Of a DNA stretch of 64,000 bases, positions 1 to 64,000 are shown in pieces. The position numbers were made by a program, and so were the translations under genes. The notes beneath the pieces are model-generated. The model made no database searches and was not told the origin of the DNA. It saw nothing but the letters and a program-made list of their open reading frames with translations. The first letter of the stretch is position 1; each line of letters opens with the position of its first letter. The DNA comes from Kitasatospora sp. MAP12-44 (GTDB lineage: Bacteria > Actinomycetota > Actinomycetes > Streptomycetales > Streptomycetaceae), in the NCBI RefSeq assembly GCF_029892095.1, contig NZ_JARZAE010000004.1, positions 4,154,001 through 4,218,000 on the forward strand, in the 5' to 3' direction.

Positions 1-1392
1 GCCCGCCTCACGGCCGGTGCCCAGCACGACGACCTCCTCGACGTCGGGCAGCCGCTCGTGCAGGACGTCCTCCAGCTCGACGCAGCTCAGCCCGGGGATC
101 ATGTCCACCTCGCGGTCCAGCAGCCGCAGCCGGCCGGTGCGGCTGCGCACCCCGATGTCGCCGGTGTTGAACCAGCGGCCGCTGGCCTTCGCCGCCCAGC
201 GCTCCTGCTCCCCCTCGTAGCCGAGGCAGCGGCCGGGGGTGCGGGCGAGGATGACGCCCGGTTCGCCGCGGCGCACCGGGCGGAAGGTCTCCGGGTGGAC
301 CACCCGCAGCCCGACCCGGCCCGGGATCGGCCGGCCCAGGTCGCGGGTGGTGGGGTGGCGCCCGTCGCGCTCGGCCATCGCCCGCCGGGTGAGCAGGCGG
401 AAGGTGAGCGGGCCGGTCTCGGTCTGCCCCCAGCCCTGCAGCCAGAGCGGGTGCCGGCGGCGCGAGGCGGTCAGGAAGGTGCGCACGGTGGGCGGGTGCA
501 TCGCGTCGAAGGTGCTGATGAAGACCCGCATATCGGTGAACGGGCTGTCCGGCTCGGCCGCCATCCGCTGCCAGCGGACGTAGCTGGCGGGCAGCGCCTC
601 CAGCACCGTGGGCCGGTGTGCGCGCAGCAGCCGGCCGGCCTGCTCGGGGTCGGAGTCCGCCAGCAGCAGGGCCGTGCGCGGCATCCGCCACAGCGCGGAG
701 ATGGTCCAGGAGACGGCGCGGCCGTGCGAGAAGGAGACCGCGCTGGCGACGGTGTCCTCGCGGCGGACCGAGAGGATCGGCAGCGCGCGGGTCTCGGCGG
801 CGGTGAGCTTGCGGATCAGGCTGCTGGTCGAGTGGACCACCAGTTTGGGCAGGCCGGTGGTGCCGGAGGTGTGGATGATCACCAGCGGCTCGTCGTGGCG
901 GCGCCGGTGCACGGGCGGGACGGCGCCGCCACGCAGCGAGTCGGCGTCGATGGCGCCGAGCGCGGGCCCGTCCAGGCAGAGCGTGCGGATGCCGTGCCCG
1001 GACGAGCCGAAGGCGAGCGTGTAGCGGTCCGACACCAGCAGGGCCGGCTCCAGCCGGCGCAGCAGGGAGCGCAGGCTGACCGGGCCGAGGTGGCCGGAGA
1101 TCAGCGCGGGCACCGCGCCGATCCGCACGGCGGCTGCGGCCAGCAGTGCGTAGTCCCAGTGGTTGCGCTTGTGGACGGCGACCCGGTGTCCGGGCGCGAC
1201 CCCGGCGGCGGCCAGCTGCGCCGAGGTCTCCCGTACCAGCTCGGCGAGTTGGGGGATGGTCCACTCGGTGCCGGCCTCCGGGGCCAGCTCCAGCGGACGG
1301 CTGAGGCGCACGACGGTGGGCGAGCCGCGCTCGGCCAGGGTCTCGAAGAGCGGGCCGAGGTCGAGCGGCTTGGTCCTGGTCAACACTCTCAC
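1..1392 (-). CDS. AMP-binding (adenylate-forming) enzyme, 3' end outside window
   Basis: Member of the ANL superfamily, which activates a carboxylic acid as acyl-AMP and transfers it to CoA or a carrier thiol. Motifs in order are HTSGTTGLPKLVV near residue 174, FISTFDAM, WGQTETG, and WFNTGDIG followed by LLDREVDMI (A3, A5 and A7/A8 type motifs). The coding frame runs off the window at base 1, so most of the C-terminal lid with its catalytic lysine is missing from view. The GTG start is chosen because GTGA overlaps the stop of the small ORF upstream, which suggests translational coupling. The substrate cannot be inferred. Another reading frame of this strand is also open over the gene, but it is Arg/Pro/Ala-rich and shows no domain. 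Confidence 0.88.
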   Translation of the reverse strand, partial: MRVLTRTKPLDLGPLFETLAERGSPTVVRLSRPLELAPEAGTEWTIPQLAELVRETSAQLAAAGVAPGHRVAVHKRNHWDYALLAAAAVRIGAVPALISGHLGPVSLRSLLRRLEPALLVSDRYTLAFGSSGHGIRTLCLDGPALGAIDADSLRGGAVPPVHRRRHDEPLVIIHTSGTTGLPKLVVHSTSSLIRKLTAAETRALPILSVRREDTVASAVSFSHGRAVSWTISALWRMPRTALLLADSDPEQAGRLLRAHRPTVLEALPASYVRWQRMAAEPDSPFTDMRVFISTFDAMHPPTVRTFLTASRRRHPLWLQGWGQTETGPLTFRLLTRRAMAERDGRHPTTRDLGRPIPGRVGLRVVHPETFRPVRRGEPGVILARTPGRCLGYEGEQERWAAKASGRWFNTGDIGVRSRTGRLRLLDREVDMIPGLSCVELEDVLHERLPDVEEVVVLGTGREAG

Positions 1393-1544
1393 GCGGCACC
1401 GCCGTTCGGCAGGCAGGCGCCCAACAGCAGCGCCAGCACGGCGAGTTCTGGAGCGGTCGCACCGTAGTCGGACGGGGCGGGGCGGGCAGTGCTCGGGGTC
1501 GTCCGCGGTCCGTTGAGCAGGCCGGTGGCGGCGGTGGTGTTCAA
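1389..1544 (-). CDS. Small peptide ORF coupled to the AMP-binding enzyme
   Basis: Short frame of 51 codons from a TTG start, ending in LLLGACLPNGGAA and overlapping the GTG of the downstream adenylating enzyme by four bases. A GGAGG lies 13 nt before the TTG, which is rather far. The frame can be extended upstream to a GTG at 1673, giving 94 codons, but codons before 1544 often end in A or T while those after it show normal high GC3, so the shorter form is preferred. The product has a Thr/Pro-rich N-terminal half, a hydrophobic stretch and one Cys. I do not recognise it. A peptide substrate or a carrier for the ligase is possible but unproven. Confidence 0.4.
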   Translation of the reverse strand: MNTTAATGLLNGPRTTPSTARPAPSDYGATAPELAVLALLLGACLPNGGAA

Positions 1545-1723
1545 GGGAGTTCGGGTTCCTCCGGTCAGAGCGGGACGGGTCGTCAAGCCGGTCGGTGGCC
1601 GTGCACGGAGTAGAGGACCGGCGAGACCGCCTGGAACTACCGGTGGCTTACTGGAAGGTGAGGTCGTAGACACCCGTGGAGCGGGCGGTGGACTTGGCCT
1701 CGTCGTTGCCCGAACTCGGGGCT

Positions 1724-1754
1724 AGTTGATCACAACGAGAAGCCAGTTGATCAC
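1724..1754. repeat. Two AGTTGATCAC direct repeats 21 bp apart
   Basis: AGTTGATCAC occurs at 1724-1733 and again at 1745-1754, two helical turns apart on one DNA face. They lie upstream of the peptide/ligase genes (minus strand) and before the weak plus-strand frame. The spacing and position are typical of an operator pair. No binding protein can be named. Confidence 0.4.
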
Positions 1755-1767
1755 TCTCGATGTCGCG

Positions 1768-2007
1768 ATGGTTGCGATGGCCTCACCCTGCGGCTGCCCT
1801 TGCGCGCCAAGGGATCTCATCGTCCACGAACCGTCCGGATCGGCCATTCGCCGGGGCACGGACATCACCCGGACGGGGAATGCTCTTCACCCGCGCGGCG
1901 GAGCAAGCCGGCTCCCCGGCGAAGTGCACGAGCTGGTCAGCACGGGAGAACCGGTGACCGGGGAGGAGCTGGGCCTCGTGTCGGAGGCCGCGGTCCGCTT
2001 CACGTAG
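1768..2007 (+). CDS. Unrecognised short ORF, possibly a gene remnant
   Basis: The last 40 codons (GEVHELVSTGEPVTGEELG and on to the stop) have normal high GC3 and end in a TAG TGA double stop, followed at once by a strong hairpin, so this end looks like real coding sequence. The first half has mixed GC3, a cysteine-rich start (SPCGCPC) and no good ribosome site. It may be the tail of a gene that lost its 5' part, or a short protein starting further in. No family is recognised. The start given is the first in-frame ATG and is uncertain. Confidence 0.28.
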   Translation: MVAMASPCGCPCAPRDLIVHEPSGSAIRRGTDITRTGNALHPRGGASRLPGEVHELVSTGEPVTGEELGLVSEAAVRFT

Positions 2008-2020
2008 TGAACGAATGGTG

Positions 2021-2056
2021 GGGGGAGCGGCCTCGGGGGGAGGAGGCCGCTCCCCC
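2021..2056 (+). terminator. GC-rich hairpin terminator
   Basis: A perfect 14-bp stem (GGGGGAGCGGCCTC with its complement) and an 8-nt loop start 14 nt after a double stop codon. There is no U-tract, as is usual in streptomycetes. The following stretch to base 2337 (about 280 bp) has no gene or motif that I can support. Confidence 0.7.
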
Positions 2057-2337
2057 GGCGGAGACGTCCCACAATCGGCACCGCGTCGGGGGGAAGCCGC
2101 GGCACCGATCCCACAGCGGGGAGCTCCGGATCCACGCACCGGGGATTCCTGCCAGATCCTCGGTACGCCCTCCATCCTGCCGCGCAGGTCGGGGCACGGC
2201 ATCCGGAGAAGGACCCGACTCCCGGGGACCTTCGTCCCGGCAGGTGAACGCGTTGCAGACATCCGTTGGGCCATCCGGTGGATAAGCTGCCCACCACATG
2301 GGGCAACAGGGTACGGCGGAGGAAGCAGGGCGGTTCG

Positions 2338-2502
2338 ATGGCACAGGCGAGGAAGATCGGCATGTACGTGCTGCTGATTTTCGTGGGTTACACGATCATC
2401 CACTCCCCCGCACGCGCGGCGGAGCTGGTCCAGTCGGGCTTCGTGGGCATCTCGGAGGCCGCGAAGTCGGTGGGGGCGTTCATGACCGGGCTGGTCAAAT
2501 AA
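2338..2502 (+). CDS. Small single-pass membrane protein
   Basis: A 54-residue protein beginning MAQARKIGMYVLLIFVGYTI, with one hydrophobic N-terminal segment (about residues 8-19) and an amphipathic remainder ending MTGLVK. GGAGGAAG lies 13-15 nt upstream of the ATG, a little far but clear. GC3 is normal for the genome. The residues after the membrane segment (HSPARAAEL) could also be a signal-peptide cleavage region, so a small secreted peptide is the alternative. No function is known to me. It is not overlapped by a convincing frame on either strand. Confidence 0.62.
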   Translation: MAQARKIGMYVLLIFVGYTIIHSPARAAELVQSGFVGISEAAKSVGAFMTGLVK

Positions 2503-2601
2503 CCGCCTCCTCGATCAGCTGCTGGACGGCTGCGCGCTCGACGGCGGCCGCGGACTACCGTGGCGGGGTCCGTCACCCTCCCCACCACTAGGAGCGCCAC
2601 C

Positions 2602-2895
2602 GTGATCCGGCACCTGGTCCTGTTCAAGCTCAACGAAGGCATCGCCAAGGACGACGAGCGCGCGATCGCCGCCGCCGAGGGCTTCGTGGGCCTCGACCAG
2701 CAGATCCCCGAGCTGTTGGAGTGGCAGATCGGCTGGAACATCAGCCCGCGCGACGTCGCCTACGACTTCGCGCTCAACAGCCTGCTCGCCGACGAGGCCG
2801 CCCTGGCGGCGTACGCCACCCATCCGGCGCATGTCGCGGTGGCCAAGCAGTGGCGGGAGATCGCCACTCTCGTGGTCGCCGACTTCGAGGTCTGA
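2602..2895 (+). CDS. Dabb-family (stress-responsive A/B barrel) protein
   Basis: A 97-residue protein starting MIRHLVLFKLNEGI, the hallmark opening of the dimeric alpha/beta barrel (Dabb) family, and ending with the helix/strand pair TLVVADFEV. The conserved HPAHVAVAKQW segment sits in the C-terminal half. Length matches the family norm. GTG is taken as start because GGAG lies 7 nt upstream; an in-frame upstream start would add a non-conserved tail. Dabb proteins form homodimeric ferredoxin-like barrels and some are cyclases, but most actinobacterial copies have no assigned reaction. It stands alone, 256 bp ahead of the sigma-factor pair. Confidence 0.88.
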   Translation: MIRHLVLFKLNEGIAKDDERAIAAAEGFVGLDQQIPELLEWQIGWNISPRDVAYDFALNSLLADEAALAAYATHPAHVAVAKQWREIATLVVADFEV

Positions 2896-3151
2896 TCCCG
2901 GCTCCGGCCCGTAGATCGCACCCGCACGACCCAACGGCCCCCCGCCCCGCTGCCGACTGCCCCGCAGTCGCCCGCGGGACCGGGGGGCCGCGCCGCGCCC
3001 GGCCCCACTCGTCCGACTGGCCGTCCCGGCACCACCCCCGCCGCCAACACGCCTCCACCGGGTACTTGAAGGACCTGTGCCCGTCTTGTGATGCTATGAC
3101 CGATTTCGCCGGGCACGACAGGGTGGTGGACCGAGGGAGGATGACACGTCC

Positions 3152-4045
3152 GTGCGGATCCAGGACGATACGCCGGACGCCGGCATGAGCAGTACGACGA
3201 GCGGACCGGCCGGTGCCGGGGCCGCCGACTCGGGCGCCGTGGTCGAGGAGGAGGACGCCGACAACGCCGGCGGGCAGCCGGGGCGTCCGATCGACGTCCG
3301 CACGCTCACCCGGGTGCTCTTCGAGCGCCTCGCCGAGCTGCCACCGGACGCACCCGAGCGCGAGCAGGTGCGGGCCGCCCTGATCGAGGTCAACATCCCG
3401 CTGGTGCGCTACGCGGCCACCCGGTTCCGCAGCCGCAACGAGCCGATGGAGGACGTCGTCCAGGTCGGCACGATCGGCCTGATCAACGCGATCGACCGGT
3501 TCGACCCGCACCGCGGCGTGCAGTTCCCGACGTACGCGCTGCCGACCATCCTCGGCGAGATCAAGCGCTACTTCCGCGACAACGTCCGCACCATGCATGT
3601 GCCGCGCCGGCTCCAGGAGCTCTGGGTGCAGGTCAGCGGCGCCATGGAGGAGCTGACGGTGACCCACGGCCGCACCCCCAAGGTGCCGGAGATCGCCGCC
3701 AACCTGCGGATCCCCGAGGAGGACGTCCGGGCCTGCCTGGACGCCGGGCGCGCCTACAGCGCCGCCTCGCTGGAGGCCGCCCAGGAGCACGAGGGCGGCC
3801 TGGCGCTGCTGGACCGGCTGGGCTACGAGGACTCGGCGCTCACCGACGTCGAGCACCGCGACATGGTGCGGCACCTGCTGGTGCAGCTGCCCGAGCGCGA
3901 GCGACGGATCGTCATGCTGCGCTTCTTCGCCAATCTGACGCAGTCCCAGATCAGCACCGAGCTCGGCATGTCCCAGATGCATGTGTCACGTCTGCTGGCC
4001 CGCATCCTGACCCGGCTGCGGACCGGCAACTCCTGGGAGGAGTAA
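3152..4045 (+). CDS. SigF/SigB-family RNA polymerase sigma factor (first of a tandem pair)
   Basis: A 297-residue group 3 sigma factor. Region 2 spans about residues 80-155 ([43 protein letters not shown]). Region 3 follows, and region 4 is about 245-290 with a helix-turn-helix ([20 protein letters not shown]). The first 45 residues are acidic and disordered. The GTG start sits 11 nt after GAGGGAGG; an ATG 11 codons in is the alternative. Such factors are usually held by an RsbW-like anti-sigma kinase and released by an anti-anti-sigma factor in stress or development. No anti-sigma gene is adjacent; an RsbW-like protein lies at 37.8 kb. The next gene is a close paralogue. Confidence 0.95.
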
Positions 4046-4236
4046 GGGAAGTGGACGCCGAGCGGCCGCGCGGCGGACATTGCTGCGTGCTACCGGCGCG
4101 TGACATCTTGCGACGTTCGGGTTTGCCGGGGACTGTGATCCGGTAATCAAGCGGTGGGGGGCGTCGGCGACTCGGCGCGCACCGGGGAACCGCCGCACGG
4201 CGGAGCCCGTTGAATCAGTGACGAGGGGGTGGGTGC

Positions 4237-5160
4237 ATGTCCGCAGAGCTGGGCAGCGCAGAGATCCACGGCAGCACGGCGGTCGCCGAGCACGCTCCGC
4301 AGGAGCAGGCCCCGGCAGGCGAAGCCGTCGCGCCCACCGCCCCCGCCGAGCCCGTGCTGCAGCTCCCGGCGCCGCGCCAGCAGCCGGCCCTCGGGCCCGG
4401 CCTGGACACCCGCACGCTGTCCCGCTCGCTGTTCCGTCGGCTGGCCACCCTGAGCGCCGGCAGCGACGAGCACACCTACGTCCGCGACACCCTGATCGAG
4501 CTCAACCTGCCGCTGGTCCGGTACGCCTCCGCGCGGTTCCGCAGCCGCAACGAGCCGATGGAGGACATCGTCCAGGTCGGCACGATCGGCCTGATCAAGG
4601 CGATCGACCGGTTCGACCCGGAGCGCGGGGTGGAGTTCCCGACCTTCGCGATGCCGACCGTGGTGGGCGAGATCAAGCGCTTCTTCCGCGACACCAGCTG
4701 GTCGGTCCGGGTGCCCCGGCGCCTGCAGGAGCTGCGGCTGGCGCTCACCAAGGCCGGCGACGAGCTGTCCCAGCGCCTGGACCGCTCGCCCACCGTCGCC
4801 GAGCTGGCGGTGTGCCTGGGCGTCAGCGAGGAGGACGTGGTCGAGGGCCTGGCCGTCGGCAACGCCTACACCGCGAGCTCGCTCGACTCCAGCCCCGGCG
4901 AGGAGGACGGCGACGGCCCGCTCGCCGAGCGCCTCGGCTACGAGGATCTCGCCCTGGAGGGGGTGGAGTACCGCGAGTCGCTCAAGCCGCTGCTCGCCAA
5001 GCTCCCCCCGCGCGAGCGCCGGATCATCATGCTGCGCTTCTTCGGCAACCTGACCCAGTCGCAGATCGGCGAGGAGATCGGCATCTCCCAGATGCACGTC
5101 TCGCGGCTGCTGACCAAGACCCTCACCCAGCTCCGCGAGGGCCTGATCAGCGAGGCCTGA
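4237..5160 (+). CDS. SigF/SigB-family RNA polymerase sigma factor (second of the pair)
   Basis: A 307-residue sigma factor clearly paralogous to its upstream neighbour. The blocks [29 protein letters not shown] and [20 protein letters not shown] correspond one to one, while the first 60 residues (Ala/Pro/Gln-rich) are unrelated. The ATG follows GAGGGGGTGGGTGC. The 191-bp gap after the first sigma gene includes a lower-GC patch around 4120-4145, suggesting its own promoter rather than read-through. Region 4 differs from the paralogue at several recognition-helix-flanking positions, so overlapping but distinct promoter choice is likely, though this is inference. Confidence 0.95.
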
Positions 5161-5186
5161 GCAGCAAGGCCTGACCGGGCGCGCGC

Positions 5187-6095
5187 TCAGTCCTCCAGCA
5201 GGTTCTCGCGCAGGCCGGCCAGCACGGTGTCGTCCAGGCCCAGGCCGGTCTGCCAGAAGTCCTCGAAGGACGACCAGCCGGCCGCCACCTCGGTGAACGC
5301 CGCCTCCAGGTAGCGGCGGTCGGCGCGGAAGAGCGGCAGCAGCAGCTTGGGCTCCTGCATCAGCCCACGGGTGCCGAAGCTGTCGACGATCTGCTCGATC
5401 AGCGCGCCCGAGCGGGTGTTGGTCAGCAGGTAGTCCTCGAAGACGGTCTCGCGCTCGACCCCGAGAGCGGTGAGCAGCAGCGCCGCCGTCCAGCCGGTGC
5501 GGTCCTTGCCCGCCGTGCAGTGGAAGAGCAGCGGCGGACCGTCGGGCGCGGCCAGCAGGCGCAGCACGGTGGCGAAGCGCTCGCGGGCCAGCGGGTCGGT
5601 GATGAACCAGCGGTAGAGGCCGATCATCATCTCGGCGGCCTTGCCATCGCCGAGCAGGTCCTGCTGCTTGACCGGGTCGCGGTCGGCCAGCGCGTCACGC
5701 AGCGCGACGTAGATGTCGAAGTCCGCGGCGAACAGCGGCAGGTGGTGCAGGGTGATGCCGTCCGGTGTGGTGCGCCGCACGGTGACTGGCTCGGCGGAGA
5801 GCTCGGCGGCCGCGATGTCGGCCACCGGCAGTCCTGGCACCCGGTCAGGACCGGCCTCGCGGACCTCGTCCAGGCTGCGCAGGTCGACGATCTGACGCAG
5901 GCCCAGCGTGGCGAGCAGCTCCATGTCCTCGTCGCCCAGCCGGTTCAGGCCGTCGCTGCGCAGCGCCACGCCGTGGCGCACCAGCCGCCCCTGCGCCGTG
6001 CGGTAGCCGCCGAGATCCCGGGCGTTGACCGCTCCGCGCAATCCGAGGGTTCGTGCTACCGGTTGGACGTTGTCCGTGATGGACTGCTGCGTCAC
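5187..6095 (-). CDS. Tyrosine phosphatase family protein
   Basis: A 302-residue protein of the bacterial Y_phosphatase3 / phosphoinositide-phosphatase-like family. The active-site P-loop HCTAGKDRTGWT matches CX5R with the Lys-Asp variant typical of this group. The N-terminal NARDLGGYRT motif is also characteristic. The GTG start is chosen because AGGAG lies 7 nt upstream; the frame extends 17 codons further but with no ribosome site. The gene converges on the sigma-factor pair with a 26-bp gap and is divergent from the exopolysaccharide block across a 449-bp AT-richer region. Such enzymes dephosphorylate phosphotyrosine or phosphoinositides. A role in controlling the polysaccharide genes is only suggested by position. 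Confidence 0.9.
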   Translation of the reverse strand: MTQQSITDNVQPVARTLGLRGAVNARDLGGYRTAQGRLVRHGVALRSDGLNRLGDEDMELLATLGLRQIVDLRSLDEVREAGPDRVPGLPVADIAAAELSAEPVTVRRTTPDGITLHHLPLFAADFDIYVALRDALADRDPVKQQDLLGDGKAAEMMIGLYRWFITDPLARERFATVLRLLAAPDGPPLLFHCTAGKDRTGWTAALLLTALGVERETVFEDYLLTNTRSGALIEQIVDSFGTRGLMQEPKLLLPLFRADRRYLEAAFTEVAAGWSSFEDFWQTGLGLDDTVLAGLRENLLED

Positions 6096-6544
6096 AGTGG
6101 TTCTCCTAAAATATCGAACAACGGAGCGGAACAAAGGGGGGGCCACCCACTCTGAACACCCCCTTTCAGACGCTTCAACCAGACAAGACTACGAACCTGT
6201 ACGTCCGATGGGACGCCTTCACAAGGTGACGGCACTCTTGACACTGTGCACGTCATATACCCGCAGGTGGCACGCCTTGTCGAGGAGAAGCTGTCATGGA
6301 CTTGCAAATCCCTGCTCAGTTAAGTCTTCCGCAACTCACAGTTGGTGCCTAACATGGCGCCGACGTGAACATATGTGACAGATTCACGGTCCCCTCACCC
6401 GTTTGGCGGCATGGCCAAGTATTTCTGCCCCACCATGGTCGCAAGTGAACCGCAGCCATTTCCGTGCGGCACGGGGGACTCAAGTGATCATTCGGGGTGG
6501 GCGAGCGGGGTCGTCTGCCCTGCTCAGGGGAGGAACACCGAACT
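6096..6544. other. Long divergent regulatory region
   Basis: This 449-bp region lies between the phosphatase and the exopolysaccharide deacetylase gene and holds no convincing gene. Its middle part (about 6160-6430) is clearly lower in GC than the coding DNA around it. It contains TTGACA at 6239-6244, though no well-spaced -10 box can be fixed. I compared it with c-di-GMP and c-di-AMP riboswitch cores and saw no match. A GGGGAGGAA ribosome site ends the region before the ATG at 6545. Confidence 0.5.
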
Positions 6545-8761
6545 ATGGGTCAAGCGACCCGTCGTGCTGCCGCCTGCGCGGCAGCAGGTCTGCTGGCAGC
6601 CGGTCTGCAGACCACAACCGCGCACGCCGCGGCTCAGAACCGCATCGACCTCGCAGTTCTGCTGGTGGACGACGGTGGCCCGGCCACCGCCGCCATCGCC
6701 GCGGAACTGACGAGTGAGGGCACCCCGTACACCACGGTGAAGCTCTCGGACCCGAACCGTCCGACGATCAACGCCGCCTTCCTCAGCGACACCCTGAACG
6801 GCGCCCCCCGGGCGAAGTTCGAGGGCGTCGTGCTGCCCAACGACAACCCCTTCGGCACCGGCTCGGCCGAGATGACCGCGCTCGCCACGTACGAGGCGAC
6901 GTTCGGCATCCGGCAGATCGACGCGTACACCTACGCGCGGCCCGACGTCGGTCTCAACTGGGCGCAGAACCCCGGGTACATAGGCAGCCTGGACGGCACC
7001 CAGGGTGCTGTCACGGCCGCCGGCACCGCCGGACCGTTCGGCTACCTCACGGGCAGCGTCCCGTTCGAGCAGCCCAACCCCGCCATCAGCACCAGCTACG
7101 GCTACCTGGCCACGCCGCTGACCACCCTGCCAGCCGGCGCCTCGTTCACACCCCTGGTGGACGCGCCGATCCCGGGCACCACCTCGCGCGGTTCGCTGGT
7201 GGGCGAGTACGCCCACGACAACCGCAAGGAACTGGTCGTCACCTTCGTCTACAACCAGTACCAGCAGCAGTTCCGGCTGCTGGCCCGCGGCATGGTCGAC
7301 TGGGTCACCCAGGGTGTCCACCTCGGCTACGACCGCAACTACTTCGAGGTCCACGTCGACGACCTCTTCCTCTCGGACGACAGGTGGAGCACGACCCTCA
7401 AGTGCACGCCGGGCGACGTCACCTGCCCGCCGAACACCAGCCCGGACCTCAACCCGATCCGGATGACGCCTTCGGACGTCGACACCCTGGTCGCGTGGGA
7501 GAAGGCCAACAACTTCACCGTCGACTTCGCCTTCAACGGCGGCGGCAGCGCGGACTGGGAGTCGGAGAACAACACAACGACCGACCCGCTGCTGACGAAG
7601 TTCCTGGCCGACCAGTCGTCGTTCCGGTTCATCAACCACACCTGGGACCACCCCTTCCTCGGCTGCCAGCAGAACGTCACCGTGGTGCCGTGGAAGTGCC
7701 AGACCGACGCCGGCGGGAACACCCTCTGGGTCGACGAGGCCACCATCCAGAGCGAGATCCAGGAGAACATCACCTGGGCCCAGCAGGAGGGTCTCAAGAT
7801 CAACCCGACCGAGCTGATCACCGGTGAGCACTCGGGCCTGGTCACGCTGCCGCAGCAGCCGACCGACAACCCGAACCTGGCCCCGGCGCTCACCGCGGCG
7901 GGCATCCAGTGGACCGGCAGCGACGCCTCGCGCGAGTTCAACCAGCGCCCGATCACCGGCAGCCCGACGCTGACGGTCCCGCGGTACCCGATGAACGTCT
8001 TCTACAACGCGGCCACCGCCGTCGAGGAGACCGACGAGTACAACTGGATCTACAACAGCACGGCCAACGGCGGCAGCGGCCTGTGCCAGACCTCGGGCAA
8101 CTCCACCTGCCTGCCGGCCCCGCTGGACGAGAACACCGGCTACACGTCGTACATCGTGCCCACCGAGACCAAGATCGACCTCGGGCAGGCGCTCAACAAC
8201 GACCCGCGGCCGCACTTCATCCACCAGTCCAACTTCGCCGAGGGCCAGATCGCGTACCCGGTCCTCAACAGCATCCTGAACACCTACAAGGGGCTGTACA
8301 ACAGCAACACCCCGCTGGTGAGCATGAGCGAGAGCAGCATCGGCAGCGAGCTGCAGAACCGTTCCGCCTGGGCCACGGCCGTCTCCAACGGCCAGGTGAC
8401 CGGCTACCGGATCGGCAACACCGTCACGGTCAGCACGCCCTCGGGCGTGCAGGTCGAGGCCACCATGCCGACCGGCACCACGCAGAAGCTGATGCTCGGC
8501 AGCACCGCGTTCGGCTCGGCGTACGCCGGCACGCTCTCCGGCTGGGTCGCTCCGGGTCCCTTCCAGGGCGCGGTCACCCTCACCCTGAGCGCGGCGAACA
8601 CCCCCACCGGTGCGGCCGTGGTCAAGGCGAAGTCGGTCAAGGTCGACTCGGCGGCGCCGAAGACGGTCGTGCCGCAGGGCGTGACCAAGGCCGTTCCGGT
8701 CAGCCCCGGCGACACCAAGCGGACCAAGGGCAAGTCCCTGGTCCCGAACACCGGCAAGTAA
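6545..8761 (+). CDS. Secreted polysaccharide deacetylase, Agd3/PelA-like (NodB fold)
   Basis: A 738-residue protein with an Ala-rich signal peptide (cleavage near TAHAAA, residue 30). Metal-binding motifs of a NodB-type deacetylase are visible: HVDDLF near residue 270 (metal and base Asp) and NHTWDH near 365 (the two metal His). RYPMNVFYN and HQSNF follow in the C-terminal half. The length and the long domain before the catalytic barrel resemble the fungal GalNAc-polymer deacetylase Agd3 (family CE18) rather than a plain chitin-type deacetylase. The tail ends in a Lys/Thr-rich stretch. It is the first gene of the exopolysaccharide block and would partly deacetylate the exported polymer outside the cell. 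The family call is by motif and context only. Confidence 0.8.
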   Translation: MGQATRRAAACAAAGLLAAGLQTTTAHAAAQNRIDLAVLLVDDGGPATAAIAAELTSEGTPYTTVKLSDPNRPTINAAFLSDTLNGAPRAKFEGVVLPNDNPFGTGSAEMTALATYEATFGIRQIDAYTYARPDVGLNWAQNPGYIGSLDGTQGAVTAAGTAGPFGYLTGSVPFEQPNPAISTSYGYLATPLTTLPAGASFTPLVDAPIPGTTSRGSLVGEYAHDNRKELVVTFVYNQYQQQFRLLARGMVDWVTQGVHLGYDRNYFEVHVDDLFLSDDRWSTTLKCTPGDVTCPPNTSPDLNPIRMTPSDVDTLVAWEKANNFTVDFAFNGGGSADWESENNTTTDPLLTKFLADQSSFRFINHTWDHPFLGCQQNVTVVPWKCQTDAGGNTLWVDEATIQSEIQENITWAQQEGLKINPTELITGEHSGLVTLPQQPTDNPNLAPALTAAGIQWTGSDASREFNQRPITGSPTLTVPRYPMNVFYNAATAVEETDEYNWIYNSTANGGSGLCQTSGNSTCLPAPLDENTGYTSYIVPTETKIDLGQALNNDPRPHFIHQSNFAEGQIAYPVLNSILNTYKGLYNSNTPLVSMSESSIGSELQNRSAWATAVSNGQVTGYRIGNTVTVSTPSGVQVEATMPTGTTQKLMLGSTAFGSAYAGTLSGWVAPGPFQGAVTLTLSAANTPTGAAVVKAKSVKVDSAAPKTVVPQGVTKAVPVSPGDTKRTKGKSLVPNTGK

Positions 8762-8774
8762 CAAGTAACGAGCT

Positions 8775-8805
8775 CCGGCCGGCGGCCCACACCGCCGCCG
8801 GCCGG
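8775..8805 (+). terminator. Hairpin between deacetylase and pelF-like gene
   Basis: A perfect 12-bp stem (CCGGCCGGCGGC and complement, 7-nt loop) starts 13 nt after the deacetylase stop, and the next gene follows 41 nt later. It may be a partial terminator or RNA-stability element that sets less glycosyltransferase than deacetylase. Confidence 0.55.
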
Positions 8806-8846
8806 GGTCCGCACCACAGCAAGCAGCAACAGGGGAGGGAAGCAGG

Positions 8847-10382
8847 ATGCGCGTCACCCTGCTCACCGAGGGGACGTATCCGCACTCGCACGGCGGCGTC
8901 AGCGTCTGGTGCGACCAACTGGTCCAGGGCATGCCCGATGTGGACTTCGACATCATCGCGGTGACCGGCACCGGCACCGAGGGCCTCGCCTGGGAGCTGC
9001 CAGCGAACGTCCGCAGCGTCACCCCCGCCCCGCTCTGGGGCCCCGCGGACGACCGCAAACCGCCCCGCGGCCGCGCCCTGCGGCACTTCCTCGACGCGTA
9101 CGAGCGCTTCCTGCACGCCATCCTCGACCCGGTCTACACCACCCACTTCGGCACCGAGCTGTACGGCTTCGCGGACTTCGCGCGGCGCGGCCTGCTCAGC
9201 GCGGCGCTGCGCAGCGAGCCCGCCCTGAAGACCCTGCAGCACGTCTGGACCCGTGCCTACCTGCCGACCGCCGCCTCCCGGCCCACCCTGCACGACGCGC
9301 TGCACGCCACCGACCTGCTGGAGCACGCGCTGCGCCCGCTGTCCGTCGAGCCGCCCAGCGACGGGGTCGCGCACGCGGTCAGCGGTGGACTGGCGGCGCT
9401 GCCCGGGTTGATAGCGGCCCAGCAGTTCGCGGTGCCGTTCCTGCTCACCGAGCACGGCATCTACCTCAGAGAGCGCTACCTCGGCTACCGGACCGGGCCC
9501 TACCGCTGGCCGGTCAAGGCGCTGCTGCTCGGCTTCTACCGGATGCTCGCCGAGGAGAGCTACTCGCGCGCCGCGCTGGTCACCCCCGGCAACCGGTACA
9601 ACCGGCGCTGGGAGGAGCGCGGCGGCACCCCCTCGGACAACATCCGCACCGTCTACAACGGCGTGGACCCCGACCTCTTCCCGGCCGCCGGCGCCGAGCC
9701 CGGGACCCCCACCCTGAGCTGGGCCGGCCGGGTCGACCCGATCAAGGACCTGGAGACCCTGATCCGCGCGTTCGCACTGGTCAGGGCGGAGCTGCCGGAC
9801 GCCCGACTGCGGATGTTCGGCGGCACCGCGCGCGGCGCCGAGGGCTACCGGGACGGCTGCATCGCGCTGGCGGCGGAGCTCGGGCTCGGCGACTCGGTGG
9901 TCTTCGAGGGGCGCGTGGAGGACATCCAGGACGCCTACGCGGCCGGCAACGTGGTGATGCTCAGCAGCATCAGCGAAGGCTTCCCCTTCACCCTGATCGA
10001 GGCGATGTCCTCGGGGCGGGCGACCGTCTCCACCGACGTCGGCGGCGTGCGCGAGGCGGTCGGCGACACCGGTCTGGTGGTGCCGCCGCGCGAACCCGAG
10101 CCGATGGCCCGAGCCGCCCTGGAGCTGCTGCGCGACCCGCAGCGCCGGGCCGTCATGGGCGAGCAGGCCCGGCTGCGGGTCATCGAGCAGTTCACGCTGC
10201 GGCAGAACATCGACGGGTTCCGCGGCATCTACACCGAACTGCTGGGCGAGCAGCGCTGGTTGGCGAACACCGTGGTCGCCGTCGACCCGTTCGCGCAGGC
10301 CGTCCCGGCGCCGGTCCCGGCGCTCGGCCCGCAGCCGGAGCCCGAAGTGGGCTTCGGCTGGTGGGAGCGGGAGGCCCGATGA
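8847..10382 (+). CDS. pelF: PelF-type GT4 family glycosyltransferase
   Basis: A 511-residue cytoplasmic retaining glycosyltransferase with two Rossmann domains. The N-terminal LLTEGTYPHSHGGVSVWCDQ is the PelF signature opening. The C-terminal domain has WAGRVDPIKDLETLI and the EX7E nucleotide-sugar motif SEGFPFTLIEAMSSG near residues 375-385. PelF polymerises UDP-GalNAc-type sugars into the Pel polysaccharide, and fungal Gtb3 carries a related domain. A GGGGAGGG site lies 8 nt before the ATG. The stop overlaps the start of the next gene (ATGA), so the membrane partner is translationally coupled. There is no c-di-GMP receptor gene (pelD) or tetratricopeptide partner (pelE) beside it. Confidence 0.9.
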   Translation: MRVTLLTEGTYPHSHGGVSVWCDQLVQGMPDVDFDIIAVTGTGTEGLAWELPANVRSVTPAPLWGPADDRKPPRGRALRHFLDAYERFLHAILDPVYTTHFGTELYGFADFARRGLLSAALRSEPALKTLQHVWTRAYLPTAASRPTLHDALHATDLLEHALRPLSVEPPSDGVAHAVSGGLAALPGLIAAQQFAVPFLLTEHGIYLRERYLGYRTGPYRWPVKALLLGFYRMLAEESYSRAALVTPGNRYNRRWEERGGTPSDNIRTVYNGVDPDLFPAAGAEPGTPTLSWAGRVDPIKDLETLIRAFALVRAELPDARLRMFGGTARGAEGYRDGCIALAAELGLGDSVVFEGRVEDIQDAYAAGNVVMLSSISEGFPFTLIEAMSSGRATVSTDVGGVREAVGDTGLVVPPREPEPMARAALELLRDPQRRAVMGEQARLRVIEQFTLRQNIDGFRGIYTELLGEQRWLANTVVAVDPFAQAVPAPVPALGPQPEPEVGFGWWEREAR

Positions 10383-11893
10383 GCGGCCCGCTGCGGCTGG
10401 TCCCCGACGAGGGCACCCCCGGCTGGGCCGAGGAGACCGTGCAGCTGCGCACGCTGCCGCGCCCGCGCAGACGACCGCGCCTGGAGCAGCCGCCGACCGC
10501 CGCGTCCGAGCTCTCACCCGACCCGATCGACGAACTGGCCGAGCGGCTGGCCGACATCTGCGCCGACGCGGTGCACCCGTACGAGATCGCCGCGTTCCTG
10601 GAGTCGGACGGTCTGACGGACGAGCAGGCCGCGCTCAACTACGGTCGGCCAGACGCCTTCACACTGGCCGAGGAGCTCTTCGCCAAGGTCGGCCGCCGCT
10701 ACCCGGGGCCGCCGCCGGCGGCCGTCGACCCGTGGCGGGTCGACCCGTGGCGCTGCGCGCTGCGTGGCCTGGTCTTCGCGCTGCCGGGCCTCGGCTACCT
10801 GCTCGGCGCCGACCTGTTCGCCGCGCACCGGATGCGCTTCGGCATGCCCTCGGGGATGGCGGCGATGGCCGCGGCCACCCTGCTGAGCTGGGCGTGGAAC
10901 CAGGCGCTGGCGCACCGCGCGTACGGCTGGCTGAGCCGGCTCGACCGGCGCTCGGCAGGCCGGGCACTGGCGCTGGGCGCACCGGCGGGCGCGCTGGCGG
11001 CCGCCACGGCCGGCTACCTGCTGGGCGGGCCGCGGTCGGCGCTCTGGTTCACCGGCGGTCAGTCGGTGTACCTGGGGGCCGCGACCGTCCTCTTGGTGCT
11101 CGGCCAGGAACGGTTGCTGCTGGCCGCGTTGGCGCCTTCGGTGGCCGGCGCGGGCCTGGTGCTGGCCGTCCCGCTGCCGACCGCGGTGCGGGTCTCGATC
11201 CTGCTGGCCACGCTGGCCGGCGCGGTCGGCCTGGCCTGCCGGCAGGTGGTCGGCTGCCTGCGCAGCGAGCCGGTCACCGGCAGTTCCAAGCCGGCCGGGC
11301 ACGAGATCGCGGCGGCCGGCCTGTTCGGGCTTGCGGTCGGCACGCTGACGCTGGTGGCGGGACTCGGAGCGACGCTGCACCACGCCGTGCGCCCGACCGT
11401 GCCACCCGCGGCCGGCGGCGGCACGGGGGCGGCGATGGTCGCGCTCACGCTCAGCCTCGGCCTGGCCGAATGGCTGCTCTACCGGTACCGCAGCCTGGCC
11501 ACCGCCGCGCTGCGCACCAGCCACAGCCCCGGCGCCTTCCGACGGCGGACCGTCATGGTGCTGACCGGCTGCCTGCTCGGCTACCTGGCCATGGTCGGCG
11601 CGCTGGACCTGGCGGCCACCCGGCTGTGGCCGCACACCGCGCTGCTCGACGTACCCCGGCTGGGGGCGCTGCTGCTGCTGGCCGCCACGCTCTGGACGGC
11701 GCTGCTGCTGCAGGCGCTCGGCCTGAGCTGGCGGACCGCCGGGCTCTGCGCCGCCGCGGCCGTCTTCGAGTCGGCCACCCTGTTCACCGGGGCCGATCCG
11801 TTGCAGGTGCAGCTGTACGGCTGCGGAGCAGCCGCCGTACTCCTCTTCCTGCTCGCCACGGTCGTCCTCGGGCGCACCACCACGCACCGCTGA
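10379..11893 (+). CDS. Polytopic membrane protein of the exopolysaccharide locus (PelG-position)
   Basis: A 504-residue protein overlapping the pelF-like gene by ATGA. The first 115 residues are soluble and include a helical DPIDELAERLADICADAVHP segment. About ten hydrophobic segments follow, from LRGLVFALPGLGYLL to VLLFLLATVVLG. In Pel systems the gene after pelF is pelG, a 12-helix MATE-like transporter that exports the polymer. This protein has the right place and topology, but I do not see the PelG N-terminal signature, and the soluble N-terminal domain is unusual. It is best read as a candidate export or assembly partner of the glycosyltransferase. Confidence 0.75.
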   Translation: MSGPLRLVPDEGTPGWAEETVQLRTLPRPRRRPRLEQPPTAASELSPDPIDELAERLADICADAVHPYEIAAFLESDGLTDEQAALNYGRPDAFTLAEELFAKVGRRYPGPPPAAVDPWRVDPWRCALRGLVFALPGLGYLLGADLFAAHRMRFGMPSGMAAMAAATLLSWAWNQALAHRAYGWLSRLDRRSAGRALALGAPAGALAAATAGYLLGGPRSALWFTGGQSVYLGAATVLLVLGQERLLLAALAPSVAGAGLVLAVPLPTAVRVSILLATLAGAVGLACRQVVGCLRSEPVTGSSKPAGHEIAAAGLFGLAVGTLTLVAGLGATLHHAVRPTVPPAAGGGTGAAMVALTLSLGLAEWLLYRYRSLATAALRTSHSPGAFRRRTVMVLTGCLLGYLAMVGALDLAATRLWPHTALLDVPRLGALLLLAATLWTALLLQALGLSWRTAGLCAAAAVFESATLFTGADPLQVQLYGCGAAAVLLFLLATVVLGRTTTHR

Positions 11894-11930
11894 CTTTCCG
11901 TCACACCACAGAGATAGGGCATTCCACGTC

Positions 11931-12923
11931 ATGAGTACTGTCGCAGTCACCGGGGCCGAAGGATTCATCGGTTCCCACCTGGTCGAGCGGCTGGTCGGCC
12001 ACGGCCACCGCGTCCGGGCGATGGTCCAGTACAACTCGTTCTCCTCGTTCGGCTGGCTGGAGACGCTGGACCGGGACACGCTCGGCTCCGTGGAGATCGT
12101 GCTGGGCGACGTGCGTGACCCCGGATCGGTGAACGGGCTGGTCAAGGGCACCGAGGCGGTCTACCACCTGGCCGCGCTGATCGCCATCCCGTACTCGTAC
12201 CAGGCCCCGCACTCGTACATCGAGACCAATGTGACCGGTACGTTGAACGTGCTGGAAGCGGTCCGGCACCTCGACATCCCGCGTATGGTGCACACGTCGA
12301 CCAGTGAGACCTACGGAACGGCACAGACCGTGCCGATCAGCGAGGACCACCCGATCAACACCCAGTCCCCGTACGCGGCTTCGAAGGCCGGCGGGGACCG
12401 CCTCGCGGACAGCTACCACGCCAGCTTCGGCACCCCGGTGGTGACCCTGCGCCCGTTCAACACCTTCGGCCCGCGTCAGTCGATGCGCGCCGTGATCCCC
12501 ACCGTGATCGCCCAACTCGCTGCCGGTGAGCGGGAGATCACCCTGGGCGACCTGCGCCCGACCCGCGACTTCATGTTCGTCAAGGACACCGCGAACGCCT
12601 TCCACACAGTGGGCACCGCGGCGGCCGAGACCGTGGTCGGACGCACCTTCAACGCCGGTACCGGCGGCGAGATCTCGGTCGGCGACCTGGTCACCCTGGT
12701 CGGCAAGCTGATGGGCGTGGACGTCACCGTCAAGGAGGACGAGCAGCGCATCCGCCCCGCCAACTCCGAGGTGATGCGCCTGGTCGCGGATGCCACCCGG
12801 CTGCGCACGGCGACCGGTTGGGCGCCCGCGCACTCGCTGGAGGAGGGCCTGGAGCAGACCATCGCCTTCTTCCGCGACCCGAGCAACCTGGCCCGCTACA
12901 AGACCGACATCTACAACGTCTGA
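11931..12923 (+). CDS. NAD-dependent sugar 4,6-dehydratase/epimerase, LegB-like
   Basis: A 330-residue extended SDR enzyme. The NAD-binding TGAEGFIGSHL is at residues 7-17, and the catalytic pieces are TSTSETYG and YAASK. The segment MVQYNSFSSFGWLE and the HLAALIAIPYSY block are typical of LegB-type dehydratases, which make the 4-keto-6-deoxy intermediate from a nucleotide-linked N-acetylglucosamine in legionaminic-acid pathways. PTRDFMFVKD is the usual C-terminal signature. It starts 37 bp after the membrane protein and is followed by a nucleotidyltransferase, so both probably supply the sugar donor of this locus. Substrate identity is inferred. Confidence 0.88.
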   Translation: MSTVAVTGAEGFIGSHLVERLVGHGHRVRAMVQYNSFSSFGWLETLDRDTLGSVEIVLGDVRDPGSVNGLVKGTEAVYHLAALIAIPYSYQAPHSYIETNVTGTLNVLEAVRHLDIPRMVHTSTSETYGTAQTVPISEDHPINTQSPYAASKAGGDRLADSYHASFGTPVVTLRPFNTFGPRQSMRAVIPTVIAQLAAGEREITLGDLRPTRDFMFVKDTANAFHTVGTAAAETVVGRTFNAGTGGEISVGDLVTLVGKLMGVDVTVKEDEQRIRPANSEVMRLVADATRLRTATGWAPAHSLEEGLEQTIAFFRDPSNLARYKTDIYNV

Positions 12924-13048
12924 GCCGCCCGCGGGCCCCACCGGCCCGCCCGGCTCCTGGAGCACAGTGCCACGGCCGGTACCTGCCCCTCCGGCCGTGC
13001 TCGCACCACATCCGCTCGTCTCCTTCGTTCAACCTGTGGGGGAACCAC

Positions 13049-13867
13049 ATGCACGCAGTGATTCTGGCCGGCGGCAAGGGAGTTCGGCTTCGGCCGTACA
13101 CCACAGCGCTTCCCAAGCCGCTGGTCCCGATCGGCGACCAGCACGCCATCCTCGAGATCGTGATGCGCCAACTGGCCAGCGCGGGCTTCAAGACGGTGAC
13201 GCTCGCCATCGGCCACCTCGGCCACATCATCCGCGCCTACGTCGGCAACGGTTCGCAGTGGGGGCTACGGGTCGGCTACGCAGTCGAGGACACTCCCCTG
13301 GGCACCATGGGCCCGCTGCTCACGATGCTCGACCGACTGCCCGAGAACTTCCTGGTGATGAACGGTGACATCCTCACCGACCTGGACTTCTCCGGGATCC
13401 TCAAGCACCACGAGGCGTCCGGCGCACCGCTCACCATCGCCACCTACGCACGCCAGGTCAAGATCGACTTCGGGGTGCTGACCACCGAGGACGGCAGCAT
13501 CACGGGCTTCCACGAGAAGCCCAGCATGGACTACCGGGTGTCGATGGGCGTCTACGGCGTCTCGCGCTCCGCGCTGACCGCCTACACGCCCGGACTGCCG
13601 CTCGGCTTCGACGACCTGGTACTCGACCTGCTGAAGGCGCAAACCCCGCCGTCGGCCTACGAGTTCGACGGCTACTGGCTGGACATCGGCCGCCCCGACG
13701 ACTACGACCGGGCCAACGCCGAGTTCGCCGACCGCCGTTCACTGCTGCTGCGGGAGGCCACGCCGATCGGCGAGGGCCTGCACGCGGTGCGCGCGGCGCT
13801 CACCCTCGACGCCGGCCCGGTCGGCGGCGACACCTCCCCGGCCGCCTCGGACGGGCGGGCCGCATGA
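13049..13867 (+). CDS. Sugar-phosphate nucleotidylyltransferase
   Basis: A 272-residue NTP-transferase. The start MHAVILAGGKGVRLRPYT contains the GGxGxRLxP nucleotide-binding signature, LPKPLVPIGD holds the conserved Lys, and VMNGDILTDLDF has the metal-binding Asp. FHEKPSMDYRVSMGVYGV and YWLDIGRPDDY are typical of the mannose/glucose/glucosamine-1-phosphate transferase group. The last 40 residues are low-complexity. The ATG follows TGTGGGGGAACC. It ends by overlapping the next gene by four bases. It would activate the sugar used by the LegB-like dehydratase. GDP-, UDP- and TDP- specificities cannot be separated by eye. Confidence 0.88.
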   Translation: MHAVILAGGKGVRLRPYTTALPKPLVPIGDQHAILEIVMRQLASAGFKTVTLAIGHLGHIIRAYVGNGSQWGLRVGYAVEDTPLGTMGPLLTMLDRLPENFLVMNGDILTDLDFSGILKHHEASGAPLTIATYARQVKIDFGVLTTEDGSITGFHEKPSMDYRVSMGVYGVSRSALTAYTPGLPLGFDDLVLDLLKAQTPPSAYEFDGYWLDIGRPDDYDRANAEFADRRSLLLREATPIGEGLHAVRAALTLDAGPVGGDTSPAASDGRAA

Positions 13868-14763
13868 GGATCCTGCTGCTGGGCGCGGACGGCTTCCTCG
13901 GCCGGCACATCGCCACCGCCCTGCGGGCCCTGCCGCAGGCCGAGTTGGCCACCGGCGGGCGCCGGGAGACGCACGATCTGCGGGTCGACCTGAAGACGGC
14001 CCAACTGGCCGGCTTCGCCGCCGACCTGGCCGAGCTGGCACCCGACGTGGTGGTCAACTGCGCCGGGGCGGTGGCCGGTAGTGCGCTGCACCAGGCCGAG
14101 GTGAACGCGCGCGGTCCGGCGCTGCTCTGCGAGGCGCTCCAACTGGCGGCTCCCACAGCCCGGTTGGTGCACCTCGGCTCGGCCGGCGAGTACGGCGCGT
14201 GCGAACGCGACACCTCGCTGACCGAGAGCTGCGAGCCGCGTCCTGGCGGGATCTACGGCGTGACCAAGCTGGCCGGCAGCCTGGCGGTGGCCGAGTCCGC
14301 ACTGGACGCGGTGGTGCTGCGGGTCTTCAACCCGGTCGGCCCCGGCTCCCCGGCGGCCTCCCTGCCGGGGCGGCTGGCGGGCGAGTTGGCGAAGGCGCTC
14401 ACCGACGGCGGAGCGGTCACCGTCGGTGACCTCTCCGCGTATCGGGACTTCGTCGACCCCCGGGACGTCGCGCGCGCGGTCGCCCTGGCGGTGACCGCCG
14501 ACGGGCCGCTGCCGCGGATCCTCAACATCGCCGGCGGACGGGCCCAGCCGGTCCGGGCGATCGCCGAGGGCCTGGTCGCGGCGTCCGGCTTCACCGGCCG
14601 GATCAACGAGAGCGGGGCCGGCTCGCAGCGCTCGGCCGCCGTCTCCTGGTCGCAGGCCGACATCTCGGCGGCCGAGAAGGCACTGGGGTGGCAGCCCGCC
14701 ATCTCACTGCCGGACACTCTGCGCGACCTCTGGCAGACAGCCGGCACGGAGACCGCTGCTTGA
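13864..14763 (+). CDS. NAD-dependent epimerase/dehydratase (extended SDR)
   Basis: A 299-residue Rossmann-fold enzyme starting MRILLLGADGFLGRHIATAL, with the catalytic Ser region VHLGSAGEYG and the YGVTK motif near residue 138. RDFVDPRDVARAV and LNIAGG follow. It resembles nucleotide-sugar 4-reductases/epimerases. The fused-looking overlap with both neighbours (ATGA before, TGATG after) places it in one operon with the nucleotidyltransferase and the spherulin-4 protein. It would complete the sugar nucleotide by epimerising or reducing the 4-keto intermediate from the LegB-like enzyme; that order is inference. Confidence 0.85.
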   Translation: MRILLLGADGFLGRHIATALRALPQAELATGGRRETHDLRVDLKTAQLAGFAADLAELAPDVVVNCAGAVAGSALHQAEVNARGPALLCEALQLAAPTARLVHLGSAGEYGACERDTSLTESCEPRPGGIYGVTKLAGSLAVAESALDAVVLRVFNPVGPGSPAASLPGRLAGELAKALTDGGAVTVGDLSAYRDFVDPRDVARAVALAVTADGPLPRILNIAGGRAQPVRAIAEGLVAASGFTGRINESGAGSQRSAAVSWSQADISAAEKALGWQPAISLPDTLRDLWQTAGTETAA

Positions 14764-15464
14764 TGACCGTCACCGAATCCCGTCTGCTGGTGCCGCTGTA
14801 CGTCCACCCCGCGGTGGACCCGGCGGCCTGGCAGGCGGTCGCGGCCGCGGGGCCCGCCGCGGTGCGGGCCGTCGTGCTGAACATCGCCGACGGCCCGGGC
14901 CCGGCCCCCGACCCCGCCTTCGAGCAGGCCGCGGACCGACTGCACGCGGCCGGAATCACCGTGCTCGGCTACGTGGACACCGCCTACGGCCGCCGCCCGC
15001 ACGCCGAGGTGGTCGCCGAGCTGCTGAACTACCGTCAGTGGTACGGCGTCACCGGGGTCTACTTCGACCAGGCCGCCAGCCACGCCGAAGCCGTGGCGCA
15101 CTACCGGCGGCTCGCCACCGCCTCCCGTGCGGCGGGCTGCACAACGGTCGTGCTGGGCCACGGCGTGCACCCCGAGCCCGCCTACGCCGAACCCGAACTC
15201 AGCGACCTGCTGGTCACGTTCGAGGGCAGCTGGACCGACTACGACGCGCTTGTGCTGCCCCTCTGGACGGGCCATCACCCGGCCAGTCGGTTCTGCCACC
15301 TGGTCTACGACGTACCCTCGGAGCGGGCCGGCGCGGCCGGCGCGCTGTTCGCCTCGCGCCGTGCCGGTTCGGGCTGCGCGGTGGCCATGGGCGGCGCCAA
15401 CCCCTGGGCCGGCACGCCGTACGGGCTGGCGCCGACCGCCGACATCTGGAGTGCTACCCCGTGA
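14763..15464 (+). CDS. Spherulin-4 family protein (GH135, Sph3-like)
   Basis: A 233-residue TIM-barrel protein. RLLVPLYVHPAVDPAAW, the VVLNIADGPGP block, LGYVDTAYGRRP and GVYFDQAAS with the conserved acidic Asp are typical of spherulation-specific family 4. The fungal member Sph3 is a glycoside hydrolase cleaving GalNAc-containing galactosaminogalactan and is needed for its synthesis. No signal peptide or lipobox is visible at the N-terminus, so the product appears cytoplasmic, unlike the secreted GH114 enzyme after it. It overlaps the upstream SDR by one base and the downstream gene by four (GTGA). Confidence 0.85.
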   Translation: MTVTESRLLVPLYVHPAVDPAAWQAVAAAGPAAVRAVVLNIADGPGPAPDPAFEQAADRLHAAGITVLGYVDTAYGRRPHAEVVAELLNYRQWYGVTGVYFDQAASHAEAVAHYRRLATASRAAGCTTVVLGHGVHPEPAYAEPELSDLLVTFEGSWTDYDALVLPLWTGHHPASRFCHLVYDVPSERAGAAGALFASRRAGSGCAVAMGGANPWAGTPYGLAPTADIWSATP

Positions 15465-16342
15465 CGCGCCGCACCTCTGCGCTACTGGCCGCCCTGGCCC
15501 TGTCCACCGCACTGTTCGTCACCTCCTGCAGCAGTGACGGCGGGAGCGACGACGGTGGCGGTGGCGACGACGCGAGCAGTTCCCCCACCACCGCGGCCCC
15601 CGCCAGCCCCCCGGGCACCCCGGGCACCCCGGGCACCCCGCAGGCGTTCTGGCACCCCGCCCCCGGCACCGCCTGGCAGTGGCAACTCAGCGGCACCGTC
15701 GACCAGTCGGTCAACGTCCCGGTCTACGACATCGACGGTTTCGAGAACGACGCCTCGGTGGTCGCCGCCCTGCACGCCAAGGGCCGCAAGGTGATCTGCT
15801 ACATCAACGCCGGCTCCTGGGAGGACTTCCGCCCCGACGCCGCCGCGTTCCCCAAGTCCGTGCTGGGCTCCGGTGACGGGTGGAAGGGCGAGAAGTGGTT
15901 CGACATCCGCCAACTCGCCGTGCTGCGCCCGCTGCTCACCCAGCGCTTCGACATGTGCAAGGCCAAGGGCTTCGACGCGATCGAGCCCGACCTGCTGGAG
16001 GCCTACGCCAACAAATCCGGCTTCCCGGTCACCGCCGCCGACCAGCTGACGTACAACCGGATGATCGCCGAGATCGCCCACCAGGCCGGCCTGAGCGTCG
16101 CCCTGAAGAACGACGTCGCCCAGGTCCCCGCCCTGGTCGACACCTTCGACTTCTCGATCGACGAGCAGTGCGCCGAGTTCCAGGAGTGCGACCAGCTCAC
16201 GCCCTTCATCAAGGAGGGCAAGGCGGTCCTGCACGTCGAGTACAACGTGCCGAACTCGAAGTACTGCGCGCAGTCCGACCAGCTCCAGTTGAGCTCCATG
16301 GAGAAGCACCTGGAGTTGGACGCCTGGCGCGAGCCGTGTTGA
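15461..16342 (+). CDS. GH114 endo-alpha-1,4-galactosaminidase-like lipoprotein
   Basis: A 293-residue protein with a lipoprotein signal ending in the lipobox VTSC (Cys near residue 23), then a Ser/Asp/Gly- and Pro-rich tether. The catalytic barrel starts at FWHPAPGTAWQWQLSG. VYDIDGFEND, KVICYINAGSWEDFRPD and FDAIEPDLLEAY carry the conserved acidic residues of the GH114 family. Related domains are the hydrolase part of PelA and fungal Ega3, which cut galactosamine polymers. Anchored outside the membrane, it would trim or release the polymer. The GTG overlaps the stop of the spherulin-4 gene. It is the last gene of the block. Confidence 0.9.
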   Translation: MTRRTSALLAALALSTALFVTSCSSDGGSDDGGGGDDASSSPTTAAPASPPGTPGTPGTPQAFWHPAPGTAWQWQLSGTVDQSVNVPVYDIDGFENDASVVAALHAKGRKVICYINAGSWEDFRPDAAAFPKSVLGSGDGWKGEKWFDIRQLAVLRPLLTQRFDMCKAKGFDAIEPDLLEAYANKSGFPVTAADQLTYNRMIAEIAHQAGLSVALKNDVAQVPALVDTFDFSIDEQCAEFQECDQLTPFIKEGKAVLHVEYNVPNSKYCAQSDQLQLSSMEKHLELDAWREPC

Positions 16343-16376
16343 CGGCCCGCGCCGGGCGCCCGCGCTCCCGGGGTCG

Positions 16377-16565
16377 CTAGACCGCGAGCCAGACGACCGC
16401 GGCGACGACCAGCACGGCCACGACCGCCACCACGGCGATCACGCCGGTGCGGTTGCCGCTGCGGTGCACGGAGACGTTGCCGGGGGCCTGCGGTGCCGGG
16501 GTTTCCACGAAGGCGCGGAACATCTGGGTGCTGCCGGCGGGGTCTTCATAGTTGTTCTCAGCCAT
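16377..16565 (-). CDS. Small membrane protein
   Basis: A 62-residue protein starting MAENNYEDPAGSTQMFRAF, with a soluble N-terminal half and one C-terminal transmembrane segment (GVIAVVAVVAVLVVAAVVWL), so it is tail-anchored. The ATG is chosen because the frame upstream of it is not conserved-looking and overlaps the promoter of the next gene. It converges on the GH114 gene with a 34-bp gap and is divergent from the aldo/keto reductase. Function is unknown. Confidence 0.65.
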   Translation of the reverse strand: MAENNYEDPAGSTQMFRAFVETPAPQAPGNVSVHRSGNRTGVIAVVAVVAVLVVAAVVWLAV

Positions 16566-16699
16566 GGCATGGGACTCTAACGAACTTCGGACCGCGCGGA
16601 ACACCCCGGACCCTCCTCGGGGTGACACCGGCGCGTCCCGGGCGGGCGTCCGCCGCCCAAGGCGGAATGCCCCACACCCGCGACTGGTTGGCCCCGTTC

Positions 16700-17668
16700 A
16701 TGACCGACAACCACCGTGACACCAGCCGAAGTGTGACGCTCGGCACCTCCGACCTCACCGTCTTCCCGCTCGCCCTCGGCGGGAACGTCTTCGGCTGGAC
16801 CGCCGACGAGGCCCAGTCCTTCGCCGTCCTGGACGCCTACGCCGCCGCCGGCGGCAACTTCGTCGACACCGCCGACATGTACTCGGCCTGGGCCCCGGGC
16901 AACCAGGGCGGCGAGTCGGAGACCATCATCGGCAACTGGCTGCGCTCGCGCGGCCACCACGACGCGATCGTGGTTGCCACCAAGATCGGCAACCACCCGG
17001 CGGCCAAGGGCCTGAAGGCCGACACCATCAGGGCCGCCGTCGAGCAGTCGCTCGGGCGCCTCGGCGTCGAGCGGATCGACCTGCTCTACACCCACTTCGA
17101 CGACCTCGACACGCCGGTCTCCGAGATCATCAGCACCCTGGACGCCCTGGTGAAGGAGGGCAAGGTCCGCGAGATCGCCGCCTCCAACATCAGCCCCGAG
17201 CGGTTGACGGCCTCGCTGGACTTCTCCGACCGCGAGGGCCTGGCCAGGTACATAGCCCTCCAGCCGCACTACAACCTGGTCTCGCGCGCCACCTACGAGG
17301 GCGAGCCGGCCGCGGTCGCCGCCGAGCGTCGGCTGTCCGCCGTGCCGTACTTCGCGCTGGCCTCGGGCTTCCTGACCGGCAAGTACCGGCCCGGCGGCCC
17401 GGCCGTGCAGAGCGCGCGGGCCGAGGGCGCCGGCAAGCACCTGGCGGACCCGCGCGGCCCGCGGGTGCTGGCGGCGCTGGACACCGTCGCGGCGGCCCAC
17501 GGCGTCGAGGTCGCCAGCGTCGCGCTGGCCTGGCTGCGCGCGCAGCCGACGGTGGCCGCCCCGATCGCCAGCGCCCGCACCGTCGAGCAGCTGCCCGCGC
17601 TGCTGACCGGCGCCACGCTGGAGCTGACGGCCGAGCAGCTGGCCCTGCTGGACGCCGCCTCGGCCTGA
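16700..17668 (+). CDS. Aldo/keto reductase
   Basis: A 322-residue NADPH-dependent TIM-barrel oxidoreductase. GGNFVDTADMYSAW contains the catalytic Asp and Tyr, VVATKIG the Lys, and LLYTHFDDLDTP the His equivalent. The C-terminal cofactor loop IASARTVEQL is present. Two in-frame ATGs (16667 and 16700) compete. Neither has a good ribosome site; the second gives the usual family start MTDNHRDTSRSVTLGTSDL and is preferred. The substrate is unknown. It ends at a shared bidirectional hairpin with the convergent NlpC/P60 gene. Confidence 0.9.
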   Translation: MTDNHRDTSRSVTLGTSDLTVFPLALGGNVFGWTADEAQSFAVLDAYAAAGGNFVDTADMYSAWAPGNQGGESETIIGNWLRSRGHHDAIVVATKIGNHPAAKGLKADTIRAAVEQSLGRLGVERIDLLYTHFDDLDTPVSEIISTLDALVKEGKVREIAASNISPERLTASLDFSDREGLARYIALQPHYNLVSRATYEGEPAAVAAERRLSAVPYFALASGFLTGKYRPGGPAVQSARAEGAGKHLADPRGPRVLAALDTVAAAHGVEVASVALAWLRAQPTVAAPIASARTVEQLPALLTGATLELTAEQLALLDAASA

Positions 17669-17683
17669 GCCGGCTCCGAGCGA

Positions 17684-17724
17684 AGCGCCGGGTCCGTCCA
17701 CAGGCTGTGGACGGACCCGGCGCT
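17684..17724. terminator. Bidirectional hairpin terminator
   Basis: A perfect 19-bp stem with a 3-nt GGC loop (arms 17684-17702 and 17706-17724) sits between the convergent aldo/keto reductase and NlpC/P60 genes. It can serve both strands. Confidence 0.85.
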
Positions 17725-17738
17725 ACTCCGCGCTCCGC

Positions 17739-18671
17739 TCAGCTCGGACGGCCCAGATGGGTCGGGTAGTAGGAGCGGCTGAGAGTGGATATCCGAACGG
17801 TGCGCCCGGGGCGCGGGGCCTCCACATAGCTGCCGCCGCCCAGGTAGATCGCCACGTGGTGGATGCCGGAGGCGCGGCTGCTGTCGGACCAGAAGAGGAG
17901 ATCCCCGCGCCGCAGTTCACCCGAGCTGATCGGGGTGGTCGCCACGTACTGGTCGTCGGCCACCCGCGGCAGGTCGATGCCGGCCCGCTCGTAGGCCTGC
18001 TGCACCAGGCCCGAGCAGTCGTAGCCTTCCGGCCCGTCGCCGCCCCAGACGTAGGGCTTGCCGAGCTGGGCCAGCGCGTAGTCGACGGCGGTCTCGGTGC
18101 CGCTGCTGCTGTCGCTTCCGGTATCACCGCCCGCCGGCGCCTCCTGCTCGGAGCTGCCGCCGCTGGTCCGGCTCAGGTACACGTCGTAGTGCGCGGTGTA
18201 CCGCCACTCCCCGCCCGCGTTCTGGAACCAGTACCTGGACCCGTCCCACCCCTGCTGTATCCCGCTGTTCTCCGCGTCGGAGCCGCCGGAGGTACTGGCG
18301 GATCCGGCGGCTCCGGCGGTCCGACTGAGATACACGTCGTAGTGGCGGGTGTAGCGCCACTCGCCGCCGGCACTCCGGAACCAGTACTTCGACCCGTCCC
18401 ACCCGGCCCGGCTCGGCGCCGGCACGGCACCCGCCGGCGCGGCACCGAGGCCGAGCCCGACCACTCCGGCGCCGGCCAGCACCGTGGTGGCGAGGCAGGC
18501 GCCGCGGACGGTGCGAGCGAGCTGCGGCCCGCGCGCCGCCCGCGCCGACGGGCCGGAGCGCCGGCCGCTGTGCTGCGCGACGCAGTGCAGGCAGCGGCAG
18601 CCGAGCGGGGGCGCCGAGTCGCCCCGGCGCTCCTCGAAGCCGATCAGGGCAGGGTCGGTGGCTATTCTCAT
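17739..18671 (-). CDS. NlpC/P60 (C40) cell-wall hydrolase with two aromatic repeats
   Basis: A 310-residue protein. The catalytic domain is at the C-terminus (about 200-310): YDCSGLVQQAYERAG has the nucleophile Cys (near 217), GIHHVAIYLG the His (near 271), and EAPRPGRTV follows. Before it are two copies of a 30-residue block, GWDGSKYWFRSAGGEWRYT and GWDGSRYWFQNAGGEWRYT, each ending HYDVYLSRT, probably a wall- or glycan-binding module. The N-terminus has a Cys-rich cytoplasmic-looking segment (PPLGCRCLHC) and a hydrophobic stretch near residues 60-80, so it may be membrane-anchored rather than cleaved. GGAAGGAAA precedes the ATG, which overlaps the SPFH gene stop by four bases. Confidence 0.88.
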   Translation of the reverse strand: MRIATDPALIGFEERRGDSAPPLGCRCLHCVAQHSGRRSGPSARAARGPQLARTVRGACLATTVLAGAGVVGLGLGAAPAGAVPAPSRAGWDGSKYWFRSAGGEWRYTRHYDVYLSRTAGAAGSASTSGGSDAENSGIQQGWDGSRYWFQNAGGEWRYTAHYDVYLSRTSGGSSEQEAPAGGDTGSDSSSGTETAVDYALAQLGKPYVWGGDGPEGYDCSGLVQQAYERAGIDLPRVADDQYVATTPISSGELRRGDLLFWSDSSRASGIHHVAIYLGGGSYVEAPRPGRTVRISTLSRSYYPTHLGRPS

Positions 18672-19894
18672 GCTCGGTTTCCTTCCTTGCGGGTCCCGTT
18701 CTTGACGGTCGGCCGGGCGGCGGGAGCCGGTACCGTGCCGGGCATCGCACTGGGCACCCCGGCCGGGGCGACGAACGCGACCAGCAGCTGCTCCATCAGG
18801 GCACTGCGCGCCGCCTGGTCCAACTCGTGCGTGGTGGCGCGCTCCAGGCGCCGGACGGCCAGCACGGCCGCCTCCACCGCGTCGTCCACCAGCACCGTGC
18901 GCAAGCCCGCGTCGAGGTCGGCGAGCCGGCGCCGGCGCATCGACTCGGCCACCTCGGGGGCGTAGTCGAGCGCCTGCGGCTGCACCGAGTAGACCTCGAG
19001 CCCGGCCGGGGCCGCCTCGGCGACGAGGGCACGGGTGAGCTCGTCGGCGAACCACTGCCCGTCCCGCAGCGCCGGGCCGGGACCGGCGTTGCTGTCGCAC
19101 GGCAGCATGCTGGCGGTGCGGGTGAGGACGGCGTGGATCTGCTCGCGCAGGTAGTCCTCGTGGTCGGCGACCGCGAACAGCGCCCGTGCGGTGTCCTTGA
19201 TCCGCCAGACCACCAGCAACCGGACGACAATCGGCTGCCCGGTGCGGTCGGTGACCTGGACGGGCTCGCTGCGCCAGTGCCGCAGCCGGACATCGACCCG
19301 ACGGCGGTGCAGCAGCGGATTCACCCAGAGCAGCCCGGTGCGCCGGACCGTGCCGCGGTAGCGGCCCCATCGGGTGAGCACCCGGGTGTCGCCGCCCGCG
19401 TTGGCGATCAGCCCCGCCAGTGCGATCAGGCAGGCCAGCCCGGTCACCGTCACGGCCGCGAGCGCGCGAGTGGTGACGACGGGTCCGCCGGCCTGCCGCA
19501 CCTCGTCCGAGCGGAGGTCGGGGATGGCTTCGGCGAAGTGCGGGATCAGTCCGACCCGGCCGAGCACGAGGATGATGGAGGCCGCGCCGAGCAGCAGGGC
19601 GAGCAGCGCGATCCACCCCGGCAGAGCGACGGCGCCGCGCTCGCGGAGTTCCGGATCGGCCCGCGGCGGACGGCGGGCGCCGATCTCCGTGCGGGTGTCC
19701 ACAGGCTGTGGATACGTCGCCGCCTTTTCACCCGTTCGGATCGGCGGCGGAGCGGTCGCCGTGGCCGTGGCCGTGGCCGCGACGATCGCGGTTGGCAGCG
19801 CCTTGAGCATCGAGGTCGCCCCGACCGGGGTCCGCACCGGCTCCGGCCGGGGGTTGGTCGGGGTGCGGGGTGGAGTGTCAGCGGGGGCGTCCAT
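18668..19894 (-). CDS. SPFH/band-7 domain membrane protein
   Basis: A 408-residue protein. A long Pro/Ala/Thr-rich N-terminal region (1-95) is followed by two membrane segments (ALPGWIALLALLLGAASIILV and a second near 150-170) and an SPFH/band-7 domain: GLLWVNPLLHRRRVDVRLRH, VRLLVVWRIKDTARALFAV, LEVYSVQPQALDYAPEVAES. The C-terminus holds a helical region and a Pro-rich tail. SPFH proteins form oligomeric membrane scaffolds and often modulate proteases or wall enzymes. Coupling by an ATGA overlap to a wall hydrolase suggests it helps place or control that enzyme. AGAGGA precedes the ATG. The region just upstream (19920-19965) is AT-rich and probably holds the promoter. Confidence 0.85.
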   Translation of the reverse strand: MDAPADTPPRTPTNPRPEPVRTPVGATSMLKALPTAIVAATATATATAPPPIRTGEKAATYPQPVDTRTEIGARRPPRADPELRERGAVALPGWIALLALLLGAASIILVLGRVGLIPHFAEAIPDLRSDEVRQAGGPVVTTRALAAVTVTGLACLIALAGLIANAGGDTRVLTRWGRYRGTVRRTGLLWVNPLLHRRRVDVRLRHWRSEPVQVTDRTGQPIVVRLLVVWRIKDTARALFAVADHEDYLREQIHAVLTRTASMLPCDSNAGPGPALRDGQWFADELTRALVAEAAPAGLEVYSVQPQALDYAPEVAESMRRRRLADLDAGLRTVLVDDAVEAAVLAVRRLERATTHELDQAARSALMEQLLVAFVAPAGVPSAMPGTVPAPAARPTVKNGTRKEGNRA

Positions 19895-20022
19895 GCGCGG
19901 ATCCTCTGGGTTGGTGTGTCACGCAACTGTCAGGCTAAGTACATAAATCCGTATATGCGACATTTGGGGCGCGGCGCGCCGACGCAAAGCTGACGAACCG
20001 TCGGCGTGGCGGGATCCGCTGC

Positions 20023-22467
20023 TCACCTCCGGCGGCGTCCCTGGCCGCGACCGAGGATCCGCCGGGTGAGCAGCGTGACGCCGGACATGATCAGCAGCAC
20101 CCCGCAGCCCGCAGCCCGCCAGCCCCCGAGGCTGGTGTGACGGACCGTGGAGACCACCTCGGGCGGCGGCGCAAGCTCCCGCCGTCCAGCGGACCCGACG
20201 AAGGCGGACGCGGAGGCGGACGGGGAGGCGGACGGGGAGGCGGACGGGGAGGCGGCCGACGCCGCGGAAGTCGGGCGGGTCGACTTTGCGGGAGTGGGGG
20301 TGGGCGGCACCGACGGTGCAGCCGACGCTGACGGCGTGCCAGCAGCCGCCGTAGGGGTCGGCGTGGCGGACGGGGACGGCGTCGGGGACGGGGAGGGGGA
20401 CGACGTCGGCGTTGTGGGGGCGGGGAGGGTGAGGACGACCCGGAGCAGGTCCCCCCGCGTGGCGTTGCCCGCGCGGTCGGTCGCCGTCGCCGTCAGGAAC
20501 TGCTCGCCCGACGCCAGGTCACGCGAGGCGCGGCAGGTCCAGCTGCCGTCGACCGCCGCCACCGCGCTGCACAGCGCGCCGTCCGTCCCGGACACCACGG
20601 TCACCATCGACCCCGGCTCGGCCTTGCCCGCCACCCGCGGCCGGACCACGTGCAGCTCCTCGCCCGCCTTGGGCGAGCTGATCACCGGCTTGGCCGGCGG
20701 AACGGTGTCCACGATCAGCGGGGTGCCCCGGCCGGTCGTCCGATTGCCGGCCGGGTCCACCGCCGTAGCCGTCAGCGTGTGCGGCCCCTCGGCCAGCTCC
20801 TCCACCGGCAGGCAGGACCACGAGCGATCCGGCCGCACGGCCGTCCGGCACAGCTCGGCGCCGCCCTGGTCGGTGACCGAGACGGTCGTCCCGGGGCCGC
20901 CGGTGCCGGTGATCATCAGCCCGGGGTCGTTGGTGTACTCCGGCACCGTGAGCACCGGCGCCGGCGGCGGTGTGGTGGTGACCGTGAGCTGCACCGGGTC
21001 CCCGCGCAGCACCACCCCGCCGGTGGTGGTCTCGGCGGGCAGCACCGTGTGCGGTCCCTGCGCGAGTGGCGCGTCCGGGCGGCAGGACCAGTTCCCGCCG
21101 CCGTCCACCACGGCCTGGCAGAGCGTCAGCGCTCCCTCCTGGACCTGTACCGTCGCGCCGGCCACCCCGCTGTCGCCGTGGAACTCCGGCCGGGCGTCGC
21201 CGACCGCCGCGCCGCCCGCCGGGCTGGTGAGCTCCGGCTTGGCGGCGACCACCGTGAGCCGTACGAGTTGGTCCTCCACCTGCCCCGAGTCGGCGAAGCC
21301 GGCCGCCGCGACCAGCTGGGACGGGTCGCGGCCGATCCGCAGCCGGGCCCAGGTGTCGCCGGCGGAGACGCCCGGCGGGACCGTCCACTCCAGGGTCGCG
21401 CTGGTGGCGCCCGGCGGGATGTCCGCCTGCGCGCGTTCGACGGGGTCGAAGCGGCCGTTGCGGTCGAAGTCGATCCAGCCCGCCAGGGTGGCGGCGCTCT
21501 GGCCCGGGCTGACCGGCACGGTCAGGTGGTAGTAGCCGCCGATCGCGGCCTCGCCGGGGAAGACCACGGCGGGGTCGTTGGCCAGGTGCTCGATCCGCCC
21601 CGGCTGGAGCTCGGGCGGCACGGGCGCGGGCACCGTGGCGCGCCGGTGGTCGGGCGCCGAGCCGGCCGCGTCACTGCCCATGAACAGGTCGGAGACCATA
21701 TGCGAGGCGTTCCCGTAGCCCTGCGGCGCGCTGCCGAGCGACTCGTCCAGCGTGACGGTGTAGGCCTGGCGCAGCGCGGCGGGCGGTGTGCTGCTGCCCG
21801 CGTACGCGGTGTTGCGCTGCTCGACCCGCAGCGTCGCGGTGTCGAAGGTGCCGTCCAGCTCGATGGTGCCGGCCCGGTCGGCGGCACCGTCGCCCGAGCC
21901 GTCGGCGGAGGCGGGCGCGAGGACACCGTCGCCGGACGTCCAGCCGGACCACGGGGTGCGCGCGGTCAGCGCGGGCCCGGCCGGGGTGCCGCCGATGACG
22001 GTCAGCCGGGTGGCGGTCGCGGTACTGCCGTCCGGGCCGGTGGTGACCGCGGCCAGGCCGCTGACGTGCAGTCGGGGGTTGCGGACCGGGCGGGAGAAGG
22101 TGAGCTGCAGGGCGCCCAGGGTGCGCCAGGCGCCGTCGGCCTGCGGCCGGTCCTGGCTCAGCCGGAAGGTCTGCGTCGGCGCGCCGGGCCGGACGCCGTC
22201 GGTAAAGGCCGCGGCCGGCGCGCTGCCCGAACCGCCCGTGCCGTCCAGCGTCCCGGGCGCGGCCTCGGCACGGACGCCCGGGGAGGCCTCGAAGTCGATG
22301 CCGACGTCGAGCCCGGAGTGCAGCAACGCCTGGTGGTCGGCCGACCAGCTGTCCGGCGACTGCTGCGCCGAGGAGACGGAGGGGAGCCAACCGAGCGCCA
22401 GACCGGCGGCGAGCGCCACGGCGACGACGACCGGACGGCGGCTGCGCCGGGACGTTCTCGGGCTCAT
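20023..22467 (-). CDS. Large secreted surface protein with GEVED and Ig-like repeats
   Basis: An 814-residue protein with a Tat/Sec-type signal peptide (RRSRRPVVVAVALAAGLALG). Its middle part contains a GEVED-like domain (GWIDFDRNGRFDPVERAQA, WARLRIGRDP). Three bacterial Ig-like repeats follow, each with a Cys pair pattern (LCQAVVDGGGNWSC, LCRTAVRPDRSWSC, LCSAVAAVDGSWTC). A long Ser/Pro/Thr/Ala-rich wall-spanning stretch and a C-terminal membrane segment with Arg-rich tail (TLLTRRILGRGQGRRRR) end it. There is no LPXTG or LAXTG motif, so it is membrane-anchored. The ATG at 22467 has AGGAGGG upstream. It is probably an adhesin-like surface protein. Confidence 0.82.
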   Translation of the reverse strand: MSPRTSRRSRRPVVVAVALAAGLALGWLPSVSSAQQSPDSWSADHQALLHSGLDVGIDFEASPGVRAEAAPGTLDGTGGSGSAPAAAFTDGVRPGAPTQTFRLSQDRPQADGAWRTLGALQLTFSRPVRNPRLHVSGLAAVTTGPDGSTATATRLTVIGGTPAGPALTARTPWSGWTSGDGVLAPASADGSGDGAADRAGTIELDGTFDTATLRVEQRNTAYAGSSTPPAALRQAYTVTLDESLGSAPQGYGNASHMVSDLFMGSDAAGSAPDHRRATVPAPVPPELQPGRIEHLANDPAVVFPGEAAIGGYYHLTVPVSPGQSAATLAGWIDFDRNGRFDPVERAQADIPPGATSATLEWTVPPGVSAGDTWARLRIGRDPSQLVAAAGFADSGQVEDQLVRLTVVAAKPELTSPAGGAAVGDARPEFHGDSGVAGATVQVQEGALTLCQAVVDGGGNWSCRPDAPLAQGPHTVLPAETTTGGVVLRGDPVQLTVTTTPPPAPVLTVPEYTNDPGLMITGTGGPGTTVSVTDQGGAELCRTAVRPDRSWSCLPVEELAEGPHTLTATAVDPAGNRTTGRGTPLIVDTVPPAKPVISSPKAGEELHVVRPRVAGKAEPGSMVTVVSGTDGALCSAVAAVDGSWTCRASRDLASGEQFLTATATDRAGNATRGDLLRVVLTLPAPTTPTSSPSPSPTPSPSATPTPTAAAGTPSASAAPSVPPTPTPAKSTRPTSAASAASPSASPSASPSASASAFVGSAGRRELAPPPEVVSTVRHTSLGGWRAAGCGVLLIMSGVTLLTRRILGRGQGRRRR

Positions 22468-22583
22468 GGACCCTCCTGTGCACACGATGTGACAAGAAGG
22501 AATCACGATCTAACGTGAAGTCACCGCCGGAAATCCCCGCCGCGCCGCCGCAACCACTCATCCGGCGGATCATCCGGAAACGC

Positions 22584-22613
22584 CGAAGGCCCCCTCCGCG
22601 GAGGGGGCCTTCG
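22584..22613 (-). terminator. tRNA-Arg terminator
   Basis: A 14-bp perfect stem (CGAAGGCCCCCTCC and complement) lies 7 bp beyond the 3' end of the tRNA-Arg gene on the minus strand. Confidence 0.8.
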
Positions 22614-22619
22614 AGATGG

Positions 22620-22692
22620 TGCGCTCAGCAGGATTCGAACCTGCAACCTCTTGATCCGTAGTCAAGTGCTCTATCCGTTGAGCTATGAGCGC
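22620..22692 (-). tRNA. tRNA-Arg (ACG), copy 2
   Basis: A 73-nt cloverleaf: acceptor GCGCTCA pairs with TGAGCGC, the anticodon stem CTTGA/TCAAG encloses loop CTACGGA (anticodon ACG), and the T-arm contains GGTTCGAATCC. The CCA end is not encoded. The sequence is identical to the copy 126 bp upstream. Confidence 0.97.
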
Positions 22693-22780
22693 CTCAGGGA
22701 GACCGGAGCCACCCTGCGGTACTGCTACTGCTCGGCCAGCCTACCCGATCCCGGGAGGGCGACCTCGCGCTTCGCAAGCG

Positions 22781-22810
22781 ACGAGGCTCCGGCCGGAGCC
22801 GGAGCCTCGT
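22781..22810 (-). terminator. Terminator between the two tRNA-Arg genes
   Basis: A 13-bp perfect stem (ACGAGGCTCCGGC and complement, 4-nt loop) lies directly after the upstream tRNA-Arg copy, so each copy appears to be its own transcription unit. Confidence 0.78.
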
Positions 22811-22818
22811 GATCGCGG

Positions 22819-22891
22819 TGCGCTCAGCAGGATTCGAACCTGCAACCTCTTGATCCGTAGTCAAGTGCTCTATCCGTTGAGCTATGAGCGC
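22819..22891 (-). tRNA. tRNA-Arg (ACG), copy 1
   Basis: Same 73-nt sequence and fold as the downstream copy, with anticodon ACG in loop CTACGGA. After A34-to-inosine editing it would read CGU, CGC and CGA. Confidence 0.97.
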
Positions 22892-23015
22892 TCGCCCCGG
22901 CGATTCGATCCTTCGGGGCGGTGCGGGGACAACATTACATGACCGTCGACCTGGGGTGAAATCGGTTAGTTCCCGGCAGGGCGGCGAGCCGCCCGAGAAC
23001 GATCGAGAACGAGAA

Positions 23016-23045
23016 GAGCCCCGTCGACCGAGGTCGACGGGGCTC
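23016..23045 (-). terminator. tRNA-Ser terminator
   Basis: A 14-bp perfect stem (GAGCCCCGTCGACC and complement) lies 9 bp past the 3' end of the tRNA-Ser gene. Confidence 0.8.
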
Positions 23046-23054
23046 CCTTCGGAG

Positions 23055-23145
23055 CGGAGGCTCGGGGATTTGAACCCCGGATGGGCTTTAAGACCCAAAC
23101 CGCATTAGCAGTGCGGCGCCATAGACCGGACTAGGCGAAGCCTCC
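23055..23145 (-). tRNA. tRNA-Ser (GCT)
   Basis: A 91-nt class II tRNA with acceptor GGAGGCT/AGCCTCC. The anticodon stem CCGCA/TGCGG encloses loop CTGCTAA (anticodon GCU, reading AGC/AGU). It has the long variable arm typical of serine tRNAs and the T-loop TTCAAAT. Confidence 0.96.
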
Positions 23146-23345
23146 ATTCACCCGGATCGCACCACCAGGTGGCGCACTCCGTGTGCATGTGATGATGCCA
23201 CAGCCGAGGGGCTCAGCACCAACCGCTGACAACGTTACTAGGCAGGTCGTCCTCTCGGCAAAAACAATGGGATACTCCAAGCCCCGGAGCAGCCCGGTCC
23301 GCAGTGGCGAGCCGCAAGTCGTAAGTGGTGAGGAGACCTGTCGAC

Positions 23346-26300
23346 GTGAGCAGCAGGCCGACCCGAGGCGCTGCTCGCCTCGCCGCGATACTCGACGCCC
23401 TTCCCGACGCGCTGCTGCTGGTGAACAGCAACGGCACGGTCGTGGACGCCAACAACGCCGCGGTCCGCAGCATGCAGACCCCCGGGACCTCGCTGGTCGG
23501 GATGGGTGTCCTGGACCTGCTGCCCGAGTTCGACCCCAGCCGGATCCCCGGCTCGATGCGCCCGGCCCCGCGCGACCAGGACGAGGCCGACCTGCCGGTC
23601 CGGATGACCGCGCGTCGCACGGACGGCAGCACCTTCCCCGTCGAGGTCTCCGGCAACGACTTCGCGGACGAGAACTCCAGCGAGGGCCGCGGCTACGCGC
23701 TCTCCCCGCTCGTCCCCTACGACCTCTACCGGGCCACCGGCTCGCGCTCGGGCACCGACGACCTGCTGCTCCTGCTGGTCCGCGACCTCTCCAGCCGGCT
23801 GGGCGTGGAGGCGGAGCTGCGGCGCCAGCACAAGCAGACCGAGATGATCCTGCGGGCCGCCGCCGAGGGCGTGCTCGGCGTGGACCTCGAAGGCCGGGTG
23901 GTGCTGGTCAACCCCGCCGCCGCGCACATCCTGGACTTCCGCGCCAGCGAGCTGGGCGGGCGCGAGCTGCACCCGCTGATCCAGCACTCCCGGGCGGACG
24001 GCACCCCGCTGGCCGCCGAGGAGTCCGCGCTGCTCGACACCCTCACCTCGGGCCGCAAGCACCGGGTGCGCGGCGCGACGCTCTGGCGCAAGGACGGCCG
24101 GGCGGTCACCGTCGACCTGACCACCGCGCCGGTGCGGGACGGCGACCAGCTGGTCGGCGCCGTGATGACGTTCACCGACCGGACCAGGGAACTGGCCCTG
24201 ACCGCCCGCAACGAGCACCTCACCGCCGTACTGGAGACCGAGGTCAGCGGCGCGCTGGCTGCTCTGCGGCGGCGGATCGACACGCTGGCCGCCGACCCCG
24301 CCGGGCAGCTCTGGCCGGAGGCCAACTGGACGCTGCGCGCGCTGGCGGACGAGTGCCGGCGGTTCGGCGTGCTGATCGACGGGGTGCTGGCCCACCAGCG
24401 CTTCGAGCGCGGCGCGGACACCGCCGCGGGCGCGCCCGCGTCTACTGCTGCTGCCTCCTCTTCCTCTACTTCTGCTAGTTCTGCCGCCGCCACTTCGGCG
24501 GACGCGTCCGAGGGGCGGGACGTGCGCGAGCCGCGCGAGAACGCGGACGGGCTGAACCGCGGGGTCACCACCCTGGACAAGCTGGTCGACCGCGCGGTCG
24601 AACTCGCCGGACAGCTGGTCGGCACGGGTCGGCTGCGGTTCTCGGTGCACGCGGCGCCCGTCGAGGTGACCGCCGACCATGAGCGGCTGGCCCAGGCGCT
24701 GGCCCATCTGGTCGCCGACGTGAGCGGCATCGCGCTCACCGCCACGCCGCCCGGCCCGGACGGACCGGCCGGCCCGCCCACCGTGGTGCTGGCGGCGGCG
24801 CAGCGTGGCGAGGTGGCCCGGATCGAGGTCCGCGGCCCCGGTCGCGGCGGCAGCCGGGTGCACCTGCCGATCGCGCTCGGCCTGGTCGAGCGGCACGGCG
24901 GCGTGCTGCAGCCGCACGAGCTGCCGAACCACGCCGGTACGACGTATGTGGTGGAGCTCCCGCTCGACCCGGCGGCGGCTCGGGCCGCGGCTGCCCGCGC
25001 GGCGTCCGGGGCCGGCCGGCTCGTCCCGCGCGAGACGGACACGGCGGTGCTGCCGGACCTGCCCGGCGTGCCCGAACTGACCGCGACGGCGGACGGCGTC
25101 CCGCCGGTGGCCGAGGACGCGGCGGCCGAGGAGGCCCAGTCCGGCGGGCGGGCCGCGCGGCTGAAGCGGGCCGCGCAGTCGCGGGCGGCGCAGAACGGGC
25201 CCTCGCTCGGGCCGCTCGCGCTCGGCCCCGGGCCTTCGGCCGACGCCTCGGCGCCGGTCCCGGCTGCTGCTGCCGCCGAAGCTGGTCAGGCCATGATTCC
25301 GGCGCAGGCCCACGCGCCCGAACCGCGCACCCCGTTCGCGCTGGGACCGGGCCCGACGGGTGCGGTCGGCCGCGACGGCGTGCCGGGTGAGGCCGAGTCG
25401 GCGCCGGACGCTGGTCCGGGCAGCACGTCAGCGGGCACTGGTCCGGGTGCTGGTCAGGGCGCTGCTCAGGGTGCGCCAGGCTCGCGGCGGCGGCGGGCGC
25501 TGCCCGCGCCCGGTGCCGCACCCGACGAACCGGCGGCGCTCTCGCTGCCGGGTGTCCCCGACCCCGGTATGCCGCTCTACCCCGGCCTGGAGCACGCCCT
25601 CCCGGCCGTCCCCGCCGAGCTGCCGGCCGCTGGGCCGACCGCGCCGGTGCAGCCCACCGGCCGTCGTCGCCGACTGGGCATCCCCTCCGGAGCGGGCGGC
25701 GAGAACCCGGCCGGGTCGGACGGCAGCGCGCCTTCGACGGCGCTTGCCCTGACCGAAGCCACCGGTTCCGCCGCGGCCCCCGCACCGCCGATGCCGAGCG
25801 CTCCGCCGGCGGGCGGCGCGCCGCTGCTGCCCGTGCCACAGCAGGTGCCGGTGGGCAGCGGGTTGGGCGAACTGACCCCGCCGCGCCCGGCCGGCGGCTT
25901 CGCCAGCGCGTTCCCCGGAGCGTTCCCGAGCCCCACGCCGGAGGCGCCCGCGTCCGTCGAGCCGCGCCCGGCCGCGCGCCCGATGGCCGAGCTGGGCCCG
26001 GCCCCCTCGGACACCTCCGCCGCGGCCAATGCCGCTTCCCGCGAGGCCGAGGCCGACCGCGACCTGCCGCGGCTGTCCGGCGAGGACGATGCCGCGCCGG
26101 CCGCCGGTCCGAACGCCGCACCCCGGGTGCCCGAATACCCCGACTACCCCACGATGGTGAGCCCCGCCGCCGACGGTCGGCCGCGTCGGCTGCTGGTCTG
26201 GCCGGAGCCCGACGCGTCCACCAAGCAGGCGCTCCAGGAGCGCGGCTACCGCCCGGTGATAGTCCGCTCTCGCGAAGAGGTGGACGCGCAGGTCGCGGCC

Positions 26301-26912
26301 TTCCCCGCCGCGCTCTTCGTCGACCCGCTGACCGGGCCGATCACCCGGACCGCCCTGCAGTCGCTGCGCACCGCCGCGCTGAACAGCCGGGTCCCGGTGC
26401 TCGTCACGGCCGGCCTCGGCCAGGCCACCCGGGACGCCGCGTACGGCGCGGACCCCGCCGTCCTGCTGCGCGCGCTGGCCCCCCGGGACAGCGCCAACCA
26501 CGCCGCCCGGGTGCTGCTGGTGGAGTCCGACCCGGACATCGCCGCCGCGCTGATCAGCAGCCTGGAGCGGCGCGGTATGCACGTCGAACACGCCATCTCG
26601 GAGATCGAGGCGGTCTCCAAGGCGAGCAGCGTGCAGCCCAACCTCGTGGTGATGAACCTGCTGAAGATCCGCCGCCGCCGGCTGGGTCTGCTCGACTGGC
26701 TGCGCGCCAACGACCGCCTGCACCGCACGCCGCTGGTCGTCTACACCGCGGTCGACCTCGACCCGGCCGAACTCCCCCGGCTGCGCACCGGCGAGACCGT
26801 CCTCTTCCTCGCCGAACGCTCCACCAGCAACGACGTGCAGTCCCGCATCGTCGACCTGCTGGGCCGCATCGGCGCGCTCGGCGAGCCTGGTTCGGCGGGC
26901 TCGGCGGGGTAG
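23346..26912 (+). CDS. PAS-domain, kinase-like regulator with C-terminal pseudo-receiver
   Basis: An 1188-residue protein. PAS-type domains lie at about 10-150 (ILDALPDALLLVNSNGTVVD) and 165-285 (ILRAAAEGVLGVDLEGRVVL). A helical region and a degenerate histidine-kinase ATPase-like part (about 400-545, GLVERHGGVLQPHELPNHAG) follow, but no clear H-box or G-boxes are seen. About 500 residues of Pro/Ala/Gly-rich linker come next. The C-terminus (about 1060-1180) is receiver-like, VLLVESDPDIAAALISSLER, yet the phospho-acceptor position reads VVMNLL with Asn. It is probably a signal integrator that does not itself phosphorylate. The GTG has AGGAG 10 nt upstream. Codons around 24440-24490 (Ser/Ala/Thr run) often end in T, unlike the rest. 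Confidence 0.85.
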   Translation: MSSRPTRGAARLAAILDALPDALLLVNSNGTVVDANNAAVRSMQTPGTSLVGMGVLDLLPEFDPSRIPGSMRPAPRDQDEADLPVRMTARRTDGSTFPVEVSGNDFADENSSEGRGYALSPLVPYDLYRATGSRSGTDDLLLLLVRDLSSRLGVEAELRRQHKQTEMILRAAAEGVLGVDLEGRVVLVNPAAAHILDFRASELGGRELHPLIQHSRADGTPLAAEESALLDTLTSGRKHRVRGATLWRKDGRAVTVDLTTAPVRDGDQLVGAVMTFTDRTRELALTARNEHLTAVLETEVSGALAALRRRIDTLAADPAGQLWPEANWTLRALADECRRFGVLIDGVLAHQRFERGADTAAGAPASTAAASSSSTSASSAAATSADASEGRDVREPRENADGLNRGVTTLDKLVDRAVELAGQLVGTGRLRFSVHAAPVEVTADHERLAQALAHLVADVSGIALTATPPGPDGPAGPPTVVLAAAQRGEVARIEVRGPGRGGSRVHLPIALGLVERHGGVLQPHELPNHAGTTYVVELPLDPAAARAAAARAASGAGRLVPRETDTAVLPDLPGVPELTATADGVPPVAEDAAAEEAQSGGRAARLKRAAQSRAAQNGPSLGPLALGPGPSADASAPVPAAAAAEAGQAMIPAQAHAPEPRTPFALGPGPTGAVGRDGVPGEAESAPDAGPGSTSAGTGPGAGQGAAQGAPGSRRRRALPAPGAAPDEPAALSLPGVPDPGMPLYPGLEHALPAVPAELPAAGPTAPVQPTGRRRRLGIPSGAGGENPAGSDGSAPSTALALTEATGSAAAPAPPMPSAPPAGGAPLLPVPQQVPVGSGLGELTPPRPAGGFASAFPGAFPSPTPEAPASVEPRPAARPMAELGPAPSDTSAAANAASREAEADRDLPRLSGEDDAAPAAGPNAAPRVPEYPDYPTMVSPAADGRPRRLLVWPEPDASTKQALQERGYRPVIVRSREEVDAQVAAFPAALFVDPLTGPITRTALQSLRTAALNSRVPVLVTAGLGQATRDAAYGADPAVLLRALAPRDSANHAARVLLVESDPDIAAALISSLERRGMHVEHAISEIEAVSKASSVQPNLVVMNLLKIRRRRLGLLDWLRANDRLHRTPLVVYTAVDLDPAELPRLRTGETVLFLAERSTSNDVQSRIVDLLGRIGALGEPGSAGSAG

Positions 26913-26925
26913 CAGACAGGCGCTT

Positions 26926-26953
26926 GCGACCTCCCCTTCATTGGGGAGGTCGC
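26926..26953. terminator. Bidirectional hairpin terminator
   Basis: An 11-bp stem (GCGACCTCCCC and complement, loop TTCATT) lies between the convergent PAS-protein and acyl-CoA ligase genes. Confidence 0.8.
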
Positions 26954-26969
26954 CGTGCGCGCCGGGCGG

Positions 26970-28646
<1,677 letters not shown>

Positions 28647-28871
28647 GGGGCCTCCTTGACCGGACGGGCTGCGTGCGCCCCTGGGGATACCACTACCGGC
28701 GGGTAGCAAGGGCCACAGTTTGATTCTGTCGCCTGCCCGCGCCGGTTGTCAGCATCTTGGCGGCGGATGAGACCAGGAGCTCAACGCCGAACCTGGCGCC
28801 CGCGGGCGGCCGTGTCTCTGGGTGGGAGGCTCCGGTTCCGGGCCCCGACGAAGCGAGCACGGAGGTACCTG

Positions 28872-29465
28872 ATGCCCTGGTACGAAGGCCCCTGCAGGAT
28901 CACGGTGGTCGGGGTGGACGCGGACTGGCCGCAGCGCGTGGTGGTGAGCATCCGGCGCGGGGCCACCGTGGTCGTCCCCGGCACGGTCGGGGCCAGCGAG
29001 CTGATCGACGACACCGGCATCGGCCACGGCTGGGACCTCGCCGTCGAGCACCAGTACGAGGGCAGCTGGCGGCCGAACGTGCGAGCGGTGCTCGGCAAGT
29101 GGACGGAGCTGAACGGCGTGCGCAGCCAGCTGATCCGCAGCAAGGACCATGACTGGGCGGGCCGCGACAACCGGGAGCGCAACCTGGTGATCCGGATCGA
29201 CCGCGCCGACGCGGGCGGGCGGGTGGGCCGGCCGGAGAGCGGGCTGGGGGGCGGGCTGGTGGACGCGGTGAGGTCCGGCTACCGGGTGCAGGGGGCGGAC
29301 CAGCCGGCGTCCCAGCCGGTGGCCGCGGCCCGGCGGGTCGACACCGAGTCGGCGGGCAGCCGGGCCGGCAGCCGGGAGGCCGGGCGGAGCGGTGCCGTCC
29401 GCACCACCGGGGCGTCGCCGGGCGGTATCCCCTCCGCCTCCCCGGTGGCGACCTCCAGCGGCTGA
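28872..29465 (+). CDS. Conserved-looking hypothetical protein
   Basis: A 197-residue protein beginning MPWYEGPCRITVVGVDADWP. The first 120 residues alternate short beta-like stretches (RVVVSIRRGATVVVPGTV, GWDLAVEHQYEGSWRPN) and look folded. The last 75 residues are Ala/Gly/Ser-rich and probably disordered. GGAGG lies 6 nt before the ATG. No family is recognised and no membrane segment or signal is seen. It stands between an acyl-CoA ligase and a drug/metabolite exporter with no obvious link to either. Confidence 0.72.
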   Translation: MPWYEGPCRITVVGVDADWPQRVVVSIRRGATVVVPGTVGASELIDDTGIGHGWDLAVEHQYEGSWRPNVRAVLGKWTELNGVRSQLIRSKDHDWAGRDNRERNLVIRIDRADAGGRVGRPESGLGGGLVDAVRSGYRVQGADQPASQPVAAARRVDTESAGSRAGSREAGRSGAVRTTGASPGGIPSASPVATSSG

Positions 29466-29547
29466 CCGGCGGCACCCGTGTGGCGTAACGCTCGCCGGGT
29501 GCGTCAGGACCTTGCCAGGGTGGTGCGCTGACGTCACACTCGGCCGC

Positions 29548-30594
29548 ATGCCTCCTGGCGACCCCGGCGAGCCGCTCGTCCTGCCCGCGTCCGCGCCCGA
29601 CCGCCTCGGCCCGGGTGCGGGCGCCGTCCGGCTGGGGGCGCGGGGGCCGGTGGAGCTGGCACACCGGGCTGTCGGGCGGACGCCGGCGCCGCTGCTCTGC
29701 GTGCTGGCGATGGTCACCGCGCAGACCGGACTGGCGATCGCCACCTCGCTGTTCGGGTCGCTCGGGGTGCTCGGCGCCTCTTTCCTGCGGCTGACCACGG
29801 CCTCGGTGATCATGCTGAGCGCGACCCGGCCCCGGCTGCGCGGTCGAAGCTGTCGCGATCTGGCCGCGACCGGCGTGCTCGGCCTGGCCACGGCCGGGAT
29901 GGCCGTGCTGTTCGCGGTGACCTCCGATCGGCTGCCGCTGGGGACGGCGGCGACGCTGGAGTTCCTCGGGCCGCTCGCCGTGGCGCTGATCCTCGCGCGG
30001 CGGCCGAGCCACCTGGCCTGGGCGCTGCTGGCGGCGGGCGGCGTCCTGCTGCTGACCGTCATCGGCGGGCAGCCCGCCGGGGGCGGCGCGGGGGTGGCGG
30101 CCGGCTCGGGAGCGGTCGGCGGCTCGGGAGCGGTGGGCGGTCACGGCGGGCTCGACCCGCTCGGACTCGCCGCGGGTGCCGGGGCCGCCGCCTGCTACGC
30201 CGGGTACATCCTCTTCACCAACCGGGTGGGGGCGGCGTTCCAGGGCTTCGAGGGGCAGGCGGTGTCGATCACGGTCGCCGCGGTGCTGGTCGCGCCGCTC
30301 GGCCTCGGCCAGGCCTGGCACGGGCTGGCCGGCGCCGAACACCCCGGGCGGCTGCTGCTCTCGGTGGTCGGGGTCGCGCTGCTGCTCCCGATCGTCCCAT
30401 ACATGCTGGAGCTGACGGCGCTGCGCCGGATCCCGGAGCGGGTGTTCAGCATCATCCTCAGCCTGGAGCCGGCCGTCAGCGCCTTGGTCGGGCTCCTGGT
30501 GCTCGGCCAACTGCTGCGCTGGGAACAGCTGCTGGGGATCGGCTGCGTGGTGGCCGCGAGCGCCGGGGCCACCCTGACGGGACGTCGTCCTTAG
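29548..30594 (+). CDS. EamA-family (DMT) transporter, RhtA-like
   Basis: A 348-residue membrane protein with about ten hydrophobic segments in two EamA repeats, from LLCVLAMVTAQTGLAIATSLF to LLGIGCVVAASAGATL. The FLGPLAVAL and LEPAVSALVGLLVLGQ segments resemble the threonine/homoserine exporter RhtA group. A Gly/Ala-rich cytoplasmic loop (GGGAGVAAGSGAVGGSGAVG) divides the halves. The ATG lacks a Shine-Dalgarno site, so a leaderless message or a different start is possible. A strong hairpin follows the stop. The substrate is likely an amino acid or other small metabolite. Confidence 0.85.
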   Translation: MPPGDPGEPLVLPASAPDRLGPGAGAVRLGARGPVELAHRAVGRTPAPLLCVLAMVTAQTGLAIATSLFGSLGVLGASFLRLTTASVIMLSATRPRLRGRSCRDLAATGVLGLATAGMAVLFAVTSDRLPLGTAATLEFLGPLAVALILARRPSHLAWALLAAGGVLLLTVIGGQPAGGGAGVAAGSGAVGGSGAVGGHGGLDPLGLAAGAGAAACYAGYILFTNRVGAAFQGFEGQAVSITVAAVLVAPLGLGQAWHGLAGAEHPGRLLLSVVGVALLLPIVPYMLELTALRRIPERVFSIILSLEPAVSALVGLLVLGQLLRWEQLLGIGCVVAASAGATLTGRRP

Positions 30595-30615
30595 CGGTGT
30601 GCGGGGGAAACGCCG

Positions 30616-30645
30616 GTGGGCGGTGCCGTTGCCGGCACCGCCCAC
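30616..30645. terminator. Bidirectional hairpin terminator
   Basis: A 13-bp perfect stem (GTGGGCGGTGCCG and complement, loop TTGC) lies 22 bp after the exporter stop and before the convergent secreted-protein gene. Confidence 0.82.
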
Positions 30646-30727
30646 GGACCGGAATGCGGTGACCCTTTCCGCCGCCGGTCGTTCTCGATCCTGCCGAGGC
30701 CCTGGAACCACCCCGTCAGGCCGGCAC

Positions 30728-31057
30728 TCAGCCGATGACGGGCGCGAAGTGGATGTGCACGTTCTTGTTGGACTGGTCGGCGTAGACCAGACCCGAGTTG
30801 CCCTTGACCGCAAGGGTGTTGTTCTGGTTCGAAGCACCCGAGCCGGTGGCCGTCTGCTGCGTCCAGTTGTAGTTTCCGTCGACCGATCCGAAGACGTTCC
30901 CGCTGCCCACGTTGGAGACGACGCTGCTGTTGGAGTGGTCACCGGCAAGAGCGCCGTTGTCGGCAGCGGCTGCGCCGGCCCCTGCCAGCAGCAGGCCTGC
31001 GGCGAGCGGAGCGGCGGCGAGGGCGACGATCACGCGAGCGGTACGGAAACGAGCCAT
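30728..31057 (-). CDS. Small secreted Asn/Gly/Ser-rich protein
   Basis: A 109-residue protein with a signal peptide (ARVIVALAAAPLAAGLLLAG, cleavage near AAAADN). The mature part is about 75 residues, without Cys and rich in Asn, Ser, Gly and Val (DHSNSSVVSNVGSGNVFGS, NQNNTLAVKGNSG), ending NVHIHFAPVIG. Composition recalls surface-active rodlin/chaplin-type proteins, but the diagnostic chaplin Cys pair and motif are absent, so it is left unnamed. TTGGAGGA precedes the ATG. The 279 bp upstream are comparatively AT-rich (31150-31270), fitting a regulated promoter, but no clear boxes can be fixed. Confidence 0.78.
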   Translation of the reverse strand: MARFRTARVIVALAAAPLAAGLLLAGAGAAAADNGALAGDHSNSSVVSNVGSGNVFGSVDGNYNWTQQTATGSGASNQNNTLAVKGNSGLVYADQSNKNVHIHFAPVIG

Positions 31058-31336
31058 GGAATCCTCCAAGAAGCTTGAACTGGACGAACTGGTCTCACTG
31101 GTGCGGGAGTTCGCGGCCAGACGAACCCCTGCGGGCTGCGACGCCGAGACACAGACTTCCGCAACAAATCGACAAAGCACCAGCCCCCCCCAAGAGTTTT
31201 AGCTCGAACGCGTGAAGTCGGATCACTAAACCCTGACTCACAGAAAGCCGATACATATCGGTCATCCGAAAGCCCCGGGCGGCCGCTGCGCCTGACTTTC
31301 GGCGCCCGTTCGCCACCGGACGGCTGCCGAAATGGC

Positions 31337-32701
31337 TCAGAACAGCTTGCCCGGATTGAGGATTCCCAGGGGGTCAAACAATCCTTTCATCTGCTTTTGC
31401 AGCTCCAGTCCGACCGGCCCCAACTCCTTCGCCAACCACTCCCGCTTGAGCAGTCCGACGCCGTGCTCGCCGGTGATCGTGCCGCCCAGTTCCAGGCCGA
31501 GCGCCATGATCGCGTCGAAGGACTGCCGGGCCCGGTCCACCTCGTCCGGGTCGTCCGCGTCGAAGGCGACGATCGGGTGGGTGTTGCCGTCACCCGCGTG
31601 GCAGACCACGCCGATGGTCAGCCCGTAGCGCTCGGCGATCTCGGCGACCCCGTTCAGCATCGCGCCCTGCCGCGAGCGCGGCACCGCGACATCGTCGACC
31701 ATCGTGGTGCCCAGCTGCTCCATCGCCGTCAACGACAACCGACGTGCCTGGAGCAGGAGTTCGGACTCCGCCTGGTCCTCGGCCGGGACCACCTCGGTGG
31801 CGCCGGCCGCCCGGCAGAGCTCGCCGACCGCGGCCAACTCGCCCGCCGGGTCAGCCCCGTCGAAGGCGACCAGCAACAGCGCCTGGGTGGACTCCGGAAG
31901 TCCCATCTGCGCCAGCTGGTTGACCGCCCGCACACTGACCGCGTCCATCAGCTCCATCAACGACGGGGTGAACCCCGCCGCCATCACCGCGCAGACCGCC
32001 GCGCAGGCCGCGTCGGCGTCGGCGAACTCCGCCACCATCGCCAACTGCGGTGCCGGCGCGGGCCGCAGGGCCAGCACCGCGCGGACCACCACACCGAGCG
32101 TCCCCTCCGAGCCGACGAACAGCCGGGTCAGGTCGTAACCGGCCACCCCCTTGGCGGTCTGCCGACCGGTACGCAGCAGCCGGCCGTCGGCCAGCACCAC
32201 GTCAAGGCCCAGCACGTACTCGCTGGTCACCCCGTACTTCACACAGCACAGGCCGCCCGCGCCGGTGCCGATATTGCCGCCGATGGTGCACGACTCCCAG
32301 CTCGACGGGTCCGGCGGATAGGACAGCCCGTACTCACCGGCCGCCCGCGAGAGCACCGCGTTGACCACGCCCGGCTCGACCACCGCGATCCGGTTGACCG
32401 GGTCGACCTCCAGGATCCGGTCCATCTTCACCAGGGAGAGGACGATGCACCCCTCCACCGCGTTCGCCGCGCCCGACAGCCCCGTCCGCGCGCCCTGCGG
32501 CACCACCGGCACGCCCAGCTCGGTCGCGGTCCGCAGGACGTGCTGGACCTCCTCGACGGTGGACGGGAACACCACCACCGCCGGCGCCCCCGACGCGCAG
32601 AAGCCGGCCATGTCGTGCCGGTACGCGGCCGTCACCGCCGGATCCACCACGACCGCGGACTGCGGGAGCCCCTTCATCAGCCGCTCGGCCAGTCCACTCA
32701 C
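31337..32701 (-). CDS. FAD-binding oxidoreductase, glycolate/D-lactate dehydrogenase (GlcD) type
   Basis: A 454-residue flavoprotein of the vanillyl-alcohol-oxidase fold. FAD-binding pieces are VVPQGARTGLSGAANA, CTIGGNIGTGAGGLCCVKYG and RLFVGSEGTLGVV. The C-terminal FAD-oxidase part contains VVCHAGDGNTHPIVAF and GEHGVGLLKREWL, both diagnostic for GlcD/Dld. It oxidises a 2-hydroxy acid to the 2-oxo acid. The start GTG AGT has GAGGAGG 8 nt upstream; a GTG two codons earlier is too close to it. It stands alone, between a secreted protein and tRNA-Ser, without glcE or glcF. Confidence 0.92.
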   Translation of the reverse strand: MSGLAERLMKGLPQSAVVVDPAVTAAYRHDMAGFCASGAPAVVVFPSTVEEVQHVLRTATELGVPVVPQGARTGLSGAANAVEGCIVLSLVKMDRILEVDPVNRIAVVEPGVVNAVLSRAAGEYGLSYPPDPSSWESCTIGGNIGTGAGGLCCVKYGVTSEYVLGLDVVLADGRLLRTGRQTAKGVAGYDLTRLFVGSEGTLGVVVRAVLALRPAPAPQLAMVAEFADADAACAAVCAVMAAGFTPSLMELMDAVSVRAVNQLAQMGLPESTQALLLVAFDGADPAGELAAVGELCRAAGATEVVPAEDQAESELLLQARRLSLTAMEQLGTTMVDDVAVPRSRQGAMLNGVAEIAERYGLTIGVVCHAGDGNTHPIVAFDADDPDEVDRARQSFDAIMALGLELGGTITGEHGVGLLKREWLAKELGPVGLELQKQMKGLFDPLGILNPGKLF

Positions 32702-32892
32702 CGGCACCGCCTCCTCTCGCCAGGGGGCACGCCGGACACACACCCCACGCCCCGCACTCTGCCGTGCGGCCCGCCCGGACGAAAGCCGCCCCGTCGGGAG
32801 CCGCCCCCGGGCCCCGGGACGGGAGTCGAAGAAAGGGACGCCGCCGGGCATCAGCGGGCGCTGACGGACTGCCAGGGACGGGAAATGCAGGT

Positions 32893-32923
32893 GGCCCCTG
32901 ACCAGCGTTGCTGGTCAGGGGCC
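32893..32923 (-). terminator. tRNA-Ser(TGA) terminator
   Basis: A 14-bp perfect stem (GGCCCCTGACCAGC and complement, loop GTT) lies 10 bp beyond the tRNA 3' end on the minus strand. Confidence 0.8.
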
Positions 32924-32932
32924 GTTCTCCTG

Positions 32933-33020
32933 CGGAGGATGTGGGATTCGAACCCACGGTGGCGGGTCACGCCACGACAGTTTTCAAGACTGTTCCCTTA
33001 GGCCGCTCGGGCAACCCTCC
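32933..33020 (-). tRNA. tRNA-Ser (TGA)
   Basis: An 88-nt class II tRNA with acceptor GGAGGGT/ATCCTCC (one G-U pair). The anticodon stem ACAGT/ACTGT has loop CTTGAAA (anticodon UGA), and the variable arm is long. Confidence 0.95.
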
Positions 33021-33078
33021 TGGCGGAGGTCAGCCTAACGGGTCCGGTGGGGATTGGTGCACTCGGTTTTGGTGGGGG

Positions 33079-34824
33079 TCAGCTGTCGCCGGTCTTGGCG
33101 CCGAGGGTGACGGTGGTGGTGGCGGTCTGGCCGTTGCGGGTGTACTGGAGCTGGACCTGGTCGCCGGGCTGGTGGGTCCAGATCTCGCTGACGAGGCCGG
33201 GGGCGTTGTCGATCGGGATGCCGCCGAACTTGGTGATGACGTCGCCGGCCTTGAGGCCGGCCTTGTCGGCGGGGCCGCCGGGGGTGATGGCGGGCTGGCC
33301 CTGGACGGGGCCGGACTGGATCTGCGCGCCGTCGCCCTGGTAGTCGTCGTTGCGCAGCACGCCGAGGATGGCGTAGACCGGGGTGCCGGTCTGGATCAGC
33401 ATCTGGGCGACCCGCTTGGCCTGGTTGATCGGGATCGCGAAGCCGAGGCCGATGCTGCCGGCCTGGCCGCCGCTGCTGCCGGTCGAGTTCGACTGGATGG
33501 CGGAGTTGATGCCGATCACGGCGCCGCTCGCGTTGAGCAGCGGGCCACCGGAGTTGCCGGGGTTGATCGAGGCGTCGGTCTGCAGGGCGTTCATGTAGGA
33601 GACCTGCGCGCCGCTCTCGTCGCCGGAGGCGACCGGGCGGTTCTTGGCGCTGACGATGCCGGAGGTGACGGTGCCCTCCAGGTCGTACGGCGCGCCGATG
33701 GCGATGGTGACGTCGCCGACCGCGACCTGGTCCGAGTCGCCCAGCGGGAGCGGGACGAGCTTGTTGGTCGGCGGGTTGTCGAGCTTGATGACCGCGACGT
33801 CGTAGCCCTTGGCCTGGCCGACCACCGAGGCGGCGTAGGTCGAGCCGTCGGAGAACTTGACGGTCAGCTTGCCGCCGTTGGCCGCCGGGGCGACCACGTG
33901 GTTGTTGGTGAGGATGTGGCCCTGGGTGTCGAAGACGAAGCCGGTGCCGGTGCCGGACTCCTGGGCACCGTCCGCCTTGATGGTGACGGTGCTGGGCAGC
34001 GCCTTGGCGGCGATGCCGGCGATCGAGTCGGGGGCGCGGTTGAGCGACTTGGTGTTGTCGCCGGCGGTGACGGTCGTGCTGCTGTGGCTGCTGGAGGTGA
34101 AGCCGATGGTGCCGCTGCCGTTGTCCTTGATCGCGGCGCCGGCGACACCGCCCGCGAGGCCGGCGACCAGCGCGACGGCGGCGATCAGCGCGACCAGGCC
34201 GCCGCGCTTCTTACGCGGTGCGGCGGGCTCGCCGTAGCCGCCGGGGTAGTCGCCCGGGTAGCCCGGGCCGCCGGGGCCGGCCGGCGGGTTGCCCCAGCCG
34301 CCGAGCGGCTGGCCGGCGCCGAAGGGGTGGTGCTCGGCGTGCGGCGCGGACGCCGCGGGCACGCCGGGCGTGATCGGCGTGCCGGCCGAGGTGTCCTCGG
34401 TCGGCGCCGCGTACGGGTTCTCGGGCGCCTCGGCGGCGACCGGGACGGCCGGCACGACGGGCGGCGGCGCGTCCAGGTAGGCGGGAGCCGGTGCGGCCGG
34501 GGTGGCCGGGGTCGGCGCGGCCGGAGCGGCCGGCACGACGGGCGGCGGCGCGTCCAGGTAGGCGGGAGCCGCGGCCGGCGCCGGGGTCGGTGCGGCGGCC
34601 GGTTCGACCGGGATGACAACGGTCGGCTCGGGAACCGACTCCGAAGCCGACTCCGAAGTCGCCTCGGAAGCCACCGCTGCCTCCGGCTCCGGGGCGTTGA
34701 GCTTGGTGAACGCGAGGGTCGGCATCGACTCACCCACCGGCGGCGTGCCCCCCTGCTCCCCGTGGCCGCTGGAGGGCTGCTCCCCCTGCGGCCCGGCGGG
34801 CTCACTCTCGTGCTCGGTGCTCAC
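33079..34824 (-). CDS. HtrA/DegP-like serine protease (S1C) with PDZ domain
   Basis: A 581-residue protein. The Pro/Ala-rich cytoplasmic N-terminus (1-205) contains two copies of PAYLDAPPPVVPA. One membrane segment (LIAAVALVAGLAGGVAGAAI) follows, then the trypsin-like domain with the catalytic triad His in LTNNHVVAP, Asp in YDVAVIKLD and Ser in NPGNSGGPLL. A C-terminal PDZ domain (about 485-570) includes GGPADKAGLKAGDVIT. It is an outward-facing quality-control protease. The GTG start has GGAGG 6 nt upstream. It is divergent from the thiamine-related riboswitch unit across about 240 bp. Confidence 0.95.
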   Translation of the reverse strand: MSTEHESEPAGPQGEQPSSGHGEQGGTPPVGESMPTLAFTKLNAPEPEAAVASEATSESASESVPEPTVVIPVEPAAAPTPAPAAAPAYLDAPPPVVPAAPAAPTPATPAAPAPAYLDAPPPVVPAVPVAAEAPENPYAAPTEDTSAGTPITPGVPAASAPHAEHHPFGAGQPLGGWGNPPAGPGGPGYPGDYPGGYGEPAAPRKKRGGLVALIAAVALVAGLAGGVAGAAIKDNGSGTIGFTSSSHSSTTVTAGDNTKSLNRAPDSIAGIAAKALPSTVTIKADGAQESGTGTGFVFDTQGHILTNNHVVAPAANGGKLTVKFSDGSTYAASVVGQAKGYDVAVIKLDNPPTNKLVPLPLGDSDQVAVGDVTIAIGAPYDLEGTVTSGIVSAKNRPVASGDESGAQVSYMNALQTDASINPGNSGGPLLNASGAVIGINSAIQSNSTGSSGGQAGSIGLGFAIPINQAKRVAQMLIQTGTPVYAILGVLRNDDYQGDGAQIQSGPVQGQPAITPGGPADKAGLKAGDVITKFGGIPIDNAPGLVSEIWTHQPGDQVQLQYTRNGQTATTTVTLGAKTGDS

Positions 34825-35063
34825 GGACGACCTCCATCGCTGACAGGACCTTGGCCCATAGTTTTTCCCATGACGGATCTGGTTGCCGTAAGGAGCCCCC
34901 TGAAGAACCGCTAAGAATCCTTAGGTAGGCCGAACAGCCCCCCGCCCGCCGTTCGGAACCCTCTCCCGGATCCCCCCGAGCAGAGTTCCGCGATGCGGAC
35001 GGCGCACTTGCCTCCACCTTGGCGGAATCACCAGGTCGGGCTACCCTTGCGCTGCCAAATCTG

Positions 35064-35191
35064 ACACGCGGGAGCTTGGACCCACCAGGCTGAGAGTGCG
35101 CTGTTCGACCGTACGCCATGATCACTCGGGCGATGCGGGCGAGGGAGTGCTGACCGCCGGAACCTGACCGGGTAATGCCGGCGTAGGGAGT
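35064..35191 (+). promoter_or_regulatory. TPP riboswitch (THI element)
   Basis: The conserved core is readable: GGGAGC at the 5' side, CAGGCTGAGAGTGCG (the CUGAGA loop), then GACCGCCGGAACCTGACCGG and GGTAATGCCGGCGTAGGGA on the 3' side. An extra stem (about 35110-35150) is inserted, as in many actinobacterial copies. The ribosome site AGGGAG of the downstream permease is part of the 3' conserved end, so ligand binding should block translation. Thiamine pyrophosphate would thus repress the permease gene. Confidence 0.95.
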
Positions 35192-35197
35192 ATCGCC

Positions 35198-36593
35198 ATG
35201 ACGGCTGCTTCGCCTTCCCCATCTTCGTCCGCGCTGCTGGACCGGCCGCCGGGTGCCCCGAGCGCTCGCCCCGAGGCCCCGCTGACGCTGGACACCGCAC
35301 CGCCGCGCACGCTGGGCTTCAAGGACCAGTTCGCGCTCTGGGCCAACCTCGGGATCAGCCTGATCGGCTTCACCAGCGCCGCCACGGTGCTCGGCCAGCC
35401 GGGCAGTGAGCTCTCCTTCACGGCCGCCGTCACGGCGATCGTGGTCGGCACGGTGATCGGTACGGCGATGCTCGGCGTGGCCGCGCTGATCGGCGCCCGT
35501 ACCGGTGCGCCGGCGATGGCCGTCCTGCGCGGGCTGTTCGGCACCAGGCTGTCGTACCTGCCGACCGTGCTGAACATCCTGCAGTGCGTCGGCTGGGGGG
35601 TGTACGAGCTGATCGTGATCGCCTGGGGCGCCCAGACGGTGGCCGACACCCAGGGCTGGCGCTGGCTCTTCGTGGTGCTGGGCGGGGGCGGTGACCACGG
35701 CGCTGACCATCTGGCCGCTCGGCTCGATCGCCGCGCTGCGCAAGTACGTGGCGATCGCGGTGGGCATCGCGATGGTCTACTTCACCGTCCAGCTGGCCCG
35801 CCAGGGCTTCCCCGACCCGGGCGCGGGCAACTGGAAGGGCTTCCTGGGCGCCACGGACGCGATCATCGCCGTCTCGATCTCCTTCGTGCCGCTGGCCGCC
35901 GACTACACCCGGCACTCGCGCACCCCGGGCGCCTCGTTCTGGGGCACCTTCTCCGGCTACACGATCGCCCAGGTCTGGTGCTACCTGCTGGGCCTGATCG
36001 CGCTGCTGCAGTCGCACGGCAACGTCGACAACCTGCTCGACTCCTTCGCCGGGGTGACGGCCGGCTGGGCGTTCCTGCTGGTGCTGGTACTGCGCGAGGC
36101 GGACCAGTCGTTCGCCAACGTGTACTCGACCGCGATGTCGGTGCACAACCTGTTCCCGCGGGTGGACCGGCGGCTGCTGACCGGCGGAATCGGCGTGCTG
36201 GTGACGGTGCTGGCGCTGCTGATCAAGGAGTTCACCGCCTCGTACTACAACTTCCTGGGGCTGATCGGCTCAGTCTTCGTGCCGCTGCTCGCGGTGCTCG
36301 CGGTGGACTTCTTCCTCGGCCGCGGCCGGCAGGGCTGGGACATGTCGCAGGACTCCCCGGCCCGCCCGCTGATGCTGCTGCCGTGGGCGCTGGGCTTCGC
36401 CATGTACCAGTTCCTGGCGCCGACCGCGATCGCCGGTTGGTGGACGCACTTCTGGACGAGCGTGCAGTCGCTGGTGCACTTCACTCCGCAGCAGTGGTCC
36501 TCGGCCTCGCTCTTCTCCTTCCTGGTCGCGGCGCTGGTCACCTGGGGTCTGACCAGGCTCACCCCGGCCGCGCCGGCCGCGCCTGCGGAGTAG
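35198..36593 (+). pseudogene. cytX: CytX-like NCS1 permease for a thiamine precursor, frameshifted
   Basis: An NCS1 (cytosine/purine/hydroxymethylpyrimidine) permease under a TPP riboswitch, most like CytX, which imports hydroxymethylpyrimidine. The N-terminal frame (MTAASPSPSSS through GWRWLFVVLGG) and the C-terminal frame (VTTALTIWPLGSIAALRKYV to the end) are both intact and well conserved, but differ by one base. An extra G in the five-G run at 35684-35688 breaks the frame. Removing it gives one continuous protein of about 464 residues with roughly 12 membrane segments. Either the gene is inactivated, the frame is corrected by slippage, or the base is a sequencing error. No other lesion is seen, so the change is recent or artefactual. 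Confidence 0.88.
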
Positions 36594-36657
36594 CTGCGCC
36601 CCCCGGAGTTGGGGGTGTGGTCGCGTCCGCGTCACCTCCACGTCCTAGGGTTGGAAC

Positions 36658-37479
36658 GTGACCACTCCCGACCTCTCCGCCCCCACCCCCGGCCGCAGCG
36701 CGCGGCCGGTGCAGGTGGTCGCCCACCGCGGCTCCTCGGCGGCGCTCCCCGAACACACTCTGGTGGCCTACGGCCGGGCGCTGGAGGAGGGCGCGGACGC
36801 CGTCGAGTGCGACGTCCGGCTGACCGCGGACGGGCAGCTGGTCTGCGTCCACGACCGCGGCATCAGCCGGGTCTCGGACGGGCGGGGCGTGGTCTCCACG
36901 CTCACCCTGGCGGAGCTGGAGAGCCACGACTTCGGCTCCTGGAAGCAGGCCGGCCCCGAGGCGGACGGCGCCCGGGTGCTGCGTCTGGAGAGCCTGCTGG
37001 AGCTGGTGGCCGACTGCGGCCGCCGGGTGGACCTGGCCATCGAGACCAAGCACCCGGTGCGCTACCGCGGCCGGGTGGAGGCCGAGCTGCTCCGGATGCT
37101 GGACCGCTTCAAGATCGTCGGCAATCCGGACGAGGCCCCCGACCGGGCGCACGCGCGGATCATGAGCTTCTCCGGCCTGGCGCTGGGCCGGGTGCGGGCG
37201 GCCGCGCCGGACTTCCCCCGAGTGTTCCTCTTCGAGCACGCGCTGCTGCCGCGGCTGTGGCGCGGCCAGGGCCTGCCGGGCGGCGCGGTGATCGCCGGGC
37301 CGGGCATCGAACTCATCCGCAAGCAGCCGGAGTTGGTGACCAGGCTGCGCGCCGCGGGGCACCGGGTGCACGTCTGGACGGTGGACCGGCCCGAGGACGT
37401 CGAACTCTGCCTGGAGCTCGGTGTGGAGGCGATCATCACCAACCGCCCACGCGATGTGCTGGAGCAGTTGGGCCGCTGA
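36658..37479 (+). CDS. Glycerophosphodiester phosphodiesterase
   Basis: A 273-residue TIM-barrel enzyme hydrolysing glycerophosphodiesters to glycerol-3-phosphate and an alcohol. VVAHRGSSAALPEHTLVAY carries the catalytic His and a metal Glu, VECDVRLTADGQLVCVHD the Glu/Asp ligands and second His, and LAIETKHP a further Glu. HVWTVDRPEDVE and EAIITNRP close the barrel. No signal peptide is seen, so it is cytoplasmic. The GTG start follows the permease by 64 bp. GGAAC is the only weak ribosome site. Confidence 0.93.
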   Translation: MTTPDLSAPTPGRSARPVQVVAHRGSSAALPEHTLVAYGRALEEGADAVECDVRLTADGQLVCVHDRGISRVSDGRGVVSTLTLAELESHDFGSWKQAGPEADGARVLRLESLLELVADCGRRVDLAIETKHPVRYRGRVEAELLRMLDRFKIVGNPDEAPDRAHARIMSFSGLALGRVRAAAPDFPRVFLFEHALLPRLWRGQGLPGGAVIAGPGIELIRKQPELVTRLRAAGHRVHVWTVDRPEDVELCLELGVEAIITNRPRDVLEQLGR

Positions 37480-37772
37480 CGGCGGCAGGCAGGCGGCAGG
37501 CAGTCGGTGGGGCGGGCGGCGGGCCCGGAGCGCGCTGACCGGCGCGCGAGTTGGCGTACGCGGGCGCGGGCAGGGGTGGCGCGAGCGGCCCGGCGTACGG
37601 ATTCCCGCTCCCCCCGATTGACGCAGGGTAAGCAGTGAATCACCTTTTGCACACAGCGTGTTGCTGCTCCGCAAGCGTTCCACAATTGACGCGCCACGAT
37701 CGAGTTCAGCCTGTTTCCGGCGCATTCCCCCGGGGCATCCATCCCTCGGCAAGCGCTGAAGGAGGTCCGGGG

Positions 37773-38528
37773 GTGGCGTTGATGGTGGCGCGCGAAGTGC
37801 CGACTTCATCGACCATGGCGGTGCCGCACGGTCCGGCCAGTGTCGGGGCCGCACGGCGCCGACTGCGGCGAGATCTGGGCGACCACGAGGTGCCCGATAC
37901 CGTCATCGATGACGCGGTTCTGATCCTTTCCGAACTACTCAGTAATTCATGCCGCTATGCGCGGCCGCTGGGCCCTTTGCTCGATCTCGACGGGGGGGCG
38001 TCAGTCGAATTCGGCGAGCTGCGGCACGATTTGCCGAACGGGGTGAACTCGCCGAACGCGGTGAACTCCGCGAACGCCGCCGCGCGCCCCGCGCACGGCG
38101 CGCGCTCCTCCCGCGGCGCGCGCGCGGTGAATCCGGTAGCGGCCGCCCGCTCGGCCGTGGCGACGGACAGCCGTGCGGAGAGTTCCGACGACCTCCCGCG
38201 CGAGCACACCGACCGCGACGACAACCGCGGCGAGCACACCGAACCGGACGACCCGGGCGGCGTGCTGGTGCGCTGGCAGATGCACACCGACGGCCTGCTG
38301 ACCCTGGAGGTCACCGACGGCGGCGCGCCGACCAGACCGCTGCCGGCCAGCCCCTCGCTCACCGCCAAGGGCGGCCGCGGGCTGAGCATCGTCGGCGAGC
38401 TGGCGGCCGACTGGGGAGTCCGGGACGCGCCGGGCGAGGTGACGGTCTGGGCGGCGCTCCCCGCCTACACCGGGCACAGCGCCGCGGCGGGCGCGGAGCA
38501 CGACGCCGAGCACGCACGCTCGGCTTAG
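37773..38528 (+). CDS. RsbW-like ATP-binding protein (GHKL) with a long insert
   Basis: A 251-residue protein of the anti-sigma-factor kinase-like group. The N-terminal block VGAARRRLRRDLGDHEVP and the N-box ILSELLSNSCRYA are followed by an unusual low-complexity insert of about 90 residues (NGVNSPNAVNSANAAARPA and others). The ATP-lid part then has LEVTDGGAPTRPLP and GGRGLSIVGELAADWG. AAGGAGG lies 7 nt before the GTG. The 293 bp upstream contain TTGACG at 37687 but no certain promoter. It is a candidate partner for SigF-type factors such as the two at 3-5 kb, or of the PP2C phosphatase at 41 kb. Confidence 0.85.
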   Translation: MALMVAREVPTSSTMAVPHGPASVGAARRRLRRDLGDHEVPDTVIDDAVLILSELLSNSCRYARPLGPLLDLDGGASVEFGELRHDLPNGVNSPNAVNSANAAARPAHGARSSRGARAVNPVAAARSAVATDSRAESSDDLPREHTDRDDNRGEHTEPDDPGGVLVRWQMHTDGLLTLEVTDGGAPTRPLPASPSLTAKGGRGLSIVGELAADWGVRDAPGEVTVWAALPAYTGHSAAAGAEHDAEHARSA

Positions 38529-38540
38529 CGCCTGGGCACG

Positions 38541-38632
38541 GGTCGGAGCGGGTCGGGGCGGGTCGGGGCGGGTCGGGGCGGGTCGGGGTCGGGGCGGGTC
38601 GGGGCGGGTCGGGGTCGGGGCGGGTCGGCGCG
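38541..38632. repeat. G-rich tandem decamer array
   Basis: About eight copies of the 10-bp unit GGTCGGGGCG lie in tandem, with two extra GGTCGG hexamers inserted and variant end copies. It fills the gap between the RsbW-like gene and the SEC-C gene. One unit equals roughly one helical turn. Runs of four G at short intervals could form quadruplexes in the coding-strand RNA or DNA. Confidence 0.9.
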
Positions 38633-38703
38633 AATCGGGCCGAGGGGCAAATCTCAGTAGGCTGCCCCGGAGACAGAGACCACCGTCCCGGGAGAGCCGC
38701 ACC

Positions 38704-39687
38704 ATGGCCAAGAAGGCCGCCAAGAAGTCGCCCCAGCAGAGCCGCACCGCCGCGCCGACCGGCACCGTCCCCGTCGTCGGGGCCCGCGAGGACTGCCCCT
38801 GCGGCTCCGGCCGCCGCTACAAGGCCTGCCACGGCCGCGAAGCCGCGCACGCCGTCCAGGAGCTGGTGCACCGTCCGTTCGAGGGACTCCCGGGTGAGGC
38901 CGACTGGGTGGCGTTGCGCGAGCTGGTGCCGGCCGCCACCGTGCCGCTGAAGCTGACGGCCGCCGCGCTCGCGGGTGCCGACGGCGACGTCCCGTCCGTG
39001 GCACTGGCGACCGTGCTGCCGCTGGCCTGGCCGGCGCTGCGCCGCCCCGACGGGTCGATCCTGCTCGGCCTGCAGACCCAGTCCTCCTCCGGCGACCTCA
39101 GCCGCGACCTGGCCGACGCCCTGGTGGAGGCCCTGGTGACCGCCCCCGGCACGCCGGTGCCGACCCGCCGGGCCTCCGCCGAGGGCCCGCGCCTGCAGGA
39201 ACTGCTGGACCTGGAGGCCGAGTTCGTCCCGGCCGTGCACACCGGGTTCGAGTTCTGGCTGGAGGACGCGGAGTCCGCCACCGGCGAGGTGGCCGCCTCC
39301 CTGGAGCGCGCCAACGCCTCGGCGATCCCCACCGAGAAGCTCACCGGCGTGGAGTCCTCGTACTGGTGCAGCACCCCGGAGAAGAACCACCTGCGCTGGG
39401 TGATGACTGTCCCCGAGGAGCAGCTGCTGGACGCGCTGGCGCGGCTCTCGGCGGCCGGCGAGTCCTCGCTGGGCGAGGGCACCAAGCTGGTCGGCTCGTT
39501 CCGCGCGCACGGCCTGCTGGTGCCGGTCTGGGACCTGCCGGTGGCGATGTCGGCCGCCGACTGCGAGAAGCCGGCGGCGGCCTTCGCCGAGCGCCTGGCC
39601 GCCACGCTGGCGGCTCCCGCACCGCTGACGGCGGACGAGCGCAAGGCGCGCGCCAACCTGGTGAACCGTCAGGTCACGCTCAACTGA
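38704..39687 (+). CDS. DUF5926-like protein with SEC-C zinc motif
   Basis: A 327-residue protein. A Lys-rich start (MAKKAAKKSPQQS) is followed by the SEC-C zinc-binding motif EDCPCGSGRRYKACHGR (residues 30-46). A folded region without membrane segments follows (GEADWVALRELVPAA, PEKNHLRWVMTVP). The combination matches a conserved actinobacterial family that I know as DUF5926. SEC-C motifs bind zinc and often mediate contacts with the ribosome or SecB, but the role here is unknown. Start: the ATG at 38704 preceded by GGGAGAGCC. A TAGGCT box (38658) may belong to its promoter. Confidence 0.85.
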   Translation: MAKKAAKKSPQQSRTAAPTGTVPVVGAREDCPCGSGRRYKACHGREAAHAVQELVHRPFEGLPGEADWVALRELVPAATVPLKLTAAALAGADGDVPSVALATVLPLAWPALRRPDGSILLGLQTQSSSGDLSRDLADALVEALVTAPGTPVPTRRASAEGPRLQELLDLEAEFVPAVHTGFEFWLEDAESATGEVAASLERANASAIPTEKLTGVESSYWCSTPEKNHLRWVMTVPEEQLLDALARLSAAGESSLGEGTKLVGSFRAHGLLVPVWDLPVAMSAADCEKPAAAFAERLAATLAAPAPLTADERKARANLVNRQVTLN

Positions 39688-39747
39688 CGGAACCTGGCGC
39701 AGTGTGATCGACATCGGTCATCCGACGTGATACCGGTCACACCTGGC

Positions 39748-39779
39748 CCGGCGGGCCCGAAATCTCGGGCGCCGGGCCG
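39748..39779. terminator. Hairpin after the SEC-C gene
   Basis: GGCCCGGCG and CCCGA pair with TCGGG and CGCCGGGCC, with a two-base bulge and a short loop. It lies in the gap between two convergent genes and can serve both. Confidence 0.6.
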
Positions 39780-39813
39780 CGCGGGGAAATTGGCTACGGC
39801 GCCAATCCTTGTT

Positions 39814-39827
39814 ACTGTTTAAACAGT
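39814..39827. promoter_or_regulatory. ACTGTTTAAACAGT perfect palindrome
   Basis: A 14-bp AT-rich perfect palindrome stands inside a very GC-rich convergent intergenic region, 20 bp after a second inverted repeat (ATTGGC/GCCAAT at 39789-39806). Its form suggests a homodimer-binding site. No regulator can be named, and no gene start lies close by on either strand. Confidence 0.4.
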
Positions 39828-39946
39828 CCGGTCGCTGGTGCATCCCCCGTCGCCAGCGGCCGGATCTTCAATTTCCGGGGCCGTGCCCATCGGAGAACGC
39901 GCCGAAGACCCCGCCGGACACCGGCCGGCAGGCCGCCGCCAGGCCC

Positions 39947-40663
39947 TCAGTACGCCAGTCGAGTCCCGTCCGGCGCCGCCGTTCCGGCCGCGAGCAAGGG
40001 CTCCAGCAAGGCCGTCACGGCCGGCAGCCGCACACCCCCGCCCGGCAGCGCCACCGGCCGCCGCACCCAGCGCACCGCCTCCCGGCCGCCCTCCCCCAGG
40101 CGCGAGGGCGGCAGCACCAGATAGCCGCCGGGCCCGTGGTACCGCACCGAGCTCGGCACCCGCCCCGGCCCGCCACCGGGCAGCAGGGTCTCCTCCTGCG
40201 CCACCAGCAGCTCCGCCAACTCGGGGTAGGAGTACGGCGCGACCAGCAGCGCGTAGCGGCTCGCCGTCGCCAGCACCGGACCGGACGGCACCCGCAGTGC
40301 GTCCAGGTAGTCGAGCACCCGGGCACCCGCCACGGCCGGCAGGCTGACGGCCGCCACCGCGCCGCCGGTGGCGACGATCAGCGACGCCTGCGGGCTCAGC
40401 CGCTCCCACCACCAACGCACCATCCGTGCCTCGGTGGTGGCCGCCAGCAGCGGGTGCTCGTCCGGGTGCGCGCCGGGCACGGCGCAGACCGGGTTGCCGC
40501 ACGAGCAGGAGAGCGCGCACTGCGCACCGTCCGGCTCGCGCTCCACCACGACCGCCCCGGGGACCACCGGCCAGCGCCACCGCTCGACGCAGGTCAACGC
40601 CGCCTGGAGCAGCGCCTGCCGGTTCCTGCGGTGTCTTCCGGACATCTCGGACATCTCACGCAT
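39947..40663 (-). CDS. Primase/polymerase (AEP)-domain protein
   Basis: A 238-residue protein resembling the bifunctional DNA primase/polymerase (Prim-Pol) N-terminal domain family common in actinobacteria. CVERWRWPVVPGAVV, CSCGNPVCAVPGAHPDEHP (Cys/His cluster), ARMVRWWWERLSPQASLIVATG and LLVAPYSYPELAELL are typical blocks. There is no helicase domain, so it is the stand-alone chromosomal form. The catalytic acidic pair is not obvious, and an inactive or regulatory form is possible. The start ATG has GGAAAGGAA upstream. It lies divergent from the PP2C phosphatase gene. Confidence 0.75.
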   Translation of the reverse strand: MREMSEMSGRHRRNRQALLQAALTCVERWRWPVVPGAVVVEREPDGAQCALSCSCGNPVCAVPGAHPDEHPLLAATTEARMVRWWWERLSPQASLIVATGGAVAAVSLPAVAGARVLDYLDALRVPSGPVLATASRYALLVAPYSYPELAELLVAQEETLLPGGGPGRVPSSVRYHGPGGYLVLPPSRLGEGGREAVRWVRRPVALPGGGVRLPAVTALLEPLLAAGTAAPDGTRLAY

Positions 40664-41158
40664 GAGCGCTCGTTCCTTTCCGGGACCATCGGGGGAGCAC
40701 GACTGTCGAGACCTGACCTGACGCGGCCGGGGAACCGCAGGTTTGCTCATGTGGCACCGCACCGCGACGGACGCGCGCCGGGCGGCCTGCCATGCCGCGG
40801 ACGCGCCCCTGGAACGAGAATCCCTCATGCGACCGAATGGACGCCTTCCGGCACCCTCCGGTTCCACCGTACGAGTGAGTGACTTCTGGTCAACAGCGTT
40901 GCCGGGCGGGGGACCCCTACGATCCGGGCAGGGTCCGGCAGCCTCTCGTTGGCTTGTGCCCGCATCCCGGGTGCTCCATTCCGCACAACTCCGCACGGTC
41001 GGCCCGGCGCCCGGCGCAGAACCAGCCATCCGGCGGGGGTCCGATCCTGGACACGCGCCAACCGTCCTGTGTAGAAGTGGGGCACTACGAGTGGTTTGGC
41101 AGGTCTCACCCCTCGGGGTTGTCCGGGTGACAGGTACCACAGCGCTGGGAGTTGCGGC
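40664..41158. other. Divergent intergenic region
   Basis: This 495-bp stretch between the primase-domain gene and the PP2C gene has no convincing gene; open frames across it are Arg/Ala/Pro-rich and lack starts with ribosome sites. It probably holds the promoters for both neighbours, of which one is listed separately. Confidence 0.5.
41048..41077 (+). promoter_or_regulatory. Possible vegetative promoter of the PP2C gene
   Basis: TGGACA (41048-41053) and TAGAAG (41072-41077) are 18 bp apart, close to the streptomycete HrdB pattern TTGACN/TAGRRT. Transcription from it would leave a leader of about 75 nt. Confidence 0.35.
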
Positions 41159-42769
41159 ATGAGTGACAACCATCCGTCCGCCGCCGGTGGTGGCGGCGGT
41201 GGTGCGGGCAGCGGCGCTCCGGACCTGACCGCCGCCACACTGACCACCCTGCTGGACTCCGGCGCCCCGCTGCTCGGTCCGCCGCCGCACTCCCCCGCCG
41301 TCCACCGACCGACCGAGCAGCCCACCACCGGCCGGGCGGCCGAGCCGGCTGACGCCCCGTCCGACGGCGGGATCGGCAGCGGGCGGGTCGGCACGCTCGA
41401 CGGCGGAATCGACGAGCGGCTCGACGGCCGGCTCGCCGCCCTCGACTGGCTGGCCCGGCACACCGAGCGGCTGGCCGGGGCGCGCGGCCTCGACGCCACC
41501 CTGACCACTCTGCTGGACTCCGGTGCCAGCCTGCTGGGCGCCGGGCGCGCCCTGCTGGTCCCGATCGCGCGCGACTGCGCCGACGCCGGACGCCCGCAGC
41601 CGACCCACGGCACCATGGTCGGCCTGGCCCTGGACCGGGCGGCGCTCGGCGCCCTGGAGACCGTCCCGACCGAGCAGGGCCCGTTCGCCGGCCTGCTGCG
41701 CGCGTTCGACCGCCCCGAGCAGCTGCTGCATCCAGATCTCACCGCTGATCTCACTGCTGACCTCTCCGCCGACCTCGATGACGACCTCGCCGACCCGACG
41801 CTCGGCCCGCGCTTTCGCGAGGTCGCCGCGAGCCTGGGCATCGGCGCCTGCTTCGCGCTGCCGCTGGCCACCGAGGAGGACGGCCCGCTCGGCGCGGCCG
41901 TCTGGTTCTACGAGCAGCCCACCGTGCCCGGCCGCGAGCAGCAGGAGCTGGCCCGCCGCTACTGCGCCTTCGCCGCCCCGCTGCTGGCCGGCCGCCTCGA
42001 CGCGGACCGCCGCCGGCGCTCCACCGAGGCGCTGCGCCGCGGCCTGCTGCCCGACCACCTGCCGTATGTGCCCGGGCTGCGGCTGGCCGCCCGCTGGGTG
42101 CCGGCCGGTCTGGACCTCTCGGCGGGCAGCGACTGGTACGACGCGATCGCGCTGCCGGACGGTTCGGTCGGGCTGAGTGTCGGCAGCGTCTCCGGTGACG
42201 GCCCGGGGGCCGGGCCGGGCTCGGCGCCCGGCGCGGCGACCGCGATGGGCCGGGTCCGGGCCGCGCTGCGGGCGTACGCGGTGCTGGAGGGCGAGGACCC
42301 GGTCTCCGTCCTCGGCGACCTGGAGCTGCTGCTCAAGACCACCGAACCGGCCCGCACCGCGACCGCCGTCTACGCCTGCGTGGAGCCCGCCGAGCGGCGG
42401 ATCGCGCTGGCCGGCGCGGGCCACTGCCCGCCGCTGCTGGTCACCCGCTACGGCGCCGAGTTCGTCGAGACCTCGCTCTCCGCCCCGCTCGGCATGCTGG
42501 CCTGCTGGGAGGCGCCCGGCGTCGAGCTGAACGCCGAGCGCGGCGACCTGCTGCTGCTCTACACCGAGGGTCTGGCCCGGCGCTGCGGCAGCACCCTGCA
42601 CGCGGGCCAGGCCAACCTGCGCAAGGCCGCCGCGGACGCCCCGCGCGAGGTCCGGCAGGACCCGGACCGGCTCTGCGCACACCTGCTGACCAGCTGCGTC
42701 GGCAGCGGTGACGAGGCCGCCTGCGGCGCGACCGACGACCTGGTGCTGCTCGCCGCGCGCTTCGAGTAG
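41159..42769 (+). CDS. PP2C-type serine/threonine phosphatase (SpoIIE/RsbU family) with GAF-like domain
   Basis: A 536-residue protein. A disordered N-terminus (1-90) is followed by a GAF-like sensor part (about 95-280) and the SpoIIE phosphatase domain (about 285-535). RRGLLPDHLPYVPGLRLAARW and SAGSDWYDAIALPDGSVGLSVG are the opening of the domain, with metal Asp in DWYDA; AGHCPPLLVTRYG, GDLLLLYTEGL and CGATDDLVLLA complete it. Such enzymes dephosphorylate anti-anti-sigma factors. The block ATLTTLLDSGA occurs twice (near residues 24 and 113). A GGGAG precedes the ATG. No sigma-regulator gene adjoins; the RsbW-like protein lies 3 kb away. Confidence 0.9.
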   Translation: MSDNHPSAAGGGGGGAGSGAPDLTAATLTTLLDSGAPLLGPPPHSPAVHRPTEQPTTGRAAEPADAPSDGGIGSGRVGTLDGGIDERLDGRLAALDWLARHTERLAGARGLDATLTTLLDSGASLLGAGRALLVPIARDCADAGRPQPTHGTMVGLALDRAALGALETVPTEQGPFAGLLRAFDRPEQLLHPDLTADLTADLSADLDDDLADPTLGPRFREVAASLGIGACFALPLATEEDGPLGAAVWFYEQPTVPGREQQELARRYCAFAAPLLAGRLDADRRRRSTEALRRGLLPDHLPYVPGLRLAARWVPAGLDLSAGSDWYDAIALPDGSVGLSVGSVSGDGPGAGPGSAPGAATAMGRVRAALRAYAVLEGEDPVSVLGDLELLLKTTEPARTATAVYACVEPAERRIALAGAGHCPPLLVTRYGAEFVETSLSAPLGMLACWEAPGVELNAERGDLLLLYTEGLARRCGSTLHAGQANLRKAAADAPREVRQDPDRLCAHLLTSCVGSGDEAACGATDDLVLLAARFE

Positions 42770-42898
42770 CCGCCGGGAGGACCAGGACCTGCCGAACGGA
42801 TGATCGGCCTGGCGTCCGTACCATGGGACGCACGGCCGCCCCACCGCGTCGCGATCCGATGCGTCCGAGGCGGCAAGAATCGCAAGGAGGCGACGTAC

Positions 42899-44404
42899 GT
42901 GACCGAGGACCGTACCCCGGCAGCGGCCGAGAACCCCGAGGGGGCCGGCATCGAGCAGACCGAGGCCGAGCAGCCCATCAAGGGCCGCAAGAACGGCCTG
43001 TACCCCGAGGTGTCCGACGAGCTCGCCGCGTCGATGAAGTCCGGTTGGGCCGACACCGAGCTGCGCGGCCTGCAGCCGATCCCGCAGGCCTCCTACGCCG
43101 CCGCGCGCCGCGCCGCGCTGAGCGCCGAGTACCCCGGCGAGCGGATCGTGGTGCCGGCCGGCAACCTGCGCACCCGCTCCAACGACACCGAGTACTCCTT
43201 CCGTGCCGCCAGCGAGTACGTGCACCTCACCGGCAACCAGAGCGAGGACGCGGTGCTGGTGCTGGAGCCGCTCGCGGCCGGCGGCCACCAGGCGACGGTG
43301 TACCTGCTGCCCCGCTCCAACCGCGAGAACGGCGAGTTCTGGCTGGACGGCCAGGGCGAGCTGTGGGTCGGGCGCCGCAACAGCCTGACCGAGGCCGAGC
43401 AGCTGCTCGGACTGCCGACCCGCGACGTGCGCAAGGCCGCCGAGGAGCTCAAGGCCGCGGACAGCGCCGTCCCCACCCGGATCGTGCGCGGCTACGACGC
43501 CGGCCTCGAAGCCGCCCTCGCGGACGTCTCGAACGCCGAGCGGGACGACGAGCTGAAGGTCTTCCTGAGCGGCCTGCGGCTGGTCAAGGACGACTGGGAG
43601 ATCGGCGAGCTGCGCGCCGCCTGTGACGCCACGGTCAACGGATTCACCGACGTGGTACGGGAGTTGGGCCAGGCTGTGGCCACCTCCGAGCGCTGGATCG
43701 AGGGCACCTTCTGGCGCCGCGCCCGGGTCGAGGGCAACGACATCGGCTACGGCTCGATCTGCGCCGCCGGCCCGCACGCCACCACCCTGCACTGGGTCCG
43801 CAACGACGGCGACGTGCGCCCCGGCGAGCTGCTGCTGCTGGACGCCGGCGTGGAGACGCACACCCTCTACACCGCCGACGTCACCCGCACGCTGCCGATC
43901 AACGGCACGTTCACGCCGCTGCAGCGCAAGATCTACGACGCCGTGTACGAGGCCCAGGAGGCCGGCATCGCGGCCGTCAAGCCGGGCGGCCGGTTCCGCG
44001 ACTTCCACGACGCCGCCCAGCGCGTGCTGGCCGAGCACCTGCTGGCCTGGGGTCTGCTGGACCCGCAGGTGTACGACGTCGAGAAGGTGCTCGAACTCGG
44101 TCTGCAGCGCCGCTGGACCCTGCACGGCACCGGCCACATGCTCGGCCTGGACGTCCACGACTGCGCCCACGCGCGCCGCGAGTCCTACGTGGAGACCGAG
44201 CTGGTGCCCGGCATGTGCCTCACCGTCGAGCCCGGCCTGTACTTCCAGCTGGACGACCTGACGGTCCCCGAGGAGTACCGCGGCATCGGTGTGCGGATCG
44301 AGGACGACATCCTGGTCACCGCCGACGGCAACGAGAACCTCTCGGCCGCGCTCCCGCGCCGGTCCGCCGAGGTCGAGGCGTGGATGGCCGGCCTGACCGG
44401 CTGA
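42899..44404 (+). CDS. Aminopeptidase P family (Xaa-Pro aminopeptidase)
   Basis: A 501-residue M24 metallopeptidase removing N-terminal residues before proline. The N-terminal creatinase-like domain (about 60-220) has the blocks SNDTEYSFRAASEYVHLTG and NGEFWLDGQGELWVG. The pita-bread domain shows all five metal ligands: Asp in LLLLDAGVE, Asp in YTADVTRT, His in HGTGHMLGLDVHD, Glu in TVEPGLY and Glu in GVRIEDDI. AAGGAGG lies 8 nt upstream of the GTG. Longer in-frame extensions are not conserved-looking. It is cytoplasmic. A hairpin overlapping the end of the convergent rhodanese gene closes the unit. Confidence 0.95.
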   Translation: MTEDRTPAAAENPEGAGIEQTEAEQPIKGRKNGLYPEVSDELAASMKSGWADTELRGLQPIPQASYAAARRAALSAEYPGERIVVPAGNLRTRSNDTEYSFRAASEYVHLTGNQSEDAVLVLEPLAAGGHQATVYLLPRSNRENGEFWLDGQGELWVGRRNSLTEAEQLLGLPTRDVRKAAEELKAADSAVPTRIVRGYDAGLEAALADVSNAERDDELKVFLSGLRLVKDDWEIGELRAACDATVNGFTDVVRELGQAVATSERWIEGTFWRRARVEGNDIGYGSICAAGPHATTLHWVRNDGDVRPGELLLLDAGVETHTLYTADVTRTLPINGTFTPLQRKIYDAVYEAQEAGIAAVKPGGRFRDFHDAAQRVLAEHLLAWGLLDPQVYDVEKVLELGLQRRWTLHGTGHMLGLDVHDCAHARRESYVETELVPGMCLTVEPGLYFQLDDLTVPEEYRGIGVRIEDDILVTADGNENLSAALPRRSAEVEAWMAGLTG

Positions 44405-44425
44405 CCCACCCCACGCAGCGCGCCT

Positions 44426-44462
44426 GCTGATGCCCGGGCCCCGCGGGGAGCCGGGCATCAGC
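44426..44462. terminator. Hairpin between convergent genes
   Basis: A 12-bp stem GCTGATGCCCGG/CCGGGCATCAGC encloses a small inner CCCCGCGGGG fold. Its right arm overlaps the last codons of the rhodanese gene. Confidence 0.75.
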
Positions 44463-44931
44463 ACACCAGGCCGAGATCGGCCGGGGTGGCGGTGGCGGGG
44501 TCCACCGGGCGGCGGCCCTCGGTCGGCCAGCCCTCGCGGATCCAGTACTCCAGGCCGCCGATCATCTCCTTGACCTCGCGGCCCAGCGCGGCGAGCTTCA
44601 TCGCGCCCTTGGTGGAGCCGTTGCAGGCCGGGCCCCAGCAGTAGACGACCAGCAGACCGGCCGGCAGTTCGGCGACCCGCTCCGGGGTGATCTCGGCCAG
44701 CGGCAGGCTGATCGCGCCGGGCAGGTGGGTCTTGCGGTGGGCGCCCTCGATCCGGACGTCCAACAGGGTGAAGTCCTGCGCGGTGCCGTGCTGCGCGGCG
44801 TCGCGCATCGCGTACCAGACGTCCGCCGGGTCGGCCTGGCAGCCGAGGCGCTCGGCGAAGAAGGCGAAGGCCCGCTCGGGGGAGGCGGCCGGGATCGCGG
44901 TCACGGGCGAGAGAGCAGCAGAGGTGGTCAT
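44458..44931 (-). CDS. Rhodanese-like domain protein
   Basis: A 157-residue single-domain sulfurtransferase. TLLDVRIEGAHRKTHLPGAI is the typical rhodanese CH2A-like region. The active-site loop is YCWGPACNGSTKGAMKLA with two candidate Cys, the first at the usual position. The C-terminal GLEYWIREGWP is also typical. AGGAG lies 7 nt before the ATG. It is divergent from a GlxA-type regulator with a 134-bp shared region and is a likely target of that regulator, as such pairs are common in streptomycetes. Confidence 0.92.
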   Translation of the reverse strand: MTTSAALSPVTAIPAASPERAFAFFAERLGCQADPADVWYAMRDAAQHGTAQDFTLLDVRIEGAHRKTHLPGAISLPLAEITPERVAELPAGLLVVYCWGPACNGSTKGAMKLAALGREVKEMIGGLEYWIREGWPTEGRRPVDPATATPADLGLVC

Positions 44932-45010
44932 CTTCGGTCTCCTGACGGGCATTTGCGGGTACGTCCTGGCGATGAGTCGATCTTCCGCCGGACAGGCCAC
45001 CTCCCGACAG

Positions 45011-45046
45011 TGGCGCTAACGACTACACTCGCCAATATCTCGCCAA
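45011..45046. promoter_or_regulatory. CGCCAA repeats in the rhodanese/GlxA divergent region
   Basis: CGCCAA occurs at 45030-45035 and 45041-45046 (11 bp, one helical turn apart), with an inverted TGGCG at 45011. TACACT at 45024 could be the -10 box of the regulator gene. AraC-type proteins often bind direct half-sites one or two turns apart, so this is a plausible operator for the adjacent regulator. Confidence 0.4.
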
Positions 45047-45065
45047 GCACAGCAGGGGGTCCCCG

Positions 45066-46103
45066 ATGGCCGAACAGCGCAGCTCGCAGCCGGTCTCCGT
45101 GTCGATCGGGCGCCGCCCGGAGCCCGTCCACACCATCGCTGTGTACGCCTTCGACGGCATGGCGCCGTTCGAACTCGGCGTGGTCGTCGAGGTGTTCGGC
45201 CTCGCCCGCCCCGAGCTGGCCGGCCTGCTCGCCACCCCCTGGTACGGCCTCAAGGTCTGCGCCGACCAGCCCGGCACGGCACTCAACGCGGTCGGCGGCT
45301 TCTCCCTGATCGCCCATCACGGCCTGGACGAACTCGCCGCCGCCGACACCGTCATCGTCGTCGCCGTCCCCAACACCTTCACCGGCGAGGTCTCCCCCGG
45401 CCTGGTCGCCGCGCTGCGGACGGCCCACGAGCGCGGCGCCCGGATCGTCTCGATCTGCTCCGGCGCCTTCGCGCTGGCCGCCGCCGGCCTGCTGGACGGC
45501 AGGGAGGCGACAACCCATTGGCGGTACGCCGACCTGCTGCAGCAGCGCTACCCGCAGGTGCGGGTCAACCCCGATGTGCTGTACGTGGACGACGACGACC
45601 TGCTGACCAGTGCGGGCAGCGCCGCCGGCATCGACCTCTGCCTGCACCTGGTGCGGCGCGACCACGGCGCCAAGGTGGCCAACACGGTCGCTCGCCGCTT
45701 CGTCGTCCCCCCGCACCGGGACGGCGGGCAGGCCCAGTTCATCGAGGCCTCGGTCAAACCGGTCGACCAGGAGGACGACGGGATCACCCGCAGCATGCAG
45801 TGGGCCCTTGAGCAGCTCTCCTCGCCGCTCACCATCTCGCTGCTGGCGCGCGCCGCGCAGATGTCCGACCGCTCCTACCTGCGGCACTTCACCGCCCGCA
45901 ACGGCACCAGCCCGATGCGCTGGGTGATCACCCAGCGGATCGCCGCCAGCCTCCCGCTGCTGGAATCGCTGGACGGCACCGTCGAGGAGATCGCGGCGGC
46001 GGTCGGCTTCGAGAGCGCCGCGACCTACCGCCACCACTTCGGCCGCACCATGCGGACGTCGCCGACGGCCTACCGGCGCACCTTCGGCCGCGCCGCGTCC
46101 TGA
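45066..46103 (+). CDS. GlxA-family AraC-type transcriptional regulator
   Basis: A 345-residue protein with a DJ-1/PfpI-like N-terminal domain (about 22-190: TIAVYAFDGMAPFELGVV, ERGARIVSICSGAFALAAAG with the nucleophile-elbow Cys, DGREATTHW). A C-terminal AraC helix-turn-helix pair lies at about 240-340 (ISLLARAAQMSDRSYLRHF, VEEIAAAVGFESAATYRHHF). It probably senses a small metabolite. It is divergent from the rhodanese gene and ends at a strong hairpin shared with the convergent esterase gene. Start: ATG after AGCAGGGGGTCCCCG. Confidence 0.93.
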   Translation: MAEQRSSQPVSVSIGRRPEPVHTIAVYAFDGMAPFELGVVVEVFGLARPELAGLLATPWYGLKVCADQPGTALNAVGGFSLIAHHGLDELAAADTVIVVAVPNTFTGEVSPGLVAALRTAHERGARIVSICSGAFALAAAGLLDGREATTHWRYADLLQQRYPQVRVNPDVLYVDDDDLLTSAGSAAGIDLCLHLVRRDHGAKVANTVARRFVVPPHRDGGQAQFIEASVKPVDQEDDGITRSMQWALEQLSSPLTISLLARAAQMSDRSYLRHFTARNGTSPMRWVITQRIAASLPLLESLDGTVEEIAAAVGFESAATYRHHFGRTMRTSPTAYRRTFGRAAS

Positions 46104-46106
46104 ACG

Positions 46107-46153
46107 CGCCGAAGCGCCGGCCCGATCCACGAGGATCGGTCGGCGCTTCGGCG
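46107..46153. terminator. Bidirectional hairpin terminator
   Basis: A long stem: CGCCGAAGCGCCG (46107-46119) pairs with 46141-46153, continued by CCGATCC/GGATCGG after a small internal mismatch. It lies between convergent genes. Confidence 0.82.
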
Positions 46154-46175
46154 GTGCGGCCCTTTCAGGCGGCGC

Positions 46176-47732
46176 TCAGAAGCCGGCCCAGAGGCCGTTG
46201 CCGCCGAGCATGTCGGTGCCACCACTGACGTGGCCTGCGCCGTCACCGGTGTAGAGCTTGAGGTTGTTGTTCGCGTCGATACCCGCGATGTCGACCTTGC
46301 CGTCGCTGTTGAAGTCGCCGGCCATCACCGAGTGGAAGCCGACCCACAGACCGGTGCTGCCGAGCATGTCGGTGCCGCCACTGACGTGGCCTGCGCCGTC
46401 ACCGGTGTAGAGCTTGAGGTTGTTGTTCGCGTCGATGCCCGCGATGTCCATCTTGCCGTCGCCGGTGAAGTCACCTGCGGTGATCGCCTTGAACCCCGCC
46501 CACAGGCCGCTGGTGCCCAACATCGGCGTACCACCGCTGAGATGACCGTTGCCATCGCCCGTGTAGAGCATCAGGTTGTTGTTCGCGTCGATCCCCGCGA
46601 TGTCCATCTTGCCGTCGCCGGTGAAGTCACCTGCGGTGATCGCCTTGAACCCAGCCCACAGACCCGTGGTCCCCAACATCGGCGTACCACCGCTGAGATG
46701 ACCCGCGCCGTCGCCCGTGTACAGCATCATGTTGTTGTTGGCGTCGATCCCCGCGATGTCGACCTTGCCGTTGCCCAGGAAGTCACCGGCCGCGATCGCC
46801 TTGAAGTTGGCCCACAGGCCGCTGGTGCCCAACATCGGCGTACCACCGCTGACATGACCCGCGCCATCACCCGTGTACAGCATCATGTTGTTGTTCGCGT
46901 CGATACCCGCGACATCCAACTTGCCGTTGCCCAGGAAGTCACCGACCGTCGTACGCGCCGGGCGCGGCGTGGTGGGCGGAGCGGGCGGGCCGCCCACCAC
47001 CCAGCCGTCGGTGAACGCCTGGTCGAGCGGGGCGTAGAAGTTCTGCGCCAGCTGGGCGTAGCCCGCGTCGTTGGGGTGCAGGCCGTCGGCCATCTGCTGC
47101 GAGGTCAGCGCGGGGGCGTCGACGAAGCGGAAGTGCTTGCCCGCCTGCAGCTCGCTGGGGGCCCAGGCGCTCACCTGGTCGTTGTAGTTCGCGACCAGGC
47201 TCTGCATGGCCGGGTTGGCCGGGATACCCGGCGTCGTCGGGATCAGGCCCTGCATGATGACGGTGACCCCGGGCTGATCGGTGAAGATGCGGTCGATCAG
47301 GGCTTCGACGCGGTTCGCGGCGGTGGTCTTGTCGTCGTCGCTGTTGTTGAGATCGTTGATGCCGAGGTGCAGCAGGACGACGTCCGGGTGGGCGGCGGCG
47401 AGCCAGCCGTCGATGCCGTTGCTGATTCCCTGGATCTCGTATCCGCTGTGGCCCTCGTTGGCGTTGTCGGCCATCGTCCCGCTGTTCATCGAACCGACGA
47501 AGTTCACGGTGTAGCGGGACTGCTGGGTCACCTGCTGCATCAGCGGGCCGCGGTAGCCGTTGCCCGTCGAGCTCTGGTAGCCGGCGGTTATCGAGTCACC
47601 CAGCGGCATGACCTTGAGCTGCGGCGGCACCGGTGTGGCAGCCGACGTGGCGGCCGACGCGGTGGTCGGGACGAGGGGGAGGCATATCAGGCCGGCGATG
47701 GTCGCGGCGGCAAGGGCGGCGGTGCGCTTCAT
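46176..47732 (-). CDS. Secreted SGNH/GDSL esterase with five FG-GAP repeats
   Basis: A 518-residue secreted protein. Signal peptide 1-28 (LAAATIAGLICLPLVPTTAS). The SGNH hydrolase domain (about 38-240) shows block I VMPLGDSITAGYQS (Ser), block III LLHLGINDLNNSDD (Gly-x-Asn-Asp) and block V ADGLHPNDAGY (Asp/His). The rest is five 52-residue FG-GAP/VCBS repeats (each with GDF, AGIDANNN, LYTGDG, GLW). Two repeats have DFLGNGK in place of the Ca-binding DFxGDGK. The C-terminal repeats are nearly identical to those of the next two genes. Likely a polysaccharide or lipid esterase bound to a surface through its repeats. Confidence 0.9.
   Translation of the reverse strand: MKRTAALAAATIAGLICLPLVPTTASAATSAATPVPPQLKVMPLGDSITAGYQSSTGNGYRGPLMQQVTQQSRYTVNFVGSMNSGTMADNANEGHSGYEIQGISNGIDGWLAAAHPDVVLLHLGINDLNNSDDDKTTAANRVEALIDRIFTDQPGVTVIMQGLIPTTPGIPANPAMQSLVANYNDQVSAWAPSELQAGKHFRFVDAPALTSQQMADGLHPNDAGYAQLAQNFYAPLDQAFTDGWVVGGPPAPPTTPRPARTTVGDFLGNGKLDVAGIDANNNMMLYTGDGAGHVSGGTPMLGTSGLWANFKAIAAGDFLGNGKVDIAGIDANNNMMLYTGDGAGHLSGGTPMLGTTGLWAGFKAITAGDFTGDGKMDIAGIDANNNLMLYTGDGNGHLSGGTPMLGTSGLWAGFKAITAGDFTGDGKMDIAGIDANNNLKLYTGDGAGHVSGGTDMLGSTGLWVGFHSVMAGDFNSDGKVDIAGIDANNNLKLYTGDGAGHVSGGTDMLGGNGLWAGF
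46179..46962 (-). repeat. FG-GAP repeat block, copy in the esterase gene
   Basis: Five tandem 156-bp units ending in the ARTTVGDF junction. Long stretches match the blocks in the two following genes almost base for base. Confidence 0.88.
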
Positions 47733-47807
47733 GGTTGTTCGTCCAGAGTCGGTGGGAAGTGGGAAATGGGAAGTGGGATTGCGCGGGGATTTGGACCGGC
47801 TGACCGG

Positions 47808-48689
47808 CTAGAAGCCGGCCCAGAGGCCGTTGCCGCCGAGCATGTCGCTGCCACCACCGACGTGGCCCGCACCGTCGCCCGTGTAGAGCTTGAGGTTGTT
47901 GTTGGCGTCGATACCGGCGATGTCGACCTTGCCGTCGCTGTTGAAGTCGCCGGCCATCACCGAGTGGAAGCCCGCCCACAGACCGGTGCTGCCGAGCATG
48001 TCGCTGCCACCACTGACGTGGCCTGCGCCGTCACCGGTGTAGAGCTTGAGGTTGTTGTTGGCATCGATCCCCGCGATGTCGACCTTGCCGTTGCCGAGGA
48101 AGTCACCGGCGGTGATCGCCTTGAACCCCGCCCACAGACCCGTGGTCCCCAACATCGGCGTACCGGCGTTGAGATGACCATTGCCATCACCCGTGTACAG
48201 CATCATGTTGTTATTCGCGTCGATACCCGCGACATCCAACTTGCCGTCACCGTTGAAGTCACCGACCGTCGTACGCGCCGGAAGCGGCACGGCCGGCGGC
48301 GGGGTCGGGTTGGACGGGTACGGGTTGGCGGTGTCGGCGCCGAGGCCCGCCTGCGGGCCGCAGACCGGCCAGGCGTTCTGGCCCTGCGAGGCGAGGACCT
48401 TCTCGGCTATCAGGATCTGCTGCTGCTCGGTGGCCTGGTTGGCCTGCGGGGCATACGACGTACCGCCGTACGCGGCCCAGGTCTGGCTGGAGAACTGCAG
48501 ACCGCCGTAGTAGCCGTTACCGGTGTTGATGCTCCAGTCGCCGCTGCTCTCGCACTGGGCGACCTTCTCCCAGGTGGAGACCGAGGCGGCGTGGGCCGCG
48601 GGCGCCACCGCGCAGAGCAGGGCTCCGGACAGCACTGCGGAGAACACGGCCGTCTTTCGGGTTGCCTTGACAGCGATGGACCGGCGCAC
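47808..48689 (-). CDS. Rpf-type transglycosylase with three FG-GAP repeats
   Basis: A 293-residue secreted protein. A signal peptide (about residues 10-35) leads to a resuscitation-promoting-factor domain: VSTWEKVAQCESSGDWSIN carries the catalytic Glu and first Cys, followed by GNGYYGGLQFSSQTWAAYGG and the second Cys in WPVCGPQ. It cleaves peptidoglycan, as in spore germination or wall remodelling. A Pro-rich linker leads to three FG-GAP repeats. The GTG start has AGGAGGA 5 nt upstream; an upstream ATG in frame lacks a site. No c-di-AMP riboswitch, often seen before rpf genes, is present. Confidence 0.9.
   Translation of the reverse strand: MRRSIAVKATRKTAVFSAVLSGALLCAVAPAAHAASVSTWEKVAQCESSGDWSINTGNGYYGGLQFSSQTWAAYGGTSYAPQANQATEQQQILIAEKVLASQGQNAWPVCGPQAGLGADTANPYPSNPTPPPAVPLPARTTVGDFNGDGKLDVAGIDANNNMMLYTGDGNGHLNAGTPMLGTTGLWAGFKAITAGDFLGNGKVDIAGIDANNNLKLYTGDGAGHVSGGSDMLGSTGLWAGFHSVMAGDFNSDGKVDIAGIDANNNLKLYTGDGAGHVGGGSDMLGGNGLWAGF
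47811..48282 (-). repeat. FG-GAP repeat block, copy in the Rpf gene
   Basis: Three 156-bp units. The last two correspond closely to the end units of both neighbours, and the first shares the ARTTVGDFNGDGK junction with the NlpC/P60-like gene. Confidence 0.88.
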
Positions 48690-48792
48690 GGGATTCCTCC
48701 TGATTGGCATGACAAATGGCAAGGGGCGAAAGGGAGTTGGTGGTACCGAGGGGCGGGCCGCCAGGGCCGGTCAGCCCTGGCGGCCGATCCGG

Positions 48793-50133
48793 CTAGAAGC
48801 CGGCCCAGAGGCCGTTGCCGCCGAGCATGGCGCTGCCGCCACCGACGTTGCCCGCACCGTCGCCCGTGTAGAGCTTGAGGTTGTTGTTGGCGTCGATGCC
48901 CGCGATGTCGACCTTGCCGTCGCTGTTGAAGTCGCCGGCCATCACCGAGTGGAAGCCGGCCCACAGACCGGTGCTGCCGAGCATGTCGCTGCCACCACTC
49001 ACGTGGCCCGCGCCGTCGCCCGTGTAGAGCTTGAGGTTGTTGTTGGCGTCGATGCCCGCGATGTCCATCTTGCCGTTGCCCAGGAAGTCACCAGCGGTGA
49101 TCGCCTTGAAGTTGGCCCACAGACCCGTGGTCCCCAACATCGGCGTACCGGCGTTCAGATGACCCGCACCGTCGCCCGTGTAGAGCATCAGGTTGTTGTT
49201 CGCGTCGATACCCGCGATGTCGACCTTGCCGTCGCCGGTGAAGTCGCCGGCGGTGATCGCCTTGAACCCAGCCCACAGACCCGTGGTCCCCAACATCGGC
49301 GTACCACCACTGAGATGACCCGCACCGTCGCCCGTGTACAGCATCATGTTGTTGTTGGCGTCGATCCCCGCGATGTCCATCTTGCCGTTGCCGAGGAAGT
49401 CACCGGCCGCGATCGCCTTGAAGTTGGCCCACAGACCCGTGGTCCCCAACATCGGTGTGCCACCGCTGACATGACCCGCGCCGTCGCCCGTGTACAGCAT
49501 CATGTTGTTGTTCGCGTCGATCCCCGCGACATCCAACTTGCCGTCACCGTTGAAGTCACCGACCGTCGTACGCGCCGGAAGCGGCGCCGTGGTCGGGTCG
49601 TCGACGATGTTGTTGTAGCGGTAGGCGCCGTAGTAGCTGGTCGGCCATCCCTCCATGCTGGAGTTGTTGATGTTGGCCGAAGTCGGGCCGTGCGTCGGGT
49701 CGTTGGTGTTGCTCTCGGCGTAGTACGTGAAGTCGCCGTTGGACTGGTTGGTCCAGTTCGCGAAGAGGAAGGTGTGCTCGGCGGTGTAGTCGAGGATGTC
49801 GCCGGACTTGAGCTGGTTGAAGCTGATCTGGCTGGAGACGCTCGGCAGGGTGCTGGTCACCAGGCTGGAGCTCAGGTGCCAGGCCATCGAGACGAAGCCC
49901 GAACAGTCCTCGCGGTAGGTGCCGTTGTTGTCGCTCTTCCAACCGCCCTGGTTGTACGGGACGCCCTCGTCGACCCAGCTCTGCGCCCGGGCCAGCACCT
50001 CGCTGCGGGTGATCTGACCGCCGGTGCTGGACGCGGCCTGGGCGGCCGGAGCGGCGGCGAACAGGGTGGCACCGAGGCCGACGGCGACGAACGCGGCCAG
50101 TGAACGCACGGTGGTGCGGGTGATGCGGGACAT
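48793..50133 (-). CDS. Secreted NlpC/P60-like hydrolase with five FG-GAP repeats
   Basis: A 446-residue secreted protein. Signal peptide about 1-33 (AFVAVGLGATLFAAAPAAQA). The domain (about 40-180) has ARAQSWVDEGVPYNQGGWK, REDCSGFVSMAWHLS with the candidate catalytic Cys, and GDILDYTAEHTFLFANW with the His, as in NlpC/P60-type and related amidase folds. Five 52-residue FG-GAP repeats follow and end the protein (GGNGLWAGF), as in the two genes after it. It likely acts on peptidoglycan peptides. The ATG at 50133 is preferred to a start 14 codons upstream that lacks signal-peptide character. Confidence 0.85.
   Translation of the reverse strand: MSRITRTTVRSLAAFVAVGLGATLFAAAPAAQAASSTGGQITRSEVLARAQSWVDEGVPYNQGGWKSDNNGTYREDCSGFVSMAWHLSSSLVTSTLPSVSSQISFNQLKSGDILDYTAEHTFLFANWTNQSNGDFTYYAESNTNDPTHGPTSANINNSSMEGWPTSYYGAYRYNNIVDDPTTAPLPARTTVGDFNGDGKLDVAGIDANNNMMLYTGDGAGHVSGGTPMLGTTGLWANFKAIAAGDFLGNGKMDIAGIDANNNMMLYTGDGAGHLSGGTPMLGTTGLWAGFKAITAGDFTGDGKVDIAGIDANNNLMLYTGDGAGHLNAGTPMLGTTGLWANFKAITAGDFLGNGKMDIAGIDANNNLKLYTGDGAGHVSGGSDMLGSTGLWAGFHSVMAGDFNSDGKVDIAGIDANNNLKLYTGDGAGNVGGGSAMLGGNGLWAGF
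48796..49580 (-). repeat. FG-GAP repeat block, copy in the NlpC/P60-like gene
   Basis: Five 156-bp units arranged as in the esterase gene but with different order of the DFLGNGK and DFTGDGK variants, pointing to unit shuffling. Confidence 0.88.
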
Positions 50134-50204
50134 CGCGGATTCTCTTTTCCGTTGCCGAGCAGGGTGGTTGGTCACGCGTACTGCTGATTGCTGCTGAATG
50201 CTTG

Positions 50205-51071
50205 TCAGCCGGCCGCTGCGGTGCTCGTCAGCTGGGCGGCGATGGTGGTCAGGGTCGCCTGGTCGTCGGCGGCCGTGGTGCTGTTACCGCCGCTCGCCCC
50301 GGCGGGGACGGCGAACTGGAGGACGGTCAGCACGGATCCGCTCCGCACCACGTAGATGTGGTCGGTCTGCGGGCCGGGCGCGGACATCCCGGCGACGGCG
50401 TTCCATTGGCGTGCGTAGGCGGTGGCGTCGGTGGCCGCGGCGGTCTTGGTGACCTGGGCGTCGGCGCTGATCTTCGAGGAGGTCTGGAGGGCCCGGGACT
50501 GCTGCTGGCAGCCGTCCATCGCGCTCAGCACGGCCGTGTAGGCGCTCTGCGCGGCGGTGGGATCAGCGAAGCTGAAGGAGTCCTGGATCGCCGGGGTGTT
50601 GAACGAGCTGACGTAGCCCTGCTGTTGCCAGCTCGCCGCGCCGTCCACTCCCGCGCACTCGTTGAGGCCGATCCGGTGCGAGACGGCCTGGGTGTGCGGT
50701 GCGGCGATCGGCTTCCAGCCGGCCGTCACACTGTCCGGCAGCTGGGCGGGAGCCAGCGGGGCGGGCGGCGCGGATACGCCGCGAGCGGCCGGTGCGGCCG
50801 GAGCGGCGGGTGCGGGGCGGGAGGTGGTGGGGCCGCCGGCGGAGGCCGTCCTGCCACCAACAGCCCTGGAAGCAACCGCCGTTGGGGCCGACGAGGGTGC
50901 GGCACTCGCCGGGCCGGCTGCGGGCGGTGCACTGAGAGCCGCCGGGGCGCCCACCGGTGCGACATCGGAGGCCTGCGCGCCACCGCTGAGTGTCACGGTG
51001 GCCAGCACACCGGTGGTGAGCGCGGACAGGGCGATCGCGGCACGGACGAGCGTGGACTTCTTGACGTTCAC
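50205..51071 (-). CDS. Secreted or lipid-free surface protein, unknown (PknH sensor-like C-terminus)
   Basis: A 288-residue protein with a signal peptide (STLVRAAIALSALTTGVLA), a Pro/Ala/Ser-rich linker (about 40-110) and a C-terminal globular part with two Cys (LNECAGVDGAASW and MDGCQQQSRAL). The spacing faintly resembles the extracellular PknH-type sensor domain, but this is weak. AAGGGGGAA lies 7 nt before the GTG. It is in line with the three FG-GAP enzymes on the same strand but with its own gap, so co-transcription is uncertain. Confidence 0.75.
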   Translation of the reverse strand: MNVKKSTLVRAAIALSALTTGVLATVTLSGGAQASDVAPVGAPAALSAPPAAGPASAAPSSAPTAVASRAVGGRTASAGGPTTSRPAPAAPAAPAARGVSAPPAPLAPAQLPDSVTAGWKPIAAPHTQAVSHRIGLNECAGVDGAASWQQQGYVSSFNTPAIQDSFSFADPTAAQSAYTAVLSAMDGCQQQSRALQTSSKISADAQVTKTAAATDATAYARQWNAVAGMSAPGPQTDHIYVVRSGSVLTVLQFAVPAGASGGNSTTAADDQATLTTIAAQLTSTAAAG

Positions 51072-51256
51072 GGTGGAGTTCCCCCTTCTTGCGGGCGCGG
51101 AAGGCCCCGGCGTCGTGGTGCGGTGGGTGCGGCCCGGCGCGTTTGCCACATCGGAGAGGCTGTTCGGGCGGCCGAGGGCGCAGGCTCACTGGTCCCGCTT
51201 GGACGGCTGCCCTGCAGGTGCAGCGGTCGGGGACCCGGTGGCGGGTGCGGAGGGTG

Positions 51257-51409
51257 TTACTGCCAGCCCATGTCGCCGGCGGGGGCGACGGTGGCCGAGG
51301 CCGCGGTGGGCTGGGCGGTGTCGGCCTGGGCAGCGGCGGGGAGCAGACCGCCGACGGTGAGGGCGAGGACGAGGACCGCGGCGGCCTTGGCGATACGGGT
51401 GCTGGTCAT
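51257..51409 (-). CDS. Very small secreted peptide
   Basis: 50 residues: MTSTRIAKAAAVLVLALTVG begins a clear signal peptide ending near AQADT, leaving a mature peptide of about 20 residues that ends GDMGWQ and has no Cys. AGGACC lies near the ATG. Codon use is normal. A longer in-frame start upstream gives an Arg-rich, unlikely N-terminus. The size suggests a signalling or surface peptide. Function is unknown. Confidence 0.6.
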   Translation of the reverse strand: MTSTRIAKAAAVLVLALTVGGLLPAAAQADTAQPTAASATVAPAGDMGWQ

Positions 51410-51555
51410 GTTCTTGGTCCTGTTCTGGGGATCCGACGAAGTGGGGTCCGGTTGTCGCGTCCCGCGGTGGCGCGTCCTCCGGTAGTGCCCGCCGGGTGTT
51501 GCTCCCTGCTGGCGAGTACCAGCTTCGTCGCAGCTCAAGGCCTGCGGAAGAGAGA

Positions 51556-51912
51556 TCAGGTGGACGGAAACGTCCCTGGCCCGTTCAGTCCAGCGCGGCC
51601 GGAAAGGGACAGCAGCCGCTCGTAGAAGGGCACGACGAGCGGGGCCTCGGCGCGCATCGGGCACCAACCCTGAAGCAGCGGCATGCTCGTGACCCAGCGT
51701 CGGCTCAGCTGCTTCGCACGCTCTTCGGCGTCCGCCAGGGAGTCCGCCAGCAGGTAGACGCCGAGGGTCGGGAGCGGGGAGGCGTCAGCGTGCACGGCGA
51801 TGTGCTCGACACGGTCGTCGGGGTGGGACATCGCCCGCAGCAGGGGGGCGAGCCGGGGCGGGAGGCAGACGCCGGGCGCCGGCGGCCGCAGCTGCACGTG
51901 GATGAGGTACAT
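51556..51912 (-). CDS. Small cytosolic hypothetical protein
   Basis: A 118-residue protein starting MYLIHVQLRPPAPGVCLPP, with a ferredoxin-like pattern (IHVQL, EHIAVHAD, LGVYLLADSLADAEERA). It contains two Cys and no membrane segment. GGGAGGG lies 8 nt before the ATG. It is divergent from the TrmB/LuxR-type regulator, with about 160 bp between the starts. I do not recognise the family; a small ligand-binding or regulator-associated protein is possible. Confidence 0.7.
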   Translation of the reverse strand: MYLIHVQLRPPAPGVCLPPRLAPLLRAMSHPDDRVEHIAVHADASPLPTLGVYLLADSLADAEERAKQLSRRWVTSMPLLQGWCPMRAEAPLVVPFYERLLSLSGRAGLNGPGTFPST

Positions 51913-52015
51913 GGCGTCGACCCTCCCAAACCGGGCATGCCGCGCATAGGGAATCATCCTGGACGCTTCCGTCCCAGGCCCAAAGCGGCCACGAGAAGAG
52001 CCTGGCCCGCCAAAA

Positions 52016-52045
52016 ATGACTATGCGATGATCACGTGCGTATAGG
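52016..52045 (+). promoter_or_regulatory. Probable promoter of the TrmB/LuxR regulator
   Basis: ATGACT (52016-52021) and TATAGG (52040-52045) are 18 bp apart in an AT-rich patch, 28 bp before the regulator start. The fit to the vegetative pattern is moderate. Confidence 0.4.
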
Positions 52046-52073
52046 TCTTCGGACAGCTACGGGGGAGAAGTAC

Positions 52074-53069
52074 ATGCTGGCAACGCTTGGCCTGAGCGAA
52101 GCTTCGGAAGCCGTCTACCGCTCGATGCTGGCCCACCCGGGGGATGGTGTGGCCGCGCTGGTCCAACGCTTGGGGCTCAGTGAAAGCGAGATCCGGGAGG
52201 CGCTGGACTCGCTCAGCGAGCTCTCCCTGCTGCGACCCTCGCACGAGCGCCAGGGTGAGCTGCGCGCGGTCTCCCCCGACGTCGGCATGGAACTGCTGAT
52301 GGCCCGCCAGCAGCATGACCTGGCAGCCCAGCAGCTGCGGATCGAGGCGTCCCGGGCGGCTGCGGCACAGCTGATCGCCGAGTACTCCGACCTGCGTCCC
52401 ACCGGCAGTCAGGCCGGCGTCGAGCAGCTGATCGGCCTGGACGCGATCCGGGACCGGCTGACCACGCTGACCCGGGAGGTCCGCAGCGAGGTGCTGGCGT
52501 TCGCGCCCGACGGCGCGCAGACCGAGGACAACATGAAGTCCTCCCGGCCGCTCAACGAGGACCTGCTCCGTCGCGGCGTGCGGATGCGCACCGTCTACCT
52601 GGACAGCCTGCGCAACAACCCGCCCACCATCGCGCACGCCAACTGGCTCGCCGAGCGCGGCGGCGAGGTGCGCACCGTACCCGTGCTGCCGACCCGCATG
52701 ATCGTCACCGACCGGAACACCGCCGTGATCCCGGTCAGCAGCGACGACACCGCCGCCGGCGCCGTCGTGCTCACCGGGCACGGCACGCTCAGCGCGCTGT
52801 GTGCGCTCTTCGAGAGCGTCTGGGCCGGCGCGCAGCCGCTCGGCGAAGCCGCGGCGCCGGACGCGCGGGGGCTCAGCGGGCAGGAGGCGACCGCCGTGCG
52901 GCTGCTCGCCGAGGGGCTCACGGACGAGGCGATCGCCAAGCGGCTGGGCGTCTCGCCGCGCACCGCGCGCCGGTTGGCGACCGAGCTGATGGAACGCCTG
53001 GGCGCGCGCAGCCGGTTCGAGGCCGGCGTGCGGGCGGTTCAGCGGGGGTGGCTGCCCAGCCGGGCCTAA
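52074..53069 (+). CDS. TrmB/LuxR-type helix-turn-helix regulator
   Basis: A 331-residue regulator with a TrmB-like winged helix at the N-terminus (about 1-75: LGLSEASEAVYRSMLAHP, LGLSESEIREALDSLSEL). A central ligand- or phospholipase-D-like part follows (about 110-255: EVLAFAPDGAQTEDN, MIVTDRNTAVIP). A LuxR helix-turn-helix ends it (about 265-325: LSGQEATAVRLLAEGLTDEA, LGVSPRTARRLATELMERLG). The ATG at 52074 is chosen for GGGGGAGAAG 3 nt upstream. It is divergent from a run of small secreted-protein genes, which it may control. Confidence 0.92.
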   Translation: MLATLGLSEASEAVYRSMLAHPGDGVAALVQRLGLSESEIREALDSLSELSLLRPSHERQGELRAVSPDVGMELLMARQQHDLAAQQLRIEASRAAAAQLIAEYSDLRPTGSQAGVEQLIGLDAIRDRLTTLTREVRSEVLAFAPDGAQTEDNMKSSRPLNEDLLRRGVRMRTVYLDSLRNNPPTIAHANWLAERGGEVRTVPVLPTRMIVTDRNTAVIPVSSDDTAAGAVVLTGHGTLSALCALFESVWAGAQPLGEAAAPDARGLSGQEATAVRLLAEGLTDEAIAKRLGVSPRTARRLATELMERLGARSRFEAGVRAVQRGWLPSRA

Positions 53070-53110
53070 GACCGACCGGCAAATGGAGGGCGGGGTGTGG
53101 TGGACCGGGT

Positions 53111-54370
53111 TCAGCCGCGCGTAGCGGCCAGCGAGCGGTCTTCCGAGCGCTGCCCGGGCACGGCTCCGCGGCCTCGCCCGCGCCGACCGCCCCCGCCGCG
53201 CCCCGACCCGGAGCGCCCCCGGCCGCGCGGCTGCTTGGTCGGCCAGAGCAGCACGTACGCCGTGGAGATCACCACAAAGGCGAGCCGGACCAGCCCGCGC
53301 GCGGAGTCGGACGGGATCAGCAGCGTCCCGCCGTACAGCGAGGCCAGCGCGATCCAGCTCCACCAGGGCACCAGCCGGCGCTGGCCGATCGCGTCCCAGA
53401 GCAGCGTGCCGAGCAGGATGGACGCCGTGTAGTAGGTGTAGACGCTCGGATCGAGCAGGATCCGCGCATTCGCGCCGAGCAGCACCACGGCCGGCCAGCG
53501 CCCGCGCCGCACGGCGAGCGTGCCGAGCCCGAGCCCCACCGCGAACTGGGCCGGCCGGTCCCACCAGGGCGTGGCCGGGTCGGAGACGCCGAGCCAGCGC
53601 AGCGAGGAGGCGGGCTGGTTGGGGATGGTGAACTTGGCCGCCGCCAGCGACCCCAGGTTGCCCAGGTAGAACGGCAGCCAGGCGATGGCCACCAGCCCGC
53701 CGAGCCAGGCGAAGGTGCGCAGCCAGGCCGACCGGGGCAGTGCGAACACCAGCGGGATGAAGGAGATCGCCCAGGGCTTGGAGTCCACGGCCAGGGCGAG
53801 GAAGATGCCCACCGCGGCCGGCCTGTTCCGGACCAGGGCCGAGACGGCCAGCATGGTGAAGAAGAGCGCCAGCACATCGTCCAGGTGCCCGAACCGGACG
53901 GAGACCTCGACCCACATCGGGATGAAGGCCAGCCCGGCGATCAGGATCCGCTGCTGCAGGCGGCGGTGGTTGGTGCCGGTGCCGCGGTAGTACCAGGCCG
54001 CCGTACGGCCGACCAGCACCAGCATGACCAGGCCGAGCGCGGACATCGTCCCCTCGGCGAGAATCTGCCCGATGCGCTCCGGGAACGGCGCGAAGAGTCT
54101 GGCCGCGGCCAGGCTGACCGGGCCGATCTGGAGCTCCGGGTGGTGGGCGTAGAGCGACAGGCCGCCGCCCTCACCGCCGCTGGCGAAGAGCAGCTGCTCG
54201 CCCTGGCGCAGGTAGTGCCAGGAGACGCCGCCGCTCGGCTCCACGATCAGGAACCAGATGACGGTCCAGGCCACCAGCAGGGCGTGGTGTCTGCGAACGG
54301 GCAGGCTGGAGATCCGGCCGGTGTCCGCACCGTAATCGGTGGTGCCGTCTGCCGCGCTGTCTTGGCGCAC
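53111..54370 (-). CDS. Polytopic membrane protein, possible GT-C type glycosyltransferase
   Basis: A 419-residue protein with about ten membrane segments (from ALLVAWTVIWFLIVEP to LVRLAFVVISTAYVLLWP). Its C-terminal Arg/Gly-rich tail (PRGRGRSGSGRGGGGRRGR) is cytoplasmic. A periplasmic-type loop with RFGHLDDVLALFF carries acidic residues at a place like the GT-C/GT87 catalytic loop. The family call is weak. GTG start at the end of the open frame. It converges on the TrmB/LuxR gene with a 41-bp gap. Confidence 0.72.
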   Translation of the reverse strand: MRQDSAADGTTDYGADTGRISSLPVRRHHALLVAWTVIWFLIVEPSGGVSWHYLRQGEQLLFASGGEGGGLSLYAHHPELQIGPVSLAAARLFAPFPERIGQILAEGTMSALGLVMLVLVGRTAAWYYRGTGTNHRRLQQRILIAGLAFIPMWVEVSVRFGHLDDVLALFFTMLAVSALVRNRPAAVGIFLALAVDSKPWAISFIPLVFALPRSAWLRTFAWLGGLVAIAWLPFYLGNLGSLAAAKFTIPNQPASSLRWLGVSDPATPWWDRPAQFAVGLGLGTLAVRRGRWPAVVLLGANARILLDPSVYTYYTASILLGTLLWDAIGQRRLVPWWSWIALASLYGGTLLIPSDSARGLVRLAFVVISTAYVLLWPTKQPRGRGRSGSGRGGGGRRGRGRGAVPGQRSEDRSLAATRG

Positions 54371-54496
54371 CTGTCCCTCTTCCCCGCACCGGCTCCCCCC
54401 GGCCGGACATCCTATGCGATCTACGAGAACAGCAGACCCCGCCGAAGGTCGGCCACACTACCGGGCACCGCGAAGCTGCTCCAGGCGCGGACACGG

Positions 54497-54532
54497 CCGA
54501 AGCCCGTCCGGCAGAGCGCGGACGGGCTTCGG
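54497..54532. terminator. Hairpin terminator
   Basis: A 14-bp perfect stem (CCGAAGCCCGTCCG and complement, 8-nt loop) lies 25 bp beyond the LAXTG-protein gene end. Confidence 0.8.
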
Positions 54533-54557
54533 TGCGGGCGCGGGCGGCCTGCGACGG

Positions 54558-55607
54558 TCAGGCGTGCGAGCCGCCTGACCTGCGGCGGCGCAGCGCCACC
54601 AGGGTGCCGACGCCGAGCGCCACGGCGGCGGCGCCGCCGAGCGCGATCGGGGTCGCGTCGCTGCCGCCACCGGTGAAGGCGAGGCTCTTCGCGTCGGTGT
54701 CCGGCGCGGCCGCCGCCGCCTTCGCGGCACCGGGGGCGATCGGCACGGCGACCGGCTTCGGCGGCGTCACCGGGAAGGTGGTGGGCGTGCCCGTGGGGGT
54801 CGGCGTGCTGACCGGCGCGGAGCTGCCGCTCTTCGAGGAGGACGGCGAGGGCGCCGGGCTGGAGCCGGTCGGGGAGGGCGAGCCCGTCGGGTGCGGCTTC
54901 GGCTTCACGATGCAGAAGTAGGACGCGTCGCTGTAGGCGAAGTCCTCGGCGACGGTCGGCGGCTGGTCGCCGTCCGAGGCCGGCGCCCAGAGGGCGAGGA
55001 AGGTCGCCTGCGCCTCGCCGAGCGGCGCGTCGTCCGGCAGGGTGAGCCGCATTCTGAAGGAGACCGACTTGCCGCTCTGCAGGAAGTGCAGCGCGTCGTC
55101 CCCGAAGTTGCCCTGGTCGTCCACCGTGCCGAGCAGCCGCACGTTGTTCAGGAAGTCCGGGATGTTCTGGGGAATGCCGGTGTGCTCCCAGGCCGTGTCC
55201 TTCGGCCGCCGGAAGTCCAGGCCGAAGCCGGAGTTCGTCAGCACCCCGTTGGGGTTCTTGGTGCCGTTGCTGATCTCGACGAGCGGGTAGTAGAACACGT
55301 TCGACGCGGTCTTGTTGGTCAGCTGGACCGTGAACTCCGCGGTGCCGCCGGCCTCGACCTTGTCAGGGAGGCCCTTGACCTGGAGCTGCGGCGCGGAGGC
55401 GTCCGGCTTGCTGTCGTCCGCGCTGCCCGCCTTGTCCGCCTTGTCCGCGGAAGCGGAAGCGGAGGCCGAGACGGAGGCGGAGGCGGAGGCGGACGGGCTG
55501 GGGCTGGTGGAACCCGGCGACGCCTCGGCGGAGGCCAGCTGCGCACCGGCGAGGACCGCGGTGGAGGCGAGGGTGGTGACAGCCGCGAGAGCGATTCTGC
55601 GACGCAT
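54558..55607 (-). CDS. LAXTG cell-wall-anchored surface protein
   Basis: A 349-residue secreted protein with signal peptide 1-27 (ALAAVTTLASTAVLAGAQLA), a Ser/Ala run, a folded middle part (about 70-230, LPDKVEAGGTAEFTVQLTNK, one Cys) and a Pro/Ser/Thr wall-spanning region. The C-terminal sorting signal is LAFTG followed by a hydrophobic segment and RRRRSGG. LAXTG is the recognition motif of class E sortases in streptomycetes, so it should be covalently attached to the peptidoglycan. Function of the folded part is unknown. No sortase gene is in the window. Confidence 0.88.
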   Translation of the reverse strand: MRRRIALAAVTTLASTAVLAGAQLASAEASPGSTSPSPSASASASVSASASASADKADKAGSADDSKPDASAPQLQVKGLPDKVEAGGTAEFTVQLTNKTASNVFYYPLVEISNGTKNPNGVLTNSGFGLDFRRPKDTAWEHTGIPQNIPDFLNNVRLLGTVDDQGNFGDDALHFLQSGKSVSFRMRLTLPDDAPLGEAQATFLALWAPASDGDQPPTVAEDFAYSDASYFCIVKPKPHPTGSPSPTGSSPAPSPSSSKSGSSAPVSTPTPTGTPTTFPVTPPKPVAVPIAPGAAKAAAAAPDTDAKSLAFTGGGSDATPIALGGAAAVALGVGTLVALRRRRSGGSHA

Positions 55608-55822
55608 GGGGTGAGCACCTCACGGAGATGTGCTCGCTGGGGCTGGGACCCGGCGGAGCGCGATGGTTGGGGCGTACAGCGGACAGCTGTGCCCGAGCGT
55701 CCGGCCCAGCTGGGAGTTTGAGCGACAGTACCGGACAAACTGATGAGCTTAAAAGCCGCCTACCGCCGCTTCTGAGGAGCTCTTGCCGTCAGAGTGCCGT
55801 GAGTATGCGACATGACCGAGGA

Positions 55823-56371
55823 CTAACAGCCGGGCGTCTCGCGATCCGTGAACAGGTGCAGGTCCTGACGGTAGAACGGGTGCGGCAGCAGCCCGTGGTC
55901 GATCAGGTCCAGCCGGGCGGCGACCGCGCGGGAGCCCTCGTTGTGGGCGTGGATCCAGGCGACCACCGGGAGCTGCGGAGTGTGCAGCCGGGCCGCCTCG
56001 ATGGCCGCCCGGGACAGCTCTGTCGCGTAGCCGCGACCCCAATGGGCGGTCGCCAGGCGGTAGTAGAGGTTCCATCCGCCAAAGGCGGGGATGTGCTGGA
56101 CGCCGCCGACGCCGACCACCGTGCCGTCGCTGCGCAGCCGGGCCGTCCAGTAGCTCAGTCCCTCGTCCCAGCGGGCGACCGCGCGCTCGATCCACTCCTT
56201 GGTGGTCACGGGAGCGGCGTGCCGGCCCTCCGGCTGGTGGCGCCAGGTGCCGGGGTCGGAGTTGATCGCATAGAGCTCGTCGAGATCGTCCGGCGTCACC
56301 GCCCGGAGTTCGAGACGCTCGGTGAGGACCAGCTCGAAGGTGGGCCGGTCGATCGGTTGCGCATCACTCAT
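55823..56371 (-). CDS. GNAT family N-acetyltransferase
   Basis: A 182-residue acetyltransferase of the RimJ/RimL-like type: LTERLELRAVTPDDLDELYA, WTARLRSDGTVVGVGGV, and the acetyl-CoA loop ATAHWGRGYATELSRAA near residue 105, ending with the usual ARLDLIDHGLLP block. The ATG at 56371 (MSDAQPID) is preferred; the frame runs 12 codons further without a ribosome site. Substrate unknown. It sits 64 bp downstream of the RidA gene and may share its transcript. Confidence 0.9.
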   Translation of the reverse strand: MSDAQPIDRPTFELVLTERLELRAVTPDDLDELYAINSDPGTWRHQPEGRHAAPVTTKEWIERAVARWDEGLSYWTARLRSDGTVVGVGGVQHIPAFGGWNLYYRLATAHWGRGYATELSRAAIEAARLHTPQLPVVAWIHAHNEGSRAVAARLDLIDHGLLPHPFYRQDLHLFTDRETPGC

Positions 56372-56435
56372 CCGGCGAGCGTAGAGGCGCTGATCAGCGG
56401 GCGGCAAACGGATTTGCGCCCGCCGAGCAGGCCGG

Positions 56436-56834
56436 TCAGTCGGCCGGACCGCCGACCCGACGGGCGTCCACCTCGATCTCCAGCTTCATCCGCGGGTCGG
56501 CCAGGCCGCAGACCAGCATGGTCGCGGCCGGCCGGACCTCACCGAAGGCCCGGCGCAGCACCGGCCAGCAGGGCTCGAAGTCGGCCCGCTCGGGCAGCAG
56601 GTACCTGACCCGGACGACGTCGGCGAACGAGCAGCCCGCCTCGGCCAGCGCCGCCTCGATATTGCGCAGGCACTGCTCGGCCTGCTCGACCACGTCGTCC
56701 GAGATGGTCATCGTCAGGTAGTCGAACCCGGTCGTCCCCGAGACGTACACCCGGTCGCCGTCGACCACGGCCCGGGCGTAGCCGATCTGCTCCTCGAAGG
56801 TGGAACCGCTGAGGATCACGCGTCGCTCTGTCAT
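56436..56834 (-). CDS. RidA family protein (enamine/imine deaminase-like)
   Basis: A 132-residue YjgF/YER057c/UK114-type protein: SGSTFEEQIGYARAVVDGDRVYVSGTTG is the family start (shown in parts), with AEQCLRNIEAALAEAGCSFADVV and the C-terminal KLEIEVDARRVG. The Arg usually binding the substrate carboxylate appears in VRYLLPER or near position 105 and cannot be fixed by eye. RidA enzymes hydrolyse reactive 2-aminoacrylate-type imines. The ATG at 56834 gives the normal length. Confidence 0.92.
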   Translation of the reverse strand: MTERRVILSGSTFEEQIGYARAVVDGDRVYVSGTTGFDYLTMTISDDVVEQAEQCLRNIEAALAEAGCSFADVVRVRYLLPERADFEPCWPVLRRAFGEVRPAATMLVCGLADPRMKLEIEVDARRVGGPAD

Positions 56835-56929
56835 GGCGGCCACGCTAGGCGATCCGCAGCACCCTTGGCCTGCGGCCCCCGAGGCTGGCATGATGCGCTG
56901 CCGCGTTGATCCACTGGGGAAGGGCCCGC

Positions 56930-56971
56930 ATGCATGTCGCCATGTCCCAGCCGAACTACGGTCCGCGTTAG
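56930..56971 (+). CDS. Thirteen-codon ORF with ribosome site and terminator
   Basis: ATG CAT GTC ... TAG encodes MHVAMSQPNYGPR. GGGGAAGGG lies about 5 nt upstream and a 12-bp hairpin starts 9 nt after the stop. It lies between the divergent RidA gene and the convergent fgd gene. It may be a leader peptide, a stub left by deletion of a larger gene, or chance. Confidence 0.3.
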   Translation: MHVAMSQPNYGPR

Positions 56972-56980
56972 CCACCCCTG

Positions 56981-57007
56981 GCGGGCGACGCCGAGGGCGT
57001 CGCCCGC
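56981..57007. terminator. Hairpin terminator of fgd (and of the short ORF)
   Basis: A 12-bp perfect stem GCGGGCGACGCC/GGCGTCGCCCGC with loop GAG lies 11 bp past the end of fgd on the minus strand. Confidence 0.8.
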
Positions 57008-57018
57008 GCCAGCGGGGC

Positions 57019-58023
57019 TCAGCGGCCGACCGAGGCGCGCAGCCGGGGCAGGATCTCCTTGCCGTAGAGGTCCAGGAACCGGCTCTGGTCGGGGCCGGGC
57101 GCGTGGAAGACCAGGTGGGTGAAGCCCAGGTCCAGGTACTCGGTGATCCGGGCGACGTGCTCGTCCACGTCGCTGGAGACGATCCAGCGGCTGGCGGTGC
57201 GCTCGATCGGCAGGGCGTCGGCGCGGCGCTCCATCTCGATCGGGTCGTCCACGCCGGTCTTCTCGTCCGGGGTGAGGGCGAGCGCGCCCCAGTAGTGGGT
57301 GTTGTCCAGCGCGCGCTGCCGGTCGTGGTCGAAGGAGACCTTGACCTCGATCATCCGGTCGAGGTCCGCCGACGAGCGGCCGGCCTTGGCCGCGCCCTCG
57401 GCCAGCGCGGGCAGCAGCACGTCGGCGTAGAGCTCGCGCCCCTTGCCGCTGGTGCAGATGTGGCCGTCGGCGAGCCGGCCGGCCATCCGGGTGGTGGCGG
57501 GGCCGGCCCCGGCGACGTACAAGCCGACCGGGATCTCGGGCAGGTCGTAGATGGTGGCGCGGTCGCAGCGGTAGTACTTGCCCTCGAAGGTGACCCGCTC
57601 CTCGGTCCACAACCGCTTGATCAGCTCGATCGACTCCTTGAGCCGCGCGAAGCGCTCCTTCGGCTCGGGCCAGACCGTCCCGGCGGGAACCTCGTTGAGC
57701 GACTCACCCGAACCGAGGCCGAGCACCACGCGGCCCGGCGCCAGGCAGCCGAGCGTGGCGAAGGCCTGCGCGACCACGACCGGGTTGTAGCGGAACGACG
57801 GGGTGAGCACGCTGGTGCCGACGATCACCCGCTCGGTGCTGGCCAGCAGCGCGCCGAGCCAGGGCAGCGCGGCCGGGGCGTGTCCGCCGGTGTGCCGCCA
57901 GGGTTGCAGATGGTCGCTGATGAAGACCGAGTCGAAGCCGGACTGCTCCGCCTGCACGGAGAAATCCAGCAGCTCACGCGGTGCGAACTGCTCGGCGGAT
58001 GCCTTGTAGCCGAACTTGATCAC
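57019..58023 (-). CDS. fgd: F420-dependent glucose-6-phosphate dehydrogenase
   Basis: A 334-residue LLM-class flavin/F420 oxidoreductase. The whole protein follows the FGD pattern: FGYKASAEQFAPRELLD at the start, SDHLQPWRHTGGHAP (active-site His/Trp), GTSVLTPSFRYNPVVVAQAF, TSGKGRELYADVL and FHAPGPDQSRFLDLY at the end. It oxidises glucose-6-phosphate to 6-phosphogluconolactone while reducing F420, supplying F420H2. The GTG start has GAGAGG upstream; the open frame extends 66 codons further but with shadow-like composition. No other F420 genes adjoin it. Confidence 0.93.
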   Translation of the reverse strand: MIKFGYKASAEQFAPRELLDFSVQAEQSGFDSVFISDHLQPWRHTGGHAPAALPWLGALLASTERVIVGTSVLTPSFRYNPVVVAQAFATLGCLAPGRVVLGLGSGESLNEVPAGTVWPEPKERFARLKESIELIKRLWTEERVTFEGKYYRCDRATIYDLPEIPVGLYVAGAGPATTRMAGRLADGHICTSGKGRELYADVLLPALAEGAAKAGRSSADLDRMIEVKVSFDHDRQRALDNTHYWGALALTPDEKTGVDDPIEMERRADALPIERTASRWIVSSDVDEHVARITEYLDLGFTHLVFHAPGPDQSRFLDLYGKEILPRLRASVGR

Positions 58024-58442
58024 CTGCGGAGACCTCTCTGGGAGAACGGGTTGGCCATAGCGCGCTGCACCATACCCACACGGTTGCGGACCAAGCCTCG
58101 GAGACCGGTGGACCGCACGTCGCCAAGCTGTCGATGCTACCGCGCGGGCCGCCCCGGCCGGGCGAACTGACGGTCCCTCCAAGCGGCCGGGGCGGGCTTC
58201 GAGCGCGCTGGAGTTCCGCATGACGGACGTTAAGACGGCGCCAAGACTGCCGGGATCTGGCAGTGCGGCGCGGCGGGCGGAACGCCACGATGATCAAGGC
58301 AGCGAGCACGGGGGCACGCGGCCGAGAGGGGGGGACGGGGGAAGCGGGGGGAACGGGGGGAAGCGGGGGAAGCGGGAGGTTGGCGGGCGGCCGGGGGCTC
58401 GGGGGAGCCTGAACGGAGGGGTGTCGTCCGCCAACAACCCGC
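58024..58442. other. Intergenic region with polypurine G-tracts
   Basis: A 419-bp gap between fgd and the PucR-type gene, without a convincing gene. The half near fgd probably holds its promoter. Bases 58322-58378 are almost pure A/G on the plus strand, with many GGGG runs separated by AA, AC or AAGC, able in principle to form quadruplex or triplex structures. Confidence 0.55.
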
Positions 58443-59486
58443 TCAGAGCGGCTGGTTGGGCCAGTCCAGCAGCCGGGCGCCGAGCGCGGCCGTCTCCAGG
58501 GTGTAGCGCTGCAGCGCCTCGTCCGGGTCGAAGCCGGTCAACTGGGCGACCCGCTCCAGGCGGTAGGAGAGCGCCCGCACACTCAGGCCCAGCCGGCGCG
58601 CGGCCTCGGCCGCCACATAGCGGCTCTCGGCATACGCCGCCAGGGTGTCGAGCAACGGGCGCGCGCCACCGCGGGCCGTCTCCAGCGGGCCGAGCACGCT
58701 GTTCACCAGGTCCGCCATCGCGGCCCGGTCGCGCAGCAGCACCGGGAGCACCAGCAGGTCCGCGGCGCGCAGCAGCGGCCCGGGCAGACCGAGCCGGGAC
58801 GCCTGCTCCAGCGCGGCGGTGGCCTCCTCGTAGCTGCGCACCACCCCGCCGGGCCCGCTGTGCGCCCGACCGACCGCCACCCGGCGCCCGGCGGTCAGAG
58901 CAGCGAAGCGGGCGATCACCGCGTCTCCGTGCGGCGCGTCGGCGTTGGCACCGCCGGGGGCGCTGGGCGCGATGCAGACCAGTCGGCCGTGCTTGACGGC
59001 GAGCAGCACGTCGAGGTCGCCGAAGCGTCCCACCAGCTGCTGCTCCACCCGGCGCACCACCGGGTCCTCGACGTCATAGCCGTCGCCCTCGGCCACCGCG
59101 ACCACGTGCGAGCAGGCCAGGTTGAGCCCGAACCGCTCGGCGTGCTCGGCGAGTCGGCCGACATCGCTGCGGTTGCTGAGCAGGTCGGCGAGGAACTCCC
59201 GGCGCCCGGCGTCCTCCTGGCGCAGCCGCTGGTGGTTGGCCCGGCTGTGCCCCTCGCCCAGCGCGGCGACCGCGCTGCGCAGCGCCAGCAGCGAGCAGGC
59301 CCGCACCGTCCGACCCTCCCAGAGCGTGGCGGTCACCGCCAGGTGCTCGTCTATCAGCTCGGTCAGCGGCACACCCTCGTCGGCGGCGCGCTCCCCGCAG
59401 GCGCGCAGCGCGTCCAGTTCGTCGCGGCGCAGCCGCCGCCCGCTGCGGGCGACCTCGCCCAGCAGCTCCGCCCAGGCCGTGGCCAT
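58443..59486 (-). CDS. PucR family transcriptional regulator
   Basis: A 347-residue regulator with an N-terminal helical region (ELIDEHLAVTATLWEGRTV), a central GGDEF-like degenerate part (RVAVGRAHSGPGGVVRSYEEA) and the C-terminal PucR helix-turn-helix (LLDTLAAYAESRYVAAEAAR, LSVRALSYRLERVAQLTG). PucR proteins control purine catabolism and related pathways. It is divergent from the xanthine-dehydrogenase-type operon, which is its probable target. ATG at 59486 with GGGAGAAGAG upstream; no longer start has a site. Confidence 0.9.
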   Translation of the reverse strand: MATAWAELLGEVARSGRRLRRDELDALRACGERAADEGVPLTELIDEHLAVTATLWEGRTVRACSLLALRSAVAALGEGHSRANHQRLRQEDAGRREFLADLLSNRSDVGRLAEHAERFGLNLACSHVVAVAEGDGYDVEDPVVRRVEQQLVGRFGDLDVLLAVKHGRLVCIAPSAPGGANADAPHGDAVIARFAALTAGRRVAVGRAHSGPGGVVRSYEEATAALEQASRLGLPGPLLRAADLLVLPVLLRDRAAMADLVNSVLGPLETARGGARPLLDTLAAYAESRYVAAEAARRLGLSVRALSYRLERVAQLTGFDPDEALQRYTLETAALGARLLDWPNQPL

Positions 59487-59722
59487 CCGCGCTCTTCTCC
59501 CACCCTTGGAATGTGACGCGCCAGCGTATCCGGCGGCGCGGCGGGTTGTTGATCTAGGGCGCGGCTGACAGCAGGCGCCCACCGTCCCGACTGGTCGATC
59601 CTCCAATCCCGGCCTGGATGCCCGGTGTGCGCCACCACTCGTCCTCGCAGGTCAGGGGTTGCTTCAATCGCCCTATCGAGCTGCTGCGGGCCGCACGAAA
59701 ACTTGGGGACGGTGGAACGAAC

Positions 59723-60547
59723 GTGGATCTGAACACGGTGCTGGAGGTGCGCGATGCCCGCCGTCGCGACGTGTGGCAGCCGGGTGACGCCTGGCTGGGC
59801 GGCGGGACGTACCTGTTCTCCGAGCCGCAGCCGCACCTCCGCCGGCTGATCGACCTGAGCCGCACCGGCTGGGAGCCGCTGCGGGTGACCGTCGACGGGG
59901 AGTTGGAGATCGCCGCGACCTGCACGATCGCCCAGCTCACCCGGCTGCGCAAGCCCGCGCACTGGTCGGCGGCGCCGCTCTTCGAGCAGTGCTGCCGGGC
60001 CTTCCTGGCCTCCTGGAAGATCTGGAACATGGCCACCGTCGGCGGCAACCTGTGCAACTCGCTGCCCGCCGGCCCGATGATCTCGCTCACCGCCGCCCTG
60101 GACGGCGTCTGCCTGCTGCGCTCGCAGACCGGCGCGCTGCGCGAGGTGCCGGTCGCGGACTTCGTCACGGGCGCCGGCCGCAACGTCCTGCAGCGCGGCG
60201 AGCTGCTGCGCTCGATCACCCTGCCGGCCCGGGCGCTGGCCGCCCGTACGGCGTTCCGGCAGGCGTCGCTGTACGGTCTCGGCCGCTCGGGCGCGCTGCT
60301 GATCGGCCGCCTCGACCCTCTCGACGGCGCGCTGACCATCACCGTCACCGCCTCCACCGTGCGGCCGATCCAGCTCTGGTTCCCGCTGCCGCCGAACGCG
60401 GCGGCGCTGCGCGAGGCGGTCGAGTACGCGATCGAGCCGGGCGAGTACTTCGACGACATCCACGGGCTGCCCGCCTGGCGGCGGCACATGACCTTCCGGT
60501 TCGCTGAGGAGATCCGCCGCGAACTGCTCGAGGAGGACAGCAGATGA
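59723..60547 (+). CDS. Xanthine dehydrogenase-type FAD-binding subunit
   Basis: A 274-residue FAD subunit of a molybdenum hydroxylase. WLGGGTYLFSEP and SWKIWNMATVGGNLCNSLPAGP (the second flavin loop, given in part) are diagnostic, and the C-terminal CO-dehydrogenase-flavoprotein-like domain follows. The GTG at 59723 is chosen (VDLNTVLEVRDA); upstream frame is not conserved. It overlaps the catalytic-subunit gene by four bases (ATGA), as in E. coli ygfM next to xdhD. The pair would oxidise a purine or other N-heterocycle. Confidence 0.88.
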   Translation: MDLNTVLEVRDARRRDVWQPGDAWLGGGTYLFSEPQPHLRRLIDLSRTGWEPLRVTVDGELEIAATCTIAQLTRLRKPAHWSAAPLFEQCCRAFLASWKIWNMATVGGNLCNSLPAGPMISLTAALDGVCLLRSQTGALREVPVADFVTGAGRNVLQRGELLRSITLPARALAARTAFRQASLYGLGRSGALLIGRLDPLDGALTITVTASTVRPIQLWFPLPPNAAALREAVEYAIEPGEYFDDIHGLPAWRRHMTFRFAEEIRRELLEEDSR

Positions 60548-63297
60548 GCTTCGCGATCCGCGTCAACGACCAGCCCTTCGACGCCGAGCCACGCCCCGGG
60601 CAGTGCCTGCGGACGTATTTGCGCGACCGCGGCTGGTTCGGGGTCAAGAAGGGCTGCGACGCCGGGGACTGCGGCGCCTGCACGGTGCACGTGGACGGCG
60701 AGCCGGTGCACAGCTGCCTGTACCCGGCGGTCCGCGCCGAGGGCCGCTCGGTGACCACCGTCGAGGGCCTGGCCAAGGACGGCGAACTCCACCCGATGCA
60801 GCAGCGGTTCCTGGACGCCCAGGGCTTCCAGTGCGGCTTCTGCACGGCCGGCTTCCTGATGACCACCTCCGCCCTCAATGAGGAGCAACTCACCGACCTG
60901 CCAAGGTCATTGAAGGGCAACCTGTGCCGCTGCACGGGCTACCGGGCGATCGAGGACGCGGTGCGCGGGGTCAAGCACGCCGAGGAGCCGTGCGCCGGGC
61001 AGGCGGTCGGCCGCAGCCTGGGCGCGCCGGCCGGGCCGCTGGTGGTCACCGGCACCGCCCGCTACACCTTCGACATCGAGGTCGAGGGGCTGCTGCACAT
61101 GAAGCTGCTGCGCTCCCCGCACCCGCACGCCCGGATCGTCTCCATCGACACCTCGCGCGCGCTGCGCGTGCCCGGCGTGCACGCGGTGTTCACCCACCAC
61201 GACGCCCCCGACAAGCTGTACTCCTCGGCCCGGCACGAACACCCCACCGAGGACCCGGACGACACCCGGGTGCTGGACGACGTGGTCCGCTTCGTCGGCC
61301 AGCGGGTGGCGGCCGTGGTCGCCGACACCGAGGGGGCCGCCGAGGAGGGCTGCCGGCAGATCGTCGTGGAGTACGAGCAACTCCCGTACGTCATCGACCC
61401 GGAGCTCGCGATGCTGCCCGGCGCGCCGGTGATCCACCCGAAGGGGACGGAGTCGCGCATCTTCCGCGCCGAGAACAACGTGTGCGGCGAGGTGCACGGC
61501 GAAATGGGCAGCGTCGAGCAGGGCTTCGCCGAGGCCGACGTCGTCTACGAGGAGACCTTCCAGACCCAGCGGGTGCAGCACGCGAGCCTGGAGACGCACG
61601 GCTGCGTCGCCTATTTCGAGACCACCGACGAGGGTGGTGAGGAGGGCGGCGAGGAGCGGATCGTGGTGCGCTCCAGCACCCAGGTGCCGTTCCTGACCAG
61701 GCGCGCGCTCTGCGACCTCTACGACCTGCCGATGGAGAAGGTCCGGGTGGTCGCCGGCCGGGTCGGCGGCGGGTTCGGCGGCAAGCAGGAGATGCTCACC
61801 GAGGACATCGCCGTGCTGGCCGCGCTGAAGCTGCACCGGCCGGTCAAGCTGGAGTTCACCCGCCCCGAGCAGTTCTACGGCGCCACCACCCGGCACCCGT
61901 TCAAGGTCACGGTGAAGGTCGGGGCGAAGAGCGACGGCACCCTGACCGCCCTGCAGTTCCGGGTGGTCGCCAACCCCGGCGCGTACGGCAACCACGGGCC
62001 CGCGGTGATGTTCCACAGCGTCGGCGAGTCGATGGGCGTCTACAAGGCGCCGAACAAGAAGGTGAACGCGTACTCGGTCTACACCAACGGCGTGCCCGCC
62101 GGGGCGTTCCGCGGCTACGGGCTCGGCCAGGTGACCTTCGCCCTGGAGTCGGCGATGGACGAACTGGCCCGGCTGCTCGACATCGATCCGCTCGTCCTGC
62201 GCGAGCGCAACGTCATCGGCCCCGGCGACCACATGGAAGGCCCCTGCGGCGAGGAGGAGGACCTGCACATCGCCAGCTACGGCCTCGACCAGTGCCTCCA
62301 AGTGGTCCGGGGCGCCCTCGCCGACGACCGCAGCGCCGAACTGGCCCCCGAGGGCTGGCTGGTGGGGCAGGGCTTCGCGATGTCCGCGATCGCCACCGGC
62401 CCGCCCGGCGGCCACTTCGCCGACGCCACCGTCAAGCTGCTGGAGGACGGCACCTACGACATCGCGGTCGGCACGGCGGAGTTCGGCAACGGCACCACCA
62501 CCGTCCACAAACAGATCACCGCCGGCGCCCTGGGCACCACGGTGGACCGGATCGCCATCCGCCAGTCCGACACCGACGTGGTCAAGCACGACACCGGCGC
62601 GTTCGGCTCGGCGGGCACGGTGGTGGCGGGCAAGGCCGTGATGAAGGCCGCCAACGCCCTCGCCGAGCAGATCGTCTCCTTCACCGCCGAGTACGCCCGT
62701 ACGCCGCGCAGTCTGCTGCGGCTCACCGCCGACGCGGTCGAGTGCGACGGGCGCCCGGTCTCGCTCAAGGAGGTCTTCGAGGCCGCCCGCGGCAAGGGCG
62801 TCGAGCTCTCCGCCGACGGGCACTGGGGCGGCTCACCGCGCTCGGTGGCCTTCAACTCCCAGTGGTTCCGGATCGCCGTCGACCCGGACAGCGGCGAGAT
62901 CAAGATCCTGCGCAGCGTGCACGGGGCCGACGCCGGCAAGGTGATGAACCCGATGCAGTGCCGCGGCCAGGTCGAGGGCGGCGTCGCCCAGGCGCTCGGC
63001 GCGACCCTCTTCGAACAGGTCCTGGTGGACGAGGCCGGCCAGGTCACCACCGCGGCCTTCCGCCGCTACCGGCTGCCCGCCTACGCCGACGTGCCGCGCA
63101 CCGAGGTGCACTTCACCGAGACCTCCGACTCGATCGGCCCGCTGGGCGCCAAGTCGATGAGCGAGAGCCCCTTCAACCCCGTCCCGCCCGCCTTCGCCAA
63201 CGCGCTGCGCGACGCCACCGGCATCCGCTTCACCGAGGCCCCCTTCCTGCGCGACAAGGTGTGGCAAGCGATCGCCGAGCACCGGGGTGACCGATAG
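60544..63297 (+). CDS. Molybdenum hydroxylase, [2Fe-2S] plus molybdopterin fusion (XdhD-like)
   Basis: A 917-residue fusion. The N-terminal part (1-165) binds two [2Fe-2S] clusters: plant-type Cys 38, 43, 46 and 58 (CDAGDCGACTVHVDGEPVHSC, in part) and Cys 97, 100, 128 and 130 (QCGFCTAGF, LCRCTGYRA). The rest is the xanthine-oxidase molybdenum domain: RVGGGFGGKQEMLTEDIA, GAFRGYGLGQVTFALESAMD and GAKSMSESPFNPVPPA (the catalytic Glu region). This domain order is that of E. coli XdhD/YgfN rather than the three-subunit XDH. The substrate may be a purine. It is coupled to the FAD subunit and divergent from the PucR gene. Confidence 0.92.
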   Translation: MSFAIRVNDQPFDAEPRPGQCLRTYLRDRGWFGVKKGCDAGDCGACTVHVDGEPVHSCLYPAVRAEGRSVTTVEGLAKDGELHPMQQRFLDAQGFQCGFCTAGFLMTTSALNEEQLTDLPRSLKGNLCRCTGYRAIEDAVRGVKHAEEPCAGQAVGRSLGAPAGPLVVTGTARYTFDIEVEGLLHMKLLRSPHPHARIVSIDTSRALRVPGVHAVFTHHDAPDKLYSSARHEHPTEDPDDTRVLDDVVRFVGQRVAAVVADTEGAAEEGCRQIVVEYEQLPYVIDPELAMLPGAPVIHPKGTESRIFRAENNVCGEVHGEMGSVEQGFAEADVVYEETFQTQRVQHASLETHGCVAYFETTDEGGEEGGEERIVVRSSTQVPFLTRRALCDLYDLPMEKVRVVAGRVGGGFGGKQEMLTEDIAVLAALKLHRPVKLEFTRPEQFYGATTRHPFKVTVKVGAKSDGTLTALQFRVVANPGAYGNHGPAVMFHSVGESMGVYKAPNKKVNAYSVYTNGVPAGAFRGYGLGQVTFALESAMDELARLLDIDPLVLRERNVIGPGDHMEGPCGEEEDLHIASYGLDQCLQVVRGALADDRSAELAPEGWLVGQGFAMSAIATGPPGGHFADATVKLLEDGTYDIAVGTAEFGNGTTTVHKQITAGALGTTVDRIAIRQSDTDVVKHDTGAFGSAGTVVAGKAVMKAANALAEQIVSFTAEYARTPRSLLRLTADAVECDGRPVSLKEVFEAARGKGVELSADGHWGGSPRSVAFNSQWFRIAVDPDSGEIKILRSVHGADAGKVMNPMQCRGQVEGGVAQALGATLFEQVLVDEAGQVTTAAFRRYRLPAYADVPRTEVHFTETSDSIGPLGAKSMSESPFNPVPPAFANALRDATGIRFTEAPFLRDKVWQAIAEHRGDR

Positions 63298-63306
63298 CCT
63301 GAGAAA

Positions 63307-63948
63307 GTGACTTTCGAAGGCTGGCAGGACGAGGCGCTCGAGTTCTACGAGCGCCTGGAGTCCGACAACTCGAAGAGCTTCTGGACCGAGCACAAGGAGC
63401 GCTACGAGCGTGCCGTGCGCGAGCCGATGGCGGAGCTACTGGACGAGCTGGAGCCCGAGTTCGGGCCCGGCAAGATCTTCCGCCCCAACCGGGACGTCCG
63501 GTTCAGCGCCGACAAGACGCCGTACAAGACCCACATCGGCGGCTTCCTGGACGCCGGCGGCTACATCCAGTTCTCCGCCGACGGCCTGGCCTGCGGCCAG
63601 GGCATGTACCACCTGGCCTCCGACCAGCTGGAGCGCTACCGCGCCGCCGTCGCCGAGGACCTGAGCGGCGCCGAGCTGGAGCGGGTGATCGCCCGGATCA
63701 CCAAGGCCGGCCCGGTGGTCTCCGGGCGCGACCCGCTGAAGACCGCCCCGCGCGGCTACCCCAAGGACCACCCGCGGATCGGCCTGCTGCGCAACAAGGG
63801 TCTGGTCGCCTGGCAGGAGTGGGAGCCGGCGCCCTGGCTGGCCACCGCCGAGCCCCTGCGCCGGATCATCGCCTTCCTGCACGTGGCCCAGCCGCTGAAG
63901 GACTGGCTGGACCAGCACGTCGGCCCCAGCGAACTCCCGTCGCGCTGA
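63307..63948 (+). CDS. DUF2461 family protein
   Basis: A 213-residue protein of the TIGR02453/DUF2461 family: NSKSFWTEHKERYERAVREPM, FRPNRDVRFSADKTPYKTHIG (both family signatures, given in part) and GMYHLASDQLERYRAAV, PRGYPKDHPRIGLLRNKGLVA. The GTG start lies 9 bp after the molybdenum-hydroxylase stop, so it is probably co-transcribed. Its biochemical role is not known. Length is normal for the family. Confidence 0.9.
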   Translation: MTFEGWQDEALEFYERLESDNSKSFWTEHKERYERAVREPMAELLDELEPEFGPGKIFRPNRDVRFSADKTPYKTHIGGFLDAGGYIQFSADGLACGQGMYHLASDQLERYRAAVAEDLSGAELERVIARITKAGPVVSGRDPLKTAPRGYPKDHPRIGLLRNKGLVAWQEWEPAPWLATAEPLRRIIAFLHVAQPLKDWLDQHVGPSELPSR

Positions 63949-63958
63949 ACTCCACCGA

Positions 63959-63974
63959 TCAACCCTCGGGTTGA
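63959..63974 (+). terminator. Possible hairpin after the DUF2461 gene
   Basis: A short 7-bp stem TCAACCC/GGGTTGA with a TC loop lies 10 bp after the stop. It is weaker than the other hairpins here, and the window ends soon after. Confidence 0.4.
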
Positions 63975-64000
63975 GGCGGGCGGTCAACCCGTCCACCCAC

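Follow-up and report, generated by a model that had tools for sequence, protein, structure and literature searches.

PelG (PF16933, EPS-E family), the MOP-superfamily component of the Pel system, has a 12-helix MOP fold (PMC13254593). Bacterial operons that contain Agd3 were reported in 2020, and in the accessible part of that report they encode a multi-spanning membrane protein that carries no name (Bamford et al., 2020, PMC7229062). Here we analyze a locus of this kind in the soil actinobacterium Kitasatospora sp. MAP12-44, located in a stretch of 64,000 nt (NZ_JARZAE010000004.1, positions 4,154,001 to 4,218,000, forward strand), hereafter the window, where the gene directly after pelF encodes the membrane protein P0001, which we call MEM. 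We propose that MEM quite probably serves a polysaccharide operon of the Pel/galactosaminogalactan type as its exporter, and that it is a strongly diverged PelG-type MOP protein to which an N-terminal helical domain has been added.

The MEM gene and its operon

The start codon of MEM is placed within the stop codon of pelF (ATGA), and the overlap of the two genes that had been described before thus amounts to 4 nt. MEM itself gave no match to Pfam, NCBIfam, or PDB sequences, but tblastn yielded 178 confirmed relatives, from which the 80 best were retained for locus counts. In 78 of these 80 loci a PelF frame directly precedes MEM in the same orientation, the contig starting with MEM in the remaining two, and the junction is a 4-nt overlap in 61 of the 78 measured. 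Given this number of relatives and the constant position of PelF directly upstream, MEM is not a chance ORF.

The surrounding genes (Table 1) encode a set of sugar-related enzymes. The secreted protein P0004 was assigned through its homologue in D. ficus (blastp, 25%, 1.6e-28), which itself matches CBM87_Agd3 (1.5e-17) and Agd3_CE (1.1e-12). P0003 may be a supplier of nucleotide sugar, and P0007, judged by eye, is a probable lipoprotein. The Agd3 homologue, the GH114 enzyme, the cytoplasmic glycosyltransferase, and the multi-spanning membrane protein are all present at 100 bits or more in 60 of the 80 loci and all seven operon genes in 49, and the gene set recurs in streptomycetes and on Deinococcus plasmids. 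Statements on PelE-, PelADA-, and PelD-type genes refer to single-sequence phmmer searches of open frames of at least 80 aa. Two PelE and two PelD queries were taken from L101 and L163 (both from L101 and the L163 PelE being named by gene order) and compared with 85 loci, where neither PelE nor the L163 PelD gave a match and the L101 PelD matched only SDR genes (69 loci). Pfam PelD_GGDEF had no match in 28 genomes, nor in the control genomes, so that this result is compatible with a PelD located elsewhere in the genome.

Table 1. Features of the MEM operon, in window coordinates
Feature	Position	Strand	Basis and remarks
Agd3-like secreted protein (CE18/CBM87-type polysaccharide deacetylase), P0004	6497..8761	+	ORF taken from the list, its actual start may lie further downstream; Agd3_CE E 0.26, weak alone
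PelF-type GT4 glycosyltransferase, P0002	8847..10382	+	NCBIfam NF038011 PelF 165 bits (cut-off 100); Pfam DUF3492 192.5 bits
MEM (P0001), divergent PelG-like MOP-fold membrane protein	10379..11893	+	504 aa, 12 predicted TM helices; AlphaFold2 pLDDT 87.3, pTM 0.80; MOP fold; bridge to PelG via the A4 intermediates
N-terminal helical domain of MEM, proposed PelF dock	10514..10696 (residues ~46-106)	+	Model helices between 49 and 103; column identities
SDR of LegB / dTDP-glucose dehydratase / GalE type, P0003	11931..12923	+	TIGR04180 LegB 453.3 bits, below its cut-off of 475
Sugar-phosphate nucleotidyltransferase, P0005	13049..13867	+	PF00483 E 3.9e-37; start set at MHAVILAGG
Second SDR, P0006	13864..14763	+	PF01370 E 3.5e-32
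GH114 endo-alpha-1,4-galactosaminidase, P0007	15038..16342	+	PF03537 E 1.7e-80; GH114 domain at ORF residues 213-430; true start downstream of 15038

Predicted fold and relation to PelG

The AlphaFold2 model of MEM, built from 43 aligned rows of MEM and its relatives (A1), consists of a small helical domain and 12 transmembrane helices arranged as the two six-helix lobes of the MOP architecture; hydropathy gave 11 segments, and the preliminary description, which counted about ten, was therefore somewhat low. In a Foldseek search of the PDB all four matches at E<=0.001 were MOP/MATE proteins, and 21 of the first 22 rows were labelled MATE, MOP, MurJ, or Wzx, the other (5c6n) being labelled just “protein A,” with modest TM-scores of 0.36-0.47 for the MOP rows. 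VIA-align placed MEM closest to MATE1 (Z 21.1, rmsd 4.7, 353 aligned), followed by WzxE (Z 16.2, 337 aligned) and MurJ (Z 13.9, 325 aligned). This fold is common to all of these families, and together with the highest Z going to MATE it allows another origin, in which MEM would have been recruited from elsewhere in the MOP superfamily, such as a Wzx- or MATE-like ancestor, and not from PelG, would flip a lipid-linked precursor or the polymer, and would resemble PelG only at the level of the superfamily. On the other hand, the PDB set searched contained no sequence relative of PelG able to compete with MATE in the fold search.

Direct comparison gave no match between the MEM profile (A1) and a PelG set of 12 rows (A2; 11 distinct proteins, L086 being part of L102), nor between this PelG set and a wider MEM set of 16 members (A3), with Prob 0.1 in both cases. 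PF16933 likewise had no match in MEM, in any of the 43 relatives, or in the MEM genome, and matched one of the 16 A3 members (E 2.9e-4). Plain PelG identity was dropped on the basis of these direct tests, and both the missing match and the missing PelG motifs speak for independent recruitment. The start (M)AG[IV]GF, whose absence had been pointed out before, is indeed found in 12 of 12 PelG rows (the 11 distinct proteins) and in none of the 43 MEM rows or four intermediates (see below), and the D[KR]xxxW motif, present in seven of the 12 PelG rows and all four intermediates, is found in 0 of 43 MEM rows.

The link to PelG comes through these four intermediates from other actinobacteria (A4), which share the N-terminal domain of MEM. 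Hand-picked for their PelG-like look, they match the PelG set over the full length of 405 columns (Prob 88.9, E 2.4e-6), and they match the MEM profile over 137 columns that cover the N-terminal domain and TM1-2 only (Prob 98.6, E 7.6e-16); a single intermediate, P0013, gave a weak match to PelG (Prob 9). As controls, A4 reached Prob 6.9 against MurJ and Prob 1.5 against Wzx (four sequences, compared with A4, not with A1), and PelG against MurJ reached Prob 2.0. Three of the four intermediates share a contig with a nearby PelF. MEM (A1) against 12 MurJ sequences gave no match either (Prob 0.1), and a MurJ or Wzx flippase was rejected on these profile tests (A1 and A4 against MurJ, A4 against the four Wzx). 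Since proteins with the same N-terminal domain, mostly located near PelF, resemble PelG in profile comparison far more than they do MurJ or Wzx, and the MEM-MurJ match is as absent as that to PelG, an origin of MEM apart from PelG appears unlikely.

N-terminal domain, shortened paralogue, and partners of PelF

The N-terminal part had been described as a soluble domain of 115 residues. A confident fold was found at residues ~46-106, including the segment DPIDELAERLADICADAVHP (residues 48-67), whereas the residues before ~46 are poorly conserved and modelled with low confidence (pLDDT <50 up to ~37), so that a domain stands, in a shorter form. Its mean pairwise column identity exceeds that of the transmembrane part both in A1 (0.587 vs. 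0.461) and in the wider set A3 (0.413 vs. 0.271). This domain may be a substitute for PelD/PelE, that is, the predicted dock of PelF.

Eleven of 12 Streptomycetaceae drawn carry, beside another PelF, a shortened paralogue of about eight helices, MEM2, which by sequence is kin of MEM and lacks about four of its twelve helices; its best fold match (Z 11.1) falls below the caution line of ~13 for helical bundles. A MEM2 is possible also in G352. With MEM2 the question arises whether two thirds of the helices are enough for a MOP protein to work or to take on another role. One may then ask whether MEM, as may hold for MEM2, has lost transport and serves PelF as a membrane anchor or regulator, the polymer being exported by something else, and the stronger conservation of the N-terminal domain, the loss of helices beside another PelF, and the missing D[KR]xxxW motif would all fit. 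Against this, MEM is confidently modelled as a MOP protein with all 12 helices, and PF16933 has no match elsewhere in its genome, which makes an anchor or regulator very improbable for MEM itself.

The partner of PelF was surveyed in 396 genomes of the phylum, 28 of which have PF11997 matches; leaving out G244 and G265, which fall below the cut-off and score 33 and 30 bits against the window PelF, 26 PelF genomes were counted. PelF has a MEM-type partner in 20 and an adjacent PelG in five, and in one (G295) the contig ends inside pelF. Four candidates were scored per genome, by which misses are possible, and the 20 comprise 18 scored genomes plus two partly seen ones missed in the scoring, G294 (profile match) and G307 (N-terminal domain recognized by eye only). 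The shortened type alone is found in six of the 20 (G023, G107, G171, G193, G246, and G369). In this one draw, then, 20 of 26, six of them with the shortened type only, suggest that in most Actinomycetota with PelF its membrane partner escapes the PelG profiles now in use. Some arrangements differ: in G001 PelF and MEM are separated by another gene, the two are on different contigs in G135, G170 carries an additional PelF (L120) without a MEM behind it, and G367 has a PelG at a contig start with no PelF match. G369 also has a partial PF16933 match of 30.9 bits (L092) on a contig other than that of its PelF, rejected as PelG for this location and its reading as a Wzx-like gene.

In a PelF tree, built after removal of the duplicate copies of five PelF sequences and of all rows shorter than 380 aa, nine PelG-partnered PelFs are on one side of a 99/99 branch; the long outgroup branch attaches on this PelG side, and support for the MEM side, which includes L120, is only 88/86. 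A literature search, with subscription journals and preprints outside its scope, returned, among the matches listed, no paper that names the partner of PelF in streptomycetes, and none on SCO5179-SCO5181 of S. coelicolor, which we take to be the genes adjoining moeZ.

Proposed route and comparison with known systems

The reading of MEM as a PelG-type exporter that has diverged and gained an N-terminal domain is supported by its MOP fold, its place beside pelF, the alternation of MEM and PelG as partners, and the full-length match between intermediates and PelG. The same evidence supports the preliminary description, which had considered a divergent PelG or another polysaccharide exporter, with no confident PelG from direct sequence and with transport as a prediction. 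In such a system, the two SDRs and the nucleotidyltransferase would provide UDP-GalNAc or a related sugar, which PelF would polymerize in the cytoplasm, kept at the membrane by the N-terminal domain of MEM in the role of PelD and PelE of canonical Pel systems. The chain would leave via the cleft between the two six-helix lobes, and outside the cell it would be partially deacetylated by the Agd3-like enzyme and trimmed by the GH114 enzyme. More tentatively, it is conceivable that MEM and its kin form another major branch of PelG-type exporters, one where the N-terminal domain replaces the PelD-PelE scaffold and PelF plus MEM would be a minimal two-protein synthase-exporter free of c-di-GMP control; the streptomycete MEM2, having shed about four of twelve helices and being kept beside its own PelF, might then be a reduced MOP protein that acts as a two-subunit transporter or, no longer an exporter, as a membrane dock. 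Under the proposal made here, the membrane protein of Agd3-type operons, in Actinobacteria as in Deinococcus, acquires a predicted identity, and one can test whether streptomycetes export a Pel/galactosaminogalactan-like polymer with neither PelD nor PelE next to the exporter.

MEM and PelG share the 12-helix fold, a gene directly after pelF, and nearby galactosaminidase, epimerase-type, and deacetylase genes, and a full-length profile match to PelG is reached by the intermediates, not by MEM directly. MEM differs in having an extra N-terminal domain in place of the MAG[IV]GF start, in lacking the D[KR]xxxW motif, and in its loci, which have no PelE- or PelADA-like gene and where PelD searches gave SDR-like matches only. 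Agd3-type operons likewise combine an Agd3 homologue, a GH114 enzyme, a cytoplasmic glycosyltransferase, and a multi-spanning membrane protein, and the membrane protein is neither identified nor related to PelG, nor an N-terminal domain mentioned, in the accessible part of the report (PMC7229062). MATE, WzxE, and MurJ have the same fold as MEM, which differs from MurJ by the lack of a sequence-profile match and from all three by its gene company, that of a PelF-type synthase.

Conservation of the gene and its operon

The gene directly after pelF, here called MEM, is real and conserved. It encodes a membrane protein of 504 aa and shares its first four bases with the end of pelF, within a window of 72% GC from a host genome of 9.04 Mb, and the operon around it, entirely on the plus strand, also encodes an Agd3-like secreted protein, two SDRs, a nucleotidyltransferase and a GH114 enzyme. 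MEM belongs to no family in Pfam or NCBIfam, and neither the single sequence nor its 43-row profile found a sequence relative in the PDB. A contig scan of genomes confirmed 178 MEM relatives, and the best 80 of these were analysed; by record title nearly all come from streptomycetes and their near kin, the nearest named relatives being Kitasatospora (89% and 88% identity). Among these best 80 of 178 loci, counted at a floor of 100 bits, PelF is present in 78, the Agd3-like protein in 75, the LegB-like SDR and the nucleotidyltransferase in 68 each, the second SDR in 67 and GH114 in 63; the complete seven-gene set is found in 49 and the four core genes in 60, part of the absent genes being positions at contig ends. 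Genes flanking the operon in the window rarely recur (phosphatase 4/80, aldo-keto reductase 5/80). Moreover, a same-strand PelF frame lies directly upstream of MEM in 78 of the 80, and the junction is a 4-nt overlap in 61 of the 78 measured, with starts assigned by motif.

Coordinates of MEM, its surroundings and related loci
Sequence	Position	Strand	Feature
Window	3152-4045	+	Sigma-70 family factor gene (Sigma70_r2, r3, r4 matches), some 2.5 kb before the operon
Window	8847-10382	+	pelF
Window	10379-11893	+	MEM
Window	20023-22506	-	Long protein with GEVED and bacterial Ig-like domains
L085 (G000:C4, second locus of own genome)	9296-12764		Second PelF, shortened MEM-like protein of ~285 aa from ATG, SDR; the gene after this SDR reads like moeZ (by eye)
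L103 (G001)	7609-13848	-	Two large hydrophobic-stretch proteins (714 and 727 aa, mutually similar by eye) flanking the MEM-like intermediate next to PelF
L162 (S. californicus linear plasmid)	4090-13524		Entire operon
L162	12038-12700		Spherulin4-family gene (E 1.9e-34), before GH114

Plasmids of Deinococcus grandis and D. ficus carry, in this order, a pelF-type gene, MEM (annotated ‘hypothetical protein’), an SDR, a nucleotidyltransferase, an Agd3-like gene and GH114, with an additional SDR between the nucleotidyltransferase and the Agd3-like gene in D. ficus; the D. grandis GH114 match lies below the Pfam cut-off (24.7 vs 27 bits). The Agd3-like gene is downstream in Deinococcus, not before pelF as in the window. 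Both Pfam Agd3 domains are clearly matched by the Deinococcus proteins, which supports the weaker streptomycete identification.

Predicted fold and relation to PelG

The AlphaFold2 model of MEM from the 43-row alignment (pLDDT 87.3, pTM 0.80) begins with a tail of low confidence and five short helices (residues 49-103), which are followed by 12 transmembrane helices. Foldseek returned four PDB chains at E<=0.001, every one MOP/MATE, and 21 of the 22 first rows are labelled MATE, MOP, MurJ or Wzx, the remaining one just ‘protein A’; a different fold first appears with an MFS transporter (E 0.09), and the query TM-scores of the MOP-type rows are modest (0.36-0.47). VIA-align gave Z of 21.1 for human MATE1, 16.2 for WzxE and 13.9 for MurJ. 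Structure comparison therefore points to a MOP fold, with 12 helices in place of the about ten segments of the preliminary description. PelG, too, is assigned to the MOP proteins and has a bundle of 12 helices (PMC13254593); since the PDB entries searched include no sequence relative of PelG, a PelG hit was hardly to be expected in the fold search.

A divergent PelG had been suggested. Compared directly by hhalign with a PelG alignment (12 rows, 11 distinct proteins), MEM scored Prob 0.1, and so did a wider MEM set. However, when the phylum was searched for PelG, there was a weak match to a protein of genome G001 (18.3 bits, E 5.4e-4) which bears the N-terminal domain of MEM (N-domain, residues about 46-106) and is separated from PelF by one gene. 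Four hand-picked intermediates of this type, taken as an alignment, align with PelG across 405 columns (Prob 88.9, E 2.4e-6) and with MEM over the N-domain and TM1-2 only (Prob 98.6, E 7.6e-16); controls on the same scale gave Prob 6.9 for intermediates and MurJ, 1.5 for intermediates and Wzx, and 2.0 for PelG and MurJ, a pair from one superfamily. A single intermediate scores only Prob 9 against PelG, so the bridge depends on the alignment. The motif D[KR]xxxW occurs in 4/4 intermediates, 7/12 PelG rows and 0/43 MEM rows.

The N-domain is the most conserved part of MEM, with a mean pairwise column identity of 0.587 (0.413 in the wider set) against 0.461 (0.271) for the membrane part, and is common to MEM, the intermediates, the Deinococcus proteins and a shortened paralogue, MEM2; the PelG start is without it. 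In P. aeruginosa, PelF and PelG are described in complex with PelD and PelE (PMC13254593). Across 85 loci, two PelE query proteins had no match and two PelD query proteins matched nothing except SDR genes. We infer that the N-domain may dock PelF. The bridge speaks for the suggested kinship; from sequence comparison MEM is read as a putative far-diverged PelG-type protein, not filed as PelG because it lacks the profile match and the PelG N-terminus, and PelD and PelE were not found in the loci tested.

MEM or PelG beside PelF, and a shortened paralogue

Among 396 genomes drawn evenly from the phylum, the PelF N-domain (PF11997) was matched in 28, 26 of them above cut-off, and the MEM profile in 18, every one a PelF genome. 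The N-domain right after pelF in G294 (by profile) and G307 (by eye) brings the MEM-type genomes to 20, six of which hold the shortened type alone. PelG is adjacent to PelF in five (G011, G041, G285, G341, G383), and the G295 contig ends inside pelF. MEM together with PelG beside PelF was seen in no genome (26 PelF genomes of 396); a partial PF16933 match above cut-off in G369 lies on a different contig. In a PelF tree of 44 rows, nine PelG-partnered PelFs, from the same phylum, Fusobacteriota and Pseudomonadota, are separated from the rest by a 99/99 branch; the tree is midpoint-rooted, with a very long outgroup branch joining the PelG side, and the opposite side has 88/86 support. In one case (L120, G170) the gene after a PelF of the MEM-side branch looks like that of a lipoprotein, not MEM.

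PF11997 is present in 89 of 101 Streptomycetaceae genomes. A PelF of another type followed by MEM2 was found in 11 of the 12 Streptomycetaceae of the draw (exception G352); five of the 11 have full MEM besides (the own genome G000, G128, G161, G182, G334) and six do not. MEM2 matches MEM over 325 columns (Prob 99.7), with long gaps in the N-terminal half of the transmembrane region. Its hydropathy gives 8 segments and a 365-aa slice about 8 long helices (AlphaFold2, pLDDT 76.8, 11 rows); the own-genome copy is still shorter, with four hydropathy segments above threshold. The best fold matches of MEM2 are MOP proteins at Z 11.1, a level that helical bundles can also reach through their arrangement alone.

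Comparison with known systems

Streptomyces cell walls contain galactosamine-containing polysaccharides and S. griseus has an endo-galactosaminidase, as noted by Bamford et al. (2020; PMC7229062). MEM is most likely the exporter of a galactosamine-type polysaccharide. In the PelF-PelG pairs of G041 and G011 (L088, L089, L100) an Agd3-like protein directly follows PelG, with 62-74 bits to the window protein, and the streptomycete deacetylase type is here combined with the canonical exporter. The operon type is already known: Agd3 homologues were reported in Actinobacteria and Deinococcus-Thermus, in operons with a multi-spanning membrane protein (Bamford et al., 2020), where this protein is given no name in the sections drawn on here, and PelF/PelG searches had found Gram-positive pel loci, some in Actinobacteria (Whitfield et al., 2020, PMC7112168; Bundalovic-Torma et al., 2020, PMC7112194). 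New, as far as we have seen, are a predicted identity for this membrane protein, the domain at its N-terminus, its alternation with PelG and the existence of a shortened paralogue.
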